From Chthoniobacteraceae bacterium (GTDB lineage Bacteria; Verrucomicrobiota; Verrucomicrobiia; Chthoniobacterales; Chthoniobacteraceae): a stretch of DNA of 64,000 nt. Numbering within the stretch: position 1 is the stretch's first letter; each line of letters starts with the position of its first letter. The stretch spans positions 62,001 to 126,000 of the forward strand of contig CANJNZ010000002.1 of assembly GCA_947476045.1 (NCBI GenBank), written 5' to 3'. The notes under the pieces were generated by a model. That model saw nothing but the letters and a program-made list of their open reading frames with translations. It searched no databases and was not told where the DNA came from. Positions 1-64,000 of this stretch are shown here, in pieces. Position numbers and translations under genes: made by a program.

Positions 1-2
1 TG

Positions 3-1616
3 GCATTTTTCATCGCGCTTGTGCTATGGAAGCAGAGGGATCGGCGAACGTTGATTTTTGCGCTCTGCGGGCTGCTGCTGGTCATTTTTGTCGTGCTGAC
101 TTTTGGTGGAAAGGTGCTAGAGCGTTTCAGTTCGCACGAGGGTGGGATGGTTTCAAATGAAACACGTGTGTTGATCTGGCAGGAGACTTTCCGCGTCTGG
201 AAGGATGCGCCGCTTTTCGGTCACGGGCTTGAGTCGTTTACGCAACTTTTTCCATTATATCAGCTTGCCGACCTCGATGGAAAAACGGTGCTACATCCTG
301 AAAGCAGCTGGCTGCTGTGGCTGGTAGAGCTTGGTGTGTTGCCGTTGATACTGCTCACAGTGGCGCTGGCCATGTTTCTTGCGGGGAATATGCGCGCTGT
401 GTTCGAGCAGCGGAGAAGTTTTTTTCTCTCTGCCGGTGCTCTGGCCGGCGTGGTGGCTATTTTGGTTCACGCCATTTTCGACGTCACTGCGCATCGATGG
501 GCGAACGCCGGCTTTGCGCTGGCTTTGCTGGGGGTGGCGTTTCCTCTGCGTATGCCAGGGACTTTGACTGCACCTCGATGGCTTGCATGGATGCCTTTGG
601 CAATTGGTGCATTTTGGGTCTGGCCTCTGGTTGCGCAGCCCCCGCCATGGTCGCCGCTTGCGCCCACGCTGCTGCTAAATCGTGAGACAGAGGCACGTGG
701 AAAAAAACCGTCGCTAGCGGAGTATGAGTTGGTGCTCCGGTATTTTCCGCTGAATCCATGGATGCACCAGTATGCAGGCATACATGCTTTGTCGGAGCAG
801 CCGAAAATTCAGGATAAATGGCAGCAACATTTCGCGGTGACTCGCAGGCTTGCGGCTTCCGGGTGGTGGATGCCTGTGATGCAGGCGAGAGCGGCAAGGC
901 AGTTTTCCTCCCAAGCTATTATTTTCTGGCAGGATGCTGTGGCGAGGGGTGGGCGGAAACGCACAGAGATTTTGCGTGATGCAGTGCGTGCGACAAATGG
1001 GATGCGTGGGGCGCGCGTGCTATGGGGGCAGTTCATCGAGTCCCGCCCGGAACTCGCTTTGGCGTATGCCGAGATTGTGGTGGAAGAACTGCGCGAGCCG
1101 GATGCAAATATGAGGGCATATTTTGATCTTTGGTGGGAGCAAAGGGCAACTGGTGAGGTGAGTGATGATGAAGCAGCCGTTTTTTATCGATACGCAGCAC
1201 GATGTGCCTCACCGGAGCAGTTTGAGACATGGATGAAGCACCACGCTCCGCGTAGAAACCGAGATTATCGTGTGTGGACGGTGTTGTTGCATCAATGGAT
1301 GCACGACGAGCGAGCCTGGCAGATTTACAGTGGAGTGATGCCGGAGCCTGCGATTGGTCCGGTGGCAAAGACTGCCACGCGCGAGGCGTTGGAAGGCCGT
1401 TATCGCCTCGCTCCTGAGAATGCTGCGCATGCACTGGCGTTTGCGCAATTTTTGGATGCCACGGGTGATAAAGCCGCTGCGCAAAATGTGATCACGCTTA
1501 CCGCCAGACGTGCGGATGCGCCGCCGTGGTTTATTCGCAAGGCGGCCTATCTGCTGGCTGCTGGTGGAGATTTCGCCGCTGCCGTGGAGATGGCGCTAGG
1601 CGAGAAGTCGAAATAG
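3..1616 (+). CDS. O-antigen ligase/polymerase-like membrane protein (5' end outside window)
   Basis: The reading frame is open from the first bases of the window, so the start lies upstream. The visible N-terminal half has hydrophobic segments and an NETRVLIW...FGHGLESF stretch, with HPES before another membrane helix, which resembles the periplasmic loop of the Wzy_C/O-antigen ligase family. The C-terminal half is a soluble, Ala-rich helical region that looks like degenerate TPRs (residues such as APENAAHALAFAQFLDATGD), a common arrangement in Verrucomicrobiota ligase homologues. It probably acts in the inner membrane on lipid-linked glycans. Substrate cannot be read from the sequence. A GTG in frame at position 21 is not a credible start because it sits inside the membrane region. 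Confidence 0.75.
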   Translation, partial: AFFIALVLWKQRDRRTLIFALCGLLLVIFVVLTFGGKVLERFSSHEGGMVSNETRVLIWQETFRVWKDAPLFGHGLESFTQLFPLYQLADLDGKTVLHPESSWLLWLVELGVLPLILLTVALAMFLAGNMRAVFEQRRSFFLSAGALAGVVAILVHAIFDVTAHRWANAGFALALLGVAFPLRMPGTLTAPRWLAWMPLAIGAFWVWPLVAQPPPWSPLAPTLLLNRETEARGKKPSLAEYELVLRYFPLNPWMHQYAGIHALSEQPKIQDKWQQHFAVTRRLAASGWWMPVMQARAARQFSSQAIIFWQDAVARGGRKRTEILRDAVRATNGMRGARVLWGQFIESRPELALAYAEIVVEELREPDANMRAYFDLWWEQRATGEVSDDEAAVFYRYAARCASPEQFETWMKHHAPRRNRDYRVWTVLLHQWMHDERAWQIYSGVMPEPAIGPVAKTATREALEGRYRLAPENAAHALAFAQFLDATGDKAAAQNVITLTARRADAPPWFIRKAAYLLAAGGDFAAAVEMALGEKSK

Positions 1617-1624
1617 CAAAACAA

Positions 1625-1711
1625 AGGGCCGGAAGTCGAAGGAGGAACCTCGTTGCGACCGTCAGCCCATGAGCAGCCACATTGAGGCTCACACCTTCGA
1701 CTTCCGGCTCT
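1625..1711. repeat. Long inverted repeat between convergent genes
   Basis: An 18-base arm at 1625-1642 and an arm at 1694-1711 are inverted copies with one mismatch, separated by 51 bases. The right arm encodes the last residues of the minus-strand signalling protein. The position between two convergent genes suggests a bidirectional transcription-stopping structure, but there is no clean T tract, so this is only a candidate. Confidence 0.5.
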
Positions 1712-3020
1712 CCGTGGAAGTGCTACGCGAACTTTCTTGTTTGCTACCGCCCGTCACGACTTCGCGGACTACGCGATTGAGTTCAGTGAGTTCGTATGGC
1801 TTTGAGATCGCGCCATTAAAGCCGTGATCGCGGTAGTGAGACATGATGGGGTCGGAGTCGTAACCGCTGGAAATGATGGCTTTGATTTCTGGGTCAATTT
1901 TTCTCAAACGGGCCACAGCTTCGTCACCGCTCAAATCTCCTGGCAGGCTGAGGTCCGAAATTACGACTTGGTAGCGACGCCCTGTTTTCATCGCTTGTTC
2001 GCAAGCGAGCAGTGCGGCAGGCACGCTGGTCGCCTCGGTCACATCGTAACCCATCGAACTGAGTGCCGTGCAGACGAGGCCGCAGATGGCTTCTTCGTCG
2101 TCGAGGACGAGCACGCGTGGTTGTTTTTTCGCGGGCGTTGCGGGCGCAACGAGATTTGGCATTTGAACAATCGTGCCGGGCGCCGGTGTGGTATCGATAT
2201 CCCCCTCCGGTGTATCGTCGTTTTTGGTGAGAGATTGAAGTTTGCTGGTGATTTCCTGAGCGCGGAGGGCGTTCTTTTTGGCGCTCTTTGCACGCTGATG
2301 CGTGGCTGCGTCCTGCTCACCGGCCATGAGGATGAGTGACAGATTTCCGATGATCCCCGTGAGTTGGTTGTTAAGTTCGTGGCAATACTTGGAGACGGGG
2401 GCCGTGATGTCGCTTTTTGGCGCAGGAACGGAGGCAGCCTGCATGTCCTTTTCGTGGATGAGCACGAGATAGCTGGTGCTGTTTGTAAGTTCCACCTGTG
2501 AAAGAAATACTTCCACCTTCACATGCTGCCCGCCTGGGCGCATGGCGATTGACTCAAAACTGACCGGGCCACGCCGTGTCAATTCGCCCAGACAGAGGGG
2601 CTGTGGGATGAATTGTGTAAGTTCCAAACCCTCAAATTCTTTTCCCGTTATCGAAAACAATTCCTCTGCCGCCACATTGACCGAGCGAATGATACCGAGG
2701 GAGTCGAGCACTAGCACTGCGTCGTCCGTCATCGTAAGCAATGCGCGCAACTGTGCTTCGGAATTCTGTGATTGCACGCGGTGCTGCTCCTCCCGCGAGT
2801 GAATACGGCGGTAGAGTAGCCCGCAGGAGATGCCGGCTGTGATGCCGATTCCTGCCAGAGCACCCACCAGCGTGCCGTCCAAAGCAAATGAAGAATCCGC
2901 ATTTGGAAGAACCGAAAGCGCAGCCAGACATGAGGATAGGATGTTCTCTGTCAGGCATAGCTGTTTTCCGCAGTATTTCCTGAAGGTGCTGAATTGGGTC
3001 TGAAGTATCCTATAAAACAT
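1689..3020 (-). CDS. PAS-DHp-receiver protein lacking a kinase ATPase domain
   Basis: 443 residues. One hydrophobic segment (about 46-70) is followed by a PAS domain (about 90-190), a short region carrying HELNNQLTGIIGN with His214 that resembles the dimerisation/phosphoacceptor helix of a histidine kinase, a Pro/Thr-rich linker (about 268-298) and a complete receiver domain (about 301-420) with the acidic pair DDEE, phosphoacceptor Asp356 and Lys407. No N, G1 or G2 box of a HATPase domain is present between the H box and the receiver. It may therefore be a phosphorelay intermediate or sensory adaptor that depends on another kinase. It sits alone, convergent with the ligase-like gene. Confidence 0.75.
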   Translation of the reverse strand: MFYRILQTQFSTFRKYCGKQLCLTENILSSCLAALSVLPNADSSFALDGTLVGALAGIGITAGISCGLLYRRIHSREEQHRVQSQNSEAQLRALLTMTDDAVLVLDSLGIIRSVNVAAEELFSITGKEFEGLELTQFIPQPLCLGELTRRGPVSFESIAMRPGGQHVKVEVFLSQVELTNSTSYLVLIHEKDMQAASVPAPKSDITAPVSKYCHELNNQLTGIIGNLSLILMAGEQDAATHQRAKSAKKNALRAQEITSKLQSLTKNDDTPEGDIDTTPAPGTIVQMPNLVAPATPAKKQPRVLVLDDEEAICGLVCTALSSMGYDVTEATSVPAALLACEQAMKTGRRYQVVISDLSLPGDLSGDEAVARLRKIDPEIKAIISSGYDSDPIMSHYRDHGFNGAISKPYELTELNRVVREVVTGGSKQESSRSTSTESRKSKV

Positions 3021-3258
3021 GGCGAATAAGAGAATAGCCGTCTTCGTGCCACGATATGGAAATTATATTAAATACGGAAAATAAAGCTTTCTAGATCCCG
3101 GCGAATCGCGTCGTATTTCAAAAATATACCGACCTATATATTTTTAAATTAGCTGGTTATCAACAGCCAACCTATTTTCGGCGGGGTTGATTTGCAGCTT
3201 ATGATTTTTGAAATGGATTTTCCATTCGGGAGAGCAGGCTCAGCGGACTGGGTTCAAA

Positions 3259-4431
3259 TTATGGCTGCGGTGGCTTGCGGCTTGTGGTTTTGAGGCCGAG
3301 GACGCTCATGAAGAAACTGCTGCCGATGATTTGCAGGCCAAGGACGATGAGGGTGGTGGCTGCGATGATGCGGCGCAGGTTTTGCGCATAGGGCATAGCG
3401 CCAAAACCCGCTTGTTGCCAGAGAAACACGGCCCACGCGAGCAGTCCCGCACCGCCGAGCAACACGAACAAACCGACGATGAGTCCTTTTTCCAAACTGA
3501 ACCATTGGAAGATGCGGGCGAATTTTTCATCCGGTGGAAGCAGGCCTTCGGCGATGGCAAAGGTTTTAGTGAAGCAGGCGAAGGCGACAAGTTGCGCCCC
3601 GACAATGAGTGCACCACACGCAACGGCGAGCGTGCCGGCGTCGAATTGAACATGGCCCATCGAAACCGGGTCTGCGTAAATCAACGCCGCAGCGAGCGCA
3701 CCTGCTCCCGCGAGCAGCAGGCCGGGGACGAGGAAGAGCCAGCGCGGCGCGTAAAGGAGCATGAACCGGAGGTGTCGCCATCCATCCCGCCATGGGCGCA
3801 GATGCGGCGGGCGAGAGCGTCCGTCTTTGTGGAGCGTGATTGGCACCTCGGCGATGCGCATGGTGGCGAGGCTTGCTTTCATCACCATCTCGCTGGCGAA
3901 TTCCATGCCGGTGGTGACGAGTTTCATGTGCTCGTAGGCTTCTCGTGTGATGCCCCGCAGGCCGCAGTGAAAATCACGCACTGGGGTTTTGTAAAAGAGG
4001 CGTCCGATGAAACTGAGGACAGGATTTCCGAGCCAGCGGTTTTTCCATGGCATCGCCCCCGGCATGATGGTGCCGCCGCCCGCAGGCAGCCGGCAGCCCA
4101 TGACGAGGTCGTTGCCCGCGCGCAGTTTTTCCACGAAGCGTTTTGCCTCTCCGAAGTCGTAGCTCGCATCCGCATCACCCATGAGAATGTAGCGACCTCT
4201 AGCCGCTTCGACACCGCCACGCAATGCGCAGCCGTAGCCTTTTTCCGCGACGGGGACCACGCGTGCCCCAAGTTCCTCAGCGATGCGCTGCGAACCATCG
4301 GTAGAGCCGTTGTCTGCGACGATGATCTCGCCTTCAACGTCCGCATCGGCGAGGCCGCGCTTGGCCATAGCGATGCAAGTAGCGAGCGTCTCCGCCTCAT
4401 TGAGGCATGGCATAATGATGGAGAGTTCCAT
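3259..4431 (-). CDS. Membrane-associated GT2 family glycosyltransferase
   Basis: 390 residues. The N-terminal GT-A domain has the nucleotide-binding ADNGSTDG motif (about 39-46) and the metal-binding DADAS motif (about 86-90), like dolichol-/undecaprenyl-phosphate sugar transferases of family GT2. From about residue 222 there are four hydrophobic segments, so the enzyme is anchored in the inner membrane. The likely reaction is transfer of a sugar from a nucleotide donor to a polyprenyl phosphate. The donor cannot be told. The long plus-strand open frame opposite this gene is a GC-driven shadow. Confidence 0.82.
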   Translation of the reverse strand: MELSIIMPCLNEAETLATCIAMAKRGLADADVEGEIIVADNGSTDGSQRIAEELGARVVPVAEKGYGCALRGGVEAARGRYILMGDADASYDFGEAKRFVEKLRAGNDLVMGCRLPAGGGTIMPGAMPWKNRWLGNPVLSFIGRLFYKTPVRDFHCGLRGITREAYEHMKLVTTGMEFASEMVMKASLATMRIAEVPITLHKDGRSRPPHLRPWRDGWRHLRFMLLYAPRWLFLVPGLLLAGAGALAAALIYADPVSMGHVQFDAGTLAVACGALIVGAQLVAFACFTKTFAIAEGLLPPDEKFARIFQWFSLEKGLIVGLFVLLGGAGLLAWAVFLWQQAGFGAMPYAQNLRRIIAATTLIVLGLQIIGSSFFMSVLGLKTTSRKPPQP

Positions 4432-4577
4432 TACGGTTAGCGGTTGCCTCCGAGGTCGAGCGGTGTGAATTTCATCGAGTGGCAGTGATGAAAAAGATTT
4501 CGACGTGCCACTGTCACGGAGAATGTCACTTGGAGAGCGCGAGGCGGGATATAGCGAGGTGCCCGCTGCAGTGAAAC

Positions 4578-5498
4578 CTAGACGAGCCAGAGAGTGGTAG
4601 CACCGTGGCCGGGCGGGAAGTCTGTTTGCTGCGATTCACGATGAAAATTGACGGGGCGGCGATGAAGTTTGCAGCAATAGCGGGCCATGGTTTCGAGGTC
4701 ACGGATGGTCAGGCTGGTGCAGTTTGTCGAAAGTAGAATGTGTGCTTTGGGTGTGGCGAGCTCCATGGCAGTGCTGAGGAGGTCTTCGAGATGTTGCTCG
4801 ATTTGCCAGCGGCGACCCTGATTGCCGCGCGAGAAGGTGGGCGGGTCGAGAATAATGGCGTCGAATTTCTCGCCGCGGTGGATGAGGCGGGGGAGGACAT
4901 CGAGGACGTCGTCGGCGATGAACCGATGGTGCGCGGAGGTATCGATTTGGTTGAGCGCAAAATTTTCGCGTCCTCGTTCTAGCGACTTTTTAGAGAGATC
5001 CACGCTGAGGGTTTGCGCGCCGGCGAGTGCGGCGGCGACGCTGAAAGCACAGGTGTAGGAAAAGGTGTTCAAGACGTGCTTTGGCGATACGCGGCTGAGG
5101 AATGTGCGGTTCGAGCGCTGGTCGAGGAAGAGACCGTGTGAGTAGCCCGCTGCGAAGTCCAGAGCGTAGCTTGCTCCAGCCTCAGTGATGGTCGTTGTGA
5201 GGGAGGGTGTCGAGTCGCCGCTGAGCAGGACCGGGGCGATGCGGTCCTGATTTTGGCGCGGTAGAAATTTGGCAAAAATGCGCCGTGGCTGCCATCCAGC
5301 AGTAGTGATCCAAGGGGTGAGCGTATTTACAAGAGTGTCGCGAGTGGCATCGTTTTTGAAGCAGACGAGTGCATCATCGCCGAGACGTTCGATCCAGCCG
5401 TCGGGGTTGGTGGCAATACGATGCGCGGTGGTGCCTGTGGCGGTGAAAGCGGCGAATTGTGCGGGCTTTAACCAAATGGTAGGTAACGAATGGTTCAC
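4578..5498 (-). CDS. RlmI-like class I SAM-dependent RNA methyltransferase
   Basis: 306 residues. The core carries HGLFLDQRSNR, the SAM-binding NTFSYTCAFS motif (144-153) and the catalytic DPPTF motif (218-222), followed by a second conserved cysteine (Cys260). These are hallmarks of the RlmI/RlmK (YccW) 23S rRNA cytosine-methyltransferase group. The usual N-terminal PUA domain is short or divergent: about 100 residues before the catalytic part show no clear PUA pattern. The substrate is most likely rRNA, but the exact base is not certain. Divergently arranged with the coiled-coil/TPR gene, with 73 bases between the start codons. Confidence 0.8.
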   Translation of the reverse strand: MNHSLPTIWLKPAQFAAFTATGTTAHRIATNPDGWIERLGDDALVCFKNDATRDTLVNTLTPWITTAGWQPRRIFAKFLPRQNQDRIAPVLLSGDSTPSLTTTITEAGASYALDFAAGYSHGLFLDQRSNRTFLSRVSPKHVLNTFSYTCAFSVAAALAGAQTLSVDLSKKSLERGRENFALNQIDTSAHHRFIADDVLDVLPRLIHRGEKFDAIILDPPTFSRGNQGRRWQIEQHLEDLLSTAMELATPKAHILLSTNCTSLTIRDLETMARYCCKLHRRPVNFHRESQQTDFPPGHGATTLWLV

Positions 5499-5571
5499 AA
5501 GGTAGGGAACAGAACTGATTGCCTAGTGTGAAGTGTTCAAGTAGGTTTCCGCCCCTTTTCGCAAAAAAGCT

Positions 5572-8109
5572 ATGCGCCGCACATTTGTCATCCTCTGTTT
5601 TATAGCCGGTTTAGCAACCGCTCCGCTCACTGCACGTGCCCAGGGTCTGGACCCGGCACAGGAGCAATTCGTCAACGCATTCCTCAACGTTCGCAAGGGC
5701 GAGGAACAGGAAAATTCGGGCGACATCAAGGGCGCACTGAAGACGTTCCGTGCTGCCGCTGATACGCTCACCCGGATTAAAAGGGATTCGCCGAACTGGC
5801 AGGGAGACTTGGTGGACTATCGCCTCGCGCAGACAATGAAGGCGATCGATCGGGTGCAGACAAAGATGGGCGGGGAAAAGAAGGAAGACCTGGGTCTGCT
5901 TCCACCGATTGATACAAAGGATCCACTGGATCCTAGCAACAGCGGAGCGCTTCCGCCCGCAGAGATTTTAAAGCCGTCTAAGGGTGTGAAAAACACGAAG
6001 CCCGCCCCGGCGACCATTCCGGCAGGATCGGACCCGCTCGACGTGGTAAAGCAGCGGATCAACACTCTCGAATCGCAACTTTCCGAAGCGAACGATAAAC
6101 TTCGCGAACAGCAGCAGAACAATGAAAAGCTGACCAAGGAAATCTCGGATGCAGAGGCCGCGCGCAAAAAAGCGGAGGCTGCGCGCAAGGAGGCTCAGAG
6201 TCTTGCGGAAGTGTATCAGAAAAGTGTGCTCGAATTGAAAAGCAAAGGGGAGTCGAGCGCAGAAAAAGCCAGAGAACTCGAAGGTCAACTTGCGGCGGCC
6301 AAGGCTCAGCTGGAAACAGCAAAGAAGAAGAACGCGGAGACCGACGCCGACCTCGCGGCTGCTGAAGAGCGCGTCAAACAACTGCTCGAGCGCAGTCGCG
6401 CTGTTTCCGCAAAAGTTGCCGAGGCCAGCGGTCTGCCGGAACAGATCAAGCAACTTCAAGCCAAGTTGCTGGCGGAGCAAAAATCCAAGGCCGAACAGGC
6501 TGAACAATTTCTAAAAAGGGAGGCGGCACAAACCGAGCAGTTCCAAAAGCGTGAATCTGAATTGAAGGGACAAATCGCCGTGCTAACGAGGGATCGCGAC
6601 GAAGCGCGCGTTGAGATTACCCGACTGAAAGAGCTCAATAAACAGACGGACAAGCTCCTCGCCGACAACGCGACTCTTTTGAAGAAACTCGGTGAAGCAG
6701 AGAAGCAAATCATCAGTTTCAAATCCGACGCCCCGAAGAAGGAAGAGGAAGTCGTAGCGCTCAAGCAACAGGTGACCGATGTGCAGAAAGCACTTGCGGT
6801 TTCACAGGAGAAAAATGCGACCCTTCAAAACGAGATCGGCGGTCTGCAAAAGAAATTGGCCGAATACACCAACGAGATCACACAGTATAAGGCCGATAAA
6901 ACAGCGAGCGCCGAAGATCGTCGCAAGATGGAGGAGGAAAATAAACTTTTGCAGGGAATCGTCATGCGCGTGCTCCAGGAGGATGCGAATCGCGCCCAGC
7001 GAAAGAAGATGCTGCAAAAGGAAATGGATCGTTTGCAAATCCAGTCCGAGGTGATGCTGAAACAGATTAACTATCTTACGCAACCGGTGGTGAAACTCAG
7101 CGGCGAAGAACGTCGTCTATTTAAGAAGCCAGTGATCGAGGTGCTCGATCCAAACACGATCGCGGCCGTCAAGAATGACGGTAATAATCTCCAGCCAGAC
7201 AGGCCCGCAGAGACAGTCAAACCGACTCCACCTACACCGAAGAATCCTCCGATCGAGACCCCCGAGACAAAGCCGCCAGTGGAAAATCTTCCTCCACTTC
7301 CTGATATAGATAAACCGGCAGTAGAAAAGCCGGCAGTAGAAAAGCCAGCGGTGGAAAAGCCAGCGGTGGAAAAGCCAGCTGTGGAAAAGCCAGCTGTGGA
7401 AAAGCCAGCGCCCACGAAACCAACAAACACTGGCGAGCAAGCGAAACTCGACAAGCCGCCGCTTCCTACACGGGATCCGGCAGAGTCCAAGACGCCTGAT
7501 ACTGCGGCCAGTCCGACTGTGCAGACGAAAACAGTGGGAGGAGTCCGTGGCTTGCCCGAGGATGTGAAGCCGCTTGCCGAGCAGGCGAAGCAGGCTTTCG
7601 AGCGCGACAAATATGCAGACGCGGAGAAGCTCTATGACAAGGCGCTCCAACTTGCGCCGAACAACCTCTATCTGCTTTCCAATCGCGGCGTCGTCCAGTT
7701 TCGCGCAGGAAAATACAAGCAGTCGGAAGAAAGTTTTCGCAAGGCAATCGCCATCGCGCCGGAGGATCACTTCAGTTGGTGCACGCTTGGAATCGTCGAA
7801 TACAGTCAGGGCAAATACGACGAGGCTGTGAATGCTTTGACGAAGTCGCTTGCGATCAATCCGAAGAACTCAACTGCACACAATTATCTCGGAATCACCG
7901 CCGCGCAAAAAGGCTGGATCGAAGCGGCGCAAAAGGAATTGGAAACAGCAATTCAACTCGATCCGAAATACGCCGATGCGTGGTTTAATCTTGCTGTGAC
8001 GCAGACGCTCAAAAATCCGCCGAACAAGGAAGAGGCACGCAAAGCTTACAAAAAGGCAGTCGAGTTGGGCGCGGAGCCCGATCCGGCGATGGAGCAGACG
8101 CTCAAGTAA
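5572..8109 (+). CDS. Secreted coiled-coil/TPR protein with VEKPA repeats
   Basis: 845 residues. A signal peptide (1-24, ending ...TARAQ) is followed by a helical segment, a very long charged coiled coil (about 145-500), a Pro-rich linker (about 555-650) that contains six exact VEKPA-type pentapeptides (584-613), and a C-terminal TPR domain (about 665-840) with at least four repeats. It resembles a periplasmic or envelope-spanning scaffold: a TPR binding module held away from its anchor by a coiled coil and rod-like linker. The partner is unknown. No enzymatic motif was seen. Confidence 0.8.
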   Translation: MRRTFVILCFIAGLATAPLTARAQGLDPAQEQFVNAFLNVRKGEEQENSGDIKGALKTFRAAADTLTRIKRDSPNWQGDLVDYRLAQTMKAIDRVQTKMGGEKKEDLGLLPPIDTKDPLDPSNSGALPPAEILKPSKGVKNTKPAPATIPAGSDPLDVVKQRINTLESQLSEANDKLREQQQNNEKLTKEISDAEAARKKAEAARKEAQSLAEVYQKSVLELKSKGESSAEKARELEGQLAAAKAQLETAKKKNAETDADLAAAEERVKQLLERSRAVSAKVAEASGLPEQIKQLQAKLLAEQKSKAEQAEQFLKREAAQTEQFQKRESELKGQIAVLTRDRDEARVEITRLKELNKQTDKLLADNATLLKKLGEAEKQIISFKSDAPKKEEEVVALKQQVTDVQKALAVSQEKNATLQNEIGGLQKKLAEYTNEITQYKADKTASAEDRRKMEEENKLLQGIVMRVLQEDANRAQRKKMLQKEMDRLQIQSEVMLKQINYLTQPVVKLSGEERRLFKKPVIEVLDPNTIAAVKNDGNNLQPDRPAETVKPTPPTPKNPPIETPETKPPVENLPPLPDIDKPAVEKPAVEKPAVEKPAVEKPAVEKPAVEKPAPTKPTNTGEQAKLDKPPLPTRDPAESKTPDTAASPTVQTKTVGGVRGLPEDVKPLAEQAKQAFERDKYADAEKLYDKALQLAPNNLYLLSNRGVVQFRAGKYKQSEESFRKAIAIAPEDHFSWCTLGIVEYSQGKYDEAVNALTKSLAINPKNSTAHNYLGITAAQKGWIEAAQKELETAIQLDPKYADAWFNLAVTQTLKNPPNKEEARKAYKKAVELGAEPDPAMEQTLK
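7321..7410 (+). repeat. Six tandem 15-bp coding repeats (VEKPA)
   Basis: Six head-to-tail 15-base units, differing only at third or synonymous positions, encode VEKPA. The 15-base period keeps the frame, so copy number can change by slippage without breaking the gene and would change the length of the Pro-rich spacer. Confidence 0.92.
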
Positions 8110-8178
8110 TTCAACTGCGACTACAGTCGAAGCATGTGTGTCTTGCCTCGTTTGAAATCGGGGTAAATTTTACGTCGT

Positions 8179-9126
8179 TCACCCGCGTGGGAGGAAGAAG
8201 GCGCTTTGTTTGGCGCTGATGGGGTGGCCGAGTTTTTCCAGCACGGCAAGCATGTCCTCCCAGACGTGGCGTTTTTCTGCGAGCGATTGGTTTCGTAGCA
8301 GGTAGGAGGGGTGAAAGGTGGGCATCAGCGGGATGCCGTGGAAGTCCTGCCAGTGCCCGCGCATTTTGCTGATGCCCGATTTTTCCAAATTGAGCAGGCC
8401 TTCGACTGCGGTGCCGCCGAGCGCGACGATCACGCGCGGCTGGATGATGTTGATTTGCTCCAGCAGGTAGGGCTTGCACGTTTCTATTTCCTGCGTCATG
8501 GGGCTGCGATTTTTGGTTTCGCCCGGCACAGGGTCGGGGCGGCATTTGAGGACGTTGGCGATATACACGTCCCTGCGACTCAGGCCCATTGTCTCGATGA
8601 TTTTGGTGAGGAGTTGGCCTGCATTGCCGACGAATGGTTCGCCGACAAGGTCTTCATCCGCGCCGGGTGCTTCGCCGACGAACATCAACTCCGCATCGGG
8701 ATTGCCGACGCCGAAGACGACTTGTGTGCGCGTTTTCACGAGGTGCGGGCATTTGGTGCAGGCGAGCACGGGGCTACGCATAGCTGCGAGTCGCTCGGCT
8801 TTTGTGCCGGTGGAAGGCGCGAGCGCAGTTGCGTTGGCGACTTCGTTGAAAGGTGACGCCGCCCGCGCTGGCGGACGACTCGCAGGTGCCGCTGTGGCCG
8901 CAGGGGCGGTGCTCATTTGCGCCTGAAACGCGGCGCGGAGGTCGTGCTTCGGGCGCATGTCTTCGTGCTGTGGTGCGCTGCGCGTTGGATAAGGCGCGGA
9001 TTTTTGGCCGGTTGTTTCGGCGAGACGCGTGAGCACTTCATTCGATGCATGGAAATGCACGCCCTGCTCGTGGAGTGCGTGCAGGGCCGAGTGGACGATG
9101 TCGGTCGCGTTCTGGCTGTCGCTCAT
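8179..9126 (-). CDS. Family 4 (iron-sulfur) uracil-DNA glycosylase
   Basis: 315 residues. The catalytic part starts near residue 115. Four cysteines in the spacing of the family-4 [4Fe-4S] cluster are visible (Cys123, Cys126, Cys195, Cys217), as are the GEAPG motif (151-155) and the C-terminal HPSYLLR motif. It removes uracil from DNA in base-excision repair. The first 110 residues are low-complexity Ala/Pro-rich and longer than in most family members (usually about 200-230 residues), as often seen in Verrucomicrobiota and Planctomycetes homologues. Confidence 0.9.
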   Translation of the reverse strand: MSDSQNATDIVHSALHALHEQGVHFHASNEVLTRLAETTGQKSAPYPTRSAPQHEDMRPKHDLRAAFQAQMSTAPAATAAPASRPPARAASPFNEVANATALAPSTGTKAERLAAMRSPVLACTKCPHLVKTRTQVVFGVGNPDAELMFVGEAPGADEDLVGEPFVGNAGQLLTKIIETMGLSRRDVYIANVLKCRPDPVPGETKNRSPMTQEIETCKPYLLEQINIIQPRVIVALGGTAVEGLLNLEKSGISKMRGHWQDFHGIPLMPTFHPSYLLRNQSLAEKRHVWEDMLAVLEKLGHPISAKQSAFFLPRG

Positions 9127-9177
9127 GCGAGGAGGTTAGCGGGGGCGACGGCTCCAGCGCAAGCGACGTGCGCGTTT

Positions 9178-11337
9178 CTACTTTCCCTCTTCGTAAACGC
9201 GCAGTTCCACCATCTGCACGGCGTCCTGCACGCTGTTCTTGATCATGTTCACGCGGACATAGCGAGCGGGCGTTGGTTTGAATTTATGCAGAACGCCTTT
9301 TTCCGTGGCTGGCTCGTTGTTGCTTTCGGCATCCACCACTTTGGTCCAGCTCTTTTCGTCCTCTGAGACTTCGATGTTGTATTTGAAAACCCGTTTGCCT
9401 TCCCACCATGGAAAGATGTGGACGCGATCCAGCGTGCACGTTTTTTCCAAGTCCACCTGCCACCATTGCGGCGGCTTCCACGCGCCCCACAATTTGTTGA
9501 ACGCCACCCAGCCGTCGTTGGCGTTGGCGGCCACTTCGACATCTTTGCCTTCCCCGGCGACCGATGATGCTTTCACGGGTTTGCCGGTCGTCAGGTTCTG
9601 CTCGAAGCTGCGAAACTCCTGCGTTTGCGAGACGCCGATGTTGCCGAATTGCCTGCCGTCCTTGTCGAACAGTGCTGCGCGGATGTTCAGGGTTTCGGCG
9701 GCCTTGAAGGGTTTTTCATAAAGCGGCGAGTCCTTCGTCGGTTCTTCGCCATCGAGCCGGTAGCGAATTTGCACACCCGGCGCGGCGGTGCCCATGCTGA
9801 CTGTGAACGGCTCGCTGAAGAATCCGTCTTTCTTGGAGCCTTCAAATTTAAAATCCACCGGTCTGACGATGGAAAAAGCGCGGGTGTTTTGCTGCACCAT
9901 GCGGCCCTTTTGGTAGCCTTCTTCGATGACGCTGTCCGGCCCCCAAGTGCGCTCGTGTCGCTCCGGCGAACCGGGGAGGTAGCTGTGCACGAGTGCGACT
10001 TGATCCATTTCCCACATCGGGCGGCAGTGGCCCAAAACTTTGTCCTGCTTGGAGAGCATGTCGCCGTTGCAACTAAAAATGCTGAACTCTGGGAAAGGCG
10101 GCATGTCCCACGGGGTCGTGATGGTCGTGTAGCCGAAGTTCAGTGCCTCCCGCGCGCGGCCAGCCCTCGGGAACCATGTGTAGAGAATGATGTCCTTGGC
10201 CAGTTCGCGATCCAGAGGAATGCCGACGGGCATTCCATCCCACATGATCGCTTTCTTGCCGTGCTTTTTCACGATCTTCGCCATTTTCTGGCCATAGGTC
10301 AGCCAGACCGTGTGCTCGCCGGTGAGCCCGTGCTCCTTCATGTATTTTTTTACGTGCTCATTGTTGATGTAGAACGCCGGCTCCACTTCATCGCCACCGA
10401 GGTGAATGTAGGGCGAACTTTTGAAAACCTCGCACATCTCGCCCACGAGCGTATCGAGGATGGGGTAAATGTCGGGGTTCACGACATCCATTGCGCGCCA
10501 TTTCGGATCACCAATCTTGCCTTTGAGACCGCTCAACAACGCGGTGCAGTGCCCGGGGCCTTCGAGTTCGGGCACGCAGGTCACGCCACGTGCGTCGGCG
10601 TAGGCCACGAGATCCTTGAGTTCGTCGAGTGTGTAGGGCGTGACCGGCGGATGATGCACGCTGCTCGCATCGGGGTATGCCGTGGATGGAAATGTGAACG
10701 CGCTGTCGTCGCTCAAATGCAAATGCAGGTAGCGGATTTTGAAAAGGCGGCACGTCTCGGCGGCGATCTTTAAAACGTGAATCGGCTGATGGCTTCGCGC
10801 GCAGTCGGGCATGATTGCGCCGAAATCGGAATACGGCCAGTCCTTGACCGTCATTTTCGGAACAGACGCAGCGTCGCCCTGCATGACGATGGCTTGCAGC
10901 AGAGTCGCTGTGCCTTCGCAAACGGCGCGGTAATCCCAGCCCTCGATCACGATGCGGTCGGTGACTGCAATCGTGTGTGCATAGTCGCGCGTCTTGAGCA
11001 CTTCCTGTCCGCGCACCGTGAGGATGTCCTCTTCTGTCCGAATCTGTGGATTGATTTTCAGCACGATGTCGCCGCCTTTGGGTTCCCCTTCGGCAACCGC
11101 GAGTTTCAGTTTCGTGACCAAAAGAATTTCGTCTGACAAAATTTGCGCCAGCGGTTTCAGCTTTGGATCCGCGGAAACAATCCGCGACTCCGCCGTTAGC
11201 GGAATTTGTCCGCCCTCGACTTTCAACTGCTTCGGCGTCGGAAGAAGATTGAGTGGGTTTGCCGCGTGAGCATTCGGCGCTACCGCGCAAACAGCCAACG
11301 CCAGGCCCGCTGCGCAGGCAAAGGATCTGAGGTTCAT
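9178..11337 (-). CDS. GH20 beta-N-acetylhexosaminidase with C-terminal F5/8-type domain
   Basis: 719 residues from the ATG at 11337, chosen because it begins a clear signal peptide (MNLRSFACAAGLALAVCA...NAHA) and its ATG overlaps the upstream stop as TAATG. Domains in order: GH20b N-terminal domain, GH20 TIM barrel with HLSDD and the catalytic Asp-Glu pair in GGDE (Asp316-Glu317), a chitobiase-like C-terminal Ig-type domain, and a discoidin (F5/8 type C) carbohydrate-binding domain at the end. It should release terminal N-acetylhexosamine from glycans in the periplasm or outside. Translational coupling to the SUMF1-like gene suggests a shared operon. Confidence 0.92.
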   Translation of the reverse strand: MNLRSFACAAGLALAVCAVAPNAHAANPLNLLPTPKQLKVEGGQIPLTAESRIVSADPKLKPLAQILSDEILLVTKLKLAVAEGEPKGGDIVLKINPQIRTEEDILTVRGQEVLKTRDYAHTIAVTDRIVIEGWDYRAVCEGTATLLQAIVMQGDAASVPKMTVKDWPYSDFGAIMPDCARSHQPIHVLKIAAETCRLFKIRYLHLHLSDDSAFTFPSTAYPDASSVHHPPVTPYTLDELKDLVAYADARGVTCVPELEGPGHCTALLSGLKGKIGDPKWRAMDVVNPDIYPILDTLVGEMCEVFKSSPYIHLGGDEVEPAFYINNEHVKKYMKEHGLTGEHTVWLTYGQKMAKIVKKHGKKAIMWDGMPVGIPLDRELAKDIILYTWFPRAGRAREALNFGYTTITTPWDMPPFPEFSIFSCNGDMLSKQDKVLGHCRPMWEMDQVALVHSYLPGSPERHERTWGPDSVIEEGYQKGRMVQQNTRAFSIVRPVDFKFEGSKKDGFFSEPFTVSMGTAAPGVQIRYRLDGEEPTKDSPLYEKPFKAAETLNIRAALFDKDGRQFGNIGVSQTQEFRSFEQNLTTGKPVKASSVAGEGKDVEVAANANDGWVAFNKLWGAWKPPQWWQVDLEKTCTLDRVHIFPWWEGKRVFKYNIEVSEDEKSWTKVVDAESNNEPATEKGVLHKFKPTPARYVRVNMIKNSVQDAVQMVELRVYEEGK

Positions 11338-12317
11338 TATTTTGCCTCCTTCGTCTTTTCGTCGGGTGTGAGAGCTGTGCGGAAGCCGATGGAGAAATAC
11401 GTGTTCTCCGTGTAGAGGTCGGAACGAGAGGCAAGCCGCGCATAGTCGCACGAGTAGGAATATGCGCCGCCGCGGAGCGAGCGATGCACGTTTGGCGAAG
11501 TGAGAGACCAGTCCCAGTTCCACTCCCACACGTTGCCCACCATGTCATGCAGGCCGTAGGCGTTTGGCGGAAAACTCCCGACAGCCGACGTGGAACCGCC
11601 ATCCACCGTGACAAACCGCTTGTCGTTTCCTTCATATCCCTTGTCGTAGGGAATGCCGGATGAATGTCCGAAATAGTTCGCCTTCGTGTGATCGATTTCG
11701 TCTCCCCACGGATAACGCTTACCCTGCAAACCTCCACGCGCGGCATACTCCCATTCGTCGTCAGTCGGCAGACGGTATCCGGAAACTGCGAAGTCCACTT
11801 TCAAGTTTTTGATGTCCTTGCCCGAGCGATATGCTTTTCCGTCCACGAGATAAAAAATCGTCCTACCTTCTTTCTCGCTGCGGGCATTGCACCACTTCGC
11901 GCAATCAAACCAATTGATCGAAACCACAGGATGATCCGGCGCTTTGCCAAAACCCGGATTGTCGAATTGATATCCATGCGCTCTGCCCCAAGTATATACA
12001 TCGTCCCAAAGCGCTTTCGTCACTTCGTATTTGTCCATGTAGAAATCCTTCACCGTCAATTTGTGCTCCCGCCCGTCCGCGTCCTTTCCGTTGTTCGTGC
12101 CGGCCTTGATGAGCGCCATTCCGGTGAGGGGCGGCGGCTCTATCGGTGCTGCTGGCGTTGCCTTGTCCTCAGCGAAAACTGATGTCCCTATGAGGATGGT
12201 CGCCAGAGTTGCTGCGAACGCCCTCGATGCACACCGGTCTGTTTCTTTTGAAAAGAGAGCGCGATGGTTTTGAGGAATACGGACTGACGGCTGAGAGGTG
12301 AAATGTAGATAAGGCAT
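11337..12317 (-). CDS. Secreted SUMF1/FGE-like domain protein
   Basis: About 326 residues from ATG 12317; an in-frame ATG at 12347 is an alternative and the start is uncertain because no Shine-Dalgarno site is seen. A signal-like hydrophobic segment lies about 40 residues in and ends ...VFAED. The rest is a formylglycine-generating-enzyme fold: MDKYEVT, VSINWFDCAKWCN, YRLPTDDEWEYAARGG, VGNVWEW and FSIGFR motifs. The C-terminal region has only a single cysteine (YSYSCDYAR), not the paired copper-binding cysteines of true formylglycine-generating enzymes. It is therefore more likely a non-catalytic or differently acting SUMF1 protein. No sulfatase is in the window. Confidence 0.82.
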   Translation of the reverse strand: MPYLHFTSQPSVRIPQNHRALFSKETDRCASRAFAATLATILIGTSVFAEDKATPAAPIEPPPLTGMALIKAGTNNGKDADGREHKLTVKDFYMDKYEVTKALWDDVYTWGRAHGYQFDNPGFGKAPDHPVVSINWFDCAKWCNARSEKEGRTIFYLVDGKAYRSGKDIKNLKVDFAVSGYRLPTDDEWEYAARGGLQGKRYPWGDEIDHTKANYFGHSSGIPYDKGYEGNDKRFVTVDGGSTSAVGSFPPNAYGLHDMVGNVWEWNWDWSLTSPNVHRSLRGGAYSYSCDYARLASRSDLYTENTYFSIGFRTALTPDEKTKEAK

Positions 12318-12378
12318 ACGAATCGCGAAGCAAGAAGGGGCGATCATTGCTGCACAAGACAAATGTGCGCAGTGAAGT

Positions 12379-13278
12379 TTACAACTCCACGCCCGCAGCG
12401 CGGAAGTCCGCTGGAATCGGTGCGGTGAAATCCAGGCGGCGACCATCGCGGGGATGTGCGAAGCCGAGTTTCCACGCGTGGAGCATCTGGCGCTCGAAGG
12501 TGCCGCGCTTGCCATACACTTCGTCTCCGAGGATGGGATGGCCGAGGTGTTTGAGGTGGACGCGCACTTGATGGGTGCGTCCCGTGTGCAGCGTGCATTC
12601 GACAATCGTGCCACAGGCGAGTTCGCCGAGAACGCGCCATGTCGTCTTCGCATTTCGACCTTTGAGCGGATCCACCACCGCCATTTTTTGCCGGTGCGCA
12701 GGATGACGTCCGAGATGATTTTCCAAGACGCCGTCCTTTTTCTTGAAGCGTCCGCTCGCGAGCGCGAGGTAGATTTTCGACACATCACGCTCGGCGAATT
12801 GCTCCGCGAGCGACTGGTGCGCGAGGTCGTTCTTCGCGGTGACGATGCAACCGCTCGTTTCCTTGTCGAGCCGGTGGACGATGCCGGGGCGCTCGACTCC
12901 GCCGATGCCGCTGAGTTCTTCGCAGTGATGCAGCAGCGCGTTCACAAGCGTGCCGGTGAGGTGGCCGACTGCGGGATGCACGACGAGCCCGGCGGGTTTG
13001 TTGATCACAATGAGATCGCTGTCTTCGTAAAGCACATCGAGCGCGATGTCCTCGGCTTCGGTGGTGCTGGGTGTGACCTCCGGCTCCGTGAGCACGATGC
13101 GTTCATCGCCGCGCAGCTTGTCGTTTTGTTTCGCCTGCGCACCGTTCACGGTGAGATGTCCGCCTTTGATGAGCGCTTGCAGCCGCGAGCGGGAAAGCTC
13201 AGGCACTTTTTCCATGAGGAAATGATCCAGTCGCCAGCCGATATCGGCTTTTTCAACTACGATTTCGCGTGGGATCAT
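12379..13278 (-). CDS. rluD: RluD-like 23S rRNA pseudouridine synthase
   Basis: 299 residues. An S4 RNA-binding domain (about 14-65) is followed by the RluA-family catalytic domain with VHRLDKETSG (catalytic Asp138), the NKPAGLVVHP motif and the GRTHQVRVHL motif. It isomerises uridines in rRNA. Size and order of motifs fit RluD. Its start lies three bases after the stop of the large glycosidase-glycosyltransferase gene, so the two are probably on one transcript. Confidence 0.88.
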   Translation of the reverse strand: MIPREIVVEKADIGWRLDHFLMEKVPELSRSRLQALIKGGHLTVNGAQAKQNDKLRGDERIVLTEPEVTPSTTEAEDIALDVLYEDSDLIVINKPAGLVVHPAVGHLTGTLVNALLHHCEELSGIGGVERPGIVHRLDKETSGCIVTAKNDLAHQSLAEQFAERDVSKIYLALASGRFKKKDGVLENHLGRHPAHRQKMAVVDPLKGRNAKTTWRVLGELACGTIVECTLHTGRTHQVRVHLKHLGHPILGDEVYGKRGTFERQMLHAWKLGFAHPRDGRRLDFTAPIPADFRAAGVEL

Positions 13279-13281
13279 TTT

Positions 13282-15867
13282 TTATTTTGCTGCCTTTGGT
13301 TTCGCCCTGTCACCGCTCACGCGCGCAAGACCGATGGTGTGTGCTGCGTGGATGACGAGGTCGGCGACACGGCGTTTCAGTCGCGCGGCACGCACGGCGA
13401 TCAAGAACACGAATGCCGCGTAAATTCCGATGAGCCACAAATCGCGGTTACTCGTGAAAATCTGGCGGTAAAGCAAAACGCTGAGAGCGATGACATTCAC
13501 AAGGAAAGTGGTCGGCACCATCTTGTTGCGAAGTCGCGCGCGCGTGAGGCACTTCGGGCCGCCGTGGTATTCGGTCACGGTGCCGAGCGTGACGCTCCAC
13601 CAAAAATTGCCGTAAACGAGCACATCCCATTTCTGCCAGCCGGTGTCGTAGGAATAGCGCCAGCCCTCGGCATCGAGCAAAGCGACTGCTTTCTCCAGCA
13701 ACGCTTCGCGGCCCTGGCCGGTCTCGTTCCAAAAATCAATCTGCCGCGTGCTGCCGCCACGACTGTCGCTCGGCAAATCAGGCTCCGGCGTGGAGATGAC
13801 CGCCGCCGGAGTGCGTTTGAATTTTAGCCACGTGAAGTAGCGCGCCCAACCGCGACCCAGCGGCTGGATGAAAGCGAGAAATGCGACGAGCAAGCGCGCG
13901 CGAATGCTGTCGTATTTCGGTTCGATGCGGATGTTCACCATCCACGAAAGCGAGACGCTGACCGTGCCGAGCAACATCATCACAGGCACGATGCGCAGCC
14001 ATTCGAGCGGGATACCGAGCGCGCCGACGAAGAGCGTGAGCGCGATCCATTCGATGCTGCTCAAGTAGGCCGCAAGTTGTGAAATCGGCGCCGGGTAGAG
14101 CGATTGGAAAAGTCCCTGACCGAAAACGCCGTGGTAAATCAGCGGCTTGCTGAACCACCACGTCAGACGCGGTGCGCCGTAGATTTGCCCCTTCCATTTC
14201 GCAGTCCCGGTCGGGCCGAAAAAGATGAGATGCTTGAATCGCAGCAGCGCCTCTGCCTCGCCGTAGCCCTCTTGTTGTTTGCGAAAAGCATCCAGCGTGA
14301 ATCTACGGTAATGCCACACAATCGCGCTCGGCGAGAAAGCGACAACGCCGCCGCTCGTCTGCAAGCGCCAGCAAAAATCCACATCGTCGCCAGCCTTGCG
14401 ATATTCGGGATCGAAGCCACCCACGCTATCGAATGCCCAACGCCAGAACGCCATGTTACATCCGGGCACGTGCTCCGCGACAGTGTCCGCGAGCAAAACG
14501 TGGCTCGGCCCGCCGGGCGATGCGGCGACGGCGGCTTGAATCCAGTTGACTGCAGGCGGTGAAATATTCGGCCCGCCGACTCCCGCATATTCGCCGCTGA
14601 GGATCGTTCCGACGAGGTAAAAAAGCCAGTCTGTGTCGGGCATGCAGTCGCTGTCCGTGTAGGCGATGAGTTCGCCTGTGGAGCCGTGCGCGCCGACGTT
14701 GCGTGCGTAGCTGAGGCCCATGTTTTTTTGAATGATGGAGATGAATGTCGGCTGGTAGCCCGCCGTATACTTCGCGCGTTCGGCGATCCATGTTTTCACG
14801 ATCTCCTGAGTGTTGTCCTTCGAGCCGTCGTCCACGAGCACGATTTCAAAATCGGGGTAGCGCACTTGATCGAGCGCACGCAGACAGTCGCCGAGAGTCT
14901 TTGCGCCATTGTAGCTGCAAACGATCACGCTCACGCGCGGGTAGCGTCGCAACGGCACACGTGCGCTCACGTTGCCGTCCTGCCCAAGTTTCTTTTTTAA
15001 AACATCGAACACTTTCTTCGGCTGACGCTCCGCAGTAACGAGGCCGAATTTCCAATCCGTGATTTCGTGCCCACCGGTGAACCACTCGTCCGTCCACGCA
15101 AAGAAAATCGTTCCCGCCGCGCCACCTTGCACGACGACATCGAGATGCCAGTCGAGGATTTCCGCCTGCCTATCCTCGCCGTTGCGCATCGTATCGAGTC
15201 CGAATTCGCCAAGAATGAGCGGCTTTTCCTCCGCGATATTTTGCAAGCGCGCGAGGTAGCGTTCGAAGTCCGTGCGACGTTCGAGATACACATTGAGCGA
15301 AAGGAAATCCACGTTCGCCGGGCGGATATATTCCGTGGGCGGAAAGCTTGCGTAGCTATAGAGCGGACGCGGGTCCGTCGCGCGGGCGATCTCGATGAGC
15401 CGCTCGAGGAACAACTGCACGCGCGCCACGCCGAGCCAGCGAATCATCGTCGTCGGCACCTCGTTGCCAACGAGGTATGCAAAGATTGCCGGATGGCCCA
15501 CATTTTTCGCCACCGTCTCGCGCACCACGCGCATGATTTGCCGGCAGAGCGAGCGCGAGTTCAGAAACTCGACATGCTGCGTCCACGGGATGCTCACCAG
15601 CACGCGCAAGCCGTGCGAAGCTGCAAGGTCGAGCAGCCAGCGCGGAGGCACGTGATAGACGCGGATCAAATTGATCCCCAATTCCCGCATCTGCGTAAAA
15701 TCCCGCGCCGCCTGCTCCGGCGTGCTCATGTAATCGCCATCGGCGTTCGGCTTGAACGGCCCGTAGGTGACTCCTTTCAGAAACCACTTTTTATCCCCCT
15801 CGAAAAAGAACTTCGCCTGAACGCGAATCGGTTCGAGTGCTGGCGTGGATGTGGTGGTTACTGACAT
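13282..15867 (-). CDS. Fusion of GH2/GH5-like glycosidase and GT2 glycosyltransferase
   Basis: 861 residues. The first 295 residues form a clan GH-A TIM barrel: INLIRVYH, then LVGNE (candidate acid/base Glu136), LSLNVYL and LGEFG (candidate nucleophile Glu221). It has no signal peptide. Residues about 310-550 are a GT2 domain with VSVIVCSYNG, DDGS (346-349), the DSD metal motif (405-407) and AGDDVDFCWR. Hydrophobic segments follow at about 595-645 and 655-675. The C-terminal 160 residues (WRYSYDTGWQKWDV, then two membrane helices) are a separate conserved-looking module. The product is probably an inner-membrane enzyme that polymerises a glycan and carries its own hydrolase-like domain on the cytoplasmic side. 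Confidence 0.85.
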   Translation of the reverse strand: MSVTTTSTPALEPIRVQAKFFFEGDKKWFLKGVTYGPFKPNADGDYMSTPEQAARDFTQMRELGINLIRVYHVPPRWLLDLAASHGLRVLVSIPWTQHVEFLNSRSLCRQIMRVVRETVAKNVGHPAIFAYLVGNEVPTTMIRWLGVARVQLFLERLIEIARATDPRPLYSYASFPPTEYIRPANVDFLSLNVYLERRTDFERYLARLQNIAEEKPLILGEFGLDTMRNGEDRQAEILDWHLDVVVQGGAAGTIFFAWTDEWFTGGHEITDWKFGLVTAERQPKKVFDVLKKKLGQDGNVSARVPLRRYPRVSVIVCSYNGAKTLGDCLRALDQVRYPDFEIVLVDDGSKDNTQEIVKTWIAERAKYTAGYQPTFISIIQKNMGLSYARNVGAHGSTGELIAYTDSDCMPDTDWLFYLVGTILSGEYAGVGGPNISPPAVNWIQAAVAASPGGPSHVLLADTVAEHVPGCNMAFWRWAFDSVGGFDPEYRKAGDDVDFCWRLQTSGGVVAFSPSAIVWHYRRFTLDAFRKQQEGYGEAEALLRFKHLIFFGPTGTAKWKGQIYGAPRLTWWFSKPLIYHGVFGQGLFQSLYPAPISQLAAYLSSIEWIALTLFVGALGIPLEWLRIVPVMMLLGTVSVSLSWMVNIRIEPKYDSIRARLLVAFLAFIQPLGRGWARYFTWLKFKRTPAAVISTPEPDLPSDSRGGSTRQIDFWNETGQGREALLEKAVALLDAEGWRYSYDTGWQKWDVLVYGNFWWSVTLGTVTEYHGGPKCLTRARLRNKMVPTTFLVNVIALSVLLYRQIFTSNRDLWLIGIYAAFVFLIAVRAARLKRRVADLVIHAAHTIGLARVSGDRAKPKAAK

Positions 15868-15927
15868 TGGCAGTCGCGCGTCATAGCGAGGGAAGGGCAG
15901 GGGGGCAAGGAGTGCTCGCTTGTGAGC

Positions 15928-16749
15928 TCACAAATAGAATCGCTCGCAGTTTCCACCGAAAATTGCGGCGCGTTGTGTGTGGCTCATGCTGCGTGTGTAG
16001 TCGTCCACGAGTTTCCATGTTTGCTCGTAGCTCGCGGCGAACTGACACACGGGCCAGTCGCTGCCCCACATCAATCGCTCGGGGCCGAACGCCTCGAATA
16101 CTACATCGAGAAACGGGCGAAAGTCGTCCGGCTTCCACGCACGATGGTCGGCCTCAGTCGCCATGCCGCTGAGTTTGCAAAGCACATGGGGGGCGCTGGC
16201 CAGTTCGCGGATTTGCTCGCGCCATGGGGACAGCGTGCCGTCTTTAATCGGCGGCTTGGCGATGTGATCTAAAACAAACGGCTGCTCGGGAAATTTCGAC
16301 ACCAGTTCGATGGCGGCGGGCAACTGGCGTGGGTAGATGAGGATGTCGTAAGTGAGCGAATATCGGCGCAGCAGCGCGATGCCGCGCACGAATTCCGCGC
16401 CAAGCATGAAGCGGTCGTCCGGCTCATCCTGCACCACGTGTCGCACGCCGACAAACTTTGGATGCCGTGCCAGCCGCGCGATGTCCTCCTCCACGCGCTC
16501 GCTGCGCAAATCCACCCAGCCGACCACGCCTTTCACGCGCTCATCTGCATCCGCGAGGCCGAGTAGCCAGTCGCTTTCCGCGATGTTCTGCCGCGCCTGC
16601 ACGGCGATGCTGCCTTCGAGGTCGAGCGGTTTTTGCAACGGCGCGAGATCCGCCGGAAGCCAGTCGCGATGCAGTGGCGAGCCTGCAGGAATCCACGGAT
16701 ATTGAGCGGCGTCGTAGCGCCAGAAATGTTGATGAGCGTCGAGAAACAT
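15928..16749 (-). CDS. Amidohydrolase 2 family metal-dependent hydrolase
   Basis: 273 residues. Metal-binding HQH near the N terminus (His6, His8), LDHIAKPP (His162) and GSDWPV (Asp231) match the amidohydrolase-2 group that includes L-fuconolactone and L-rhamnono-lactone hydrolases and 2-pyrone-4,6-dicarboxylate hydrolase. A sugar lactonase is the most likely role, but substrate is not determined. It precedes the fusion glycosyltransferase on the same strand with a 60-base gap. Confidence 0.83.
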   Translation of the reverse strand: MFLDAHQHFWRYDAAQYPWIPAGSPLHRDWLPADLAPLQKPLDLEGSIAVQARQNIAESDWLLGLADADERVKGVVGWVDLRSERVEEDIARLARHPKFVGVRHVVQDEPDDRFMLGAEFVRGIALLRRYSLTYDILIYPRQLPAAIELVSKFPEQPFVLDHIAKPPIKDGTLSPWREQIRELASAPHVLCKLSGMATEADHRAWKPDDFRPFLDVVFEAFGPERLMWGSDWPVCQFAASYEQTWKLVDDYTRSMSHTQRAAIFGGNCERFYL

Positions 16750-16821
16750 GCCGCATTTAAGCAGAATCCAACAGGAGTGGGCGAAAGTATTTCAAAGTAA
16801 AGGTTGTGCTTCCCCACTTAC

Positions 16822-16860
16822 CTGCGACTCTGACCTCGCAGATTCAGAGCCCATTTGGGC
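16822..16860 (+). promoter_or_regulatory. Candidate structured 5' leader (overlapping stems) of the RRM gene
   Basis: Two six-base inverted repeats interlock: CTGCGA (16822-16827) with TCGCAG (16836-16841), and CTCTGA (16828-16833) with TCAGAG (16844-16849). The 5' half of the second lies in the loop of the first, the geometry of an H-type pseudoknot or of two exclusive folds. A GCCC-ATTT-GGGC hairpin follows (16849-16860). It lies 115 bases before the start codon of the RNA-binding protein. Fold and function are unproven. Confidence 0.35.
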
Positions 16861-16974
16861 ATTGGTAGATTGCTAGTTGTTTGTAGTGCGGCTCACGCCG
16901 TGGTCTTCTTTGGCAGTTCGAAATCCGATTCACGGAAACAAGCGCAGAAGCTCCATAGTCAGCAAACAATAAAC

Positions 16975-17313
16975 ATGAACAGCAAACTCTACGTAGGAAA
17001 TCTTTCCTTCGACACACTCGAAATCGACATCCAGGACCTCTTCGCGCAAGCGGGGACCGTCAAGGAATGCGCCCTGATGCAGGACCGGATGACCGGCCAG
17101 TCACGCGGCTTCGCATTCGTCACCATGTCCACACCCGACGAAGCACAAAAGGCAATCAGCCTCTTCCACGGCAAAGACGTGGGCGGTCGCGCCCTCACCG
17201 TCAACGAAGCACGCCCACGTGAAGAACGTGCCGGCGGAGGTGGTGGCGGCGGCGGTGGTGGTGGTTATCGCGGCGGAGGTGGTGGTGGTGGTGGTGGCGG
17301 CAAGCGCTACTAA
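16975..17313 (+). CDS. Glycine-rich RRM RNA-binding protein
   Basis: 112 residues from the ATG at 16975, where the RRM begins directly (MNSKLYVGNLSF). RNP-2 (LYVGNL) and RNP-1 (SRGFAFVTM) are intact, and the C terminus is a poly-Gly/Arg tail ending GGKRY. This is the type of single-RRM protein found in cyanobacteria (Rbp) and Verrucomicrobiota, thought to act as a cold-responsive RNA chaperone. No Shine-Dalgarno site precedes the start. A strong terminator follows, so it is probably monocistronic. A frame extending upstream to 16855 gives an unrelated-looking N terminus and is not adopted. Confidence 0.92.
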   Translation: MNSKLYVGNLSFDTLEIDIQDLFAQAGTVKECALMQDRMTGQSRGFAFVTMSTPDEAQKAISLFHGKDVGGRALTVNEARPREERAGGGGGGGGGGGYRGGGGGGGGGGKRY

Positions 17314-17340
17314 GCACAGGCTCTAGCCTCAAAAATTCAA

Positions 17341-17371
17341 AGCGCCCCGGTGAAAGCCGGGGCGCTTTTTG
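17341..17371 (+). terminator. Rho-independent terminator after the RRM gene
   Basis: A perfect 10-base stem (AGCGCCCCGG pairing with CCGGGGCGCT) with a six-base loop is followed by TTTTTG, 27 bases after the RRM stop codon and before argF. Confidence 0.92.
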
Positions 17372-17458
17372 TTTGCATGCGAAATGTAGCGTAATGAGAG
17401 CTTGCCACGGGGCTGGTCGCGGGCATCTTTCGCCCCTTTTTCCAAAAGCCGGAAAGTT

Positions 17459-18400
17459 ATGAAACACTTGTTGTCCATCGAATCGCTCAGTCGGGACGAG
17501 ATACACGTCATCCTCGACCTTGCTGCGCGGATGAAGAGTATGCGCGGTCGGCTCGATAAACACCCGCTGCGGCACCAGTGCTGGGCGCTTATGTTTTCCA
17601 AATCCTCGACGCGCACGCGTGTGTCCTTCGAGGTCGGCATCCGCGAACTCGGCGGCGATGTGTTTTTCCTCGCAGCAGATGACATCCAGCTCGGTCGAGG
17701 CGAGCCCATCGCAGACACGGCGCGTGTGTTAGGGCGGATGTGCCACGGCGCGGTCATCCGCACGTTTGCGCAGAGCGATGTGGAGGATTTTGCGAAATTC
17801 AGCGGCATCCCCACGGTGAACGCACTCACGGATGACGAGCATCCGTGCCAGATTCTTGCCGACTTGCAGACCATCGTGGAACGGCTCGGTAATTTTGCAG
17901 GGCGCGTGGTGACTTTCATCGGCGACGGCGCGTGCAACGTCCCGCGCTCGTGGCTGTGGGCGGCGTCGAAGCTCGACTTTGAGCTGCGCATCGCCGCGCC
18001 CGCGCAGTTCCAGCCGGATGCGGCGACCATCGCGCGCGCATTTCCCGGCGCGCAAAAGCGGGAGGGTTGTTTTGAAAATGCGAGAGGCGGACGGCTCATC
18101 GTCACGGATGATCTCGATGAAGCGGCTCGCGGCGCGGATGTGCTCTACACGGATGTGTGGGTGAGCATGGGTAAGGAGGAGGAGGCGCAGTTCCGCAAGA
18201 CGCAGCTCGCGCGCTATCAGATCAATAATGAACTGCTCGCGCTGGCAAAGCCGGGCGCGCTCGTGATGCATTGCCTGCCCGCGTATCGCGGGCTGGAGAT
18301 CACTACGGATGTCTTCGAGGCCAATGCAGACACGATTTTCACACAGGCGGAAAACCGTCTCCACGCGCAGAAAGCCGTGCTCGCGATGTTGGCCGAATAG
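17459..18400 (+). CDS. argF: Ornithine carbamoyltransferase
   Basis: 313 residues from the ATG at 17459, which follows a GGAAAG-like ribosome site and starts at the conserved N terminus. Carbamoyl-phosphate-binding STRTR (50-54), HPCQILAD (128-135) and the ornithine-loop HCLPAYRG (from 271) are all intact. It makes citrulline from ornithine and carbamoyl phosphate in arginine biosynthesis. The next gene, hisC, starts 52 bases after its stop on the same strand. Confidence 0.95.
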   Translation: MKHLLSIESLSRDEIHVILDLAARMKSMRGRLDKHPLRHQCWALMFSKSSTRTRVSFEVGIRELGGDVFFLAADDIQLGRGEPIADTARVLGRMCHGAVIRTFAQSDVEDFAKFSGIPTVNALTDDEHPCQILADLQTIVERLGNFAGRVVTFIGDGACNVPRSWLWAASKLDFELRIAAPAQFQPDAATIARAFPGAQKREGCFENARGGRLIVTDDLDEAARGADVLYTDVWVSMGKEEEAQFRKTQLARYQINNELLALAKPGALVMHCLPAYRGLEITTDVFEANADTIFTQAENRLHAQKAVLAMLAE

Positions 18401-18451
18401 CTTTTCGCTTTGCGCCTCGGCGACGGCGCGCCATGTTCCGCGCCTCTTTTT

Positions 18452-19552
18452 ATGATCAGTGCATGGACTAACGCTCACCCGTGGTTGCGCAGCCTCGTTT
18501 CCTACGAGCCCGGCAAACCCATCGAAGATGTCGCCCGCGAACTCGGCCTCCGCCCCGACCAAATCATCAAGCTCGCATCGAACGAAAACCCGCTCGGCCC
18601 TTCACCCAAGGCCCTCGCAGCGATGCGCGACATGTTGGAGCGCTCGCACTTTTACCCCGACGGCGGCGGCTACTACCTCCGCGAAGCCATTGCTGCGAAA
18701 GTCGGTCTCGCCCGCGAAAATATCATCCTCGGCTGCGGCAGTAACGAGATCATCGAGTTCATTGGTAAAGCGTTTCTCAGTCCCGGCGACGACATCATCG
18801 CCGCGCGTCACGCATTCGTTGTTTACAAATTGATGGCCACACTTTTCGGCGCACGCACCATCGAAGTGCCCGATCCCAACTTCGAGCACGACCTCGACGC
18901 GATGCTCGCCGCCATCACCCCGGCCACGAAGGAAATCTTCATCGCCAATCCGAACAACCCCACCGGCACGCTGCTCTCGCAGGCGCAACTCGACGCTTTC
19001 ATGGCACGCGTGCCCGATCACATCGTCGTCGTATTTGACGAGGCCTACTACGAATTCCTCCCCAACCCTCCCGACGTGATCAAATACGTCCGCGAAGGCC
19101 GCAACGTCGTCGTTCTGCGCACCTTTTCCAAAATCCAGGGCCTCGCAAATCTCCGCATCGGCTACGGCATCGCGCGCCCCGAGTTGATTGATGTCCTGCA
19201 AAAAACCCGCCAGCCCTTCAACGCCAACGGCATCGCCCAGGCCGGCGCTCTCGCGGGACTCGCCGACGACGATCACCAGCGCAAAACCCGCGAACTCACC
19301 ATCGCCGGACGCGACGTGTTGCAGCGCGAATTTTCCGCCCTCGGCCTCGAATACGTCCCGAGCCACGCGAACTTCGTCCTCGTAAAAGTGGGCGACGGCA
19401 AAGCGGTCTTCAACGCCCTGCTCTCAAAAGGCATCATCATTCGCGACATGAACAGCTACGGCCTGCCCGAGTGGATCCGAGTCAGCATCGGCACCCCGCA
19501 GCAAAACGAACGCTTCCTCGCGGAACTGCGTGCGTTGTTGAAAAAGGTGTAG
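18452..19552 (+). CDS. hisC: Histidinol-phosphate aminotransferase
   Basis: 366 residues from the ATG at 18452. Fold-type I aminotransferase with NENPLGPSP, the ANPNNPTG motif, FDEAYYEF (Asp196, Tyr199), PLP-lysine Lys227 in RTFSK and Arg235 in the LRIGYG segment, a pattern characteristic of HisC. It converts imidazole-acetol phosphate to histidinol phosphate, and homologues often also accept aromatic amino acids. An upstream in-frame ATG at 18410 would overlap the end region of argF and lacks conserved residues. Confidence 0.92.
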   Translation: MISAWTNAHPWLRSLVSYEPGKPIEDVARELGLRPDQIIKLASNENPLGPSPKALAAMRDMLERSHFYPDGGGYYLREAIAAKVGLARENIILGCGSNEIIEFIGKAFLSPGDDIIAARHAFVVYKLMATLFGARTIEVPDPNFEHDLDAMLAAITPATKEIFIANPNNPTGTLLSQAQLDAFMARVPDHIVVVFDEAYYEFLPNPPDVIKYVREGRNVVVLRTFSKIQGLANLRIGYGIARPELIDVLQKTRQPFNANGIAQAGALAGLADDDHQRKTRELTIAGRDVLQREFSALGLEYVPSHANFVLVKVGDGKAVFNALLSKGIIIRDMNSYGLPEWIRVSIGTPQQNERFLAELRALLKKV

Positions 19553-19563
19553 GCTGCGCGCTC

Positions 19564-20199
19564 TCACGCCGCCATGCGTGCGGGCGTAAATGCGAAGCGG
19601 CGGCACCACCAGCCGAGCGTGATGCCGAAGACAAGGTGCGCGGAGATGGTGAGGAAGAGGAAACGCCCGTCGAGTTTGAGGCCGAAGAAATTGGTATAGG
19701 GTGTGGCGAGCAGCATCACCTCGATGAAGAGCGCCCAGGCCACCGCGCCCCAAAACAGCAGGCGAGGATTGGGCCGCACGACCATCGCCAGAAACATGAT
19801 GCCAAGCGCGGCACCGTTGGAGAAATGATAAGCCCAGCCCAAAAGCTGCACGAGCCACGTTGGTTCATCGGCACCTAGGAGCAACTGGCCGAATCGTGGA
19901 AACACTTTAAAGAGCGGCGCGCCACCGAGCACGAACGGCAGCCGATACAAATCGTAGGCCAGCGCCGCCACGACTCCGCCAACAGCTCCCCGCACAATCC
20001 AAGTATGCGGATTCGCGACACCCGCTGTCTGCCGCCGTGAGCGATAGGCGATGAGCGCGAGCAAGGCCGTCGCAGGCGGCAACACCCAGCAGCCAAATGT
20101 GTGCATCGTCCAAAAGTCGAAGAACTGCCCGAGCAGACAAGCGAACGAAAGAAACGCCAGCCCGAAAACTATCGCGCGGAGGTGAAGGACAAGCGGCAT
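19564..20199 (-). CDS. Multi-pass membrane protein of unknown function
   Basis: 211 residues with about six hydrophobic segments spread over the whole length and no soluble domain. I do not recognise the family. It begins 16 bases after the stop of the GT39 gene on the same strand, so it is likely co-transcribed with it and may belong to lipid or glycan modification. Convergent with hisC, with 11 bases between stops. Confidence 0.7.
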   Translation of the reverse strand: MPLVLHLRAIVFGLAFLSFACLLGQFFDFWTMHTFGCWVLPPATALLALIAYRSRRQTAGVANPHTWIVRGAVGGVVAALAYDLYRLPFVLGGAPLFKVFPRFGQLLLGADEPTWLVQLLGWAYHFSNGAALGIMFLAMVVRPNPRLLFWGAVAWALFIEVMLLATPYTNFFGLKLDGRFLFLTISAHLVFGITLGWWCRRFAFTPARMAA

Positions 20200-20215
20200 A
20201 TGGCTGGATAAGAGG

Positions 20216-21739
20216 CTACCGATGCGAGGATGAAGATATTTTGCTCGCGGGTTTCCAGAGCACTACGAGATGCACGGTTTTACCGCGCGCAATTTGGAAT
20301 CCGTCCACTGGGATGGCTTCGATTTCTGGCGGAGGAATTTTTGGTAACAGCGCGGCGACATCGTCCGATTCGCAGATGAGCAGTCGGGGGCCGGGCTTGG
20401 CAAGCCACTCCGTGGCGTTTTTTCTCTTAATCACGTCGAGATAGCCGGTGGCTTTGCGACGGAGCGTCCATACGAGGCTGGGTTCTTGATAGCCGAGTGT
20501 GGCAAGTTGGGTGTCGGAGGTGATATGGGGTTCGATTTTTCGCCACAGGATTTCCGACGGTGTGTGTTTGGCCGCGATTGGGAACAGCGCGAATGCGGCG
20601 ATGAGAGTGAATGCCGTCCATGCGAGCGCGACTTTCAAAAATGAACGATCTGCGATGAGTGGCGTGCCGTCGGGAGCAGGTGCGCTCGTGCTGGTCGCGT
20701 GTGTTTTCCTATCCGGCCATGCTGCGGCGATGAGCAGTGCGAGCATTGGGAATACAGGGAGGGTGTAGTGGATGAGCTTTGTGCTCACGAGGGTGAAGAC
20801 GCCAAAGACGAGCAGCACCAATGCGCCGAGGTAGCGCAGCAGGGGTTCGTGGCGATCTGTGCGCCACCATCTTTTCACTGTGAATGGCAGCCAGCAACTC
20901 CACGGGAAAAGGCTCACGAAGACGGAAACAACATACAGCGGCAGTGTCACGATGTAGCCCGTGAACCCGCCGATGCCGTGACCCTCCATGATACCGACGC
21001 TGCGTGCGACAACGTGTTTGCCGAGGCCGATGGTTGCGAATTCGCCGCCGGTTTGCATGAGTGCGGGGATTCCCCACGCGGCGACGATGCCCAGCATTAC
21101 GAGCGCGCCGAGTGCGGGTCTCCACCACGGGCGAAGCAAAGCCCGGCGTGCCTCGATGGGAGCAAACGGAATCGCTGCGAGCGGCAGCCACGCGATGGGG
21201 CCTTTCGCAAGGAAGCCGAGTGCGAGCGCGACCCAAAATCCCGCACATGCTCTGCGCACGCCTTCGCCGGTCAGCCACAGGCACCATGCCGCCAGCGTGA
21301 AAGCCAGGACCATCGGCATATCCGCGACCGAGGCTCGCGCGTGCATGAAGACTTGTGCGCACAAGCTGAAAATCAGCGCCGCACGCCAGCCGGTCGCCGG
21401 ACCGCGCCACCGTGCACCCCACAGCGCGAGCACCAGCGCAGTGAGTGCCGCGCACACCGCGCTGGGAAACCGCACGGCAAATTCATTTTCGCCAAACACC
21501 TGCACGGATGCCGCCTGCATCCAATAAATCAACGGTGGCTTGTCGAAGCGGTAGTGGCCATTGAAATACGGCACAACCCAGTCGTTGCGCTGGAGCATTT
21601 CCCGCGTCGCCTCGGCAAAACGCGGTTCGTCGCGATCAATCAGCGGCAGGCTGTTGTTTCCTGCGCAATGCAGCAGACAAATCGCAATGGCAAGCAGCGC
21701 CGTGCGCACTAAGTATGAGCGGAACATCGGGGACGCCAT
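20216..21739 (-). CDS. ArnT-like GT39 glycosyltransferase
   Basis: 507 residues, about twelve hydrophobic segments. The first periplasmic loop has the family's acidic motif in RDEPRFAEATREM (Asp37, Glu38) and WVVPYFNGHYRFDKPPL, both typical of ArnT/PMT (GT39/GT83) enzymes that move sugars from undecaprenyl phosphate to lipid A or proteins. The acceptor cannot be inferred. Divergent from the PAP2 gene, with 100 bases between them. Confidence 0.88.
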   Translation of the reverse strand: MASPMFRSYLVRTALLAIAICLLHCAGNNSLPLIDRDEPRFAEATREMLQRNDWVVPYFNGHYRFDKPPLIYWMQAASVQVFGENEFAVRFPSAVCAALTALVLALWGARWRGPATGWRAALIFSLCAQVFMHARASVADMPMVLAFTLAAWCLWLTGEGVRRACAGFWVALALGFLAKGPIAWLPLAAIPFAPIEARRALLRPWWRPALGALVMLGIVAAWGIPALMQTGGEFATIGLGKHVVARSVGIMEGHGIGGFTGYIVTLPLYVVSVFVSLFPWSCWLPFTVKRWWRTDRHEPLLRYLGALVLLVFGVFTLVSTKLIHYTLPVFPMLALLIAAAWPDRKTHATSTSAPAPDGTPLIADRSFLKVALAWTAFTLIAAFALFPIAAKHTPSEILWRKIEPHITSDTQLATLGYQEPSLVWTLRRKATGYLDVIKRKNATEWLAKPGPRLLICESDDVAALLPKIPPPEIEAIPVDGFQIARGKTVHLVVLWKPASKISSSSHR

Positions 21740-21839
21740 ATCTTTGCCTCATACATGAAGCAACACCGTGACACTTTTGTCGCCAAATTATCACAAAGGT
21801 GCCATTTGTTTTCCATAGAAGCGTGGGAAACAGGAATGC

Positions 21840-22544
21840 ATGTCACAGAACCATTCCGATTCGAAGAACACGCGCGCACGCGTGGTGAGGCTATGGCTGG
21901 TGGCAAGTGCGGTTGTCTTGGTCGCGACCGCATTCTTTTTTGATAACGCCGTGCAGGCATGGTTTTCCAAACAGCATAGCCACACGATGGGAACTGCTGC
22001 CTCCGCCATCTCGCGGTGGGGGGATTGGCCGCCACTGGCCGCCCTCTTTTGCTCGGTATTTTTGATTGCGACTGCGTGCCGTTTCCGGAAGGTCGCCCGC
22101 ACTGCGCTGGTGGTTCTGCTGGCGTCGTCCCTGGCCGGTGCCGGTGCTTCCGGTGTGCGACTTCTCACGGGCCGTGCGCGCCCCTCGGCGAAAATCGGGA
22201 CAGGCTGGTATGGTCCGCACTCCGGCAGTCACAAGCTAAGCTCTTTCCCATCTGCGCACACGGCTGTGGTCGCAGGTGCAGCTGTCGCCATGGGCGTGCT
22301 GGTGCCTTGGACGGCGATACCGGGCGCAATTCTCGTTTGTTTGATGGCGTGGGCACGGATGCGCACGGGATCGCATCACCTTTCCGATGTTGCAGCAGGG
22401 GCGGCATTAGGTGGATTGATCGCGCTGTGGTTAGCTTCGCGCATCCCGGCGCAGTGGCCGCCGCATCGCTGGTATGCTGCGAAAAAAGGCGCACCTCAAT
22501 CCACACCGGAAGCCAAAAGTCTTGTGGCAAAATCGCAAGTATAG
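21840..22544 (+). CDS. PAP2 superfamily membrane phosphatase
   Basis: 234 residues, about six membrane helices. The acid phosphatase motifs appear as RARP (112-115), PSAH (137-140, with catalytic His140) and RxxxGSHHLSD (His180, Asp183). Likely a phosphatidic-acid, PGP or undecaprenyl-pyrophosphate phosphatase in the inner membrane. Its position next to the undecaprenyl-dependent GT39 gene favours lipid-carrier or lipid A metabolism, but this is inference. Confidence 0.87.
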   Translation: MSQNHSDSKNTRARVVRLWLVASAVVLVATAFFFDNAVQAWFSKQHSHTMGTAASAISRWGDWPPLAALFCSVFLIATACRFRKVARTALVVLLASSLAGAGASGVRLLTGRARPSAKIGTGWYGPHSGSHKLSSFPSAHTAVVAGAAVAMGVLVPWTAIPGAILVCLMAWARMRTGSHHLSDVAAGAALGGLIALWLASRIPAQWPPHRWYAAKKGAPQSTPEAKSLVAKSQV

Positions 22545-22632
22545 TGCGTGCAACGAGTGGCTTTATCGAGGCCAGGGCATCCAAGACACCGTAAAGCTGG
22601 CAGGGATTGCGTGGGGCGGGTAAGAGGAGGGG

Positions 22633-23988
22633 ATGAGTGATACCATTGCTGCCATCTCGACTGCTTTTGGCGAAGCTGCCGTTGCGCTTTTGCGCGTGAG
22701 CGGGGCGGCGGCGCTTGATGTGGCGGGGGCGCTTTGGCGCGGGAGGCGGAAGGTTGCCGAACTGCCTGCGCGTCATGCGGAGTTTGGGGCGATTTTTGAC
22801 GGGGAGAAAAAGCTGGATGATGTGTTGCTGACGGTTTTCCGCGCACCGGCGAGCTACACGGGCGAGGATGTGGTGGAGATTGCCTGCCACGGCGGCGTGC
22901 TGGTTTCGCGCGAAATTCTCGCGGCGCTTTTGCGAAACGGGGCGCGGGCGGCGGGGCCGGGGGAGTTCACGCAGCGGGCGTATCTCAACGGTAAGCTCGA
23001 CCTCACGCAGTGCGAGGCGGTGATGGATGTCATCGGCGCGCAGACCGAACTCGCGTTGCGCGCCGCGACGGAGCAGCTCGAAGGCCGGCTCGGCGACCGC
23101 ATCCGCGCGCTGCGTCAGCAAGTGCTGGAGACGCTCGCACACGTCGAGGCGTTCATTGATTTCCCGGACGAGGACATTGATCCCGACACTGATGCGCTCT
23201 TGCGAGGGCGCATCGTCGGGGTGCTTGCGGATGTGGAGGCGCTGCTCGCCACGGCCGGGCAGGGGCGCGTGTTGCGTGAAGGGCTGCGCACGGTGATCTT
23301 TGGCGCGCCGAATGTGGGGAAATCTTCGCTGCTGAATCTGCTGCTCGGCCACGAACGCGCCATCGTGAGTCCGCGCCCCGGCACAACGCGCGATGTGATC
23401 GAAGAGACGATCAACATTCGTGGCATCCCGATCCGCCTCGTGGACACCGCAGGCATCCGCGACACGGACGACGAAATCGAAGTCGCAGGCATCGAGCGCA
23501 CGCACCGCGCGATAGAGCGCGCGGATTTGCGCTTGCGTGTGGTGGACGCGCATTTGCCGCCGCTCGATCAAATGTCGGGCCAGACGCTCGAATGTTTCAC
23601 CGATGCGCCGCCGAAAAACGAACTGCTCATTTTGAACAAACACGATCTCGGCGAGCATCCCGGCTGGGCCAAAGTGCATGGCGTCCGGCTTTCGTGCCTC
23701 ACGGGTAAAGGCGAGGACGCCATCGCTGACGCCATCGTCGCCGTGGCCACAGGCGGCGCGGCTCGCACGGATTGGAGTCTCGCCATCAATTCACGCCACG
23801 CAGCGTGCTTGGAAAAAGCGCGCGGTTTTCTGCAAGCGGCGATGCGGGCGTTTGACGACGCACTGTCGGCGGAATTCATCGCCGAGGAACTGCGCGACGC
23901 GATGAACGCCATCGGCGATATCGTGGGCCGCATGGATTCCGAAGAACTGCTCGACGTGATTTTCAGCCGCTTTTGCATCGGAAAATAG
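22633..23988 (+). CDS. mnmE: tRNA modification GTPase MnmE
   Basis: 451 residues, full length. N-terminal formyl-THF-binding domain (DTIAAIST, GEFTQRAYLNGK), helical domain, and an inserted G domain with GAPNVGKSS (224-232), the GTTRD switch, DTAG (271-274) and NKHD. The C terminus is FCIGK with the conserved Cys448. With MnmG it installs the wobble-uridine 5-carboxymethylaminomethyl group on tRNA. One of the few genes here preceded by a purine-rich ribosome site (AAGAGGAGGGG just before the ATG). Confidence 0.96.
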   Translation: MSDTIAAISTAFGEAAVALLRVSGAAALDVAGALWRGRRKVAELPARHAEFGAIFDGEKKLDDVLLTVFRAPASYTGEDVVEIACHGGVLVSREILAALLRNGARAAGPGEFTQRAYLNGKLDLTQCEAVMDVIGAQTELALRAATEQLEGRLGDRIRALRQQVLETLAHVEAFIDFPDEDIDPDTDALLRGRIVGVLADVEALLATAGQGRVLREGLRTVIFGAPNVGKSSLLNLLLGHERAIVSPRPGTTRDVIEETINIRGIPIRLVDTAGIRDTDDEIEVAGIERTHRAIERADLRLRVVDAHLPPLDQMSGQTLECFTDAPPKNELLILNKHDLGEHPGWAKVHGVRLSCLTGKGEDAIADAIVAVATGGAARTDWSLAINSRHAACLEKARGFLQAAMRAFDDALSAEFIAEELRDAMNAIGDIVGRMDSEELLDVIFSRFCIGK

Positions 23989-24047
23989 CCGCCGCATTCG
24001 CCGATGCTTGCGCGCTGCGGCCAGTCTCTGCATCTTCCGCGCCCTTT

Positions 24048-25325
24048 ATGAAGCTCGACGCCACACTTGTCCGCAAGCTCGCCGCAAAAGTCGGCACGCC
24101 TTTCTGGCTCTACGACGCCGCGATCATCCGCCAGCGCATCGCCGATATCCGCCACATCACCAGCACGCCCGGCGTGCAGGCGCGCTTCGCGATGAAGGCG
24201 TGCCCCGCCACGAAGGTGCTGCGCGAAATGGCGAACGCGGGAATCTGGATTGATGCCGTCTCGGGCAATGAGGCGCTTCGTGCTTTGCATGCGGGCCATG
24301 CGGCGGGAAATGAGCCACCGGTCGTGTGCTTCACCGCCGATGTGTTCCGCGACAACGCGCTTGATGTTGTTTTGAAAAACAACCTGCTGCCAAACATCGG
24401 TTCGCCCGGAATGGTGCGCCAGCTCGCCGCCGCCGGATACCGTGGGCCGATCTCGATTCGTGTGAATCCCGGTTTCGGCCACGGCCATGTGAATACGTGC
24501 GACACGGGCGGCCCGTCGTCGAAACACGGCATCTGGCCGAGCGATCTCGCCGCGACACGCGATGCAGCCGCACAGGCAGGAATGAGTGTCACCATGCTGC
24601 ACGCGCACATCGGCAGCGGGCCGCAATTTGCCGAGCTGCACGAAAACCTCGCGCGCCTCGCGGATGAATTCGCCACGTTGCTCCCGCAATTTCCCGCGCT
24701 CACGGCGGTGAGTCTTGGCGGTGGCATCCCGCACAACTATCGTGACCGCGACAACCAGATCCCTATCGAGCCGTTGCGTGAGCTTTTTGCGGCGTGCCGC
24801 GCGAAACTTTGCACCGCCGCAGGTCGCGAACTGCGTCTCGAAATCGAGCCCGGGCGCTACTACGTCGCACCCGCCGGGACGCTCGTCGCTACCGTCCACG
24901 ACGTGAAGCGCACACTCACCAACGCGAAGGGCACCGGCGAGACTTTTGCGATGGTGGACGCGGGCTTTGTGGATCTCGTTCGCCCCGCGATGTATGGCAG
25001 CTATCACGAAATCGAAGTCGTCGGCAAAGATGGCGCGCCGACCGAGCCTATCGTCGTCGCCGGCCCGCTTTGCGAAAGCGGGGACGTCTTCACACGCAGC
25101 GGCGGTGATGAATTGCTCCAGCCACGTAATATCCCGCGCCCCGAGCCCGGCGACCTGCTCGCCCTGCGCGACGCGGGTGCCTACGGCTACGCGATGTCGA
25201 GCAACTACAATTCCATCGGCAAAGCCCCGCAAGTATGGGTCGAGCCCGACGGCACCGCCGAACTCATCAGCCGCCGCGAGACAATCGAGGACATGTTGAA
25301 AGCCGAGACGAGCGAGAGGCTTTAA
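24048..25325 (+). CDS. lysA: Diaminopimelate decarboxylase
   Basis: 425 residues from the ATG at 24048, 59 bases after mnmE. Fold-type III PLP enzyme: Lys50 in ARFAMKACP is the PLP lysine, followed by HIGSGPQF, GGGIPHNY, EPGRYYVA, GPLCESGD and the C-terminal YGYAMSSNYN. It makes lysine from meso-diaminopimelate. A longer frame from 23973 overlaps mnmE and has no conserved residues. Its last bases overlap the convergent methyltransferase gene by four. Confidence 0.93.
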   Translation: MKLDATLVRKLAAKVGTPFWLYDAAIIRQRIADIRHITSTPGVQARFAMKACPATKVLREMANAGIWIDAVSGNEALRALHAGHAAGNEPPVVCFTADVFRDNALDVVLKNNLLPNIGSPGMVRQLAAAGYRGPISIRVNPGFGHGHVNTCDTGGPSSKHGIWPSDLAATRDAAAQAGMSVTMLHAHIGSGPQFAELHENLARLADEFATLLPQFPALTAVSLGGGIPHNYRDRDNQIPIEPLRELFAACRAKLCTAAGRELRLEIEPGRYYVAPAGTLVATVHDVKRTLTNAKGTGETFAMVDAGFVDLVRPAMYGSYHEIEVVGKDGAPTEPIVVAGPLCESGDVFTRSGGDELLQPRNIPRPEPGDLLALRDAGAYGYAMSSNYNSIGKAPQVWVEPDGTAELISRRETIEDMLKAETSERL

Positions 25326-26347
25326 GCCTTCCGCGCGACGATGTAGCTGCGGCCTACTGCGGTGGGGTGGTGGCCGAGCCAGTCGAAGCCTGCGTTCGAG
25401 AGAAATTTCTGCATTTCACGGAGCGAGTAGCATTTTCCCTCGGTGATGTTCATGAGCAGCGCGGAGTATTCGGCGATGTGCAGGGGGCCGGTTTTTTCGG
25501 CGTTGATATAGGCGTCGTGGATGACGAGCAGGCCTTCCTCGGGGAGTGCGGTGTGGGATTTTTGGAGCAGTTTGCTCACGTCGGGTTCGTCCCAATCGTG
25601 CAGGACGTTGGACATCAGATGCACGTCGAAGCCGGCGGGCAACGGCTCGGCAAACATATCGCCAGCGAGAACGTCCACGCGCTCGGAGCAACCCTGCTTA
25701 TCGATGCACTCGCGCGCGATGCGATCCACGGGCGGACGCTCCAGCACGGTGGCTCGGAGGTGCGGGTTTTTTGCACTGAGTGCGCAGGCGTAGATGCCGC
25801 TGCCGCCTGCGATATCGAGCAGCTTTTTGCTTTGCGAAAGGTCGAGTGTTTTCGCCATCGCGGAGCCGAGCAGGATGCCACGGCAATCCATCGCGGCTGT
25901 GAAATGCGCGGCGAAGTCGGGCCGTTCCATCGCCTGCGCCCACGCCTGCGGATCGAAGCTTCCGAAGTTTGCGGGCTTGCCGGTCTTGAGCACCTTCAGC
26001 ATGTCGAGCGTCGGCTGACGGTCTTTCATTGAGGCGTAGTAGGGCGCGAGATTCCAGCGCGAGCCGGCGGTGAGATGTTCGCGTGCGCGCAGCGTGAGGT
26101 GAAAGCATCCGCCGCCCTGCGTGACGAGGCCCTGCGCGGTGAGGAGCGTGAGCATGACATCGGCTGGACGCTTGTGTATTTCGTAGCGGGCGCAAATTGC
26201 GCCAAATGTGCTCGGGTTGTCGGCGAGCCAAGTGAAAAGATCGAAGTGCGCGATGGCGACGGCTAGCAAGTCCACGGCGGAAATGCCGTCGCGGTAGCGA
26301 TAGAGCGGGAGTGGATCGGAAACGGGTTCGTCGAGCAGAGGATTCAT
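25322..26347 (-). CDS. COMT-like O-methyltransferase
   Basis: 341 residues. An N-terminal winged-helix dimerisation domain (about 20-100) is followed by a class I SAM-binding fold with LLDIAGGSG (176-184), an acidic residue in VLERP, GDMF and the catalytic-type NVLHDW (His250, Asp251). This is the acetylserotonin/caffeate O-methyltransferase family used in small-molecule and polyketide methylation. The substrate is unknown and no biosynthetic cluster surrounds it. Confidence 0.85.
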   Translation of the reverse strand: MNPLLDEPVSDPLPLYRYRDGISAVDLLAVAIAHFDLFTWLADNPSTFGAICARYEIHKRPADVMLTLLTAQGLVTQGGGCFHLTLRAREHLTAGSRWNLAPYYASMKDRQPTLDMLKVLKTGKPANFGSFDPQAWAQAMERPDFAAHFTAAMDCRGILLGSAMAKTLDLSQSKKLLDIAGGSGIYACALSAKNPHLRATVLERPPVDRIARECIDKQGCSERVDVLAGDMFAEPLPAGFDVHLMSNVLHDWDEPDVSKLLQKSHTALPEEGLLVIHDAYINAEKTGPLHIAEYSALLMNITEGKCYSLREMQKFLSNAGFDWLGHHPTAVGRSYIVARKA

Positions 26348-26377
26348 GCCGCGATTTAAGCGGGATGGTTGATTTAA

Positions 26378-26506
26378 GAAACCGCTAATCTGCGCTGATT
26401 GATGCTAATTTTTATGCCTCACATTCTATTTCAAAAACGCGGAAGCTCTCATACTGCGCTGTTGCCGTTGTGTCATCAGCGCAGATGAGCGCAGATTAGC
26501 GGTTTC
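26378..26506. repeat. Intergenic inverted repeat with 19-bp perfect arms
   Basis: Arms at 26378-26396 and 26488-26506 are perfect 19-base inverted copies (GAAACCGCTAATCTGCGCT on the plus strand at the left). The right arm is preceded by a second partial copy of its ATCAGCGCAGAT core. The element fills the 168-base gap between two minus-strand genes and has no coding potential. It looks like a REP/MITE-type palindromic element, or the remains of one. Confidence 0.75.
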
Positions 26507-26515
26507 AAAAGCGGA

Positions 26516-27496
26516 CTAGACAAGGCGGAAGCGCGCGAGGTCTTGCGAGTCCACGAGGCCGACTGGTTGGTTGTCAGCGTCCACGACGATGAGATCGTCT
26601 ATGCGGTGCTTCTCCAAAATGTGGAGCACCTCGAAGGCGAGCGCGGAGTGACGCACGGTGATCGGGTTTGCCGTGAGAAAAGGCGTGACCGCTAGGTCGA
26701 GGAGGTTCGGGTGCGTGGCGAGGTGTCGCGCAAAGTCTCCCTGCGTGAAGATGCCTGCGAGTGATCCGTTCACATTCACGGCGACGGCGCTGCCTGCGCG
26801 GCGGCGGGCCATTTCGAGTAGCACATCGCGGATGATCGCATCGGGCGCAATGCGAGCCATGTGATCGGGGTCGCGCATGATCTGGCCGACGGTGAGCAGC
26901 AGAGTGCGACCGAGTTTTCCGCCGGGATGAAATTTTGCGAAGTCCTCGCGAGTGAAGCCGCGTGCTTCGAGCAGCGCCATCGCGAGCGCATCGCCGAGGA
27001 CGAGCATGGCAGTGGTGCTCGCGGTGGGGGCGAGTTCGTGCGGGCAGGCTTCGCGTTCGACTGAGGCATCGAGGTGAAGATGGGCGTTCTTCGCGAGGAA
27101 GGAGCCGGGCTTTCCGGTGATGGCTATGATTTGCACGTCCAGTCGCGCGAGCGCGGGAAAGACGTTCACGAGTTCGTCCGTTTCGCCGCTGTTGCTGAGT
27201 GCGAGAATCACGTCGCCGTCGCGCACGATGCCGAGGTCGCCGTGGAGTGCGTTGAGCGCGTCGAGCATCACAGCGGGCGTGCCGGTGCTCGTGAGTGTGG
27301 CGGCGATTTTTTCGCCGATGTGTCCGCTTTTCCCCACGCCCACGACGACGACCTTGCCGTTTTTGTCGGTTGCGCTGCGGATGGTTTCGATGGCGTTGGC
27401 GAAAGTTTCATCGAGTCGTTCGCCGACACGACGAGTCTCGGCGAGTTCGATTTCGAAAACGCGGCGGGCGCGGGTGAGGTGGTCACTGGCTGACAT
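26516..27496 (-). CDS. kdsD: D-arabinose 5-phosphate isomerase (KpsF/GutQ family)
   Basis: 326 residues from the ATG at 27496. An N-terminal SIS domain carries VVGVGKSG (51-58), HGDLGIV and SNSGET (101-106), and two CBS domains occupy about 205-320. It interconverts ribulose 5-phosphate and arabinose 5-phosphate, the first step to KDO for lipopolysaccharide. This implies a Gram-negative-type outer membrane. A longer frame upstream is not conserved. Divergent from the GT4 gene, with 57 bases between them. Confidence 0.9.
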   Translation of the reverse strand: MSASDHLTRARRVFEIELAETRRVGERLDETFANAIETIRSATDKNGKVVVVGVGKSGHIGEKIAATLTSTGTPAVMLDALNALHGDLGIVRDGDVILALSNSGETDELVNVFPALARLDVQIIAITGKPGSFLAKNAHLHLDASVEREACPHELAPTASTTAMLVLGDALAMALLEARGFTREDFAKFHPGGKLGRTLLLTVGQIMRDPDHMARIAPDAIIRDVLLEMARRRAGSAVAVNVNGSLAGIFTQGDFARHLATHPNLLDLAVTPFLTANPITVRHSALAFEVLHILEKHRIDDLIVVDADNQPVGLVDSQDLARFRLV

Positions 27497-27553
27497 GACT
27501 GAAAGTTTCGAGTGACGAACGCCCCGTGACGAGAGAAAAGCTATGCGTTCACT

Positions 27554-28771
27554 GTGGCCGATACCGACACATCCGAAACTGAAACCGAGCCGCCCCCTTC
27601 GCCCGAGGAGGTCGCGCGGCAGGCGTCGCTGCCTACCGTCGCAAGCTACATCGTCACGTTTTTGAAGCCGGAGATGCTGCATATTTACCGCCAGGTCTCG
27701 CGGCTCAAACACTGGCGCACGGTCGTATTTTGCCAGAAGCACGAAAACAGCAGGCGCTTTCCGATGCGAAACGTGCTCCTGGTGCCGAAGCCGCTCACGC
27801 ACCAGCTCCGCCGCTTTTGGCAAAAGACGATGAAGGACGAGCCTATCACGATCTATCGCTCGGAGGCGCGGCGTTTGAGGAAGGAGATCATCGCATGTGA
27901 TGCGAGTGTGCTGCATGTTTACTTCGGTCACATCGGGGTGCATTTACTGCCGCTGTTGGAGATTTCACCCGTGCCGGTGGTCGTAAGTTTTCACGGTGCA
28001 GATGCGCAGGTGGATATGGACAAGCCAAAGCATCGCGCGGCCATGCAGCGAATGCTCGGGCTGGCGAAATTGCTACTCGTGCGCAGTGAGTCGCTAGCGG
28101 AAAGACTTGTGGCGCTCGGCGCGACGCGGGAAAAGATTCGCATCCAACGCACGGGGATTCCGCTGCGGGAGATTACATTTACACAGCGCATGGCACCTGC
28201 GGATGGCGCGTGGAATTGCGTGCAGGCGTGCCGCTTGATTGCGAAGAAGGGACTGGCGACTGCGTTGCGAGCATTTGCGGAATTTTCGGTGCGGTATCCA
28301 AAGGCTACGCTCACGCTGGCTGGTAGCGGCCCGCTCTTGGATGATTTGTGGAGACTGGTGTTGAAGATTGGCCTGCAAAATCGCGTGAAGTTCGCAGGCT
28401 TCCTCACGCAGCAGGAATTGCGAATGCTTTATGCCAAGTCGCATCTATTTTTGCACCCGAGCGAGATGGGCGAAGATGGCGACCAGGAGGGAGTGCCAAA
28501 CTCGATGCTGGAAGCAATGGCCTGCGGCCTGCCCGTCATCGCGACGAATCACGGTGGCATTCCCGAGGCAGTCGTGCATGGCGTGAGCGGACTGCTCGTG
28601 TCTGAGCGCGACCATTTGGCTCTTGCGGGCGAAATGCTCGCACTCGCATCCAAGCCCGAAAATTACGCCGCGATGAGTGCGGCAGCGGCGCAACGGGTTG
28701 AGAAGGTATTTAATCTGAAAGTCACGGTCGCTGCGCTGGAGGGATTTTACGAAGAGGCGGCGGCAGAATGA
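27554..28771 (+). CDS. GT4 family glycosyltransferase
   Basis: 405 residues from a GTG at 27554; no in-frame ATG fits. A GT-B enzyme whose C-terminal donor-binding half contains KGLATALRAF, LTLAGSGPL, FAGFLTQ and the E-x7-E motif region EGVPNSMLEAMACGLPVIATNHGGIPE. It resembles colanic-acid/exopolysaccharide GT4 transferases. It probably adds a sugar to an envelope polysaccharide, together with kdsD and the other transferases nearby; donor and acceptor are unknown. Confidence 0.88.
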   Translation: MADTDTSETETEPPPSPEEVARQASLPTVASYIVTFLKPEMLHIYRQVSRLKHWRTVVFCQKHENSRRFPMRNVLLVPKPLTHQLRRFWQKTMKDEPITIYRSEARRLRKEIIACDASVLHVYFGHIGVHLLPLLEISPVPVVVSFHGADAQVDMDKPKHRAAMQRMLGLAKLLLVRSESLAERLVALGATREKIRIQRTGIPLREITFTQRMAPADGAWNCVQACRLIAKKGLATALRAFAEFSVRYPKATLTLAGSGPLLDDLWRLVLKIGLQNRVKFAGFLTQQELRMLYAKSHLFLHPSEMGEDGDQEGVPNSMLEAMACGLPVIATNHGGIPEAVVHGVSGLLVSERDHLALAGEMLALASKPENYAAMSAAAAQRVEKVFNLKVTVAALEGFYEEAAAE

Positions 28772-28825
28772 TTTCTTCCGAACGAACCTCTTCCCAATCC
28801 CACGCACAGTGCTACTTTCCCGACC

Positions 28826-30097
28826 ATGAAATTGCGGCTGACTCTCGCGTGCCTCACGATGTTCACTTTTTCCTCGCTCGCGCAGGACGGACCGAAGGCT
28901 GAGGCGAAAGAAGACAAGGATTCCCCCTACGATCAAATTCAGGCCATCGCGCGCGCGATGCAGATCATCCGGCAGGACTATGTGGACGAGAAAAAGGCGA
29001 GCTACGATCAACTCACTCGTGCTGCGTTGCGCGGGATGTTGCAGAGCCTCGATCCACATTCGCAATTCATGGAGCCGACGGGCTTCGAGGAGATGAAGGA
29101 GGATACGGACAGTCGTTTCGGCGGGCTCGGCGTGCATGTGACGGAGCGGAATGGGGACTTGATTGTGGTGTCGCCGATGGAGGATTCGCCGGGATTCAAG
29201 GCGGGGCTGATGCCGGGAGATCAGATCATCAAAATCAACGGACAGAGCGCGGAGAAGATGGAGTTGAGCGAGGCGGTGGAGAAGCTGCGCGGCGCGCCGG
29301 GCACGAAGGTGACGATGACGATCCTGCGTCCTGGCACGAAGGAGATTAAGGATTTCGAGATGGTGCGCGAGACGATCAAAGTGTGGAGCGTGAAGGACGC
29401 AAAGATGCTGCCGCCGGAACTGGCCGGAGAGATGAAGATCGGCTACGCGCGCATCACGCAGTTCAACGCTCCGACGGCGGAGGAACTCGCGAAGAAACTC
29501 GACGAGTTGGAGAAGCTGGGAATGCAGGGCTTCATCCTCGATTTGCGCTTCAACCCCGGCGGACTGATCAACTCCGCCGTGGACGTGGCGGGAATGTTTC
29601 TGCCGCCGGCGAGTGTCGTCTGCACCACGGAGGGGCGCACACCTTCGCAGAGCCGGAAATATACGGCGAATCCAGCGCTTCGGCGTCGGGGAAATTATCC
29701 GCTCGCGGTGCTCATCAACTACGGAAGTGCGAGCGGCAGTGAACTGACGGCAGGTGCGTTGAAGGACACTAACCGGGCGATTATCGTAGGGGAAACGAGT
29801 TTTGGAAAAGGCAGCGTGCAGAGCATTCTTCCGATGCCCGACGGCTCGGCGCTGCGATTGACGACGGCGAAATACTACACGCCAGCGCATCAGGTCATCC
29901 ACGAGCACGGCATCACGCCGACAATCCGCGCGACGATGACGCAGGATCAGGAACGGCAGTTGATGATTTCACGACGTGAAGATTTGACGGACGAGATACG
30001 GAAGAAAGACCTCGCAAATTTCCGCGACACGCAACTCGAACGTGCAGCGGATGCGCTGAAGGGCGTGCTGGTCTATGCGCAGAAAGTGGGGAAGTAA
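28826..30097 (+). CDS. S41 family carboxy-terminal processing protease
   Basis: 423 residues. Signal peptide (1-19), N-terminal cap helices (LDPHSQFM), a PDZ domain (about 90-180) with GLGVHV, then the S41 catalytic core with LDLRFNPGG, INYGSASGSE (nucleophile most likely Ser303 by spacing) and GETSFGKGSVQ (general base Lys328). It cleaves C termini of periplasmic proteins. The stop codon is three bases before tsaD, so the two are on one transcript. Confidence 0.93.
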   Translation: MKLRLTLACLTMFTFSSLAQDGPKAEAKEDKDSPYDQIQAIARAMQIIRQDYVDEKKASYDQLTRAALRGMLQSLDPHSQFMEPTGFEEMKEDTDSRFGGLGVHVTERNGDLIVVSPMEDSPGFKAGLMPGDQIIKINGQSAEKMELSEAVEKLRGAPGTKVTMTILRPGTKEIKDFEMVRETIKVWSVKDAKMLPPELAGEMKIGYARITQFNAPTAEELAKKLDELEKLGMQGFILDLRFNPGGLINSAVDVAGMFLPPASVVCTTEGRTPSQSRKYTANPALRRRGNYPLAVLINYGSASGSELTAGALKDTNRAIIVGETSFGKGSVQSILPMPDGSALRLTTAKYYTPAHQVIHEHGITPTIRATMTQDQERQLMISRREDLTDEIRKKDLANFRDTQLERAADALKGVLVYAQKVGK

Positions 30098-30100
30098 GAC

Positions 30101-31090
30101 GTGACGATTCTTGCGGTAGAAACATCGTGCGACGAAACGGCGATTGCGATTTTGCGCGATGGTGAATTGCTCGCGAGCGAAGTGGCCTCACAGATTGCAC
30201 TGCACGCTGCGACAGGAGGTGTGGTGCCGGAGGTCGCGGCGCGCGATCATCTGCGGACATTGCGCCCGACGCTCAACGCCGCGCTGGAAAAAGCCGGAGT
30301 GGCGCTCGGAGAGGTGGATGCCTTCGCCGCAACGCACGGCCCGGGGCTTGCGACTTCGCTCATGATCGGGCTCTCCGTGGCAAAAGGCTTGGCGGTCGGT
30401 TTCGGCAAGCCATTCCTCGGCGTGAATCACATGGAGGGTCATCTGTTGTCGCCATTCTTCAAACGTGGCGGAGTGCGTCCGGCCGTCGGCCTCATCGTGA
30501 GCGGCGGGCACACGATGCTCGTGGATATTGAATCCGTGGGCTCATACCGCCTGCTCGGCCAGACGCAGGACGACGCGGCAGGCGAGGCTTTTGACAAAGT
30601 CGGCAAGCTGCTCGGCCTCCCATATCCCGGCGGGCCAAATGTGAACCGAATCGCGCGCGACGGAAACACAACGGCGTTCGATTTTCCCCGCTCGATGATC
30701 CACTCGGATGATTTTGCATTCAGTTTCAGCGGTTTGAAAACGAGCGTGCGCTATCTGCTGCCAAAACTCGCCGAGGTTCCGCTCGCCGATGTGTGCGCAT
30801 CGTTTCAAGAGGCCATCGTGGATGTGCTCGTGACGAAAACACTGCGCGCCGCGCAGAAGACTGTTCGCCGGGTGGTGGCAGTCAGCGGTGGAGTAAGCTG
30901 CAACACACGCCTGCGGGAAAAACTGACTGCTGCCTGCGCACAGCGCGGACTCGAGTTATTCCTAGCGGAGCCATCGCTCTGCACCGATAACGCCGCAATG
31001 ATCGGCTACGTCGCATCGCTCCGACTGGCACTGGGAGACACCTCGCCGCTAACCGTAGAGATAGATCCAAATCTCCGATTGGTGGCGTAG
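30101..31090 (+). CDS. tsaD: tRNA threonylcarbamoyladenosine biosynthesis protein TsaD
   Basis: 329 residues with a GTG start three bases after the protease stop. ASKHA-fold protein with ETSCDET at the N terminus, the metal-binding HMEGH (110-114), SGGHT and the GGVSCN motif. It transfers the threonylcarbamoyl group to A37 of ANN-decoding tRNAs. The length and motifs are complete. Confidence 0.95.
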   Translation: MTILAVETSCDETAIAILRDGELLASEVASQIALHAATGGVVPEVAARDHLRTLRPTLNAALEKAGVALGEVDAFAATHGPGLATSLMIGLSVAKGLAVGFGKPFLGVNHMEGHLLSPFFKRGGVRPAVGLIVSGGHTMLVDIESVGSYRLLGQTQDDAAGEAFDKVGKLLGLPYPGGPNVNRIARDGNTTAFDFPRSMIHSDDFAFSFSGLKTSVRYLLPKLAEVPLADVCASFQEAIVDVLVTKTLRAAQKTVRRVVAVSGGVSCNTRLREKLTAACAQRGLELFLAEPSLCTDNAAMIGYVASLRLALGDTSPLTVEIDPNLRLVA

Positions 31091-31098
31091 GAGGGCGA

Positions 31099-31980
31099 TT
31101 AGTAATCGCGGGCGAGTAGGTAGTCAGCGAGGGCGTGGAGGGCGTCGGCTTTTTGGGCGAAGGGCTTGAGCGAGGCGTGGGCGGCGCGGGTGAGGCGGCG
31201 CGCGGTAGCGCGGGATTTTTCGAGGCCGTGGATGGCGGGGTAGGTGGCTTTTTGCGCGGCGATGTCTTTACCGGCGCTCTTGCCGAGTTTTTCGGAGGTC
31301 TGTGTGACGTCGAGGATGTCGTCTATGACTTGGAAGGCGAGGCCGACGCTCTGGCCGAACGTGGTGAGTGCTTTGAGTTGCGCAGACGTGGCGTTCGCAC
31401 TCATCGCGCCGAGGCGGATGCTGGTGGTGAGAAGGGCAGCGGTTTTGCAGCGGTGAATGTAGTCGAGGTCGGCGGCAGAAAGTTTGCGACCTTCGCCTTC
31501 GAGGTCGGCGACTTGTCCGCCGACGAGCCATCGACTGCCGGATGCGTGAGCGAGTTCAGTGATTTGCGCAGCGATGTCGTAGCGTGGAACTACTTTCGCT
31601 TTTGCCAGAATCTCGAACGCGAGCGTGAGCAATGCGTCGCCTGCGAGGACGGCGACGCCTTCGCCGAAAACTTTGTGGTTTGTCGGGCGCCCGCGACGGA
31701 GATCGTCGTCGTCCATGCACGGGAGATCGTCGTGGATGAGCGAGTAGGTGTGGATGCACTCGACAGCGCACGCGGCTGGAATGGCGGTTTCCAATTTTCC
31801 ACCGCACGCCTCAGTGCTCGCGAGGGTGAGGACGGGGCGGAGACGCTTGCCGCCGGCGAAGAGTGAATAGCGCATTGCCTTGTGGATCGTCGCGGGTTTG
31901 GTCGTGGCGCGTGGGAGAAGGCGATCCAGTGCGCGGTCAACAAGTGCGGTGCGGGTGGTGAGGTATTTTGCCAGGTCCAT
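31099..31980 (-). CDS. ispA: Polyprenyl (farnesyl/geranylgeranyl) diphosphate synthase
   Basis: 293 residues. First aspartate-rich motif DDLPCMDDD starting at 84, second DDILD (220-224), plus GGKRLRP and HDDLPC context. The CM insertion of two residues inside the first motif marks the bacterial FPP-synthase subtype. It provides isoprenoid precursors for undecaprenyl phosphate and quinones. It starts seven bases after the nadE stop on the same strand. Confidence 0.9.
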   Translation of the reverse strand: MDLAKYLTTRTALVDRALDRLLPRATTKPATIHKAMRYSLFAGGKRLRPVLTLASTEACGGKLETAIPAACAVECIHTYSLIHDDLPCMDDDDLRRGRPTNHKVFGEGVAVLAGDALLTLAFEILAKAKVVPRYDIAAQITELAHASGSRWLVGGQVADLEGEGRKLSAADLDYIHRCKTAALLTTSIRLGAMSANATSAQLKALTTFGQSVGLAFQVIDDILDVTQTSEKLGKSAGKDIAAQKATYPAIHGLEKSRATARRLTRAAHASLKPFAQKADALHALADYLLARDY

Positions 31981-31987
31981 GCTGTTT

Positions 31988-33622
<1,635 letters not shown>

Positions 33623-33679
33623 TGCGTCCGGCGAAGCTACGGCAGGAGAGGGGCGGCTGGCGAGTTCGTAGGCGTTTTA

Positions 33680-33862
33680 CTAGCGGCGCGAAGGATGCAC
33701 TGTCTGTTTCGAATCGCTGTATAGAGTCTTGAGGGTCGCCTCGCCATTAATGTCCTCGTTGGCCTGCCAGACCATTTTAATATAAAACTGAACCACGATT
33801 GCGGCGCAAAGTCCCCAAAACATGGTTAGAAATACCTTTTGAAAAAAAGAATTTTTGATCAT
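33680..33862 (-). CDS. Small single-pass membrane protein
   Basis: 60 residues. A basic-flanked N terminus (MIKNSFFQK) is followed by one hydrophobic helix (about residues 10-32) and a polar tail ending SRR. It starts 30 bases downstream of the CAAX-like protease stop on the same strand, so it is probably on the same transcript. I do not recognise a family. Coding status rests on composition and context. Confidence 0.55.
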   Translation of the reverse strand: MIKNSFFQKVFLTMFWGLCAAIVVQFYIKMVWQANEDINGEATLKTLYSDSKQTVHPSRR

Positions 33863-33892
33863 GGTAATAACTAAGCAGGTTGCCCGCCAGTT

Positions 33893-34579
33893 TTACCAGA
33901 AACCCCATTGTCGCGTCTCAAGGATATAAAACGCCAGGAAGAGATTTGTTATGGCGTGGGTGATAACGCATGCAGCAAGGCTGCGAGTGCGCCATGCAAC
34001 GATGTTGAAAAGTGCGCCGGTCACGAGTGCGGCAGGCCAGTCTGCGAATTGGTGTTCGAGACAAAAGGCGGCACTCGTGATGGAGAATGAGCGCCAGGTA
34101 AAAGTGCCGAACGGGACTTTGCAAAAATCTTCATTCACGAGATAGCGCAGCAAAAATCCACGCCAGAATATTTCCTCCACAAGTGGAACAATCACGACCA
34201 TTCGCACGAGGCGCAGGCCGAGATTCCAAAGATATACGGGGCTATTTGTTCCAAAGTGCTCTGGATTGAAGCCGTCGATGCGTGGCGCTGCACCTAGGAG
34301 CCATTGCGGGGCAATCCATACGGCCAGCGCGAGCAGTCCGACTGCAGTCGCAAAACCGAAGCCTTGGTATGGGCCGAATGTATAGCGTTTGCGCAGTCGC
34401 CAGAGTGTGGCTGCGCAGACGGCCGTCTGAAGAGGGAAGACCCAATAGCGCGGTTCTGCGAGCGCCCAGTGCGCATAGCCGTCTCCCAGCGAGCGCACCA
34501 ACTCTGCGAGCAGCAGGAACAGAAGAAATACGCAGAGAGGCGCGATATAAGCTTTTTCGTTTGGGTCAGCACCAATCAT
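33893..34579 (-). CDS. CPBP-type (CAAX-like) intramembrane protease, PEP-CTERM-associated type
   Basis: 228 residues, about six to seven membrane helices. Motif 1 is LVEEIFWRG (Glu135, Glu136, Arg140), motif 2 His176 in LEHQFADW, and motif 3 THAITN (His208, Asn212), the complete active site of the CPBP/Abi metalloprotease family. The FWRGFLLRYL and EHQFADW wording resembles the CAAX-protease-related family that accompanies exosortase/PEP-CTERM sorting. No exosortase is in this window. Its start codon lies only eight bases from that of the divergent small gene at 34588. Confidence 0.82.
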   Translation of the reverse strand: MIGADPNEKAYIAPLCVFLLFLLLAELVRSLGDGYAHWALAEPRYWVFPLQTAVCAATLWRLRKRYTFGPYQGFGFATAVGLLALAVWIAPQWLLGAAPRIDGFNPEHFGTNSPVYLWNLGLRLVRMVVIVPLVEEIFWRGFLLRYLVNEDFCKVPFGTFTWRSFSITSAAFCLEHQFADWPAALVTGALFNIVAWRTRSLAACVITHAITNLFLAFYILETRQWGFW

Positions 34580-34587
34580 TGTTGAAA

Positions 34588-34857
34588 ATGAAATCTTCCG
34601 ATGAAATCAATTCTACTGAGCCGACGCCAGAACAACTCCTGAATTTACTCGATGCGCAGATGAGGGCCTCACGGCAGAAGCGAGCCACACAAGAGTCGGG
34701 TCGCCGCCGCATGCAAGTGACGATCATCTTACTCATTGTCGTAGGAGCTGGATTCGCACTGTGGATTTTGACGTTTCTGCTCAATGACATGAAGCATGCA
34801 CGCCAGCACGAGGAAAATGAATCCATCGAACAAGGTTCGCCGATGGAGTTGAGATAG
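34588..34857 (+). CDS. Small single-pass membrane protein upstream of pilM
   Basis: 89 residues from the ATG at 34588. A polar, charged N terminus (to about 42) precedes one hydrophobic helix (about 43-65) and a charged C-terminal tail, the topology of an anchored cytoplasmic or periplasmic accessory. It precedes the pilM-like gene by 55 bases on the same strand and may be part of that assembly. No family recognised. A longer upstream frame is antisense to the protease and is not adopted. Confidence 0.6.
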   Translation: MKSSDEINSTEPTPEQLLNLLDAQMRASRQKRATQESGRRRMQVTIILLIVVGAGFALWILTFLLNDMKHARQHEENESIEQGSPMELR

Positions 34858-34912
34858 AAATTTCATCCATTTCAAGGTTTCGGCACACCGCCTGCTTTTC
34901 TCAAATTCACAA

Positions 34913-35947
34913 ATGGCAAAGTCACTCACATCTGTCGTCGGCGTGGACGTAGGACGTTATTCGCTGAAATCCGTGCTGCTGCAAAAGAAAAGCGGCAATC
35001 GCTTTGTTGTCGCCAATGTTGGCTCCCAACTACTCGATGAAACCAAGGATCCCACGCCCAATGAGATCGCAGCGCAGATCAAAATACTGCTGAAGCAAAT
35101 GGGAGCTGGAGCAAAGGCATGCTCGGTTGCGCTCAATACACCGGAAGCATTCATGCGCATCATTGAGCAACCCGAGACTCCTACGGATGTATTGCGCGAT
35201 GCGCTGCGTCTCAATGGAATGACGCTTCTCAATCAAGATTGCCGTGATTTCGTGCTCGATTGCGACATCATCCCGACCACAGGGGCAGTCGATGAAGCGC
35301 TCGGCGGTCAAAAACGATATCTCGTTGCGGGGCTACCGCGCACATATCTCACACAAATCAGCGAGGCTCTCGATAAGGGTGGTATCAAGGACGTGGCTGC
35401 GCTGCAACTTGCGCCAGTGAGCGCTTTCAACGCATTTGAATTTGCACAGCACGAGGAGTTCAATAATCAGGCGTTCTTTCTATTGGATATCGGGCACACG
35501 AGTTCGACGATGATGATCGGTGTGAAGCGGGAATTGGTGCTGATCCGCAACATTGATTTTGGAGGTAAGTCTCTTCTCGAGGCTCTTTGCAATCTTAGCG
35601 GTGACAGTGTGGACACAGTATTCAAGGCACTAGACCAGGAGGATGAAGTCATGGTCGAGAATGCGCGTATGGTGCTGGGTGCTTTCACTCGTGAGATTGG
35701 AAGTTCGATTGGTTTTGTGGAGGGGCGCCGCGAAGAAACCATCAGTCAGATTTGGGTTTCCGGCGGACTTGCTAAAAACAAGACCGTTTTACGAGTGCTC
35801 GGGGAGGAATTGCGGATGCCTTGCCAAGCATGGAATGCGCTCAATCGTTGTGAAATCAATGTCCCGGCATCCAAACGCTCACGGCTTGCAGAGGATGCTT
35901 CCGATTTCAATGTCGCGTGTGGAGCCGCAGCCCAACTTCTCGCTTAG
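34913..35947 (+). CDS. pilM: PilM-like actin-fold ATPase of a pilus/secretion platform
   Basis: 344 residues, soluble. Actin-like/FtsA-fold motifs VVGVDVGRYSLKSV near the N terminus, LLDIGHTSSTMMI (phosphate-2 type) and WVSGGLAKN match the PilM family of type IV pilus and type II secretion inner-membrane platforms. PilM binds the cytoplasmic tail of PilN. The three following genes fit PilN, PilO and PilP in order. Confidence 0.85.
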   Translation: MAKSLTSVVGVDVGRYSLKSVLLQKKSGNRFVVANVGSQLLDETKDPTPNEIAAQIKILLKQMGAGAKACSVALNTPEAFMRIIEQPETPTDVLRDALRLNGMTLLNQDCRDFVLDCDIIPTTGAVDEALGGQKRYLVAGLPRTYLTQISEALDKGGIKDVAALQLAPVSAFNAFEFAQHEEFNNQAFFLLDIGHTSSTMMIGVKRELVLIRNIDFGGKSLLEALCNLSGDSVDTVFKALDQEDEVMVENARMVLGAFTREIGSSIGFVEGRREETISQIWVSGGLAKNKTVLRVLGEELRMPCQAWNALNRCEINVPASKRSRLAEDASDFNVACGAAAQLLA

Positions 35948-35949
35948 TC

Positions 35950-36609
35950 ATGCCACTTAAAATTAACCTCTATCACGAAGTGTTGCTGGCCAAAAAGCAG
36001 CAGCAATACGATCCGCTGAAGATATCCCTTTTGGGTTTGATAGTCGTCGCTATCTTTCTTGCCGGCTATTACTTCGTTGAGCTTGCTAAAAAGAGGGGAG
36101 CGGTTTCCGCCTATCAAGCAAGGCAGACTGAATATGAACGTCTCCTGCCCCTCGCCAAAGAGGCCAAGTTGCTAGAGGAACGATTGAACAAACAAATCGA
36201 GTTGGCTGACCGCCTTTCCAAAAGGATTGAGGAGCGTTTCTATTGGGCGCCCATATTCGAGCAGGTGACTGGCACGGTTCCTAAAAATGTGCAGATCACG
36301 AAGCTTGGCGCCGACGTTAATCAGGAAACCCCGCGCACCTGTCACATACTCGTAGATGGGCTCGCCGCTGGTGTCGAACCGCGTGCAGTGGCTGAAGATG
36401 TTCGCACAGCACTTGTCGAAAAGTTCAGCAAGAAATTCCAGAATGTTACAGCCACATTCAAGAGTCTGGATGATAGCAATGAGACAGTGGTCTGGGAAGG
36501 GAAGCAGATGCGCACGGCTGTATTCAGCATCAATATCGCATTCAACGCCACGGTTGAGCAGGCACCCGCACCCGTTGCGCGTCAGGGCGGAAGAAAACCC
36601 AAGTCATGA
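35950..36609 (+). CDS. pilN: PilN-like inner-membrane platform protein
   Basis: 219 residues from the ATG at 35950, three bases after the pilM stop. The N terminus MPLKINLYHE is the PilN cytoplasmic tail that contacts PilM (compare INLLP in classic PilN). One membrane helix (about 26-45), a coiled-coil stretch (about 55-95) and a ferredoxin-like periplasmic domain follow. The assignment rests on topology, tail motif and order, since sequence identity in this family is low. Confidence 0.75.
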   Translation: MPLKINLYHEVLLAKKQQQYDPLKISLLGLIVVAIFLAGYYFVELAKKRGAVSAYQARQTEYERLLPLAKEAKLLEERLNKQIELADRLSKRIEERFYWAPIFEQVTGTVPKNVQITKLGADVNQETPRTCHILVDGLAAGVEPRAVAEDVRTALVEKFSKKFQNVTATFKSLDDSNETVVWEGKQMRTAVFSINIAFNATVEQAPAPVARQGGRKPKS

Positions 36610-37157
36610 AACTCAATAAAGACCAAACACAGAAAATAGCTCTTGGCGCGCTCATGATGTTGGGCGTTGTTTATTCCTACTTCGACTTTTTGCTAGGGCC
36701 GCTCCAACAGGCGCGTGAAGTTGCGAACAAGAACTTAGATGGCCTGGAGCCTCAGATAGCTACAGCCAACGGCCAGATCGCCAGCGCCAAAAACGTGGAA
36801 GCCAAAGCCCCTGAAACAACAAAGCTTCTTGGACAGGTTCAAGGGATGATCCCCGAGGGGTCTCCGGTTGCATGGTTTCCGCCCAAGCTCAGTGAGTTTT
36901 TCAAAAAGCACGGTATCGACAAAGTCAACGCGCGAGTAATCAGTGACTTGCTGGAAAAAGACTACCCCGGCTATCGTCGTGTGAGTTGGGGCATTGATAT
37001 ACCAAAGGTGGATTTCCTGCCGTTTTCCGCAGCCATCGCCGCTTTGGAAAATGATGAGCCCTTGCTGCAAATCCAGTCTTTTGAATTAGAAGCCGGTCGC
37101 GATGAGGCACAGATGCAGCGCGCCACACTCGTGATCAACAACCTCGTTCGTCAATGA
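36606..37157 (+). CDS. pilO: PilO-like inner-membrane platform protein
   Basis: 183 residues, overlapping pilN by four bases (ATGA). An N-terminal membrane helix (about 10-30, ALMMLGVVYSYFDFLL) is followed by a coiled coil and a small alpha/beta periplasmic domain, the PilO architecture. It would dimerise with the PilN-like protein. The last bases overlap the next gene by four, which indicates translational coupling. Confidence 0.7.
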   Translation: MKLNKDQTQKIALGALMMLGVVYSYFDFLLGPLQQAREVANKNLDGLEPQIATANGQIASAKNVEAKAPETTKLLGQVQGMIPEGSPVAWFPPKLSEFFKKHGIDKVNARVISDLLEKDYPGYRRVSWGIDIPKVDFLPFSAAIAALENDEPLLQIQSFELEAGRDEAQMQRATLVINNLVRQ

Positions 37158-37669
37158 AACACCTGCTTGCGATTTTCTTAGTAGCGACAACCTCAATGGC
37201 TGAGGACGCGAAACCTTCTGAAACAAAGGTGGAGCCTTATAAGCTCAAGAACCGTTCTACATTTACGGTCGATTCGGAAGCGCGTGCTCCATTCTGGCCG
37301 ATTGGCTGGGTGAAACCCAAAGCCGGCGATAATAATCCGGCCCGTGTTAAGGTTCCCGGCTCTATCGGGCCAAAACAGAAATTCGAGATTCAGCCGCAGC
37401 ACTTCAATGTCACCAGTGTGTTACTCGGGAATCCTGCCCTGGCCACGATTAATGGTCGCACCTTTGCTCAGGGTGAGGTGCTGCCGGTGGTTGCCGGCCA
37501 GGAGCGCTTACGCGTTATTCTTAAAGCAGTGCGTGACGGTGGCATTTGGCTGGAATATGGCGCGCAGCAGATCTACGTGCCCATTCATCGTCCCGAAGTG
37601 GGCAAGCGCGCATCGGAACCGCAGCCTGTTTCTACTGACTTTCAAATCAAAATCGGAGCGCAGCCGTAA
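37154..37669 (+). CDS. Small secreted protein in the PilP position
   Basis: 171 residues. Signal peptide (1-17) and a soluble beta-rich region with FEIQPQHFNVTSVLLGNPALATINGRTFAQGE, which resembles the beta domain of PilP/GspC-like proteins that dock on a secretin. It overlaps pilO by four bases. No PilQ secretin follows: the next gene is on the other strand. The name PilP is not certain enough to assign. Confidence 0.6.
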   Translation: MKHLLAIFLVATTSMAEDAKPSETKVEPYKLKNRSTFTVDSEARAPFWPIGWVKPKAGDNNPARVKVPGSIGPKQKFEIQPQHFNVTSVLLGNPALATINGRTFAQGEVLPVVAGQERLRVILKAVRDGGIWLEYGAQQIYVPIHRPEVGKRASEPQPVSTDFQIKIGAQP

Positions 37670-37678
37670 GCTGCAAGG

Positions 37679-38383
37679 CTATGCATTAAGAGCGGCGAGC
37701 ACATCGGGGTCGCGCACATCGGCCCATTCGCCGGTGAGTTCCAGCCCCTTCACCACAGCCCCGCTTTGCGCAAGGTCGCGAACGGCGTCGGTGAGTTCAT
37801 ATTCACCGCGGGGAGAGAGTTTGAGTTTTGCAGTGAAAGTGAAGATCGATGGGCGGAAGGTATATACACCCGCATTATACCAGGGACTTGGAGCGGGGCC
37901 GGTTGGTTTTTCAACCAGGTCGATCAATTCGAAACGGTCGTTCAGCACCACGGAACCGCCCTTGGCCACTTCGCTTTCATTCAGTTTCGTTGTAACTAGA
38001 GCATCGTATTCAAGGTTGGTCAGCCTCACGTAGTTTTCCGGGGCGATCAAAATATCCCCGTAGCTGAGGACGAACGGGTCGTTGCCGGCGAATTCCTTCG
38101 CGAGTTCAACGACGCGCCCGGTTCCGTCCTGAACCACCTGTGTGACGTAGGTGATACGCACGCCAAATTTGCTGCCATCACCGAAGTATTCGCGGACTAT
38201 TTCCGCCTTGAAGCCTACGACGATACAGAACTCAAGGACGCCCGCTGCCCGCAAGCCTTCAATGATGTGCAGGAGGATAGGTTTTCCCCGCACTACCAGC
38301 ATGGGCTTCGGGAGCTCATTGGTGAGTTCCTTCATCCGCGTGCCTTTGCCTGCGGCGAGCAGGACTGCTTTGCGCACCTTCAT
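37679..38383 (-). CDS. Sugar nucleotidyltransferase (glucose-1-phosphate type)
   Basis: 234 residues. The N-terminal LLAAGKGTRM motif (8-17), the LPKPMLVVRGKPIL segment, YGDIL and the C-terminal region match the GT-A-like NTP_transferase family of glucose-1-phosphate thymidylyl-/uridylyltransferases. The length is that of the single-domain enzymes. It overlaps the aminotransferase by four bases (ATGA), so it is translated with it and may activate a sugar for polysaccharide use. Confidence 0.87.
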   Translation of the reverse strand: MKVRKAVLLAAGKGTRMKELTNELPKPMLVVRGKPILLHIIEGLRAAGVLEFCIVVGFKAEIVREYFGDGSKFGVRITYVTQVVQDGTGRVVELAKEFAGNDPFVLSYGDILIAPENYVRLTNLEYDALVTTKLNESEVAKGGSVVLNDRFELIDLVEKPTGPAPSPWYNAGVYTFRPSIFTFTAKLKLSPRGEYELTDAVRDLAQSGAVVKGLELTGEWADVRDPDVLAALNA

Positions 38384-39552
38384 TTCCGCACCTCCGCGAC
38401 AAATTCAGCAATACGAGTCATGGCGATTTTGATTTTTTCCAGCGAGGTTGCGTAGCTGCAGCGGATGTGACCTTCACCGCTTGCCCCAAAGGCGGTGCCG
38501 GGCACGCAGGCGACTTTCTTTTTTTCCAGCAGGCCCATTGAAAACTCGCGGCTTGTGAGGCCGGTGGAGCGGATGTCTGGAAAAACGTAAAATGCGCCGA
38601 GCGGCGTGAAGCACGGCAGGCCGAGATCGTTGAAACTGCGCACGATGAAGTTGCGACGTGCTTCGTATTCCTTGCGCATCATCGCGACATCGTTGTCGCC
38701 GCTTTCGAGTGCTTCGATGGCGGCGTCTTGTGCCATGGTGTTCGCGCAGAGGATTGCGTATTGGTGAACGCGCATCATCGCCTCAGTGAGCGGCGCCGGT
38801 GCGCATGCGTAGCCGATGCGGAATCCGGTCATCGCAAACGCCTTTGAAAAACCGTGGAGGAAGACGGTGCGCTCACGCATTCCCGGTAGTGAAGCGATGC
38901 TCGTATGGGTGGCTCCGTCGTAGGTGAGTTCGCTGTAAATTTCATCCGTGAGCACCACGAGGTTGTTCTCGATGCAGATGCGCGCGATTTTTTCCAGTTC
39001 CTCGCGCGTCTGCGTGGCGCCGGTGGGGTTGCACGGGAAATTCATCATCAGCACTTTCGAGCGAGGAGTGATCTTTTTCGCGAGTTCCTCGGCGGTCATG
39101 CGAAAATTATCCGCTGCGTGCGTGGGCACGGCCACCGGCACGCCGTGCGCGAGGACGACGCTCGGATTGTAGCTGACGTAGCATGGCTCGTGGTAGAGCA
39201 CTTCGTCGCCGGGGTTGAGCAGCGCGCGCAATGCGAGGTCTATCGCTTCGCTGACGCCGACGGTGACGATGATTTCCGTGGCCGGGTCGTAGCCGACGCG
39301 GAAGTGTTTGCTGACATATTGAGCGATGCGTTCGCGTAATTTCGGCAGGCCAAGATTGCTCGTGTAGCCGGTGTGGCCGCGCTCCAGCGAATAGATGGCC
39401 GCCTCGCGGATGCGCCACGGTGTGTGGAAGTCCGGCTCGCCGATACCGAGCGAGATGACGTCCTGCATGCTCTGGACGATTTCAAAAAAGTCGCGGATGC
39501 CCGAACGCGGAATGCCCCGGACATGCGATGCGATGTGATTGGTAAGATTCAT
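38380..39552 (-). CDS. Class I/II PLP-dependent aminotransferase
   Basis: 390 residues from the ATG at 39552, which begins the family-typical N terminus. GEPDFHTP, the NFPCNPTGA motif, LTDEIYSEL and the PLP lysine Lys237 in HGFSKAFAMTGFRIGY are complete. This is the aspartate/alanine-type aminotransferase subgroup, often found next to Lrp/AsnC regulators; substrate specificity is not readable. It lies downstream of an Lrp regulator on the same strand, across a 177-base gap that has a hairpin (39653-39679). Confidence 0.88.
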   Translation of the reverse strand: MNLTNHIASHVRGIPRSGIRDFFEIVQSMQDVISLGIGEPDFHTPWRIREAAIYSLERGHTGYTSNLGLPKLRERIAQYVSKHFRVGYDPATEIIVTVGVSEAIDLALRALLNPGDEVLYHEPCYVSYNPSVVLAHGVPVAVPTHAADNFRMTAEELAKKITPRSKVLMMNFPCNPTGATQTREELEKIARICIENNLVVLTDEIYSELTYDGATHTSIASLPGMRERTVFLHGFSKAFAMTGFRIGYACAPAPLTEAMMRVHQYAILCANTMAQDAAIEALESGDNDVAMMRKEYEARRNFIVRSFNDLGLPCFTPLGAFYVFPDIRSTGLTSREFSMGLLEKKKVACVPGTAFGASGEGHIRCSYATSLEKIKIAMTRIAEFVAEVRK

Positions 39553-39729
39553 TTGTAAAAATTGGATTTGAAGTTGAGTGGTTGCGGAGTGGCGCAGGGG
39601 AAACTCAGTGACCGCGCGCGGAATCCACTTCCACGTTTTACACTCCGGCGCGGCGACGAGCAAAAATCGTAGCTCGGTCGGCGCTCCGCGAATTCATTCC
39701 GTAGATCGAGAGAAGAAACTGCATGGCAA

Positions 39730-40209
39730 TTACGGCGAAATCGCGAGTCGTTGCGGGCCCACTTCGCGTTTTAATTCCACGCCGTTTTCCTTGTATGCCT
39801 TCAGCCGGAAGTGGGTGCCCGTCCCGACGACGCCCTTGATGGTCGCCAGTTTTTCAGAAACAAAACCCGCCACCTCGTTGAGCGTGCGTCCTTCCACAAT
39901 GACGAGCAGATCGTAGCCGCCGCTCATCAAATAGCAGCCCTGCACCTCGGGAAAACGCGCGATGCGTTCCGCCATTTTGTCGAAGCCCCCTTCTCGTTCG
40001 GGCGTCAACTTCACCTCGATCACCGCCGTCACACGTTCGCGTGCAACTTTTTGCGGGTCCACAATCGCCTGATAGCCGAGAATGACGCCGTCGTCCTCCA
40101 GTCTTGCAATACGGGCAGCAACATCGGCCTCGCTGAGATTCGCTGACTTTGCGAGGTCGGCGATTGAGGCGCGTGCATTATGTTGGAGAAGCGGCAGGAT
40201 TTTATCCAT
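39730..40209 (-). CDS. Lrp/AsnC family transcriptional regulator
   Basis: 159 residues. An N-terminal winged helix-turn-helix (about 1-55, LLQHNARASIADLAKSANLS) and a C-terminal RAM effector-binding domain (about 70-140) with SGGYDLLVIVEG. These regulators sense amino acids. Position directly upstream of the aminotransferase suggests local control of amino-acid metabolism. The gene is divergent from the desaturase, with 179 bases in between. Confidence 0.88.
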   Translation of the reverse strand: MDKILPLLQHNARASIADLAKSANLSEADVAARIARLEDDGVILGYQAIVDPQKVARERVTAVIEVKLTPEREGGFDKMAERIARFPEVQGCYLMSGGYDLLVIVEGRTLNEVAGFVSEKLATIKGVVGTGTHFRLKAYKENGVELKREVGPQRLAISP

Positions 40210-40289
40210 CTAGTCAGAAAAAGTGGGCGCAACGTGTCGCGTGCGTTTCCCTCTCCGGCAAGCGAAAACAGAATGCTTCAGCCGTGAGA

Positions 40290-40302
40290 TTGTTGTGAAC
40301 AA
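40290..40302 (+). promoter_or_regulatory. Candidate operator, TTGTT-N3-AACAA
   Basis: A perfect 5-3-5 inverted repeat sits just upstream of a candidate -35 element of the desaturase gene and in the divergent region shared with the Lrp regulator. It may be a binding site for that or another dimeric regulator. No second copy was found in the window. Confidence 0.3.
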
Positions 40303-40305
40303 AGG

Positions 40306-40335
40306 TTGTATTACGGCGTGTCTTTCTGCTAAGAT
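40306..40335 (+). promoter_or_regulatory. Candidate sigma70-type promoter of the desaturase gene
   Basis: TTGTAT (40306-40311) and TAAGAT (40330-40335) are separated by 18 bases and lie 54 bases before the desaturase ATG. Three of six -35 and four of six -10 positions match the consensus, so this is a weak match. Confidence 0.25.
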
Positions 40336-40388
40336 GCGCACGTTTGTTGCATTGCCCATAGGGCGACCGCAACGATCCCTAAACCGAC

Positions 40389-41459
40389 ATGACTACAGAA
40401 ACCAGCTCCAGCCATAGCAATCCTACTGAAAGCAAAGCAGGCAAGATCGACACCAGCGAGTGGAAGGATATCGTTTTAAAATTTCAGCAACCCTCCGTCG
40501 GGCGCGCTACGTGGCAACTCGTGAATACTATCGGCCCCATCGTGATTCTGTATTATCTCATGTATCACTGCATCCGTGAGTCCTACTGGCTCATGCTGCC
40601 CCTCGCCGTTCTTGCAGGTGGCTTCCAAATCCGCGCATTCATCATTTTCCACGATTGTGGCCACGGTTCATTTTTCAAATCACGCCTCGCCAACGACATC
40701 TTCGGTTTCATCACCGGGGTCATCACTTTCACGCCCTACTACCACTGGCGCTGGCAGCACTCCGTCCATCACGCCAGTTCCGGCGATCTCGACAGGCGCG
40801 GCGACGGCGACGTTTGGACGCTCACTGTTCAAGAATACCTCGAGGCATCCCGTTGGAAACGCTTTGCCTACCAACTTTCGCGGAATCCCTTCATTCTTTT
40901 CATCATCGCGCCCCTGTTCCTATTCATCGTGATGCACCGCTTCCCCACCGCCAAAGCCAGCAAGCGCGATCGCCGTTCCTGCTATTGGATGAACCTCGCT
41001 ATTTTCGCTTTGGTCGCTTCGCTCAGTTGGATTTTCGGTTTTAAACAATACGTCCTCATTCAACTCACCGTGATGACCGTCGCCGGTTCCGCAGGTGTCT
41101 GGCTCTTTTACGTGCAGCATCAATTTGAAGACACCTATTGGCAGCGTCGCGACGAGTGGGACTACACCGCAGCCGCATTGCAGGGCAGTTCGTTCTACAA
41201 ACTCCCGAAAATCCTCCAGTGGTTTTCCGGTAACATCGGCTTCCATCACATTCACCATCTCAGCCCTCGCATTCCGAACTATAACCTCGAACGCTGCCAC
41301 AAAGCTCATCCGCTTTTCCACAGCGTCAAACCCGTCACCCTTCGCAGCAGCTTGAAAGCTTTCGGCTACCGACTTTGGGACGAGCAAAATCAAAGACTCG
41401 TCGGCTACCGCTACCTTCGCGAACTCCGCCGCCAGCAAGCTGCCACCGCGCGAAACTGA
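40389..41459 (+). CDS. Membrane fatty acid desaturase
   Basis: 356 residues with four to six hydrophobic segments. Three histidine boxes of the acyl-lipid desaturase family are intact: HDCGH (88-92), HWRWQHSVHH (119-128) and HHIHH (286-290). These hold the di-iron centre. It introduces double bonds into membrane lipid acyl chains, probably for fluidity control at low temperature. The YVQHQFEDTYW and PNYNLERCHKAHP segments resemble Delta-12/omega-6-type bacterial enzymes, but regioselectivity is not determined. Confidence 0.92.
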   Translation: MTTETSSSHSNPTESKAGKIDTSEWKDIVLKFQQPSVGRATWQLVNTIGPIVILYYLMYHCIRESYWLMLPLAVLAGGFQIRAFIIFHDCGHGSFFKSRLANDIFGFITGVITFTPYYHWRWQHSVHHASSGDLDRRGDGDVWTLTVQEYLEASRWKRFAYQLSRNPFILFIIAPLFLFIVMHRFPTAKASKRDRRSCYWMNLAIFALVASLSWIFGFKQYVLIQLTVMTVAGSAGVWLFYVQHQFEDTYWQRRDEWDYTAAALQGSSFYKLPKILQWFSGNIGFHHIHHLSPRIPNYNLERCHKAHPLFHSVKPVTLRSSLKAFGYRLWDEQNQRLVGYRYLRELRRQQAATARN

Positions 41460-41468
41460 CGCCATCCC

Positions 41469-42419
41469 ATGCATCCCTGCAAGGCGCTGCTGATCAGTTT
41501 GCTTTTTGCCACGACTGGCGTCGCCCAGCAGACTGCAAGCGATTTAGTCGGCACCCTGCGAAATCGCTATAAAGCGGAATCTGCCCAGCTTGATGCATCA
41601 GAGGCTTCAGCAAAGGCTCAGTTTACGGCCGCATATACCAAGGAACTGACGCGTGCGCGCGACATGGCGCAGGCCAAAGGCGACCTCGATGCGGTTATTC
41701 AAATCAACGGACTAATCACAGCAGCGAGCACTGGAGCCATTGAAGCACCGCCAAATACGGCCGCTTTGCCATTGCGTGCTGCATACACTAATTACGAACG
41801 CAATTTAAAAGCCGCAATCAAGCCGCTTTCCAGCAGACGTCAGTTATTGGATGCAAACCTTTCGCGTGAACTCGCCACACTCGAGCAGCAATATACGCGC
41901 AGTGGATTAATTGAAGCAGCCAAGCTGGCTCGCGAAGCAAGAATTGAGGTGGCTAAGCGTATCTCTGATGCGAAAGAGTATGCTGCGATAAACACTGATG
42001 CGGAGGTTATCTCCGAGATGAGTGGTGCGGTGCTCACATCAGGAGGGAGTCGCACTTCAACAAAAAGCTATAAAGCACCCGTAGAAGTTGAATGGCGTCT
42101 AGAAACTACCGGAGATTTTCGTATAGCCTACGCGTGTAAGCAGATTGCTCTAAACTATCATAATACCTCCGAACTTTGCATAGAGGGTGGGCCTGTTGAA
42201 GGCTGGCAAAGTAAAAAGGATTCAGGGGAGACACCTCTAAACCAACTGATAAGTGTTAAATTGAATATTCAACCCACGAGGATGACGCTTTTCGTCGAAG
42301 GTAAAGAGCGCGCTAAGTGGAAAGGTGATTTTTCCAATGTAAATCAGCCTGTAGGAATAATGAACGTGCAGGATTCTACGGTAAAAGTTAAACAGGTGAT
42401 TGTGCGAAAGCTTAAATAA
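41469..42419 (+). CDS. Secreted protein with helical N-terminal half and beta-rich C-terminal half
   Basis: 316 residues. Signal peptide (1-19, ...TTGVAQQ), then a helical, Ala/Glu-rich region (about 20-185) with probable coiled coil, then a domain with alternating strands (about 195-316) ending VKVKQVIVRKLK, which looks like a concanavalin/laminin-type or 3-keto-disaccharide-hydrolase-type beta sandwich. The second half is more AT-rich than its neighbours. Nine bases after the desaturase stop. Function unknown. Confidence 0.65.
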   Translation: MHPCKALLISLLFATTGVAQQTASDLVGTLRNRYKAESAQLDASEASAKAQFTAAYTKELTRARDMAQAKGDLDAVIQINGLITAASTGAIEAPPNTAALPLRAAYTNYERNLKAAIKPLSSRRQLLDANLSRELATLEQQYTRSGLIEAAKLAREARIEVAKRISDAKEYAAINTDAEVISEMSGAVLTSGGSRTSTKSYKAPVEVEWRLETTGDFRIAYACKQIALNYHNTSELCIEGGPVEGWQSKKDSGETPLNQLISVKLNIQPTRMTLFVEGKERAKWKGDFSNVNQPVGIMNVQDSTVKVKQVIVRKLK

Positions 42420-42528
42420 ATCAGCCGCTGGGCGGAGATGCATATTTTAACCGATCCAAGAATTTGCGCCGGCTTGGTTGACGCATCCGCTTTCATCGAT
42501 ACCGTCCGCGCCGACAATAAAGCACACG

Positions 42529-42957
42529 ATGCAAAAATTGGAATTTAACGAAGCAGTCGAACAGTTGATACAGGCCGACCTGCGTTATCCGAGGGGGGCA
42601 TATGAATTTCTCCGAGATGCGTTGGATCACACCGTGAAGACGCGCAAGCGCCAGCTTGGCGAGACCGGGCATGTGACGGGACAGCAACTTTGCGAGGGTA
42701 TTCGTCTTTATGCGCTCAAGCAATATGGGCCGATGGTGCCGACAGTGTTGGATTACTGGGGTATCACGAAGACGGACGATTTCGGCGAGATAGTGTGGAA
42801 TCTGGTGGAACTGGGCGTTTTTGGGAAAACGGAGAAGGACTCAAAGAAGGATTTTCACGCGGTGTATTCTTTTCAAGATGCGTTCGTGGCTCCGTTTTTG
42901 CCTGTAAAATCTGCCGTTCGCGAAGTGAAGCCGAAGGCAGACTTGAAGGTAGGGTAG
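42529..42957 (+). CDS. Minf_1886 family protein
   Basis: 142 residues from the ATG at 42529; a TTG upstream at 42478 would add 17 unconserved residues. The sequence LRYPRGAYEFLRDALD...TGHVTGQQLCEGIR...FGEIVWNLVELG matches the Minf_1886 family, named after a Methylacidiphilum protein and seen mainly in Verrucomicrobiota and Planctomycetota. No molecular function is established. It supports the phylum call. Confidence 0.87.
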   Translation: MQKLEFNEAVEQLIQADLRYPRGAYEFLRDALDHTVKTRKRQLGETGHVTGQQLCEGIRLYALKQYGPMVPTVLDYWGITKTDDFGEIVWNLVELGVFGKTEKDSKKDFHAVYSFQDAFVAPFLPVKSAVREVKPKADLKVG

Positions 42958-43035
42958 GTTTGGGCGCTCTTTTGTGTTTCGGGTCACGTTCGTCATTGCC
43001 ACGCACGGGTGGCGTGCCTAAAACCGCGCGCTTTT

Positions 43036-43920
43036 ATGCCAGATGAAATTCGCCAGCTTCGCGTCGGTTTGCCCTCGGGTAGTTTGCAGGAGCCGACGAT
43101 CGCGCTCTTTGCCAATGCGGGCTTTCGCATTGCGGTGAGCAGCCGCAGCTACAAGCCGAGTGTGGATGATCCGGAACTGGTGATCCGCCTGCTCCGTGCG
43201 CAGGAAATTTCGCGCTATGTGGAGCATGGCTTTCTCGATTGCGGTCTGACGGGGCGGGACTGGATCGAAAACAACGGCAGCGATGTGGTGCGGCTCGCGG
43301 ATTTTCTTTTCAGCAAGACGAGCGCACAGCCGACGCGCTGGGTGCTGGCAGTGCCGGAGGATTCGTCGATTCGCACGGTGAAGGATTTGCAGGGGAAGGT
43401 AATCGCGACGGAGGCGGTGGAGATGACGCGTCGCTTTCTCGCAAAGCATGGCGTGACTGCGGAGGTGGAGTTTTCGTGGGGCGCGACGGAGGTGAAGGTG
43501 CCGGATCTCGTGGATGCCATCGTGGATGTGACGGAGACGGGATCGAGCCTGCGTGCGAACAAACTGCGCATTTTGGAAACGCTGATGGAGAGCGTCCCTC
43601 AATTCATCGCGAATAAAAAGGCCTACGACGATTCGTGGAAGCGCGCGAAGCTCGAACGGCTGGTGCTTTTGCTCAATGGCGCGATGGCTGCGCGTGACAA
43701 GGTGGGGCTGAAGTTGAATCTGCCCGAGGAGAAACTCGCGGAGTTGCTGAAGGCGCTGCCTGCATTGCGCAATCCGACGGTGGCGCATCTCACGCTGCCC
43801 GGATGGGTGGCTGTGGAGACAATCATTGACGAGCGCGTGGTGCGCGAAATCTTGCCGCAACTCAAATTGCTTGGCGCGGAGGGGATCATCGAATACCCGC
43901 TGAACAAAGTCGTTTATTGA
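43036..43920 (+). CDS. hisG: ATP phosphoribosyltransferase (long form)
   Basis: 294 residues from the ATG at 43036. The N-terminal two-domain catalytic part has LRVGLPSGSL, CGLTGRDW and DVTETGSSLRAN, and a C-terminal ACT-like regulatory domain (from about 222) is present. It is thus the long, histidine-inhibited form that works without HisZ. First step of histidine biosynthesis. hisC lies 24 kb away, so the his genes are dispersed. The lipoprotein gene starts three bases after the stop. Confidence 0.93.
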   Translation: MPDEIRQLRVGLPSGSLQEPTIALFANAGFRIAVSSRSYKPSVDDPELVIRLLRAQEISRYVEHGFLDCGLTGRDWIENNGSDVVRLADFLFSKTSAQPTRWVLAVPEDSSIRTVKDLQGKVIATEAVEMTRRFLAKHGVTAEVEFSWGATEVKVPDLVDAIVDVTETGSSLRANKLRILETLMESVPQFIANKKAYDDSWKRAKLERLVLLLNGAMAARDKVGLKLNLPEEKLAELLKALPALRNPTVAHLTLPGWVAVETIIDERVVREILPQLKLLGAEGIIEYPLNKVVY

Positions 43921-43923
43921 ACC

Positions 43924-44400
43924 ATGCGCCTGCTTGTTCTCTTTCTCGTTGCCTGTCTATGTGCGTGTTCCAGTGGACAACGCACGGTGCATCGGAAAGG
44001 CGAACCGATACTTGCGATTGCGGAATCCGGCGGGCGCGAGCGGGGAAAGGAATTGAGCGCGCGCCCTTCGCTGACAGTGCGAAATGCGGAGGCGTTTGAT
44101 GTGGAGATGTGGCGCGACCTGCGGGAGAATTTTCTATTGCCCATCGATCGCGGGCCGTGGCGCTACGTTGTGAATTCCATTACGCTTGATGCGGAGCCGT
44201 TGCAGACTGGCGACTGGACTTTGCTGGTATCGCTCGACACTGGTGTATCCATCAAAATCGACGATTTCTTCGACTACGATGGCGCGGAGCGTTCGTATTT
44301 TTCACGCGGACTGAAGCGAACGATGGATGCGTTTGCGCAGGAGCAGCGCAGGGATGACTCGCTGGACCGCTACGTGAAGCACTGGCAGAAGCAGCGCTAG
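43924..44400 (+). CDS. Small lipoprotein of unknown function
   Basis: 158 residues. A hydrophobic N terminus with a lipobox-like LCAC places the modified cysteine at Cys15. The rest is soluble and mixed alpha/beta, with no recognised domain. It starts three bases after the hisG stop and is therefore probably co-transcribed, and overlaps the convergent L,D-transpeptidase gene by four bases. Confidence 0.65.
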
Positions 44401-45218
44401 CGGGTGCGGTCGCCAGCGTCGGGCGGTGCGCCGAAGGTGATGGAAAGCACCGAAGTCTTCAAGAGGGTTACGCCGGAGCTGTTTTGCGAGGTGGTGACGT
44501 TGGCGGATGCCGTGGATTTTGCGAATTGCGAGCGCTTTTGTTCGGTTGCGGGAAGTGACACGGGAGATAGCGGGGCAGGGAAGCTTGCCGAGGCAAGTTT
44601 TGGAGGCTCGAATGCAACGGGCACGGTCTTGGGGGCGGGGCCGGCTGCGATGTGCTCTGGTGACCGAGTGACTTTGGTGAAGAAGCCGCGACTTACGCGC
44701 TCATCGGTGATTTCCACGCGGGAGCCTGTGCTCACTGTGTCGAATAGCTCGATCACGTCCTTCGATTTCATGCGAATGCAGCCATAGCTCACTGGCCGTC
44801 CAATGTGCATTTCGTCCGGTGTGCCGTGGATGTAAATGCCGCGGCCAAAGGCGCCGTCGTTCTGTCTTTCCAGTCCGCGCAATCGCAGAATGCGGGTCAC
44901 GATGGGGTCGCGTCCTCGTGCGTTGACTTTGCAAATTTCACCGGTGCGCGAGCCGGATTTAAAGACCGTGCCGATGGGGGATCCGTCGCCAATTTTTGAG
45001 GCGATTTCCATCTGGCCGAGCGGCGTGCTGTAGCTGCCTGGCTGGTCGCCGACTCCGAACTTCGATGTGGAGACCCGATAGCTGGCTATGTTTTCGCCTG
45101 CCTGATCAAATACGTAGAGGCGTTGTTCCGGGATGCTGACGACGATGGTCTCGGCATGGGACGCCGCTACGAGGAGGCAAAGAGTCTGGAGGATTCGGAC
45201 GATGAAGTGAGTGCGCAT
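44397..45218 (-). CDS. L,D-transpeptidase (YkuD domain)
   Basis: 273 residues from the ATG at 45218, which gives a normal signal peptide (1-22). The YkuD catalytic centre is intact: HGTPDE...H and SYGCIRM with catalytic Cys147, His131 and Arg149. It forms 3-3 peptidoglycan cross-links or attaches proteins to peptidoglycan. The C-terminal 80 residues are Pro/Ala/Ser-rich and disordered-looking. Confidence 0.9.
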
Positions 45219-45275
45219 CGTCAAATCGCGCACTCCTTTCTGAATGGAGCTTGGTTGTTAATCATCAAAGCTGTC

Positions 45276-46781
45276 CTACGCGGAAAGCACGTCTCCCGTG
45301 TCGCGCCAGGGAGCGCGGAGTTGTGGAAACCACTGTGCCAGCGAGCACAGGGCGACGTAGGTAAAACCGCCTGCGAACAGGGTAAGGAATGGAACGGCAA
45401 ACCAGTTGGAAGCAAGGATTTCGTGTGAGAGGAAATATATGAAATACACGGCGAAGACAACCTCGACGAGCGGCAAAATGTTTTTTGCCACCGAGTATTT
45501 GGATTTTTTCCAGCTCTGCGTCTTGGTCTGGATTCCGTATTTCGGCGTGCGGGTGAATTCTCCGGTCGCGCCGACCATGCCTTGAATCACGGCCCACGCG
45601 TTATTTACTGCGAGGCCGATGGTGAGGGCGAGCAGGGCAGGGAGGTAGAGGATTTCCCGCCACCAGGAGCGGGGATAAAGTTCGCGCTGGGAGACGATGT
45701 AAAAGATGACTGCGGGCACTGAGCCGGTGATGAAGATGGGGATGTCCAGCAACAGCATGTGCCACGTGCTGTGGGTTCCGCCGCCAGCGCTCGGGTGCAT
45801 CAGCACGCAGATGAAGGCGAGGAGAAGGAATGCGTAGTTCGATGTGAGGTGCATCGTGCCTTCGAGCTTCACTTTTAGCGGGAGGTTTGCACGCCACACG
45901 GCGGGGAGGAGTTTGCGGCAGGTCTGGATGCTGCCCTTCGTCCAGCGATGTTGCTGGGACTTGAAGCCATTCATGTCCACCGGCAGTTCTGCGGGCGTCA
46001 CCAAGTTTGGCAGGAAGACAAATTTCCATCCTTTGATCTGTGCGCGGTAGCTGAGATCGAGATCCTCAGTCAGCGTATCGTGCTGCCAGCCGCCCGCGTC
46101 CACGATGCACGACTTCCGCCACACACCTGCTGTTCCGTTGAAATTGATGAAGCGTCCGCTGCGGTTCCGCCCCGTTTGTTCCAGCAGCAAATGCCCGTCG
46201 AGGAACATCGCCTGCACTCGCGTGAGCATCGAGTAAGTGCGGTTCAAATGGCCCCAGCGCGTCTGGATCATGCCCACCTTTTCGTTCGTGAAAAAGTGGA
46301 TCGTCTTTTTCAACACATCCGGTGCCGGGACGAAGTCCGCATCCAGAATCAAAATAAACTCTCCCTTTGCCGATTGCAGCCCGTTTTCCAAGGCCCCCGC
46401 TTTGTAGCCCGTTCGGTCCACGCGATGCACGTGGCTGATGTCCAGACCCAGAGCCTGCAAATCATCCACCAGTTTGTTTGCAAGCTCCCGAGTCTCGTCG
46501 GTCGAGTCATCGAGCACCTGCACATCCAGCAGGTCGCGCGGATAATCCAGCTTTGAGACTGCATCCAGCAAGCGCTCCACGACGTAGAGTTCATTAAAAA
46601 TAGGAAGCTGCACCGTCACCCTCGGCAACTGGTCGAAGTGACCTGCAGGCTCCTGCACATTGCGTTTATTTTTGAGGTAAAGATAGACGATCAGATAGCG
46701 ATGCATCCCATAGAGCGAGAGCCCTAGAAGCACGGCAGTGTAACAAAGCGTCCAAATGATAGTTCCCAGATTGTCGGGCAT
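45276..46781 (-). CDS. Cellulose-synthase-like GT2 glycosyltransferase
   Basis: 501 residues. One helix at the N terminus, a cytoplasmic GT2 domain with DDS (91-93), DAD (147-149), TED (238-240) and QQHRW (276-280), and four further helices after about residue 310. The complete D, D, D, QxxRW set marks a processive beta-glycan synthase; the size without a PilZ domain is closest to bacterial CslA-like glucomannan/mannan-type enzymes. Product not determined. It follows the 325-base gap before purS and is divergent from it. Confidence 0.88.
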   Translation of the reverse strand: MPDNLGTIIWTLCYTAVLLGLSLYGMHRYLIVYLYLKNKRNVQEPAGHFDQLPRVTVQLPIFNELYVVERLLDAVSKLDYPRDLLDVQVLDDSTDETRELANKLVDDLQALGLDISHVHRVDRTGYKAGALENGLQSAKGEFILILDADFVPAPDVLKKTIHFFTNEKVGMIQTRWGHLNRTYSMLTRVQAMFLDGHLLLEQTGRNRSGRFINFNGTAGVWRKSCIVDAGGWQHDTLTEDLDLSYRAQIKGWKFVFLPNLVTPAELPVDMNGFKSQQHRWTKGSIQTCRKLLPAVWRANLPLKVKLEGTMHLTSNYAFLLLAFICVLMHPSAGGGTHSTWHMLLLDIPIFITGSVPAVIFYIVSQRELYPRSWWREILYLPALLALTIGLAVNNAWAVIQGMVGATGEFTRTPKYGIQTKTQSWKKSKYSVAKNILPLVEVVFAVYFIYFLSHEILASNWFAVPFLTLFAGGFTYVALCSLAQWFPQLRAPWRDTGDVLSA

Positions 46782-47106
46782 ACGGTAAATTCAGGCCGTT
46801 TCCGGCAAAGAACGGCGGATAGTGTCGGTCAGTAAAAAACGGTCAAGCCCATAATCCGGCCGAAACAGAATCTACAGAGACGGCGAAGTGACTTTTTGGA
46901 CATTTAGCAGATAGAAAATTACAGAGTGCGGATGGCTAAGCGTGAAATTTACCAAATTATCACGATAAGCCTGTCCACATGGGCTGGGGGGTTGGTGAAC
47001 TGCCCCGCAAATTATAGCGCTGGAGGGCTACCGATTATTTTTTTGATGCACCCGCTGCATTGGACACTCGACAGTCGTGCGCGGAGTCCTTATCCCCACG
47101 CGCTCT
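46782..47106. other. 325-base intergenic region between divergent GT2 and purS
   Basis: No convincing coding frame: a 63-codon frame at 46926-47117 overlaps the purS start and has mixed composition. The region must hold promoters for both divergent genes. The half near purS carries three consecutive inverted repeats and a T7 run, listed separately. The half near the GT2 gene shows nothing I can identify. Confidence 0.7.
46968..47044 (+). promoter_or_regulatory. Candidate structured leader or attenuator upstream of purS
   Basis: Three hairpins in a row: AGCC/GGCT (46968-46985), a GGGG/CCCC stem with an inner GTT/AAC pair (46986-47006) and TAGC/GCTA (47015-47030), followed by seven Ts at 47038-47044. 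The T run is 62 bases before the purS ATG. It could be an attenuator or a small RNA. It does not match the purine, PRPP or ZTP riboswitch patterns I know. Confidence 0.3.
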
Positions 47107-47337
47107 ATGAAAGCTAAAGTCATCGTGATGCCAAAGCGCAGCATCCTCGATCCGCAGGGTGTGGCTGTGCGCGACGCCATGCGCCACCACGGTCTGCCCG
47201 GCGCGCAGAGCGCCCGCGTGGGGAAAATGATCGAACTCGAAGTGGACGGCGCGACCGAGGCGCAACTGCACGAAATCGCGCGCGATTTGCTGAGCAATCC
47301 CGTCGTCGAGGATTACGAACTGGTGGTGGAGAAGTAA
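47107..47337 (+). CDS. purS: Phosphoribosylformylglycinamidine synthase subunit PurS
   Basis: 76 residues from the ATG at 47107. MKAKVIVMPKRSILDPQGVAV, then DLLSNPVVEDYELVVE matches PurS throughout. It is the small structural subunit of the three-part FGAR amidotransferase (PurS-PurQ-PurL) and holds PurQ and PurL together. purQ begins three bases after its stop. purL is not in the window. A frame extending to 47077 is not conserved. Confidence 0.93.
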   Translation: MKAKVIVMPKRSILDPQGVAVRDAMRHHGLPGAQSARVGKMIELEVDGATEAQLHEIARDLLSNPVVEDYELVVEK

Positions 47338-47340
47338 GCC

Positions 47341-47902
47341 ATGAAAGCCGCCGTCATCCGTTTTCCGGGATCGAATTGTGATCAGGACTGCCATCTTGTT
47401 TTGAAGGAGTTTGGTTTTGCGACCGACTTCGTCTGGCACAAGGAGGACAGCGTTGCGGGCTACGATTTGATCGTGCTGCCGGGCGGGTTCAGCTACGGCG
47501 ATTACCTTCGCTGCGGAGCCATCGCACGTTTTTCGCCGGTGATGAAATCGGTCATCGAACAGGCGAAGCGCGGCGTGCTGGTGATGGGCATTTGCAATGG
47601 CTTCCAGATTCTTTGCGAAAGCGGACTGCTCCCCGGCGCACTCATTCGCAACCGCGATTTGCATTTCATCTGCGAGCACGTGCGGCTTCGCGTGGAAAAT
47701 ACGAGCAACCCATTTCTTTCCGCCGCCCAAGTGGGGCAGGTGCTGAATGTGCCCATCGCGCACGGGGAGGGGAGCTACACTGCCGACGCAGCGACGCTAG
47801 CTTCGCTGAATGCAGAGGGTCGCGTGCTCGTTCGCTATTGCGATGTGAAGGGCAAAACGGGCGATGCTACGAATCCAAACGGTGCGCTGGAAAACATCGC
47901 GG
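47341..47902 (+). other. PurQ glutaminase catalytic region (within purQ)
   Basis: This stretch contains the class I glutamine amidotransferase nucleophile Cys85 in VMGICNGFQ and the [12 protein letters not shown] motif. It is a domain mark inside the purQ gene entry that follows. Confidence 0.6.
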
Positions 47903-48042
47903 GCATTTGCAACACGACGCGCAATGTTTTCGGCCTCATGCCGCATCCCGAGCGCGCTTGTGATGCACATCTCGGGAGCACGGATGGCCGTGTGTTTTTC
48001 CAAAGCATCCTCGCAACGCTCGGCAACGCGCAGGCGGCGTAA
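47341..48042 (+). CDS. purQ: Phosphoribosylformylglycinamidine synthase subunit PurQ
   Basis: 233 residues. Class I glutamine amidotransferase with [26 protein letters not shown], nucleophile Cys85 and the C-terminal LMPHPERA His/Glu pair. It supplies ammonia to PurL for the fourth step of purine synthesis. Three bases after purS, so the two are on one transcript. A GC-rich hairpin follows at 48055. Confidence 0.95.
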
Positions 48043-48054
48043 CTGCTTATTTTT

Positions 48055-48071
48055 CGCTCGCGGGGCGAGCG
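48055..48071 (+). terminator. Candidate terminator hairpin after purQ
   Basis: A seven-base stem CGCTCGC/GCGAGCG with a GGG loop lies 12 bases after the purQ stop, between convergent genes. On the plus strand the following Ts come after CAGG, so it is not a textbook terminator; it may serve both directions. Confidence 0.4.
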
Positions 48072-48089
48072 CAGGTTTTCCACGCGAAA

Positions 48090-49697
48090 TCAGTATCGCC
48101 AGCCTTCGAGGTCGGCGCGGGGTGGCGCGGTCTTTTTAATCTGGCGCGTCATTTTCTCCAAAAGTTCGGCAGCGCTCTGGCCCCATCCGTGTGGCGCGCG
48201 ACGTTTAAAAATGATTTCACCGGTGAATTTGGGATTATCGGCGGTCGAGAGGAAGGTGTTTAGTTTTTCGACGGCGTTGTTGAGGTAGTAGGAGTCCATG
48301 TCACCGACATAGATGTTGAGTTTGTCGGCGACTTTCGGACCGAGTGCGGCCCAGTTCGTTTCGAGGATGAGGCGGATGTCGTATTTTTTCCACTGCTCCG
48401 CGACTCGCCTGTCTATTTGCCCAGTGCTCTTGTCCCAAATGCGCTGCGGATATCCGTCTTTTCCGACTGGCGAATATGTCGCCTCCCAGATGTCCCACTG
48501 CCCGCCGGAGCGCGACTTGTCGCCAACGACCAGTTCGTAGTGATTCTCGTCTTCCATCATGGAAAGGATGTTGCCGTCGGTTTTGCGTTCGTTGGGGCGG
48601 GGGACTTTCATCCACTCGTTGTGAACGTGGTATGCATTTTCGTCTTCGTAGATGTTGACGATTTGGTGGCAGGTAAAATCGAGCGCGTCCGGGCAACTGG
48701 CAAAACATCCGCCGAAAAAATCGGGATGGACAACCTGATGGGCAACCGCGATCCAGCCGCCTGTGGATCCGCCGGTGAGGATGCGGGCCCATGGCTGTGC
48801 GATGGCGCGGAACTGTTTTTCGATGGCGGGGATGAGTTCGTAGAGAATGGCGTCTCCGTAGGGTCCGTTGTTCTCGGAGTTCACGCCGTAGGAGTTGTCG
48901 TAGTAGGGAGATGGATGTTGGAGTGAGACGTAGAGGAAACGCGGAGTTCTGTTGTCGAGCCAGAGTTTGTCGAAATCACCGCCCTTTCCGAAGCCTCCGG
49001 GAGCTTCAAGCGTGAAGTGTTCGTGGATGTAGTTGACGGGAAATTTTACATCCGGGTGCAAGGCGTAGTCCCGTGGCAGAAGCACCGTCGCCCCCAGGTA
49101 AATGGGTTGTCCCCACCACTTCGAGAGTATGTCGCTCTTGATGCGAATGCGCTTCACCATCCCGGTGTCGGCGGGAATTTGAATGGGCGGGATGATTTTG
49201 TCGGCGACGAGCCGGATGGGGCGTGAGGATTTAGGATTAAAGGTGATCTGGACAGGTGTGCCGAAAAGGTTTCCCGGCGAACGTTTCCAATCCTGACCTT
49301 CCCATTGATCCATGTGCAGCCAGACGGTCTTTCCGTCGGCGCGCGGGAAGCGTGTGTAGATGTTCACAAAAGGCTGCACCCAATATTTCCCCGCAGGCAA
49401 ATCACGCAGGCTTGCGAGCGGATAGCTGCGACTCTTTCCATCAATCACGGCGGCAATACCGGGCTTGAGTGCTTGAATACATGTCGAAAACAGCGGGACG
49501 CCGGTCGTTGATGTTTGCTCGACGGGCGTGCGATCGTTTTCGCGACTCACGGCGACGTAAACCATGCCGGTGACGGCTTCGGGATGTGCGGCCTTTGGAA
49601 ATGAAACCTCGAATCGCGGGTTGGCGGCCATCGCCCTGCAAGCGACAAGCCCCAAAGCCACGAGGCAGCGCGCGATGAGGCGAGCTGGATGACTCAT
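48090..49697 (-). CDS. Secreted alpha/beta-hydrolase-fold (esterase-like) protein
   Basis: 535 residues from the ATG at 49697, which starts a signal peptide (1-24, ...CRAMAA) and overlaps the stop of the upstream ATPase reading frame as ATGA. After an N-terminal beta-rich domain (about 25-190), an esterase D-like hydrolase domain follows with NYIHEHF and the nucleophile elbow GGSTGG (Ser311). A C-terminal DSYYLNNAVE region continues the fold. It may hydrolyse an ester on a polysaccharide, as feruloyl-esterase-like proteins do, but the substrate is not known. Confidence 0.75.
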   Translation of the reverse strand: MSHPARLIARCLVALGLVACRAMAANPRFEVSFPKAAHPEAVTGMVYVAVSRENDRTPVEQTSTTGVPLFSTCIQALKPGIAAVIDGKSRSYPLASLRDLPAGKYWVQPFVNIYTRFPRADGKTVWLHMDQWEGQDWKRSPGNLFGTPVQITFNPKSSRPIRLVADKIIPPIQIPADTGMVKRIRIKSDILSKWWGQPIYLGATVLLPRDYALHPDVKFPVNYIHEHFTLEAPGGFGKGGDFDKLWLDNRTPRFLYVSLQHPSPYYDNSYGVNSENNGPYGDAILYELIPAIEKQFRAIAQPWARILTGGSTGGWIAVAHQVVHPDFFGGCFASCPDALDFTCHQIVNIYEDENAYHVHNEWMKVPRPNERKTDGNILSMMEDENHYELVVGDKSRSGGQWDIWEATYSPVGKDGYPQRIWDKSTGQIDRRVAEQWKKYDIRLILETNWAALGPKVADKLNIYVGDMDSYYLNNAVEKLNTFLSTADNPKFTGEIIFKRRAPHGWGQSAAELLEKMTRQIKKTAPPRADLEGWRY

Positions 49698-50343
49698 TTC
49701 CGCTTGCGACCCGGCTTGCGAGGTGCGCTCTCTTTTTTTGCCTCTGCGGAAAGTTGCGAGACGATGCTTTCCAGCGCGGCGAGGCCGAAACTGATTTTTT
49801 GAAGAACGAGGGATTGTGCGGCACGAGGATGAAGCGCGGATGCCGCCCCCACAGCGAGCGAAGTTTTGCATCCAGCCGCACTGCTTCCTCAAGCGACTCA
49901 TTGCGAATCGGGTTGCCGCCTTCGATGGATGCACCGCCTATCGCCGCGGTCTCGAAAAAGATCACCGCATCGTAGCGGCTCAGTTCTGCTTCGAGCGTCG
50001 TGCCTACGAATTCAAAATAGTCGCCATCGCCGCCCGGCCAGTATGCCGCGCCGTCCACTGTGCCCCGGTCGCAAAGCAAAGTCCGCCCCGGATAGAGCGC
50101 CGCCTGCACGTCCTCCAGATTCCTCTGCACATTAAATATCGCCGTCTGCGCGTAACTCAGCGCGTGTCCTTCGCCCGAGCGGGGAAAGCCGCCTTGAAAA
50201 AGAATCGTCGCAGCCTCGGGGACAATCACCACGGCATTGCCAATCTCGCGCCGGAAAAGATCCGCCGCCGTTGTCTTTCCTCCGCCGGGGCCGCCTGTCA
50301 GAACAATCCGTCTGCATTTAGGAGGCGTAGGTTTTGTTTTCAT
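49694..50343 (-). CDS. AAA-type ATPase with apparent -1 frameshift at an A6 tract
   Basis: The ATG at 50343 starts a P-loop protein: GGPGGGKTT (17-25), then PEAATILFQGGFPR, CDRGTVDGAAYWPG and VPHNPSFFKK, matching the NadR/Ttd14-like AAA_28 family. In the zero frame the sequence then runs into a non-conserved basic tail. One base earlier in frame (rereading one A of the A6 tract at 49795-49800) gives a natural end, ISFGLAALESIVSQLS... to KPGRKRK-stop, with the stop at 49694-49696 overlapping the esterase ATG as ATGA. The product would then be 216 residues. A sequencing or assembly error, a fixed mutation or recoding cannot be told apart here. Confidence 0.78.
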
Positions 50344-50482
50344 GGAAAAAAGTGCATGGCGGAAATCGCGATGAGTCAATCTACAACCGTCATTTGCTCG
50401 CTTCAATGAATGGAAGTGTGCGATAGCTTGTGAAATGCAAAGCCCAAGATTGCGACCCAACCAACACCAACTCGGATTTTTT

Positions 50483-51376
50483 ATGCGCACATCAATCCTC
50501 GCATTTATTCTATTCTCTTTTGCGGCTTTCGGTGGGGATGCGTTGCCGGATATTTATCGTGAGGCGAAGGCTGCACTCGAAGCCGGTGACGCGGAGAAGG
50601 CTGTCGCACTGCTAGAGCCCGCGCTCCGCGATGCGAAGGGAGGAGAGATTGCGCCTGCGCAACTGGCGCTGGGGGTTGCTTATTTGCGGGTGGGGAAAGC
50701 GGAGGCTGCGGTGCCGTTTTTGGAGAAAGCTTCGGTGGCTTTCGCGGGCACGCCACAGGTGGCGAGTGTGCTGGCGTCGCTCGGCGATGCTTTGCGGGTG
50801 ACGGGGGAGGCGGAGACTGCACGGCGTGTTTACAAGGAGGCGACGGAGGCTGCGCCGGATTCGGTGAATGCGAAGTATGCGATGGCGCGGATTGCGGAGA
50901 TGGATGGCGAGAAGTTTGAGGCGGGGAAGGAGTATGCGAAGGCGGCGGAGCGTTACCTCGCGGCGGGGGATGCGTTGCTTGCGCTCGCTGCCGGGGATGC
51001 GGGATATTATGCGGCGGCGCGTGTGCTTTATGAAAAAGTCGCAAAGGGCAGCGAGAAGGCCGCGCCGGGTAAGGACTGGCGCGGGGAGCCGACTGCGCGC
51101 GCGGTTTTTTCGCTCGGCGAAGTGGAGCGGGCGCAGGGACATTTTCCGGAGGCGATTGCCTATTACCAGCGGACTTTTGTGAGTTGGGTGAAGTATCTGC
51201 ACTGGTGCGCACAGGCCTATCTGCGCGCGGCGGAGTGCATGGAGAAACTGGGAAAGCGCGACTTTGCGAAGGCGCATCTGCGCGAGTTGGTGCGCAAGCA
51301 GCAGAAGTTCGGGAAGCTGCCGGAATACGAGCAGGCGAAGAAGCAGTTGCGGGCGTGGGGGGATGAGATTCAATGA
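50483..51376 (+). CDS. Secreted TPR protein upstream of ExbB-ExbD genes
   Basis: 297 residues from the ATG at 50483, which starts a signal peptide (1-18). The rest is a tandem series of TPR-like helices, about six repeats (for example AQLALGVAYLRVGKAEAAVPFLEKA). It probably sits in the periplasm as a scaffold. The ExbB-like gene follows after a 129-base gap on the same strand, so a role in the same energised complex is possible but not shown. Confidence 0.8.
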   Translation: MRTSILAFILFSFAAFGGDALPDIYREAKAALEAGDAEKAVALLEPALRDAKGGEIAPAQLALGVAYLRVGKAEAAVPFLEKASVAFAGTPQVASVLASLGDALRVTGEAETARRVYKEATEAAPDSVNAKYAMARIAEMDGEKFEAGKEYAKAAERYLAAGDALLALAAGDAGYYAAARVLYEKVAKGSEKAAPGKDWRGEPTARAVFSLGEVERAQGHFPEAIAYYQRTFVSWVKYLHWCAQAYLRAAECMEKLGKRDFAKAHLRELVRKQQKFGKLPEYEQAKKQLRAWGDEIQ

Positions 51377-51505
51377 CGGATGGTGGATGGCGAATGATGG
51401 AGGGAAGGGTGAAGGGTAGAGAAATTCCTTGTTACCCGCACAAATTCCCCTCGCCAAATGCGTGGCAACTTCGCAGATTCCCCGAACTTTTCCCGAATAC
51501 TCCAC

Positions 51506-52378
51506 ATGAAACTCCGCTCACTCGCCGCACTTTTCACAGCCGCATTCATTGCTTTTGCGCCGCTTACCGCTGCATTCGCTCAGGATGCCAAGCCCGCCGA
51601 AGCCGCCAAGCCCACTACTGACGCTGTCGTCGCCGAGGCTGCAGCCGATGCCGCGAAGAATGAGCCAAAGGCGCACGATAAGAGCATCTGGCAGCACATC
51701 AAGGACGGCGGTCCGATCATGATTTTCATCGGCATCTGCTCGGTGGCCACGCTTTATCTTGTCGTGGATGGGCTGCTGCGCGTGACGAATTACAAAAAGA
51801 CCATCCCAGCGATGCACCTCACAGGTTTGAGGAATCTTTTCCGTTCTGGTGACTACGTGTCTGCCTCCAAGTTTTGCAAAAATAACGTTTCGCCTTTGAC
51901 GGATGTCTGCCGCGCCGGCCTCTCCATGGCGGGCGAGGGCAAGTCCGCCGTCGAGGAGGCGATTTATGCCGAGGTAGCCAAGCAGAATGCGAATATGCAG
52001 TATTTCATCAGCTACCTTTCCGTCATCGGCGTTTGCACCCCGATGATTGGATTGCTCGGCACGGTGTTCGGCATGATCAGCGCCTTCGCCACACTGGGCA
52101 CCAGCGGCATCGGCGACCCGAGCAAGCTCTCCGCCGCCATCGGCGAAGTGCTCATCGCGACCGCGAGCGGACTGCTCATCGCGATCCCGGCATTCTTTAG
52201 CTTTTACTGGCTGCGCAATCGCGCCGCCAAAATCATCCACAACCTCCAGGAGACCATCGGATCGCTCTATCGCAAGATGCCCTATGAGTATCTTGCCGGT
52301 GCGCACCTCGGCGACGAGGAGCTTTACGCCGCAACACCAAATTGGGTGCAGCAGGCCGAGCAAACTCCAGCCGTCTAA
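51506..52378 (+). CDS. exbB: MotA/TolQ/ExbB-type proton channel protein with N-terminal signal peptide
   Basis: 290 residues from the ATG at 51506. A signal peptide (1-27, ...AFAQD) and an Ala-rich periplasmic extension precede the first channel helix (about 67-90). The TolQ-type pore region with AIGVCTPMIGLLGTVFGMISAF-like helices and GEVLIATASGLLIAIPAFF follows. The motif set of ExbB/TolQ is complete. It pairs with the ExbD proteins next to it to turn the proton gradient into outer-membrane work. The cleavable extension is a Bacteroidota/Verrucomicrobiota-like feature. Confidence 0.88.
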   Translation: MKLRSLAALFTAAFIAFAPLTAAFAQDAKPAEAAKPTTDAVVAEAAADAAKNEPKAHDKSIWQHIKDGGPIMIFIGICSVATLYLVVDGLLRVTNYKKTIPAMHLTGLRNLFRSGDYVSASKFCKNNVSPLTDVCRAGLSMAGEGKSAVEEAIYAEVAKQNANMQYFISYLSVIGVCTPMIGLLGTVFGMISAFATLGTSGIGDPSKLSAAIGEVLIATASGLLIAIPAFFSFYWLRNRAAKIIHNLQETIGSLYRKMPYEYLAGAHLGDEELYAATPNWVQQAEQTPAV

Positions 52379-52419
52379 TTTTTCACCCCGTGCCAAGATG
52401 AGCAGGAGGATTTCATAAT

Positions 52420-52884
52420 ATGGGCGGAGGAGGCGGAGGTGGAGACGGAGATCCGGAGTTTCAAATCGCTCCGATGATCGATGTGCTCCTTGTGCTGCTC
52501 ATTTTCTTCATGAGCATCACCTCGGCACAGGTCTCAAAAGTGGAGAAGATGCCCCTGCCAGTGGCTCCACACGCACTCAAGCGGGACATGATGCGAAACG
52601 AAGCCATCGTGAACGTGCGGTGGGACGTGAAAACTGAAAAGCCGACCTATGTGCTCGATGGCGTGCAATACAAGGAACTGAAGGTGCTGGGCGAGCAGTT
52701 GAAAAAAGTAAAGTCCGCCAATGATCGCACGCCCGTGTCAAACGGCCCGAATCCAAAGTATCGTGTCGTCATTCGCGCGGACAAGGAGACTCATGCGCTC
52801 GTGATTAATCGAGTGATGGATCTAGCAGGACAGGCGGGGGTCGAGGATGTGACCTTTTCCGTCTATAACAAGGAGGGCGACTAA
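52420..52884 (+). CDS. exbD: ExbD/TolR-family protein 1
   Basis: 154 residues, following an AGGAGG ribosome site. A cytoplasmic Gly-rich tail, then FQIAPMIDVLLVLLIFFM, in which Asp of the PMID motif is the proton-carrying residue, then a periplasmic domain with VVIRADKETHA. It forms the stator-rotor unit with the ExbB protein. It is followed two bases later by a second ExbD. Confidence 0.9.
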   Translation: MGGGGGGGDGDPEFQIAPMIDVLLVLLIFFMSITSAQVSKVEKMPLPVAPHALKRDMMRNEAIVNVRWDVKTEKPTYVLDGVQYKELKVLGEQLKKVKSANDRTPVSNGPNPKYRVVIRADKETHALVINRVMDLAGQAGVEDVTFSVYNKEGD

Positions 52885-52886
52885 CT

Positions 52887-53333
52887 ATGCGCCGCTTAGA
52901 ACTGGATCCCAACGAAGGTGGTGTCGGCTTTCAAATTGCGCCGATGATCGATGTCGTCTTCGTGATCATGCTTTTTTTCATGGTCATGGCGGGCGAGGTA
53001 AAGGTGGAGAAGGAACTGAACTGCCAGCTCCCCGGCACTGTGGATACAGCCAGGGAGGCGGCTTTCGTGGAGGAGCAGGTCATCCAGATCACGACAGCGG
53101 GCGATGTGCTGCTGAATGAAGAGCCGATCGGAAAAGCAGACGACAAGTTGCTTCCAAATCTCCGCGCTCTTTTGATGCGCGTAAAAGCGAATTGCGAAGC
53201 AGCGAAGACGCCTTGTCAGATTACCATCGCGAGCGAGGCAAAGACAAGGCACGGGCGCGTGATGGATGTGGCCGATGCGTGCTCGGATGCGGGTATCACC
53301 AGCTTGAGCTTCAACGTTACCGAGGAGGAGTAG
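52887..53333 (+). CDS. exbD: ExbD/TolR-family protein 2
   Basis: 148 residues. FQIAPMIDVVFVIMLFFMV gives the same proton-carrying PMID helix as the first copy, but the periplasmic domain is distinct. Two different ExbD subunits directly after one ExbB suggest a heteromeric complex. No TonB or outer-membrane receptor lies in the window. Its end overlaps the convergent kinase gene by 17 bases. Confidence 0.9.
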   Translation: MRRLELDPNEGGVGFQIAPMIDVVFVIMLFFMVMAGEVKVEKELNCQLPGTVDTAREAAFVEEQVIQITTAGDVLLNEEPIGKADDKLLPNLRALLMRVKANCEAAKTPCQITIASEAKTRHGRVMDVADACSDAGITSLSFNVTEEE

Positions 53334-55875
53334 CAGCCTTGCCAAGCGCTCTGTCGAGCAACGCAAGAAGTTCCTGAACGCGGTAGGGCTTCGTGAGGAT
53401 TTCGACCGCGCCAAGCTCCCGCAGTTTCGTAAAGCGTTCACTGGCGACTTCGCCTGTGACGGTGATCACGGGGATGTCTGATGTATTTTTGTCTTCCTTC
53501 AAAATCCGAAGCAGTTGTTCGCCGGGCGTGTCCGGGAGGTTGAGGTCCAGCAGGATCAAGTCGGGATGGTGTTCGCGCGCGAGGTCCAGCCCAATGCTGC
53601 CTTGGAGTGCGGAAATGAGCTTGATGTCTTTTCGTGACGAAAGGATGCGTTCGAGAAGATAGTAGTTCGCCAGGTCATCCTCGATATAAAGCAGGGTGTA
53701 TTGCTCTGCATTGGGTGCTTTCTGGAGTGGCTGCTTGACGGGCGGGGCTGCCTTGGGCTCCTGCGGAGTTTCTATTGCGGGCAGGTCGATCCAAAATGTG
53801 CTGCCGACGTTTAAAGTGCTCGTGACACCAATCCTGCCGTCCAGCGCATTGATGAGGCGGTGGCAAAGAGCAAGACCAAGTCCTGTTCCGCCCTCAACAC
53901 CGCCTTCTTTCACTCCGAGTCGCTCAAATGGAACGAAGAGCCGGTTAAGCTTTTCCTGCGGGATTCCCATGCCTGTGTCTGTGACGCTCACGCGCCAAAA
54001 GCCTTCTTCCACGCGGGATGCTGCGATTGCCACTGTTCCTCCTTCACGGTTAAATTTTACGGCATTGGAAAGAAGATTCAGAACCACTTGCTTGATGCGC
54101 TCGCGGTCGGTTGACACGAGATGGGTCTTTTCCGGCATTTCCGCCAGATGCACGGTGACCTTTTTTCGCGCTGCAAGCGGAGTCGTGAGCGTGGCGGCTG
54201 CCCTCAGGAATTCACCGAGTTCCACCTCTTCCAAATGAAATTGCATACGGCCCGCATCAAGCCTTGCGATATCGAGGACTTCATTGATGAGTGAGAGCAG
54301 ATTTTGCCCGGCGCGAGAGATGTGGCGGATGCTTTCATCCTGTCGTGCATCATGCGCCTCCATTTCGAGGAGTTGTGTGAAACCGAGGATCGAATTGAGA
54401 GGCGTGCGCAACTCGTGACTCATGCGCGAGAGGAATTCACTCTTGGCACGATTGGCCGCCTCTGCCTCGGCTTGCGCCTGGCGGATGCGCTCATCTGCCT
54501 GATGGCGCTCAATGGCCGCAGAAAGGACGTTTGCCACAGCTTGCAGAAAGCTGATGTCGTCGGATGCATACGTGCGCAGACTCCTTGAAAAGGCATTTAG
54601 AACACCAAGCGGGCGGACTCCTGCCTGAATGCAGACGGCAACGCCGCTACGTGCGCCGGAATTTTTGATCTCTTGCGATACGGTGAAACGTTGCTCACGG
54701 GTAAAGTCCGTCGAGACCACTGTCTCACCGCTTCGCAGCGCATAGCTGCTCATTGAATTCTTGTCCTGCGAGTTTTGCGCAGATTTTTCGTATTCGGGCC
54801 AGCCCTCGGTGGCCCGCATGTGGAAGCAATCGTCTGCAACGATGTATTCATTCACTGTCACACAATCGGTGTGCAGGCCTTCGCGCGCAACTTTTGCAGC
54901 TTCACACATGAGATCGTTCAGCGGGAGACCACTGAGCGCGCGCTGGCCGAGTCGGGCCACGGCCTCTTGCTGGCGGGCTCGTGATTTGAGTTCAGTATTT
55001 GCTCCCTCGAGTTCGGCAGTGCGCTCTGCCACACGTTGCTCAAGCAATTCATTCGTCGTCTGGATGGCTTGTTCCGCCGAGCGCTGGATGGATACATCCT
55101 TGATGAAGCCGACCATCCTCTCGATGCGGCCTTGCCTGTCGAAAAAGAAGAACCCCTGTGCTTGCGCCACGATCTTACTGTTATCGCCCCGGCAAATTCT
55201 GAATTCATGGTGAAACGAATCCCGCATCGCCGTCACTCGCTCTACCTCAGTGTCGAATGCAGCAAGATCATCGGGATGGACGATTTGTCGCAGGCGTTTC
55301 AGCCCGCCCTGCATTTCCCGATCCCTCCGGCCAAAGAGCCCGTCCACGTCTCCGCTGTAGTGGATGTCTCCGGTGTCAACGTTCCAGTCAAAGAGCACCT
55401 GTTCGCTTGCACGGATCGCCGCATCGTATCGATTGGCCCACTCGATTTGCTCCAGTTCCTTTTGTTTTCTCTCACTGATGTCGCGGCAGATTGTTGAGTA
55501 GAAATCCACTTCGCCATCCGCGCTGGTGTGTGCGAGCACGACTTGAAGAACGGGGACTTCCTTACCGTTTTTCGCGAGCAAGGCAGTTTCACCGCTCCAT
55601 GAATTGTCATGCAACGCGGCGGGAAAACCCTCATGCTGGACGACTTCATACGCCCATGCGGGGTGCATCTCCTTGACGTTGCGCAGCGCGACCACATCGT
55701 CCTCTCCCCATCCGAAGAGACGGCGCCCGGCCAGGTTCATGTATAGCAATTGCCCGGAACAATCAGTCATCGCCACCACGTCTGTCGTCGCCTCAAGAAT
55801 CTTGATGATGCGTGCATGCGCCTCGTCGCTGTGGAGCGGCGAAATCGGCGTAGTAAGGTTAGCCTGGGCTGTCAT
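53317..55875 (-). CDS. PAS/GAF hybrid histidine kinase with receiver domain
   Basis: 852 residues, with no membrane helix. Two PAS domains (about 20-135 and 150-265), a coiled linker (265-305), a GAF domain (about 310-455), a HisKA domain with phosphoacceptor His487 (SHELRTPLNS), a HATPase domain with N box Asn604, DTGMG (633-637) and GGTGLGLAL, and a C-terminal receiver with Asp777. A complete cytoplasmic phosphorelay protein. No partner regulator is adjacent, so the input and output are unknown. Confidence 0.92.
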   Translation of the reverse strand: MTAQANLTTPISPLHSDEAHARIIKILEATTDVVAMTDCSGQLLYMNLAGRRLFGWGEDDVVALRNVKEMHPAWAYEVVQHEGFPAALHDNSWSGETALLAKNGKEVPVLQVVLAHTSADGEVDFYSTICRDISERKQKELEQIEWANRYDAAIRASEQVLFDWNVDTGDIHYSGDVDGLFGRRDREMQGGLKRLRQIVHPDDLAAFDTEVERVTAMRDSFHHEFRICRGDNSKIVAQAQGFFFFDRQGRIERMVGFIKDVSIQRSAEQAIQTTNELLEQRVAERTAELEGANTELKSRARQQEAVARLGQRALSGLPLNDLMCEAAKVAREGLHTDCVTVNEYIVADDCFHMRATEGWPEYEKSAQNSQDKNSMSSYALRSGETVVSTDFTREQRFTVSQEIKNSGARSGVAVCIQAGVRPLGVLNAFSRSLRTYASDDISFLQAVANVLSAAIERHQADERIRQAQAEAEAANRAKSEFLSRMSHELRTPLNSILGFTQLLEMEAHDARQDESIRHISRAGQNLLSLINEVLDIARLDAGRMQFHLEEVELGEFLRAAATLTTPLAARKKVTVHLAEMPEKTHLVSTDRERIKQVVLNLLSNAVKFNREGGTVAIAASRVEEGFWRVSVTDTGMGIPQEKLNRLFVPFERLGVKEGGVEGGTGLGLALCHRLINALDGRIGVTSTLNVGSTFWIDLPAIETPQEPKAAPPVKQPLQKAPNAEQYTLLYIEDDLANYYLLERILSSRKDIKLISALQGSIGLDLAREHHPDLILLDLNLPDTPGEQLLRILKEDKNTSDIPVITVTGEVASERFTKLRELGAVEILTKPYRVQELLALLDRALGKAATPPR

Positions 55876-56053
55876 GAGTTGTTGGTTCTTCTTACGGGAA
55901 AATTCGACATGAAATTAGCCAGTTGGGTGCCACGTGAGCGATGTATCTTGGCTGGGCCAAATATGCGTGTTGAATGATGTGAAGAAGCGAAATTTCTGAG
56001 CAGTAAATACGCAAACAGCTTGCATTAAACGAGTGTCGCGATAGCCTGCTCGG

Positions 56054-56938
56054 ATGAAATTCATCCGGCTATTTCTATTTGTCGTTTGTGCCCCTGTGTT
56101 GGCGGCGACAGGTGTGGAAAAAATCCGTATCTCCACATTTTCCAGCATCCTCACCGAGGTTGCCCAGCAAGTGGGTGGCGACCGCGTGGAGGTAATCAGC
56201 CACGTGAAGCCGGGAACGGACCCGCATGATTTCGAACCGAAGCCGAGCGACCTGCGTGCAGTCGCAACTGCGCAACTCGTGCTGCTTTCTGCGAAGCATA
56301 TGGAGGGCTATGTAGGCAAACTGGAGGAGGCCACTGGGACAAAGGGGGCTATCATCCGTGTTGGCGATCAATTTCCCTCTCTGAAACTCAGCGTTCAGCA
56401 CGGCGACCACTCCCACGATGGGGAGGACCCGCATTGGTGGCACAGCATTCGCAATATCGCACGCGCCACGAAAATCGTTCGCGATGAACTGAACAAGCTC
56501 AGTCCGGCTGACAAAACAACATTCAACACAAATGCCAGTGCCTATTTGGCCAAACTCGAAACGTTGGATGCATGGGTGAAAAATAAAGTCGCCGAACTAC
56601 CGCGCGACAAACGCAAGCTCGTTACCAATCACGACGCTTTCGGCTACTTTGCCCGTGAATACGGTTTCACGGTGATGCCCATCGCCGGCTTTTCAAAAAA
56701 CGACCAACCCGGCTCGAAAAAAACCGCAGAACTTATTCAGGCAATCAAAGCTGCCGGAGTGAAAGCTGTTTTTTCCGAGGACGTGGCAAACCCGAAAGTA
56801 ATTCAGGAAATTGCGAACGAGACGGGGGCAAAATTTGGCGGCTCATTGCTTTCCGATGGACTAGGCACAGGCGAAGGCGGAACTGTCGAGGGGATGTTCA
56901 AGCGCAACGTCAGCACCATCGTGGACGCACTGAAATAG
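56054..56938 (+). CDS. znuA: Zinc/manganese ABC transporter substrate-binding protein
   Basis: 294 residues with a signal peptide (1-19). Cluster A-I/ZnuA-TroA fold: metal ligands His58 (DPHDFEP), His127 (DPHWWH), His193 (NHDAFGYF) and an acidic residue at about 242. A short His-rich loop (His116, His119, His121) precedes the second ligand, a ZnuA-like feature that favours zinc over manganese. The next gene begins at the base after its stop codon. Confidence 0.88.
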   Translation: MKFIRLFLFVVCAPVLAATGVEKIRISTFSSILTEVAQQVGGDRVEVISHVKPGTDPHDFEPKPSDLRAVATAQLVLLSAKHMEGYVGKLEEATGTKGAIIRVGDQFPSLKLSVQHGDHSHDGEDPHWWHSIRNIARATKIVRDELNKLSPADKTTFNTNASAYLAKLETLDAWVKNKVAELPRDKRKLVTNHDAFGYFAREYGFTVMPIAGFSKNDQPGSKKTAELIQAIKAAGVKAVFSEDVANPKVIQEIANETGAKFGGSLLSDGLGTGEGGTVEGMFKRNVSTIVDALK

Positions 56939-57358
56939 ATGCGCGGTTCCCCACTACTTCGGGCTGCGATTACGTTTGCGGCGTTGCTCGTGCTCGCGCC
57001 GCTGCTGTGGCGGATGACGCAGGCTGAATCGGCTGCGCCAAAAAAGCCGATCATCACAACACCAAGCGTCGCGCAGGAAGTCCGGCTCGTGCTCACATTC
57101 ACCATTTCGCCCAAACGCGTGGGCATCGTGCATCTCGGAGAGACTGTGTGGTCGAAAGCTGCACCGGAGTCGCAGGAGGAATTTTCATTAAAACTCCCGT
57201 GGCCGCGCGAAGGCGGTGAATTGAAATTCAAAGTCGAGTGGGCTGATGAAACTCCGCTTTCCGCCATGCGCGTCCAACTCACCGATCCCTCAGACAACGA
57301 AATCGAGCGCAGCCTGTGGGGCAAAGGAACGGTCGAGCGCGTGCTCAATTTTCCGTAG
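56939..57358 (+). CDS. Small anchored protein inside a metal ABC operon
   Basis: 139 residues. It starts immediately after the znuA stop. An N-terminal hydrophobic helix (about 8-27) is followed by a soluble, strand-rich domain of about 100 residues (LVLTFTISPKRVGIVHLGETVWSK...EIERSLWGKG), possibly an Ig-like fold. There are no His or Cys clusters. I recognise no family. Conserved placement in such an operon would suggest a periplasmic accessory of metal uptake, but this is inference. The ABC ATPase starts ten bases after its stop. Confidence 0.65.
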   Translation: MRGSPLLRAAITFAALLVLAPLLWRMTQAESAAPKKPIITTPSVAQEVRLVLTFTISPKRVGIVHLGETVWSKAAPESQEEFSLKLPWPREGGELKFKVEWADETPLSAMRVQLTDPSDNEIERSLWGKGTVERVLNFP

Positions 57359-57368
57359 TCGCAATGTG

Positions 57369-58115
57369 ATGCACTCCCACGCTCTCCAACTTAAAAACAT
57401 CACCGTGAGCTACGCGCGCATCCCAGCGTTGCATCATATCGGCTTCGAAGTGTGTTGCGGTCAATGCGTCGCGCTGCTCGGGCCGAATGGCGCAGGAAAG
57501 ACAACGCTGCTCAAGACGCTCGCGGGCCTCGTCGAGCGCGAAAGCGGCACGATTCATTTCCATGGACGAGAAGTGCGTGGAGCCACGCCCGACATCGCCT
57601 ATTTGCCGCAGCGTGGGCAGATTGACTGGGACTTTCCGACGACCGTGCGCGGCCTCGTCGAAATGGGGCGCTACCTCCGCCTCGGCTGGTGGCGCACCTA
57701 TGGTGAAAAAGACAAAGTCGCCGTGGACAGCGCAATTGCCGCGATGAAGCTCGAATCGTTGCAGGAGCGACAAATCAGTGCGCTCAGTGGTGGCCAGCAG
57801 CAGCGGGCATTTCTCGCCAGGGCGCTCGCGCAGGAGGCGCACGTGCTGTTGCTCGACGAGCCATTTACCGGTCTCGACAAACCAAATCAGGACAACCTCA
57901 AACTCACACTCCGCCAGCTTCGAGGGCAGGGGAAATTGCTCATCGTCTCGCATCACGATCTTTCCAGCGTGCGTGAGATTTTTGATCGGGTCGTTCTGCT
58001 GAATGGAGAACTCATCGCCGCCGGAGAAACCTCAGTCGCTTTCACAGAAGAAAACATCCACCGCGCCTACGAGACGCGCGTTTTCGCTGCCGTGGATCAC
58101 GGAGTCGCCATATGA
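57369..58115 (+). CDS. znuC: Metal ABC transporter ATP-binding protein
   Basis: 248 residues from the ATG at 57369. Walker A GPNGAGKTT, Q loop YLPQRGQIDW, signature LSGGQQQR, Walker B VLLLDEP and the switch His in VSHHDL are all present. The ATPase subunit of a cluster 9-type zinc/manganese importer. Overlaps the permease gene by four bases. An upstream frame inside the preceding gene is not adopted. Confidence 0.93.
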   Translation: MHSHALQLKNITVSYARIPALHHIGFEVCCGQCVALLGPNGAGKTTLLKTLAGLVERESGTIHFHGREVRGATPDIAYLPQRGQIDWDFPTTVRGLVEMGRYLRLGWWRTYGEKDKVAVDSAIAAMKLESLQERQISALSGGQQQRAFLARALAQEAHVLLLDEPFTGLDKPNQDNLKLTLRQLRGQGKLLIVSHHDLSSVREIFDRVVLLNGELIAAGETSVAFTEENIHRAYETRVFAAVDHGVAI

Positions 58116-59020
58116 ATTTCCTCACCGATCTCGTTAGTCAGGAATTCATGCGCCGTGCGCTCGTCGGCGGCGCACTCATCGGCTTCACAAACGGTTTTCT
58201 AGGCTCATTTATCATCCTCCGCCGCATGTCGCTCATGGCGGATGCGCTCAGTCACTCGATGCTGCCCGGTCTCGCCATTGGCGTGATGCTTTTCGGACTA
58301 AAGCCCGGCGGTCTCTTCTTCGGCGGACTTGTCGCCGCGATGTTTGTCGCAATCGGCGCAATGCTCCTTGCCCGTGGTTCACGACTGAAAGAGGACACAT
58401 CACTCGCCATTCTCTACACCGTCGCATTCAGCATCGGCGTCGTGCTTTTGCAGATGCTTCCGCGCACGCAGGTGGATTTGAAGCACTACCTTTTCGGCAA
58501 CGTCCTCGGACTTGGCGATACAGACCTCTGGATCGCATACGGAGTCGCACTCGTCGTCGTGCCGGGGCTCGTTCTTCTCCAGCGTCCGATGATGCTCACA
58601 CTTTTCGATCCCGCCGTCGCACGCAGTCAGGGCGTCCGCGTGGGCGGGCTGAATTTCACCCTCATCGTCGCTAGCGTCCTCACGATGATCAGCAGCGCGC
58701 AATCGGTTGGCGTCATCCTCATGCTGGGCCTGCTCGTCACGCCCGCCGCTACGATGTATCTGCTCACCGACAACTTCACTAAAATGCTGTGGGGCGGTGC
58801 AGTGCTCGGCTGCCTTGGCTCACTTGGCGGACTCATTCTCTCGTATAAATTCGACGGCATTCCGAGTGGCGCGGCCATCGTGCTCGTCCTGGGCGTGGTG
58901 TTCCTCATCGCGTGGATATGCAGCCCGCGCTACGGCCTGCTCGTGCGTCTCCGTAGGGCGCGTCACTTTCACGAAGAATCTCTCAAACGCTGGGAGCACG
59001 ACGAGCCGCACAAACATTGA
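58112..59020 (+). CDS. znuB: Metal ABC transporter permease
   Basis: 302 residues with about eight hydrophobic segments. Matches the ZnuB/MntB (ABC-3) family, with SLMADALSHSMLPG, RTQVDLKHYLFGNVLG and QSVGVILMLGLLVTPAATMYL. A cytoplasmic His-containing C-terminal tail (HFHEESLKRWEHDEPHKH) is present. Overlaps the ATPase gene by four bases, so it is translationally coupled. Confidence 0.92.
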   Translation: MNFLTDLVSQEFMRRALVGGALIGFTNGFLGSFIILRRMSLMADALSHSMLPGLAIGVMLFGLKPGGLFFGGLVAAMFVAIGAMLLARGSRLKEDTSLAILYTVAFSIGVVLLQMLPRTQVDLKHYLFGNVLGLGDTDLWIAYGVALVVVPGLVLLQRPMMLTLFDPAVARSQGVRVGGLNFTLIVASVLTMISSAQSVGVILMLGLLVTPAATMYLLTDNFTKMLWGGAVLGCLGSLGGLILSYKFDGIPSGAAIVLVLGVVFLIAWICSPRYGLLVRLRRARHFHEESLKRWEHDEPHKH

Positions 59021-59108
59021 GCCGCATTGCCGCTTGTCAAAACCCGCCACCGCACGCACTGATCCAGTGCACAGGCGGCGGGATACCGGTCGCCGTAGTT
59101 AGCCGACC

Positions 59109-60527
59109 ATGTCCATAGCAGTCATCATTCTAGCCATACTTCTCGCCGCGATGATCGCCTGGCACTTTGAAGTTTTGAGACGCTATGACGCCGTGGTCCG
59201 TGACGTGCAGCGGGAGAAGGTGAAAATCCAGACCGAGGAACGGCGCGTGTTCGATTTCCTCCACAACATCGGCGAAGCGCTGACTCACGAAACACGCCCT
59301 AGCGATCTCCACGGAAGCATCGTCGAAGGCGCTCTTCGCATTCTCGAAGCCCAAGGCGGTGCGCTCTATCTCACGGACAAAACCGGAACGCATCTCAGGC
59401 CAGCCTTCATTTCAAAAAATTGCCCGCCTTTTGTAGAACTCCCGAGGCAGCGCGGAAGCGCAACGACAAGCCTCCAGAATCGCCTCAAACTTCAGGCCGT
59501 CAGCGTTACCAGCAGCCTGGTCGGTGGTGTGTTGAAACAAAAATCCGCACTTTTTCTCCCACTTGATGACCCCCGTCTCGCGCCTGCCCGTGCGCACGGT
59601 GCCAATTCCGCTTTTCTCGCACCGCTGACCTACGCGGGACAGCATCTGGGCGTTCTTGCTGTTGCGCGTGCAGGCGACGCCGAGCCATTCGGTCCCGAGC
59701 ACGCACACACATTCGAGGCGCTCGCCAAGCAGTCCGCGTTTTCGCTCTTCGATGCGATCCTCCATCAGGAGGCAGCGGAGAAAAAGCAGATCGAAAAAGA
59801 TTTGAGCGTCGCCATTGAGGTGCAGCGCATTCTTCTTCCCAGCGAATCACCGCAACTCGACGGCTACGAGATTGTCGGCACGAACGTCCCGGCGCGATAC
59901 CTCAGCGGCGACTACTTCGACTTTATCCCACTCGATGCGGATCGTTGCGGAGTCGCCATCGCCGACGTGAGTGGTAAAGGCGTCCCCGCCGCGCTCCTCA
60001 TGGCCATGTGCCGCAGCGCGCTCCGCCTGCTCGCACCCGGCGGCGAATCGCCCGCTGACGTGATGCGGAAACTCAACGCGCAGCTTTATCCCGACATCAA
60101 AGAGGACATGTTTATCTCCGTCGCCTACGCCGTCCTCGATCGGCGTGAAAGCGTCGTCCGTCTTGCGCGAGCGGGTCACGACGCACCGCTCGTTTACCGG
60201 GCAAACGATGGCAGCGTGCAGACCGTGAAGCCGCCCGGAATGGCCGTGGGCATTGACAGCGGCAGCGCGTTCAATAAAAACACCGCCGACTTTTCTTTGC
60301 CGCTTGAGTCCGGCGACTGCCTCGTCCTTTACACGGACGGCGTCACCGAGGCTCTCAATAAGCAGGGAGACGAGTTTGGGTTGGAAGCGACGAAGCGCGC
60401 CATACAGGCCAGCGCACCAGAGGGTGCCACAGCAATCGTCAGCCGCGTATCGGCTGATGTGCGCGCATTCATCGGCGACCACCCGCAACACGACGACATC
60501 ACACTTATCGCCATCAGAAAAATATGA
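59109..60527 (+). CDS. GAF-PP2C (RsbU/SpoIIE-type) serine phosphatase
   Basis: 472 residues. An N-terminal helix (1-22) that may be a membrane anchor, a coiled segment, a GAF domain (about 45-205) and a SpoIIE-type PP2C domain (about 235-470) with VPARYLSGDYFDF, VSGKGVPAALLM and the metal Asp in HDDITLI. Such phosphatases act on anti-anti-sigma factors in partner-switching stress responses. Overlaps grpE by four bases (ATGA), which couples it to chaperone production. No anti-sigma or anti-anti-sigma gene lies nearby. Confidence 0.9.
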   Translation: MSIAVIILAILLAAMIAWHFEVLRRYDAVVRDVQREKVKIQTEERRVFDFLHNIGEALTHETRPSDLHGSIVEGALRILEAQGGALYLTDKTGTHLRPAFISKNCPPFVELPRQRGSATTSLQNRLKLQAVSVTSSLVGGVLKQKSALFLPLDDPRLAPARAHGANSAFLAPLTYAGQHLGVLAVARAGDAEPFGPEHAHTFEALAKQSAFSLFDAILHQEAAEKKQIEKDLSVAIEVQRILLPSESPQLDGYEIVGTNVPARYLSGDYFDFIPLDADRCGVAIADVSGKGVPAALLMAMCRSALRLLAPGGESPADVMRKLNAQLYPDIKEDMFISVAYAVLDRRESVVRLARAGHDAPLVYRANDGSVQTVKPPGMAVGIDSGSAFNKNTADFSLPLESGDCLVLYTDGVTEALNKQGDEFGLEATKRAIQASAPEGATAIVSRVSADVRAFIGDHPQHDDITLIAIRKI

Positions 60528-61066
60528 GCACCAGCAACGCGGAAAATGAAACCGCAGACCAAATCAACGCAGAAGAAAACGAAGGAGCGCCCGTGGTAGA
60601 CGCGCAGGATCCACTTGCCGCAGCGCAGGCCGAGGCCGCGAAATGGAAGGACCTTGCCGCGCGCAATCAGGCCGAACTCGACAACTACCGCAAGCGCGTC
60701 GCGCGCGACCGCGAGGACGACGGCAAGCGCGTCCGCGCCGGACTGCTCGAACAACTCCTTCCCGTGCTCGACAACTTCGAGTTCGGCATGATCGAAGTGC
60801 GCAAGGGCGATCCGAAATCACCCATCGTCGTCGGCATGGAAATGATTGAGCGCCAGCTCCGCGAATTCATGGCCACCTCCGGCGTCGAGGCCATTGATGC
60901 AGTCGGCTCGAAATTTGATCCAAACCTGCACGAGGCAGTCGGGCAGGAGGAAAGCGCGGACATTCCAGAGGGTCATGTCCTCCGCCAGCTCCGCAAAGGA
61001 TACAAACTCCGCGACCGTCTGCTGCGCGCGGCGATGGTCTTCGTGAGCAAAGGCAAGGCCCAATAA
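60524..61066 (+). CDS. grpE: GrpE nucleotide-exchange factor
   Basis: 180 residues. An acidic coiled-coil N terminus (to about 70) with [20 protein letters not shown], and the C-terminal beta domain with [14 protein letters not shown] and [15 protein letters not shown] typical of GrpE. It exchanges nucleotides on DnaK. Its ATG overlaps the phosphatase stop, and dnaJ follows after four bases. dnaK is not in the window. Confidence 0.95.
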
Positions 61067-61070
61067 TTTC

Positions 61071-62234
61071 ATGGCTGCAAAACGCTGCTACTACGAAGTT
61101 CTCACCGTCGAACGCACCGCAACCGGTGAGGAAATCAAAAAGTCCTACCGCAAACTAGCGGTCAAATTTCACCCGGATAAAAACCCCGGCGACCACACTG
61201 CCGAGGAAAAATTCAAGGAACTCGGCGAGGCCTACGACGTCTTAAGCGATGAGCAAAAACGCGCCGCCTATGACCGTTTCGGTCACTCCGCATTTACCCA
61301 AGGTGGCGGCGCCCGTGGTGGTGGTGGCGGCGGATTCCACGACCCGTTTGATATTTTCCGTGACGTCTTCGGTAGCGGTGGAGGAGGCGGCGGGATGGGA
61401 AATATCTTCGAGCAATTTTTCGGCGGCGGCGGTGGACGCGGTGGCGAAAAGGAAAGTCGCCAGCGCGGCAGCGACCTACGCTACGACATGCAGATCACGC
61501 TCGAAGAAGCAGCCTTCGGCGTGGAGAAAGAAGTCGAAGTCTCCAAACTCGACACCTGCGAAAGCTGCAAGGGCGCTGGAGCCGAGCCCGGCTCGCGCGT
61601 CGTCTCCTGCCAGACGTGCCAGGGCCGTGGACAAGTCGTCAGCAGCCGCGGCTTTTTCCAAGTCTCACAGACCTGCCCGCGCTGCCGTGGCACCGGCCAG
61701 ACCGTCGAGCGCCCATGCACCAAGTGCCGTGGCGAAGGCCGAGCCGAACAAACGCGCCGCATCAAAATCAAAATCCCCGGCGGTATTGACGACGGCTCCC
61801 GCCTCCGCATCACCGGCAACGGCGAGGCAGGCATCCGTGGCGGCCCGCGCGGCGACCTCTACGTCGTCATCCACGTCAAAGAACACGAAATCTTCGAGCG
61901 CGATGGCGAAAACCTTTTTTGCGAAATACCCGTCAGCTTCACCACCGCCGCCATCGGCGGGGAAATTCACGTCCCCACACTCGAAGGCCCCGCCGAATTG
62001 AAAGTCCCGGCAGGCACGCAAAGCGGCACCGTTTTCAAATTGAGAGGGAAGGGGATGACCGTCCTCAACAACAGCGCACGCGGCGATCTCATGGCGCGAC
62101 TCATCATCGCCGTGCCGAAAAAACTCACCGCCGAGCAGCGCAAGAAACTTCAGGAATTTGCCGAGCTAGTCGGCGAAGAAGTCCCGCCGCCCGAAAAAAG
62201 CTTCATCGAGCGCGCAAAGGAGTTCTTTCAGTAA
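61071..62234 (+). CDS. dnaJ: Chaperone protein DnaJ (type I)
   Basis: 387 residues. J domain (about 5-70) with HPD at 34-36, a Gly/Phe-rich region (about 77-125), four zinc-binding repeats (Cys163/166, 180/183, 202/205, 216/219), then the client-binding C-terminal domains and dimerisation segment. Stimulates DnaK ATPase and holds clients. Four bases after grpE. Confidence 0.96.
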
Positions 62235-62311
62235 AACTCCACCAGACAGGGAGTCGGTTTGGCTCGCTGCATAGGTAGATCGAGAAGTGTCCGAGCGCTG
62301 ATACATTGTTG

Positions 62312-62438
62312 CCTGCGAATCGCCGTAGATGGCGCAGGAAAGTTGCAGTTGACACGTTGTCCTCCGGAAATTGCGCGACTAGCAATGGTGTGTCTCGTCG
62401 GACTGTTTTGCGGTCTGGTCAATGCGGTGAAATCCGCA
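62312..62438 (+). promoter_or_regulatory. Region with three hairpins and a TTGACA box before the repeat-protein gene
   Basis: Inverted repeats at 62312-62338 (CCTGC/GCAGG with an inner GCC/GGC), 62370-62386 (ATTGC/GCAAT) and 62423-62438 (TGCGG/CCGCA). A perfect -35-like TTGACA is at 62349-62354, but no AT-rich -10 at the right distance. The stretch lies 55-180 bases upstream of the start codon. It may be a structured untranslated leader, though this is only a pattern. Confidence 0.3.
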
Positions 62439-62492
62439 GCCCTCATGGTCAGCGTGCGGTTCTGTCGAGTGGGGAATCTCAAAATTACTACT

Positions 62493-64000
62493 ATGAAACT
62501 TCATCGGAAATATACGGAGAATATTCAAAAAAAATTCGTCTTGGCCGCGATGGCTGGTCTAGGAATTTCTTCGGCGCACGCGGCAACTATCGTGTGGAGC
62601 AACAGCGGTGGTTCGGCGTGGTTGACTGGCACAAACTGGACTGGTGGCGCTGCGCCCGGAGTGTCTGATGTGGCTCAGTTCGGTGCCAATCCTACGAGCG
62701 CAACCGGACTTGGAATCAGCCTGGGAGGAACAACGAACAACGGGACTGCGAACCAGGCTGTCGGGGCGATTGAAATTTCCTCCGCACGCACGAGTGGCGC
62801 AGTGACCACTGGGGACAGTTCCGCCACATCGGGGACGCTTACTCTAAACGGCACCACGGTCAACAGTGTGAGCAATGTGATCCTGCGCAACAATAGCAGC
62901 GTGGATCTGACGCTCAAACCCATACAAGGCAGCACTGGCAGTATGAGCATCGCGCTCGCCAATGCCACGGACAACGTCGTCTCGATAGACACCTCCAGCA
63001 ATATCATCATCTCCAGCGATATTTTGGGAACATCGAAGCACCTCATGATTGACGGCGCCGGCACGGGCGATCTCCGACTGAGCGGGACGAATACCTTCAC
63101 GGGCGGCATCACCGTCAACAGCAGCACGCGACTTCGGATTGATGCGACCGCATCCTTGCCAACTACCGGTGATCTCGCGGTGAACAGCGGAGCGAGACTT
63201 CGTTTTAATATCAGTGGAACCTACGGCAGCGTCGGGCAGAAGCTGACATTTAATCCGAACCAGACTGCAAACCCGTCGCTGGATTTTAACACCACCAACA
63301 TCAATGTTGTTTGGCAGGGCAATGTCATTCTAAGCGCTGACACACGCATTGAAACAAACGGTGCCACTGGCGTTCTCACATTCTCCGGAGCAGTTTCCGG
63401 CGCTGGTGTGCTCAACAAACAGGCGACGGGAACCTTGGTCCTCAGCGGCTCGGCGAACACGTTCAGCAGCGGACTCTCCATCGGCAACGGCACCGTGCAG
63501 GACAACAACAGCAACTCCGGCACGCTGGGCTCCGGCAATGTCACCTTCGGCACATCAAACACGCCCACTCTCGATCTCAACGGCAAGAGCGCGACAGTCG
63601 GACTTCTCTCCGGCAGCGGCACAAACGGAATCATCACGAACACAGCCGCGTCGAGCATTTCGACTTTGACGCTGAACGGCACCGGCAGCCAGAGCTACAG
63701 CGGAGTCATTCAAGACGGCGGCAGCGGCAAGACCACCGCCCTCATCCTCAGCGCGGGCACACAGACACTCGGCGGCACGAACACCTACACCGGCGGAACC
63801 ACCATCAACGGCGGCACACTCAAACTCGGCGCAGGCGGCAATATCATCCCCGACACGGGCGCGATGCTAGTCGCCGGAGGAATATTCGATCTGAACGGCT
63901 TCGACGAAACCACCGGGCCGCTCACGCTCAACAGCGGCAGTATCACGGACACGAGCGGCTCGCACACACTCACCAGCTCCTCTTTCAGCATAAAAAGCGG
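62493..64000 (+). CDS. Autotransporter-associated beta-strand repeat protein (3' end outside window)
   Basis: The reading frame opens at the ATG at 62493 and stays open to the last base, giving at least 502 residues. A long basic N region and hydrophobic helix form a signal peptide (about 1-31, ending SSAHAA). Repeated segments of the type TLVLSGSANTFSSGLSIGNG and TNTYTGGTTINGGTLKLG match the PATR (autotransporter-associated beta-strand) repeat, which forms a right-handed beta-helix passenger. In Verrucomicrobiota such giant Thr/Ser/Asn/Gly-rich proteins often carry a PEP-CTERM tag or autotransporter barrel at the C terminus, which cannot be seen here. Secreted surface structure is likely; the partner is unknown. 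Confidence 0.88.
   Translation, partial: MKLHRKYTENIQKKFVLAAMAGLGISSAHAATIVWSNSGGSAWLTGTNWTGGAAPGVSDVAQFGANPTSATGLGISLGGTTNNGTANQAVGAIEISSARTSGAVTTGDSSATSGTLTLNGTTVNSVSNVILRNNSSVDLTLKPIQGSTGSMSIALANATDNVVSIDTSSNIIISSDILGTSKHLMIDGAGTGDLRLSGTNTFTGGITVNSSTRLRIDATASLPTTGDLAVNSGARLRFNISGTYGSVGQKLTFNPNQTANPSLDFNTTNINVVWQGNVILSADTRIETNGATGVLTFSGAVSGAGVLNKQATGTLVLSGSANTFSSGLSIGNGTVQDNNSNSGTLGSGNVTFGTSNTPTLDLNGKSATVGLLSGSGTNGIITNTAASSISTLTLNGTGSQSYSGVIQDGGSGKTTALILSAGTQTLGGTNTYTGGTTINGGTLKLGAGGNIIPDTGAMLVAGGIFDLNGFDETTGPLTLNSGSITDTSGSHTLTSSSFSIKS

Follow-up and report, generated by a model that had tools for sequence, protein, structure and literature searches.

Gene layout and the frame break

In the window (the whole stretch of 64,000 nucleotides analyzed here), the reading frame of a kinase-like gene is broken at a run of six As shortly before a putative esterase gene. 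The question raised by this locus is whether the break is a site of recoding, a fresh mutation or an error in the deposited sequence. By direct reading, the kinase-like gene occupies 50343 (its ATG) to 49694 of the minus strand, which at the break reads ...CCC TCG TTC TTC AAA AAA TCA..., the A6 tract being the complement of T6 at 49795-49800 on the plus strand. The features of the locus are as follows.

49795 to 50343, minus strand: intact AAA_28 P-loop kinase-like core of 183 codons, ending in FFKK (from the ORF list, the Pfam AAA_28 match and a pN/pS of 0.07 against congener G006)
49795 to 49800, minus strand: A6 tract and site of the frame break; a G is missing relative to both closest congeners, which read AAAAAG ATC (from homolog comparison and DNA alignment)
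49694 to 49797, minus strand: rest of the ancestral kinase frame, -1 relative to the core, with the conserved final helix and a variable basic tail
49441 to 49794, minus strand: zero-frame readthrough tail of 117 aa, a meaningless sequence with a 257-base overlap with the esterase gene
48090 to 49697, minus strand: secreted putative esterase gene, 535 aa, between the kinase gene and purQ (Pfam Esterase)
47341 to 48042, plus strand: purQ (phosphoribosylformylglycinamidine synthase I, named from sequence), convergent

As originally predicted, the zero frame overruns the end of the family into a basic tail that overlaps the esterase gene. The product is 300 aa long and its stop, at 49441-49443, lies 257 bases within the esterase gene; the tail has no relative and matches nothing. 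A -1 move at A6 yields instead a protein of 216 aa with the C terminus ISFGLAALESIVSQLS...GRKRK, the full end of which is ISFGLAALESIVSQLSAEAKKESAPRKPGRKRK. The prediction that this shift restores a family-like C terminus was borne out, since 33 codons are clearly homologous to those of relatives. Because these codons are followed by a stop placed as in G006, the restored terminus is not a chance occurrence. The claimed overlap between the shifted-frame TGA (49694-49696) and the ATG of the esterase gene (49695-49697) is likewise exact, the two forming ATGA at 49694-49697. An A7 run is also present at 49733-49739, past the conserved helix in the kinase's variable tail; a shift there would restore no family C terminus.

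The break site in homologous genes

The sample searched for the kinase gene consisted of 97 genomes: the source genome (G000) and members of its own genus, family and order. The gene was found in every congener except G003 and nowhere else in the sampled family or order. In all eight congeners that carry it, the frame is open for 205-216 codons and continuous across the break site, where the codons are AAA AAG ATC in seven cases and AAG AAA ATC in one. A scan of GTDB genome contigs added relatives that, going by their record titles, belong to Verrucomicrobiota, Myxococcota, Bdellovibrio and Planctomycetota; the best 80 of 425 were combined with loci from the other searches to give 88 non-window rows (including a few duplicates). 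These were read codon by codon, and none of the 88 had a frame shift at the break site. The triplets found there include AAA AAG ATC (28 rows), AAG AAG ATC (16) and AAA AAA ATC (13), along with others; AAA AAA TCA occurs in the window alone. The conservation of A6 versus A7 in related kinase genes had been proposed as a check on the locus. The A6 break proved not to be conserved, and A7 is present in 14 of the 88 rows, in frame every time.

The kinase-like family is patchily distributed, being present in nearly all genomes of the genus and missing elsewhere in the family and order as sampled, with relatives of about 60-73% identity in Myxococcota, Bdellovibrio and Planctomycetota records among the best 80 of 425. 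This patchy spread, with relatives in distant phyla, suggests horizontal transfer.

The two closest congeners, G006 and G001, have proteins 93% and 87% identical to that of the window, G006 being the closest relative as judged by the kinase gene. Both read TTC TTC AAA AAG ATC at the site, and when their DNA is aligned with the window, the latter is shorter by exactly one base at the same place in both alignments. The gene thus has intact orthologs and a one-base indel in a single genome, the pattern of a singleton indel. Since 88 related sequences pass the break site without a shift, the loss of this base is an ordinary event, either a recent mutation or an assembly error, and no new decoding trick. 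Our main reading, to which we assign a probability of about 0.94, is that the break is a lineage-specific, unprogrammed loss of a single base near the 3' end of the gene and not conserved recoding.

The kinase core differs from that of G006 by 45 synonymous and 9 nonsynonymous changes (pN/pS 0.07). The first 16 codons of the shifted frame differ from G006 only synonymously, and there has therefore been no decay since the break. The dominance of synonymous change both in the core and in these codons implies that the break is recent or not real. As judged from the sequences, an undecayed frame would fit equally well with an error, with a mutation of very recent date or with a frame that is still used.

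Family and predicted fold of the kinase-like protein

The kinase core matches the Pfam family AAA_28 (PF13521) with an E-value of 4.9e-20 and 72.8 bits, above the curated cut-off of 27, and has the Walker A sequence GGPGGGKTT. The original description of the protein as an AAA-type ATPase reflects the Pfam label only. A structure model was built on the intact G006 homolog, not on the window protein (mean pLDDT 87.2), and in a Foldseek comparison its predicted fold groups with nucleoside/nucleotide kinases and NadR, not with AAA+ ATPases. The likeness of the AAA_28 protein to these enzymes lies in the overall fold of the model. There was no NCBIfam match and a PDB search by sequence gave no convincing solved relative, so neither search pointed to a specific function.

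The last element of the G006 model is a long helix (residues 180-213) that starts at FFKK, and two residues of the helix, G187 and L188, are invariant in an alignment of 19 sequences. On the basis of this model, loss of the final helix probably impairs the putative kinase. This bears on the suggestion that the 300-aa zero-frame protein, with its changed C terminus, represents a new functional form. The frame does stay open for 117 codons beyond the break, but the tail is the conserved helix read out of frame followed by the esterase gene read out of frame, with no relative, and the protein loses helix 180-213 of the family model. We consider such a new form the least probable of all the explanations discussed here.

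The interval between the kinase gene and purQ

The protein encoded downstream has a weak match to Pfam Esterase (E-value 1.8e-5). It has no close homolog in the genus or family; across 387 genomes of the phylum, the best match comes from another family of the class and is about 43% identical. An inspection of the esterase side of the junction in relatives had also been proposed, and neither G006 nor G001 has an esterase gene beside the kinase gene, at the kinase-purQ site. In G006 the kinase and purQ are direct neighbors, the stop of the kinase gene lying 9 bases from the convergent purQ stop with no gene between; in G001 the interval holds an OprB-type porin-like gene (named by eye from its translation). 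The interval is thus a variable slot in the three congeners: empty in G006, with a porin-like gene in G001 and with a secreted esterase gene in the window. Its coordinates are 48043-49693 in the window, about 1990-2003 in locus L038 and 2735-4141 in locus L032.

By this comparison, the esterase gene is a recent insertion between the kinase gene and purQ in the lineage of the window, and the ATGA junction is not ancestral coupling. The original prediction had taken the coupling as a sign that the shifted frame is, or recently was, real. That frame is indeed real, or was so very recently, but the overlap counts for less than had been supposed because the junction is lineage-specific and arose when the esterase gene reached the kinase stop codon. 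With the start of the esterase set exactly at that stop, the overlap marks the old end of the frame well and is no sign that the two genes form a conserved coupled pair. It should be noted that when a stop and a start codon overlap exactly in a shifted frame, this is a good marker of a former true frame but not, alone, an argument for recoding. Comparison with the congeners reveals slip tract and gene junction alike as recent accidents.

Frame breaks elsewhere in the window

The window was searched with open reading frames taken from the corresponding regions of G001 and G006, which gave 52 non-overlapping gene models over about 57 kb; cancelling paired indels were ignored as alignment noise. 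The kinase gene was the only one of the 52 with an in-gene frame break, so the contig is not generally prone to indels. Apparent breaks at 57363-57369 and 50604-51750 were rejected as antisense to conserved genes, and one at 41219-41482 as an out-of-frame upstream extension. At 28822 the window has C3 where both closest congeners have C4; this position is intergenic (the flanking genes end at 28771 and start at 28826) and no frame is broken. No second copy of the kinase locus was found in a scan of viral contigs or in a plasmid search.

These results bear on the possibility of a consensus error in assembly or sequencing, by which the true gene would be uninterrupted and the deposited contig short by one base. 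Such an error would explain the undecayed frame after the break, and the homopolymer context is suitable for it: A7 is found in 14 homolog rows, so that the error could have consisted in shortening an unseen A7 allele. The source genome is, moreover, in 123 contigs. Against this, the kinase gene holds the sole frame break among the compared models in 64 kb, and the other A/T runs of six or more in the window (50 in all) show no comparable gene damage. One isolated local error could still have arisen in a contig not generally prone to indels, and we regard an error as a serious contender, somewhat short of even odds. A genuine new mutation in the population sampled is placed slightly ahead of it and is our modestly favored account of the single-base loss.

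Origin of the A6 tract

Under the reading of a single-base loss, the ancestral kinase gene would have read TTC TTC AAA AAG ATC and continued without a break into the C-terminal helix. Once the G had gone, five As would meet the next A to form the A6 tract, and the zero frame would then enter the 117-residue nonsense tail overlapping the newly arrived esterase gene. The 300-aa product would presumably be impaired through its missing final helix, and any translational coupling of the esterase to the kinase would be lost. Because the loss of a single G makes the tract, A6 is a product of the deletion and not a conserved slip site. A two-step route, with A7 arising first and one A then being lost, is possible and less parsimonious. 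The original prediction had singled out the slippery AAAAAA as a feature of note; A or T runs of exactly six bases occur 39 times in the 64 kb and longer ones 11 times, and the tract in itself is not unusual.

The choice between error, mutation and recoding was rightly framed from the outset, and it is the recoding option that has fared poorly. It would consist of slippage at A6, either by the ribosome (-1 frameshifting) or during transcription, giving the 216-residue protein and keeping its coupling to the esterase. The tract follows FFKK, AAA could re-pair with AAA in the P site, the shifted frame shows no decay and its TGA overlaps the esterase start. However, a shift is neither needed nor shown by any of the 88 homolog rows, and the closest relatives carry AAAAAG, which is no slip site, the A6 existing only through the missing base. 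As the break is not conserved in orthologs, the defining test of recoding fails. The context of A6 in frame, C AAA AAA (from TTC AAA AAA TCA), is no slippery heptamer of the form X XXY YYZ. No downstream stimulatory structure was detected, the 71 nt 3' of the site folding no better than shuffled sequences (z-score 0.42), and the esterase junction is itself lineage-specific. Functional recoding at this site is thus very unlikely in our estimation.

Low-level spontaneous slippage at A6 could nevertheless make some full-length kinase. That such slippage at the deletion-made tract keeps the gene working, so that one mutation caused the lesion and also partly remedied it, is a reading to which we give equally little credence.

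Comparison with known systems

Transcriptional slippage typically involves A/T runs of about nine or more, and the run here is six. For many bacteria, selection against A/T runs in coding regions becomes visible only when the runs reach about nine, although in certain bacteria slippage may occur on shorter ones (Baranov et al. 2005, PMC1088944), and transcriptional insertion errors grow exponentially with run length (PMC5574713). The A-run slippage of Thermus dnaX resembles the present case in having an A tract at the break, where one added A restores the frame. The runs there are of nine (Baranov et al. 2005, PMC1088944), whereas the kinase gene has A6 in DNA of about 56-60% G+C and its tract is not conserved.

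A closer parallel is found in the singleton frame breaks described by Antonov et al. (2013, PMC3711429). Such breaks, validated by BLASTp and Pfam, are put down to sequencing error or indel mutation, and a position at the 3' end favors indel mutation. The kinase break, too, is supported by homology and Pfam, occurs in one genome only and lies near the 3' end, and it differs from these singletons in nothing material. In annotation the kinase gene should be treated as frameshifted and the start of the esterase gene placed at 49697.
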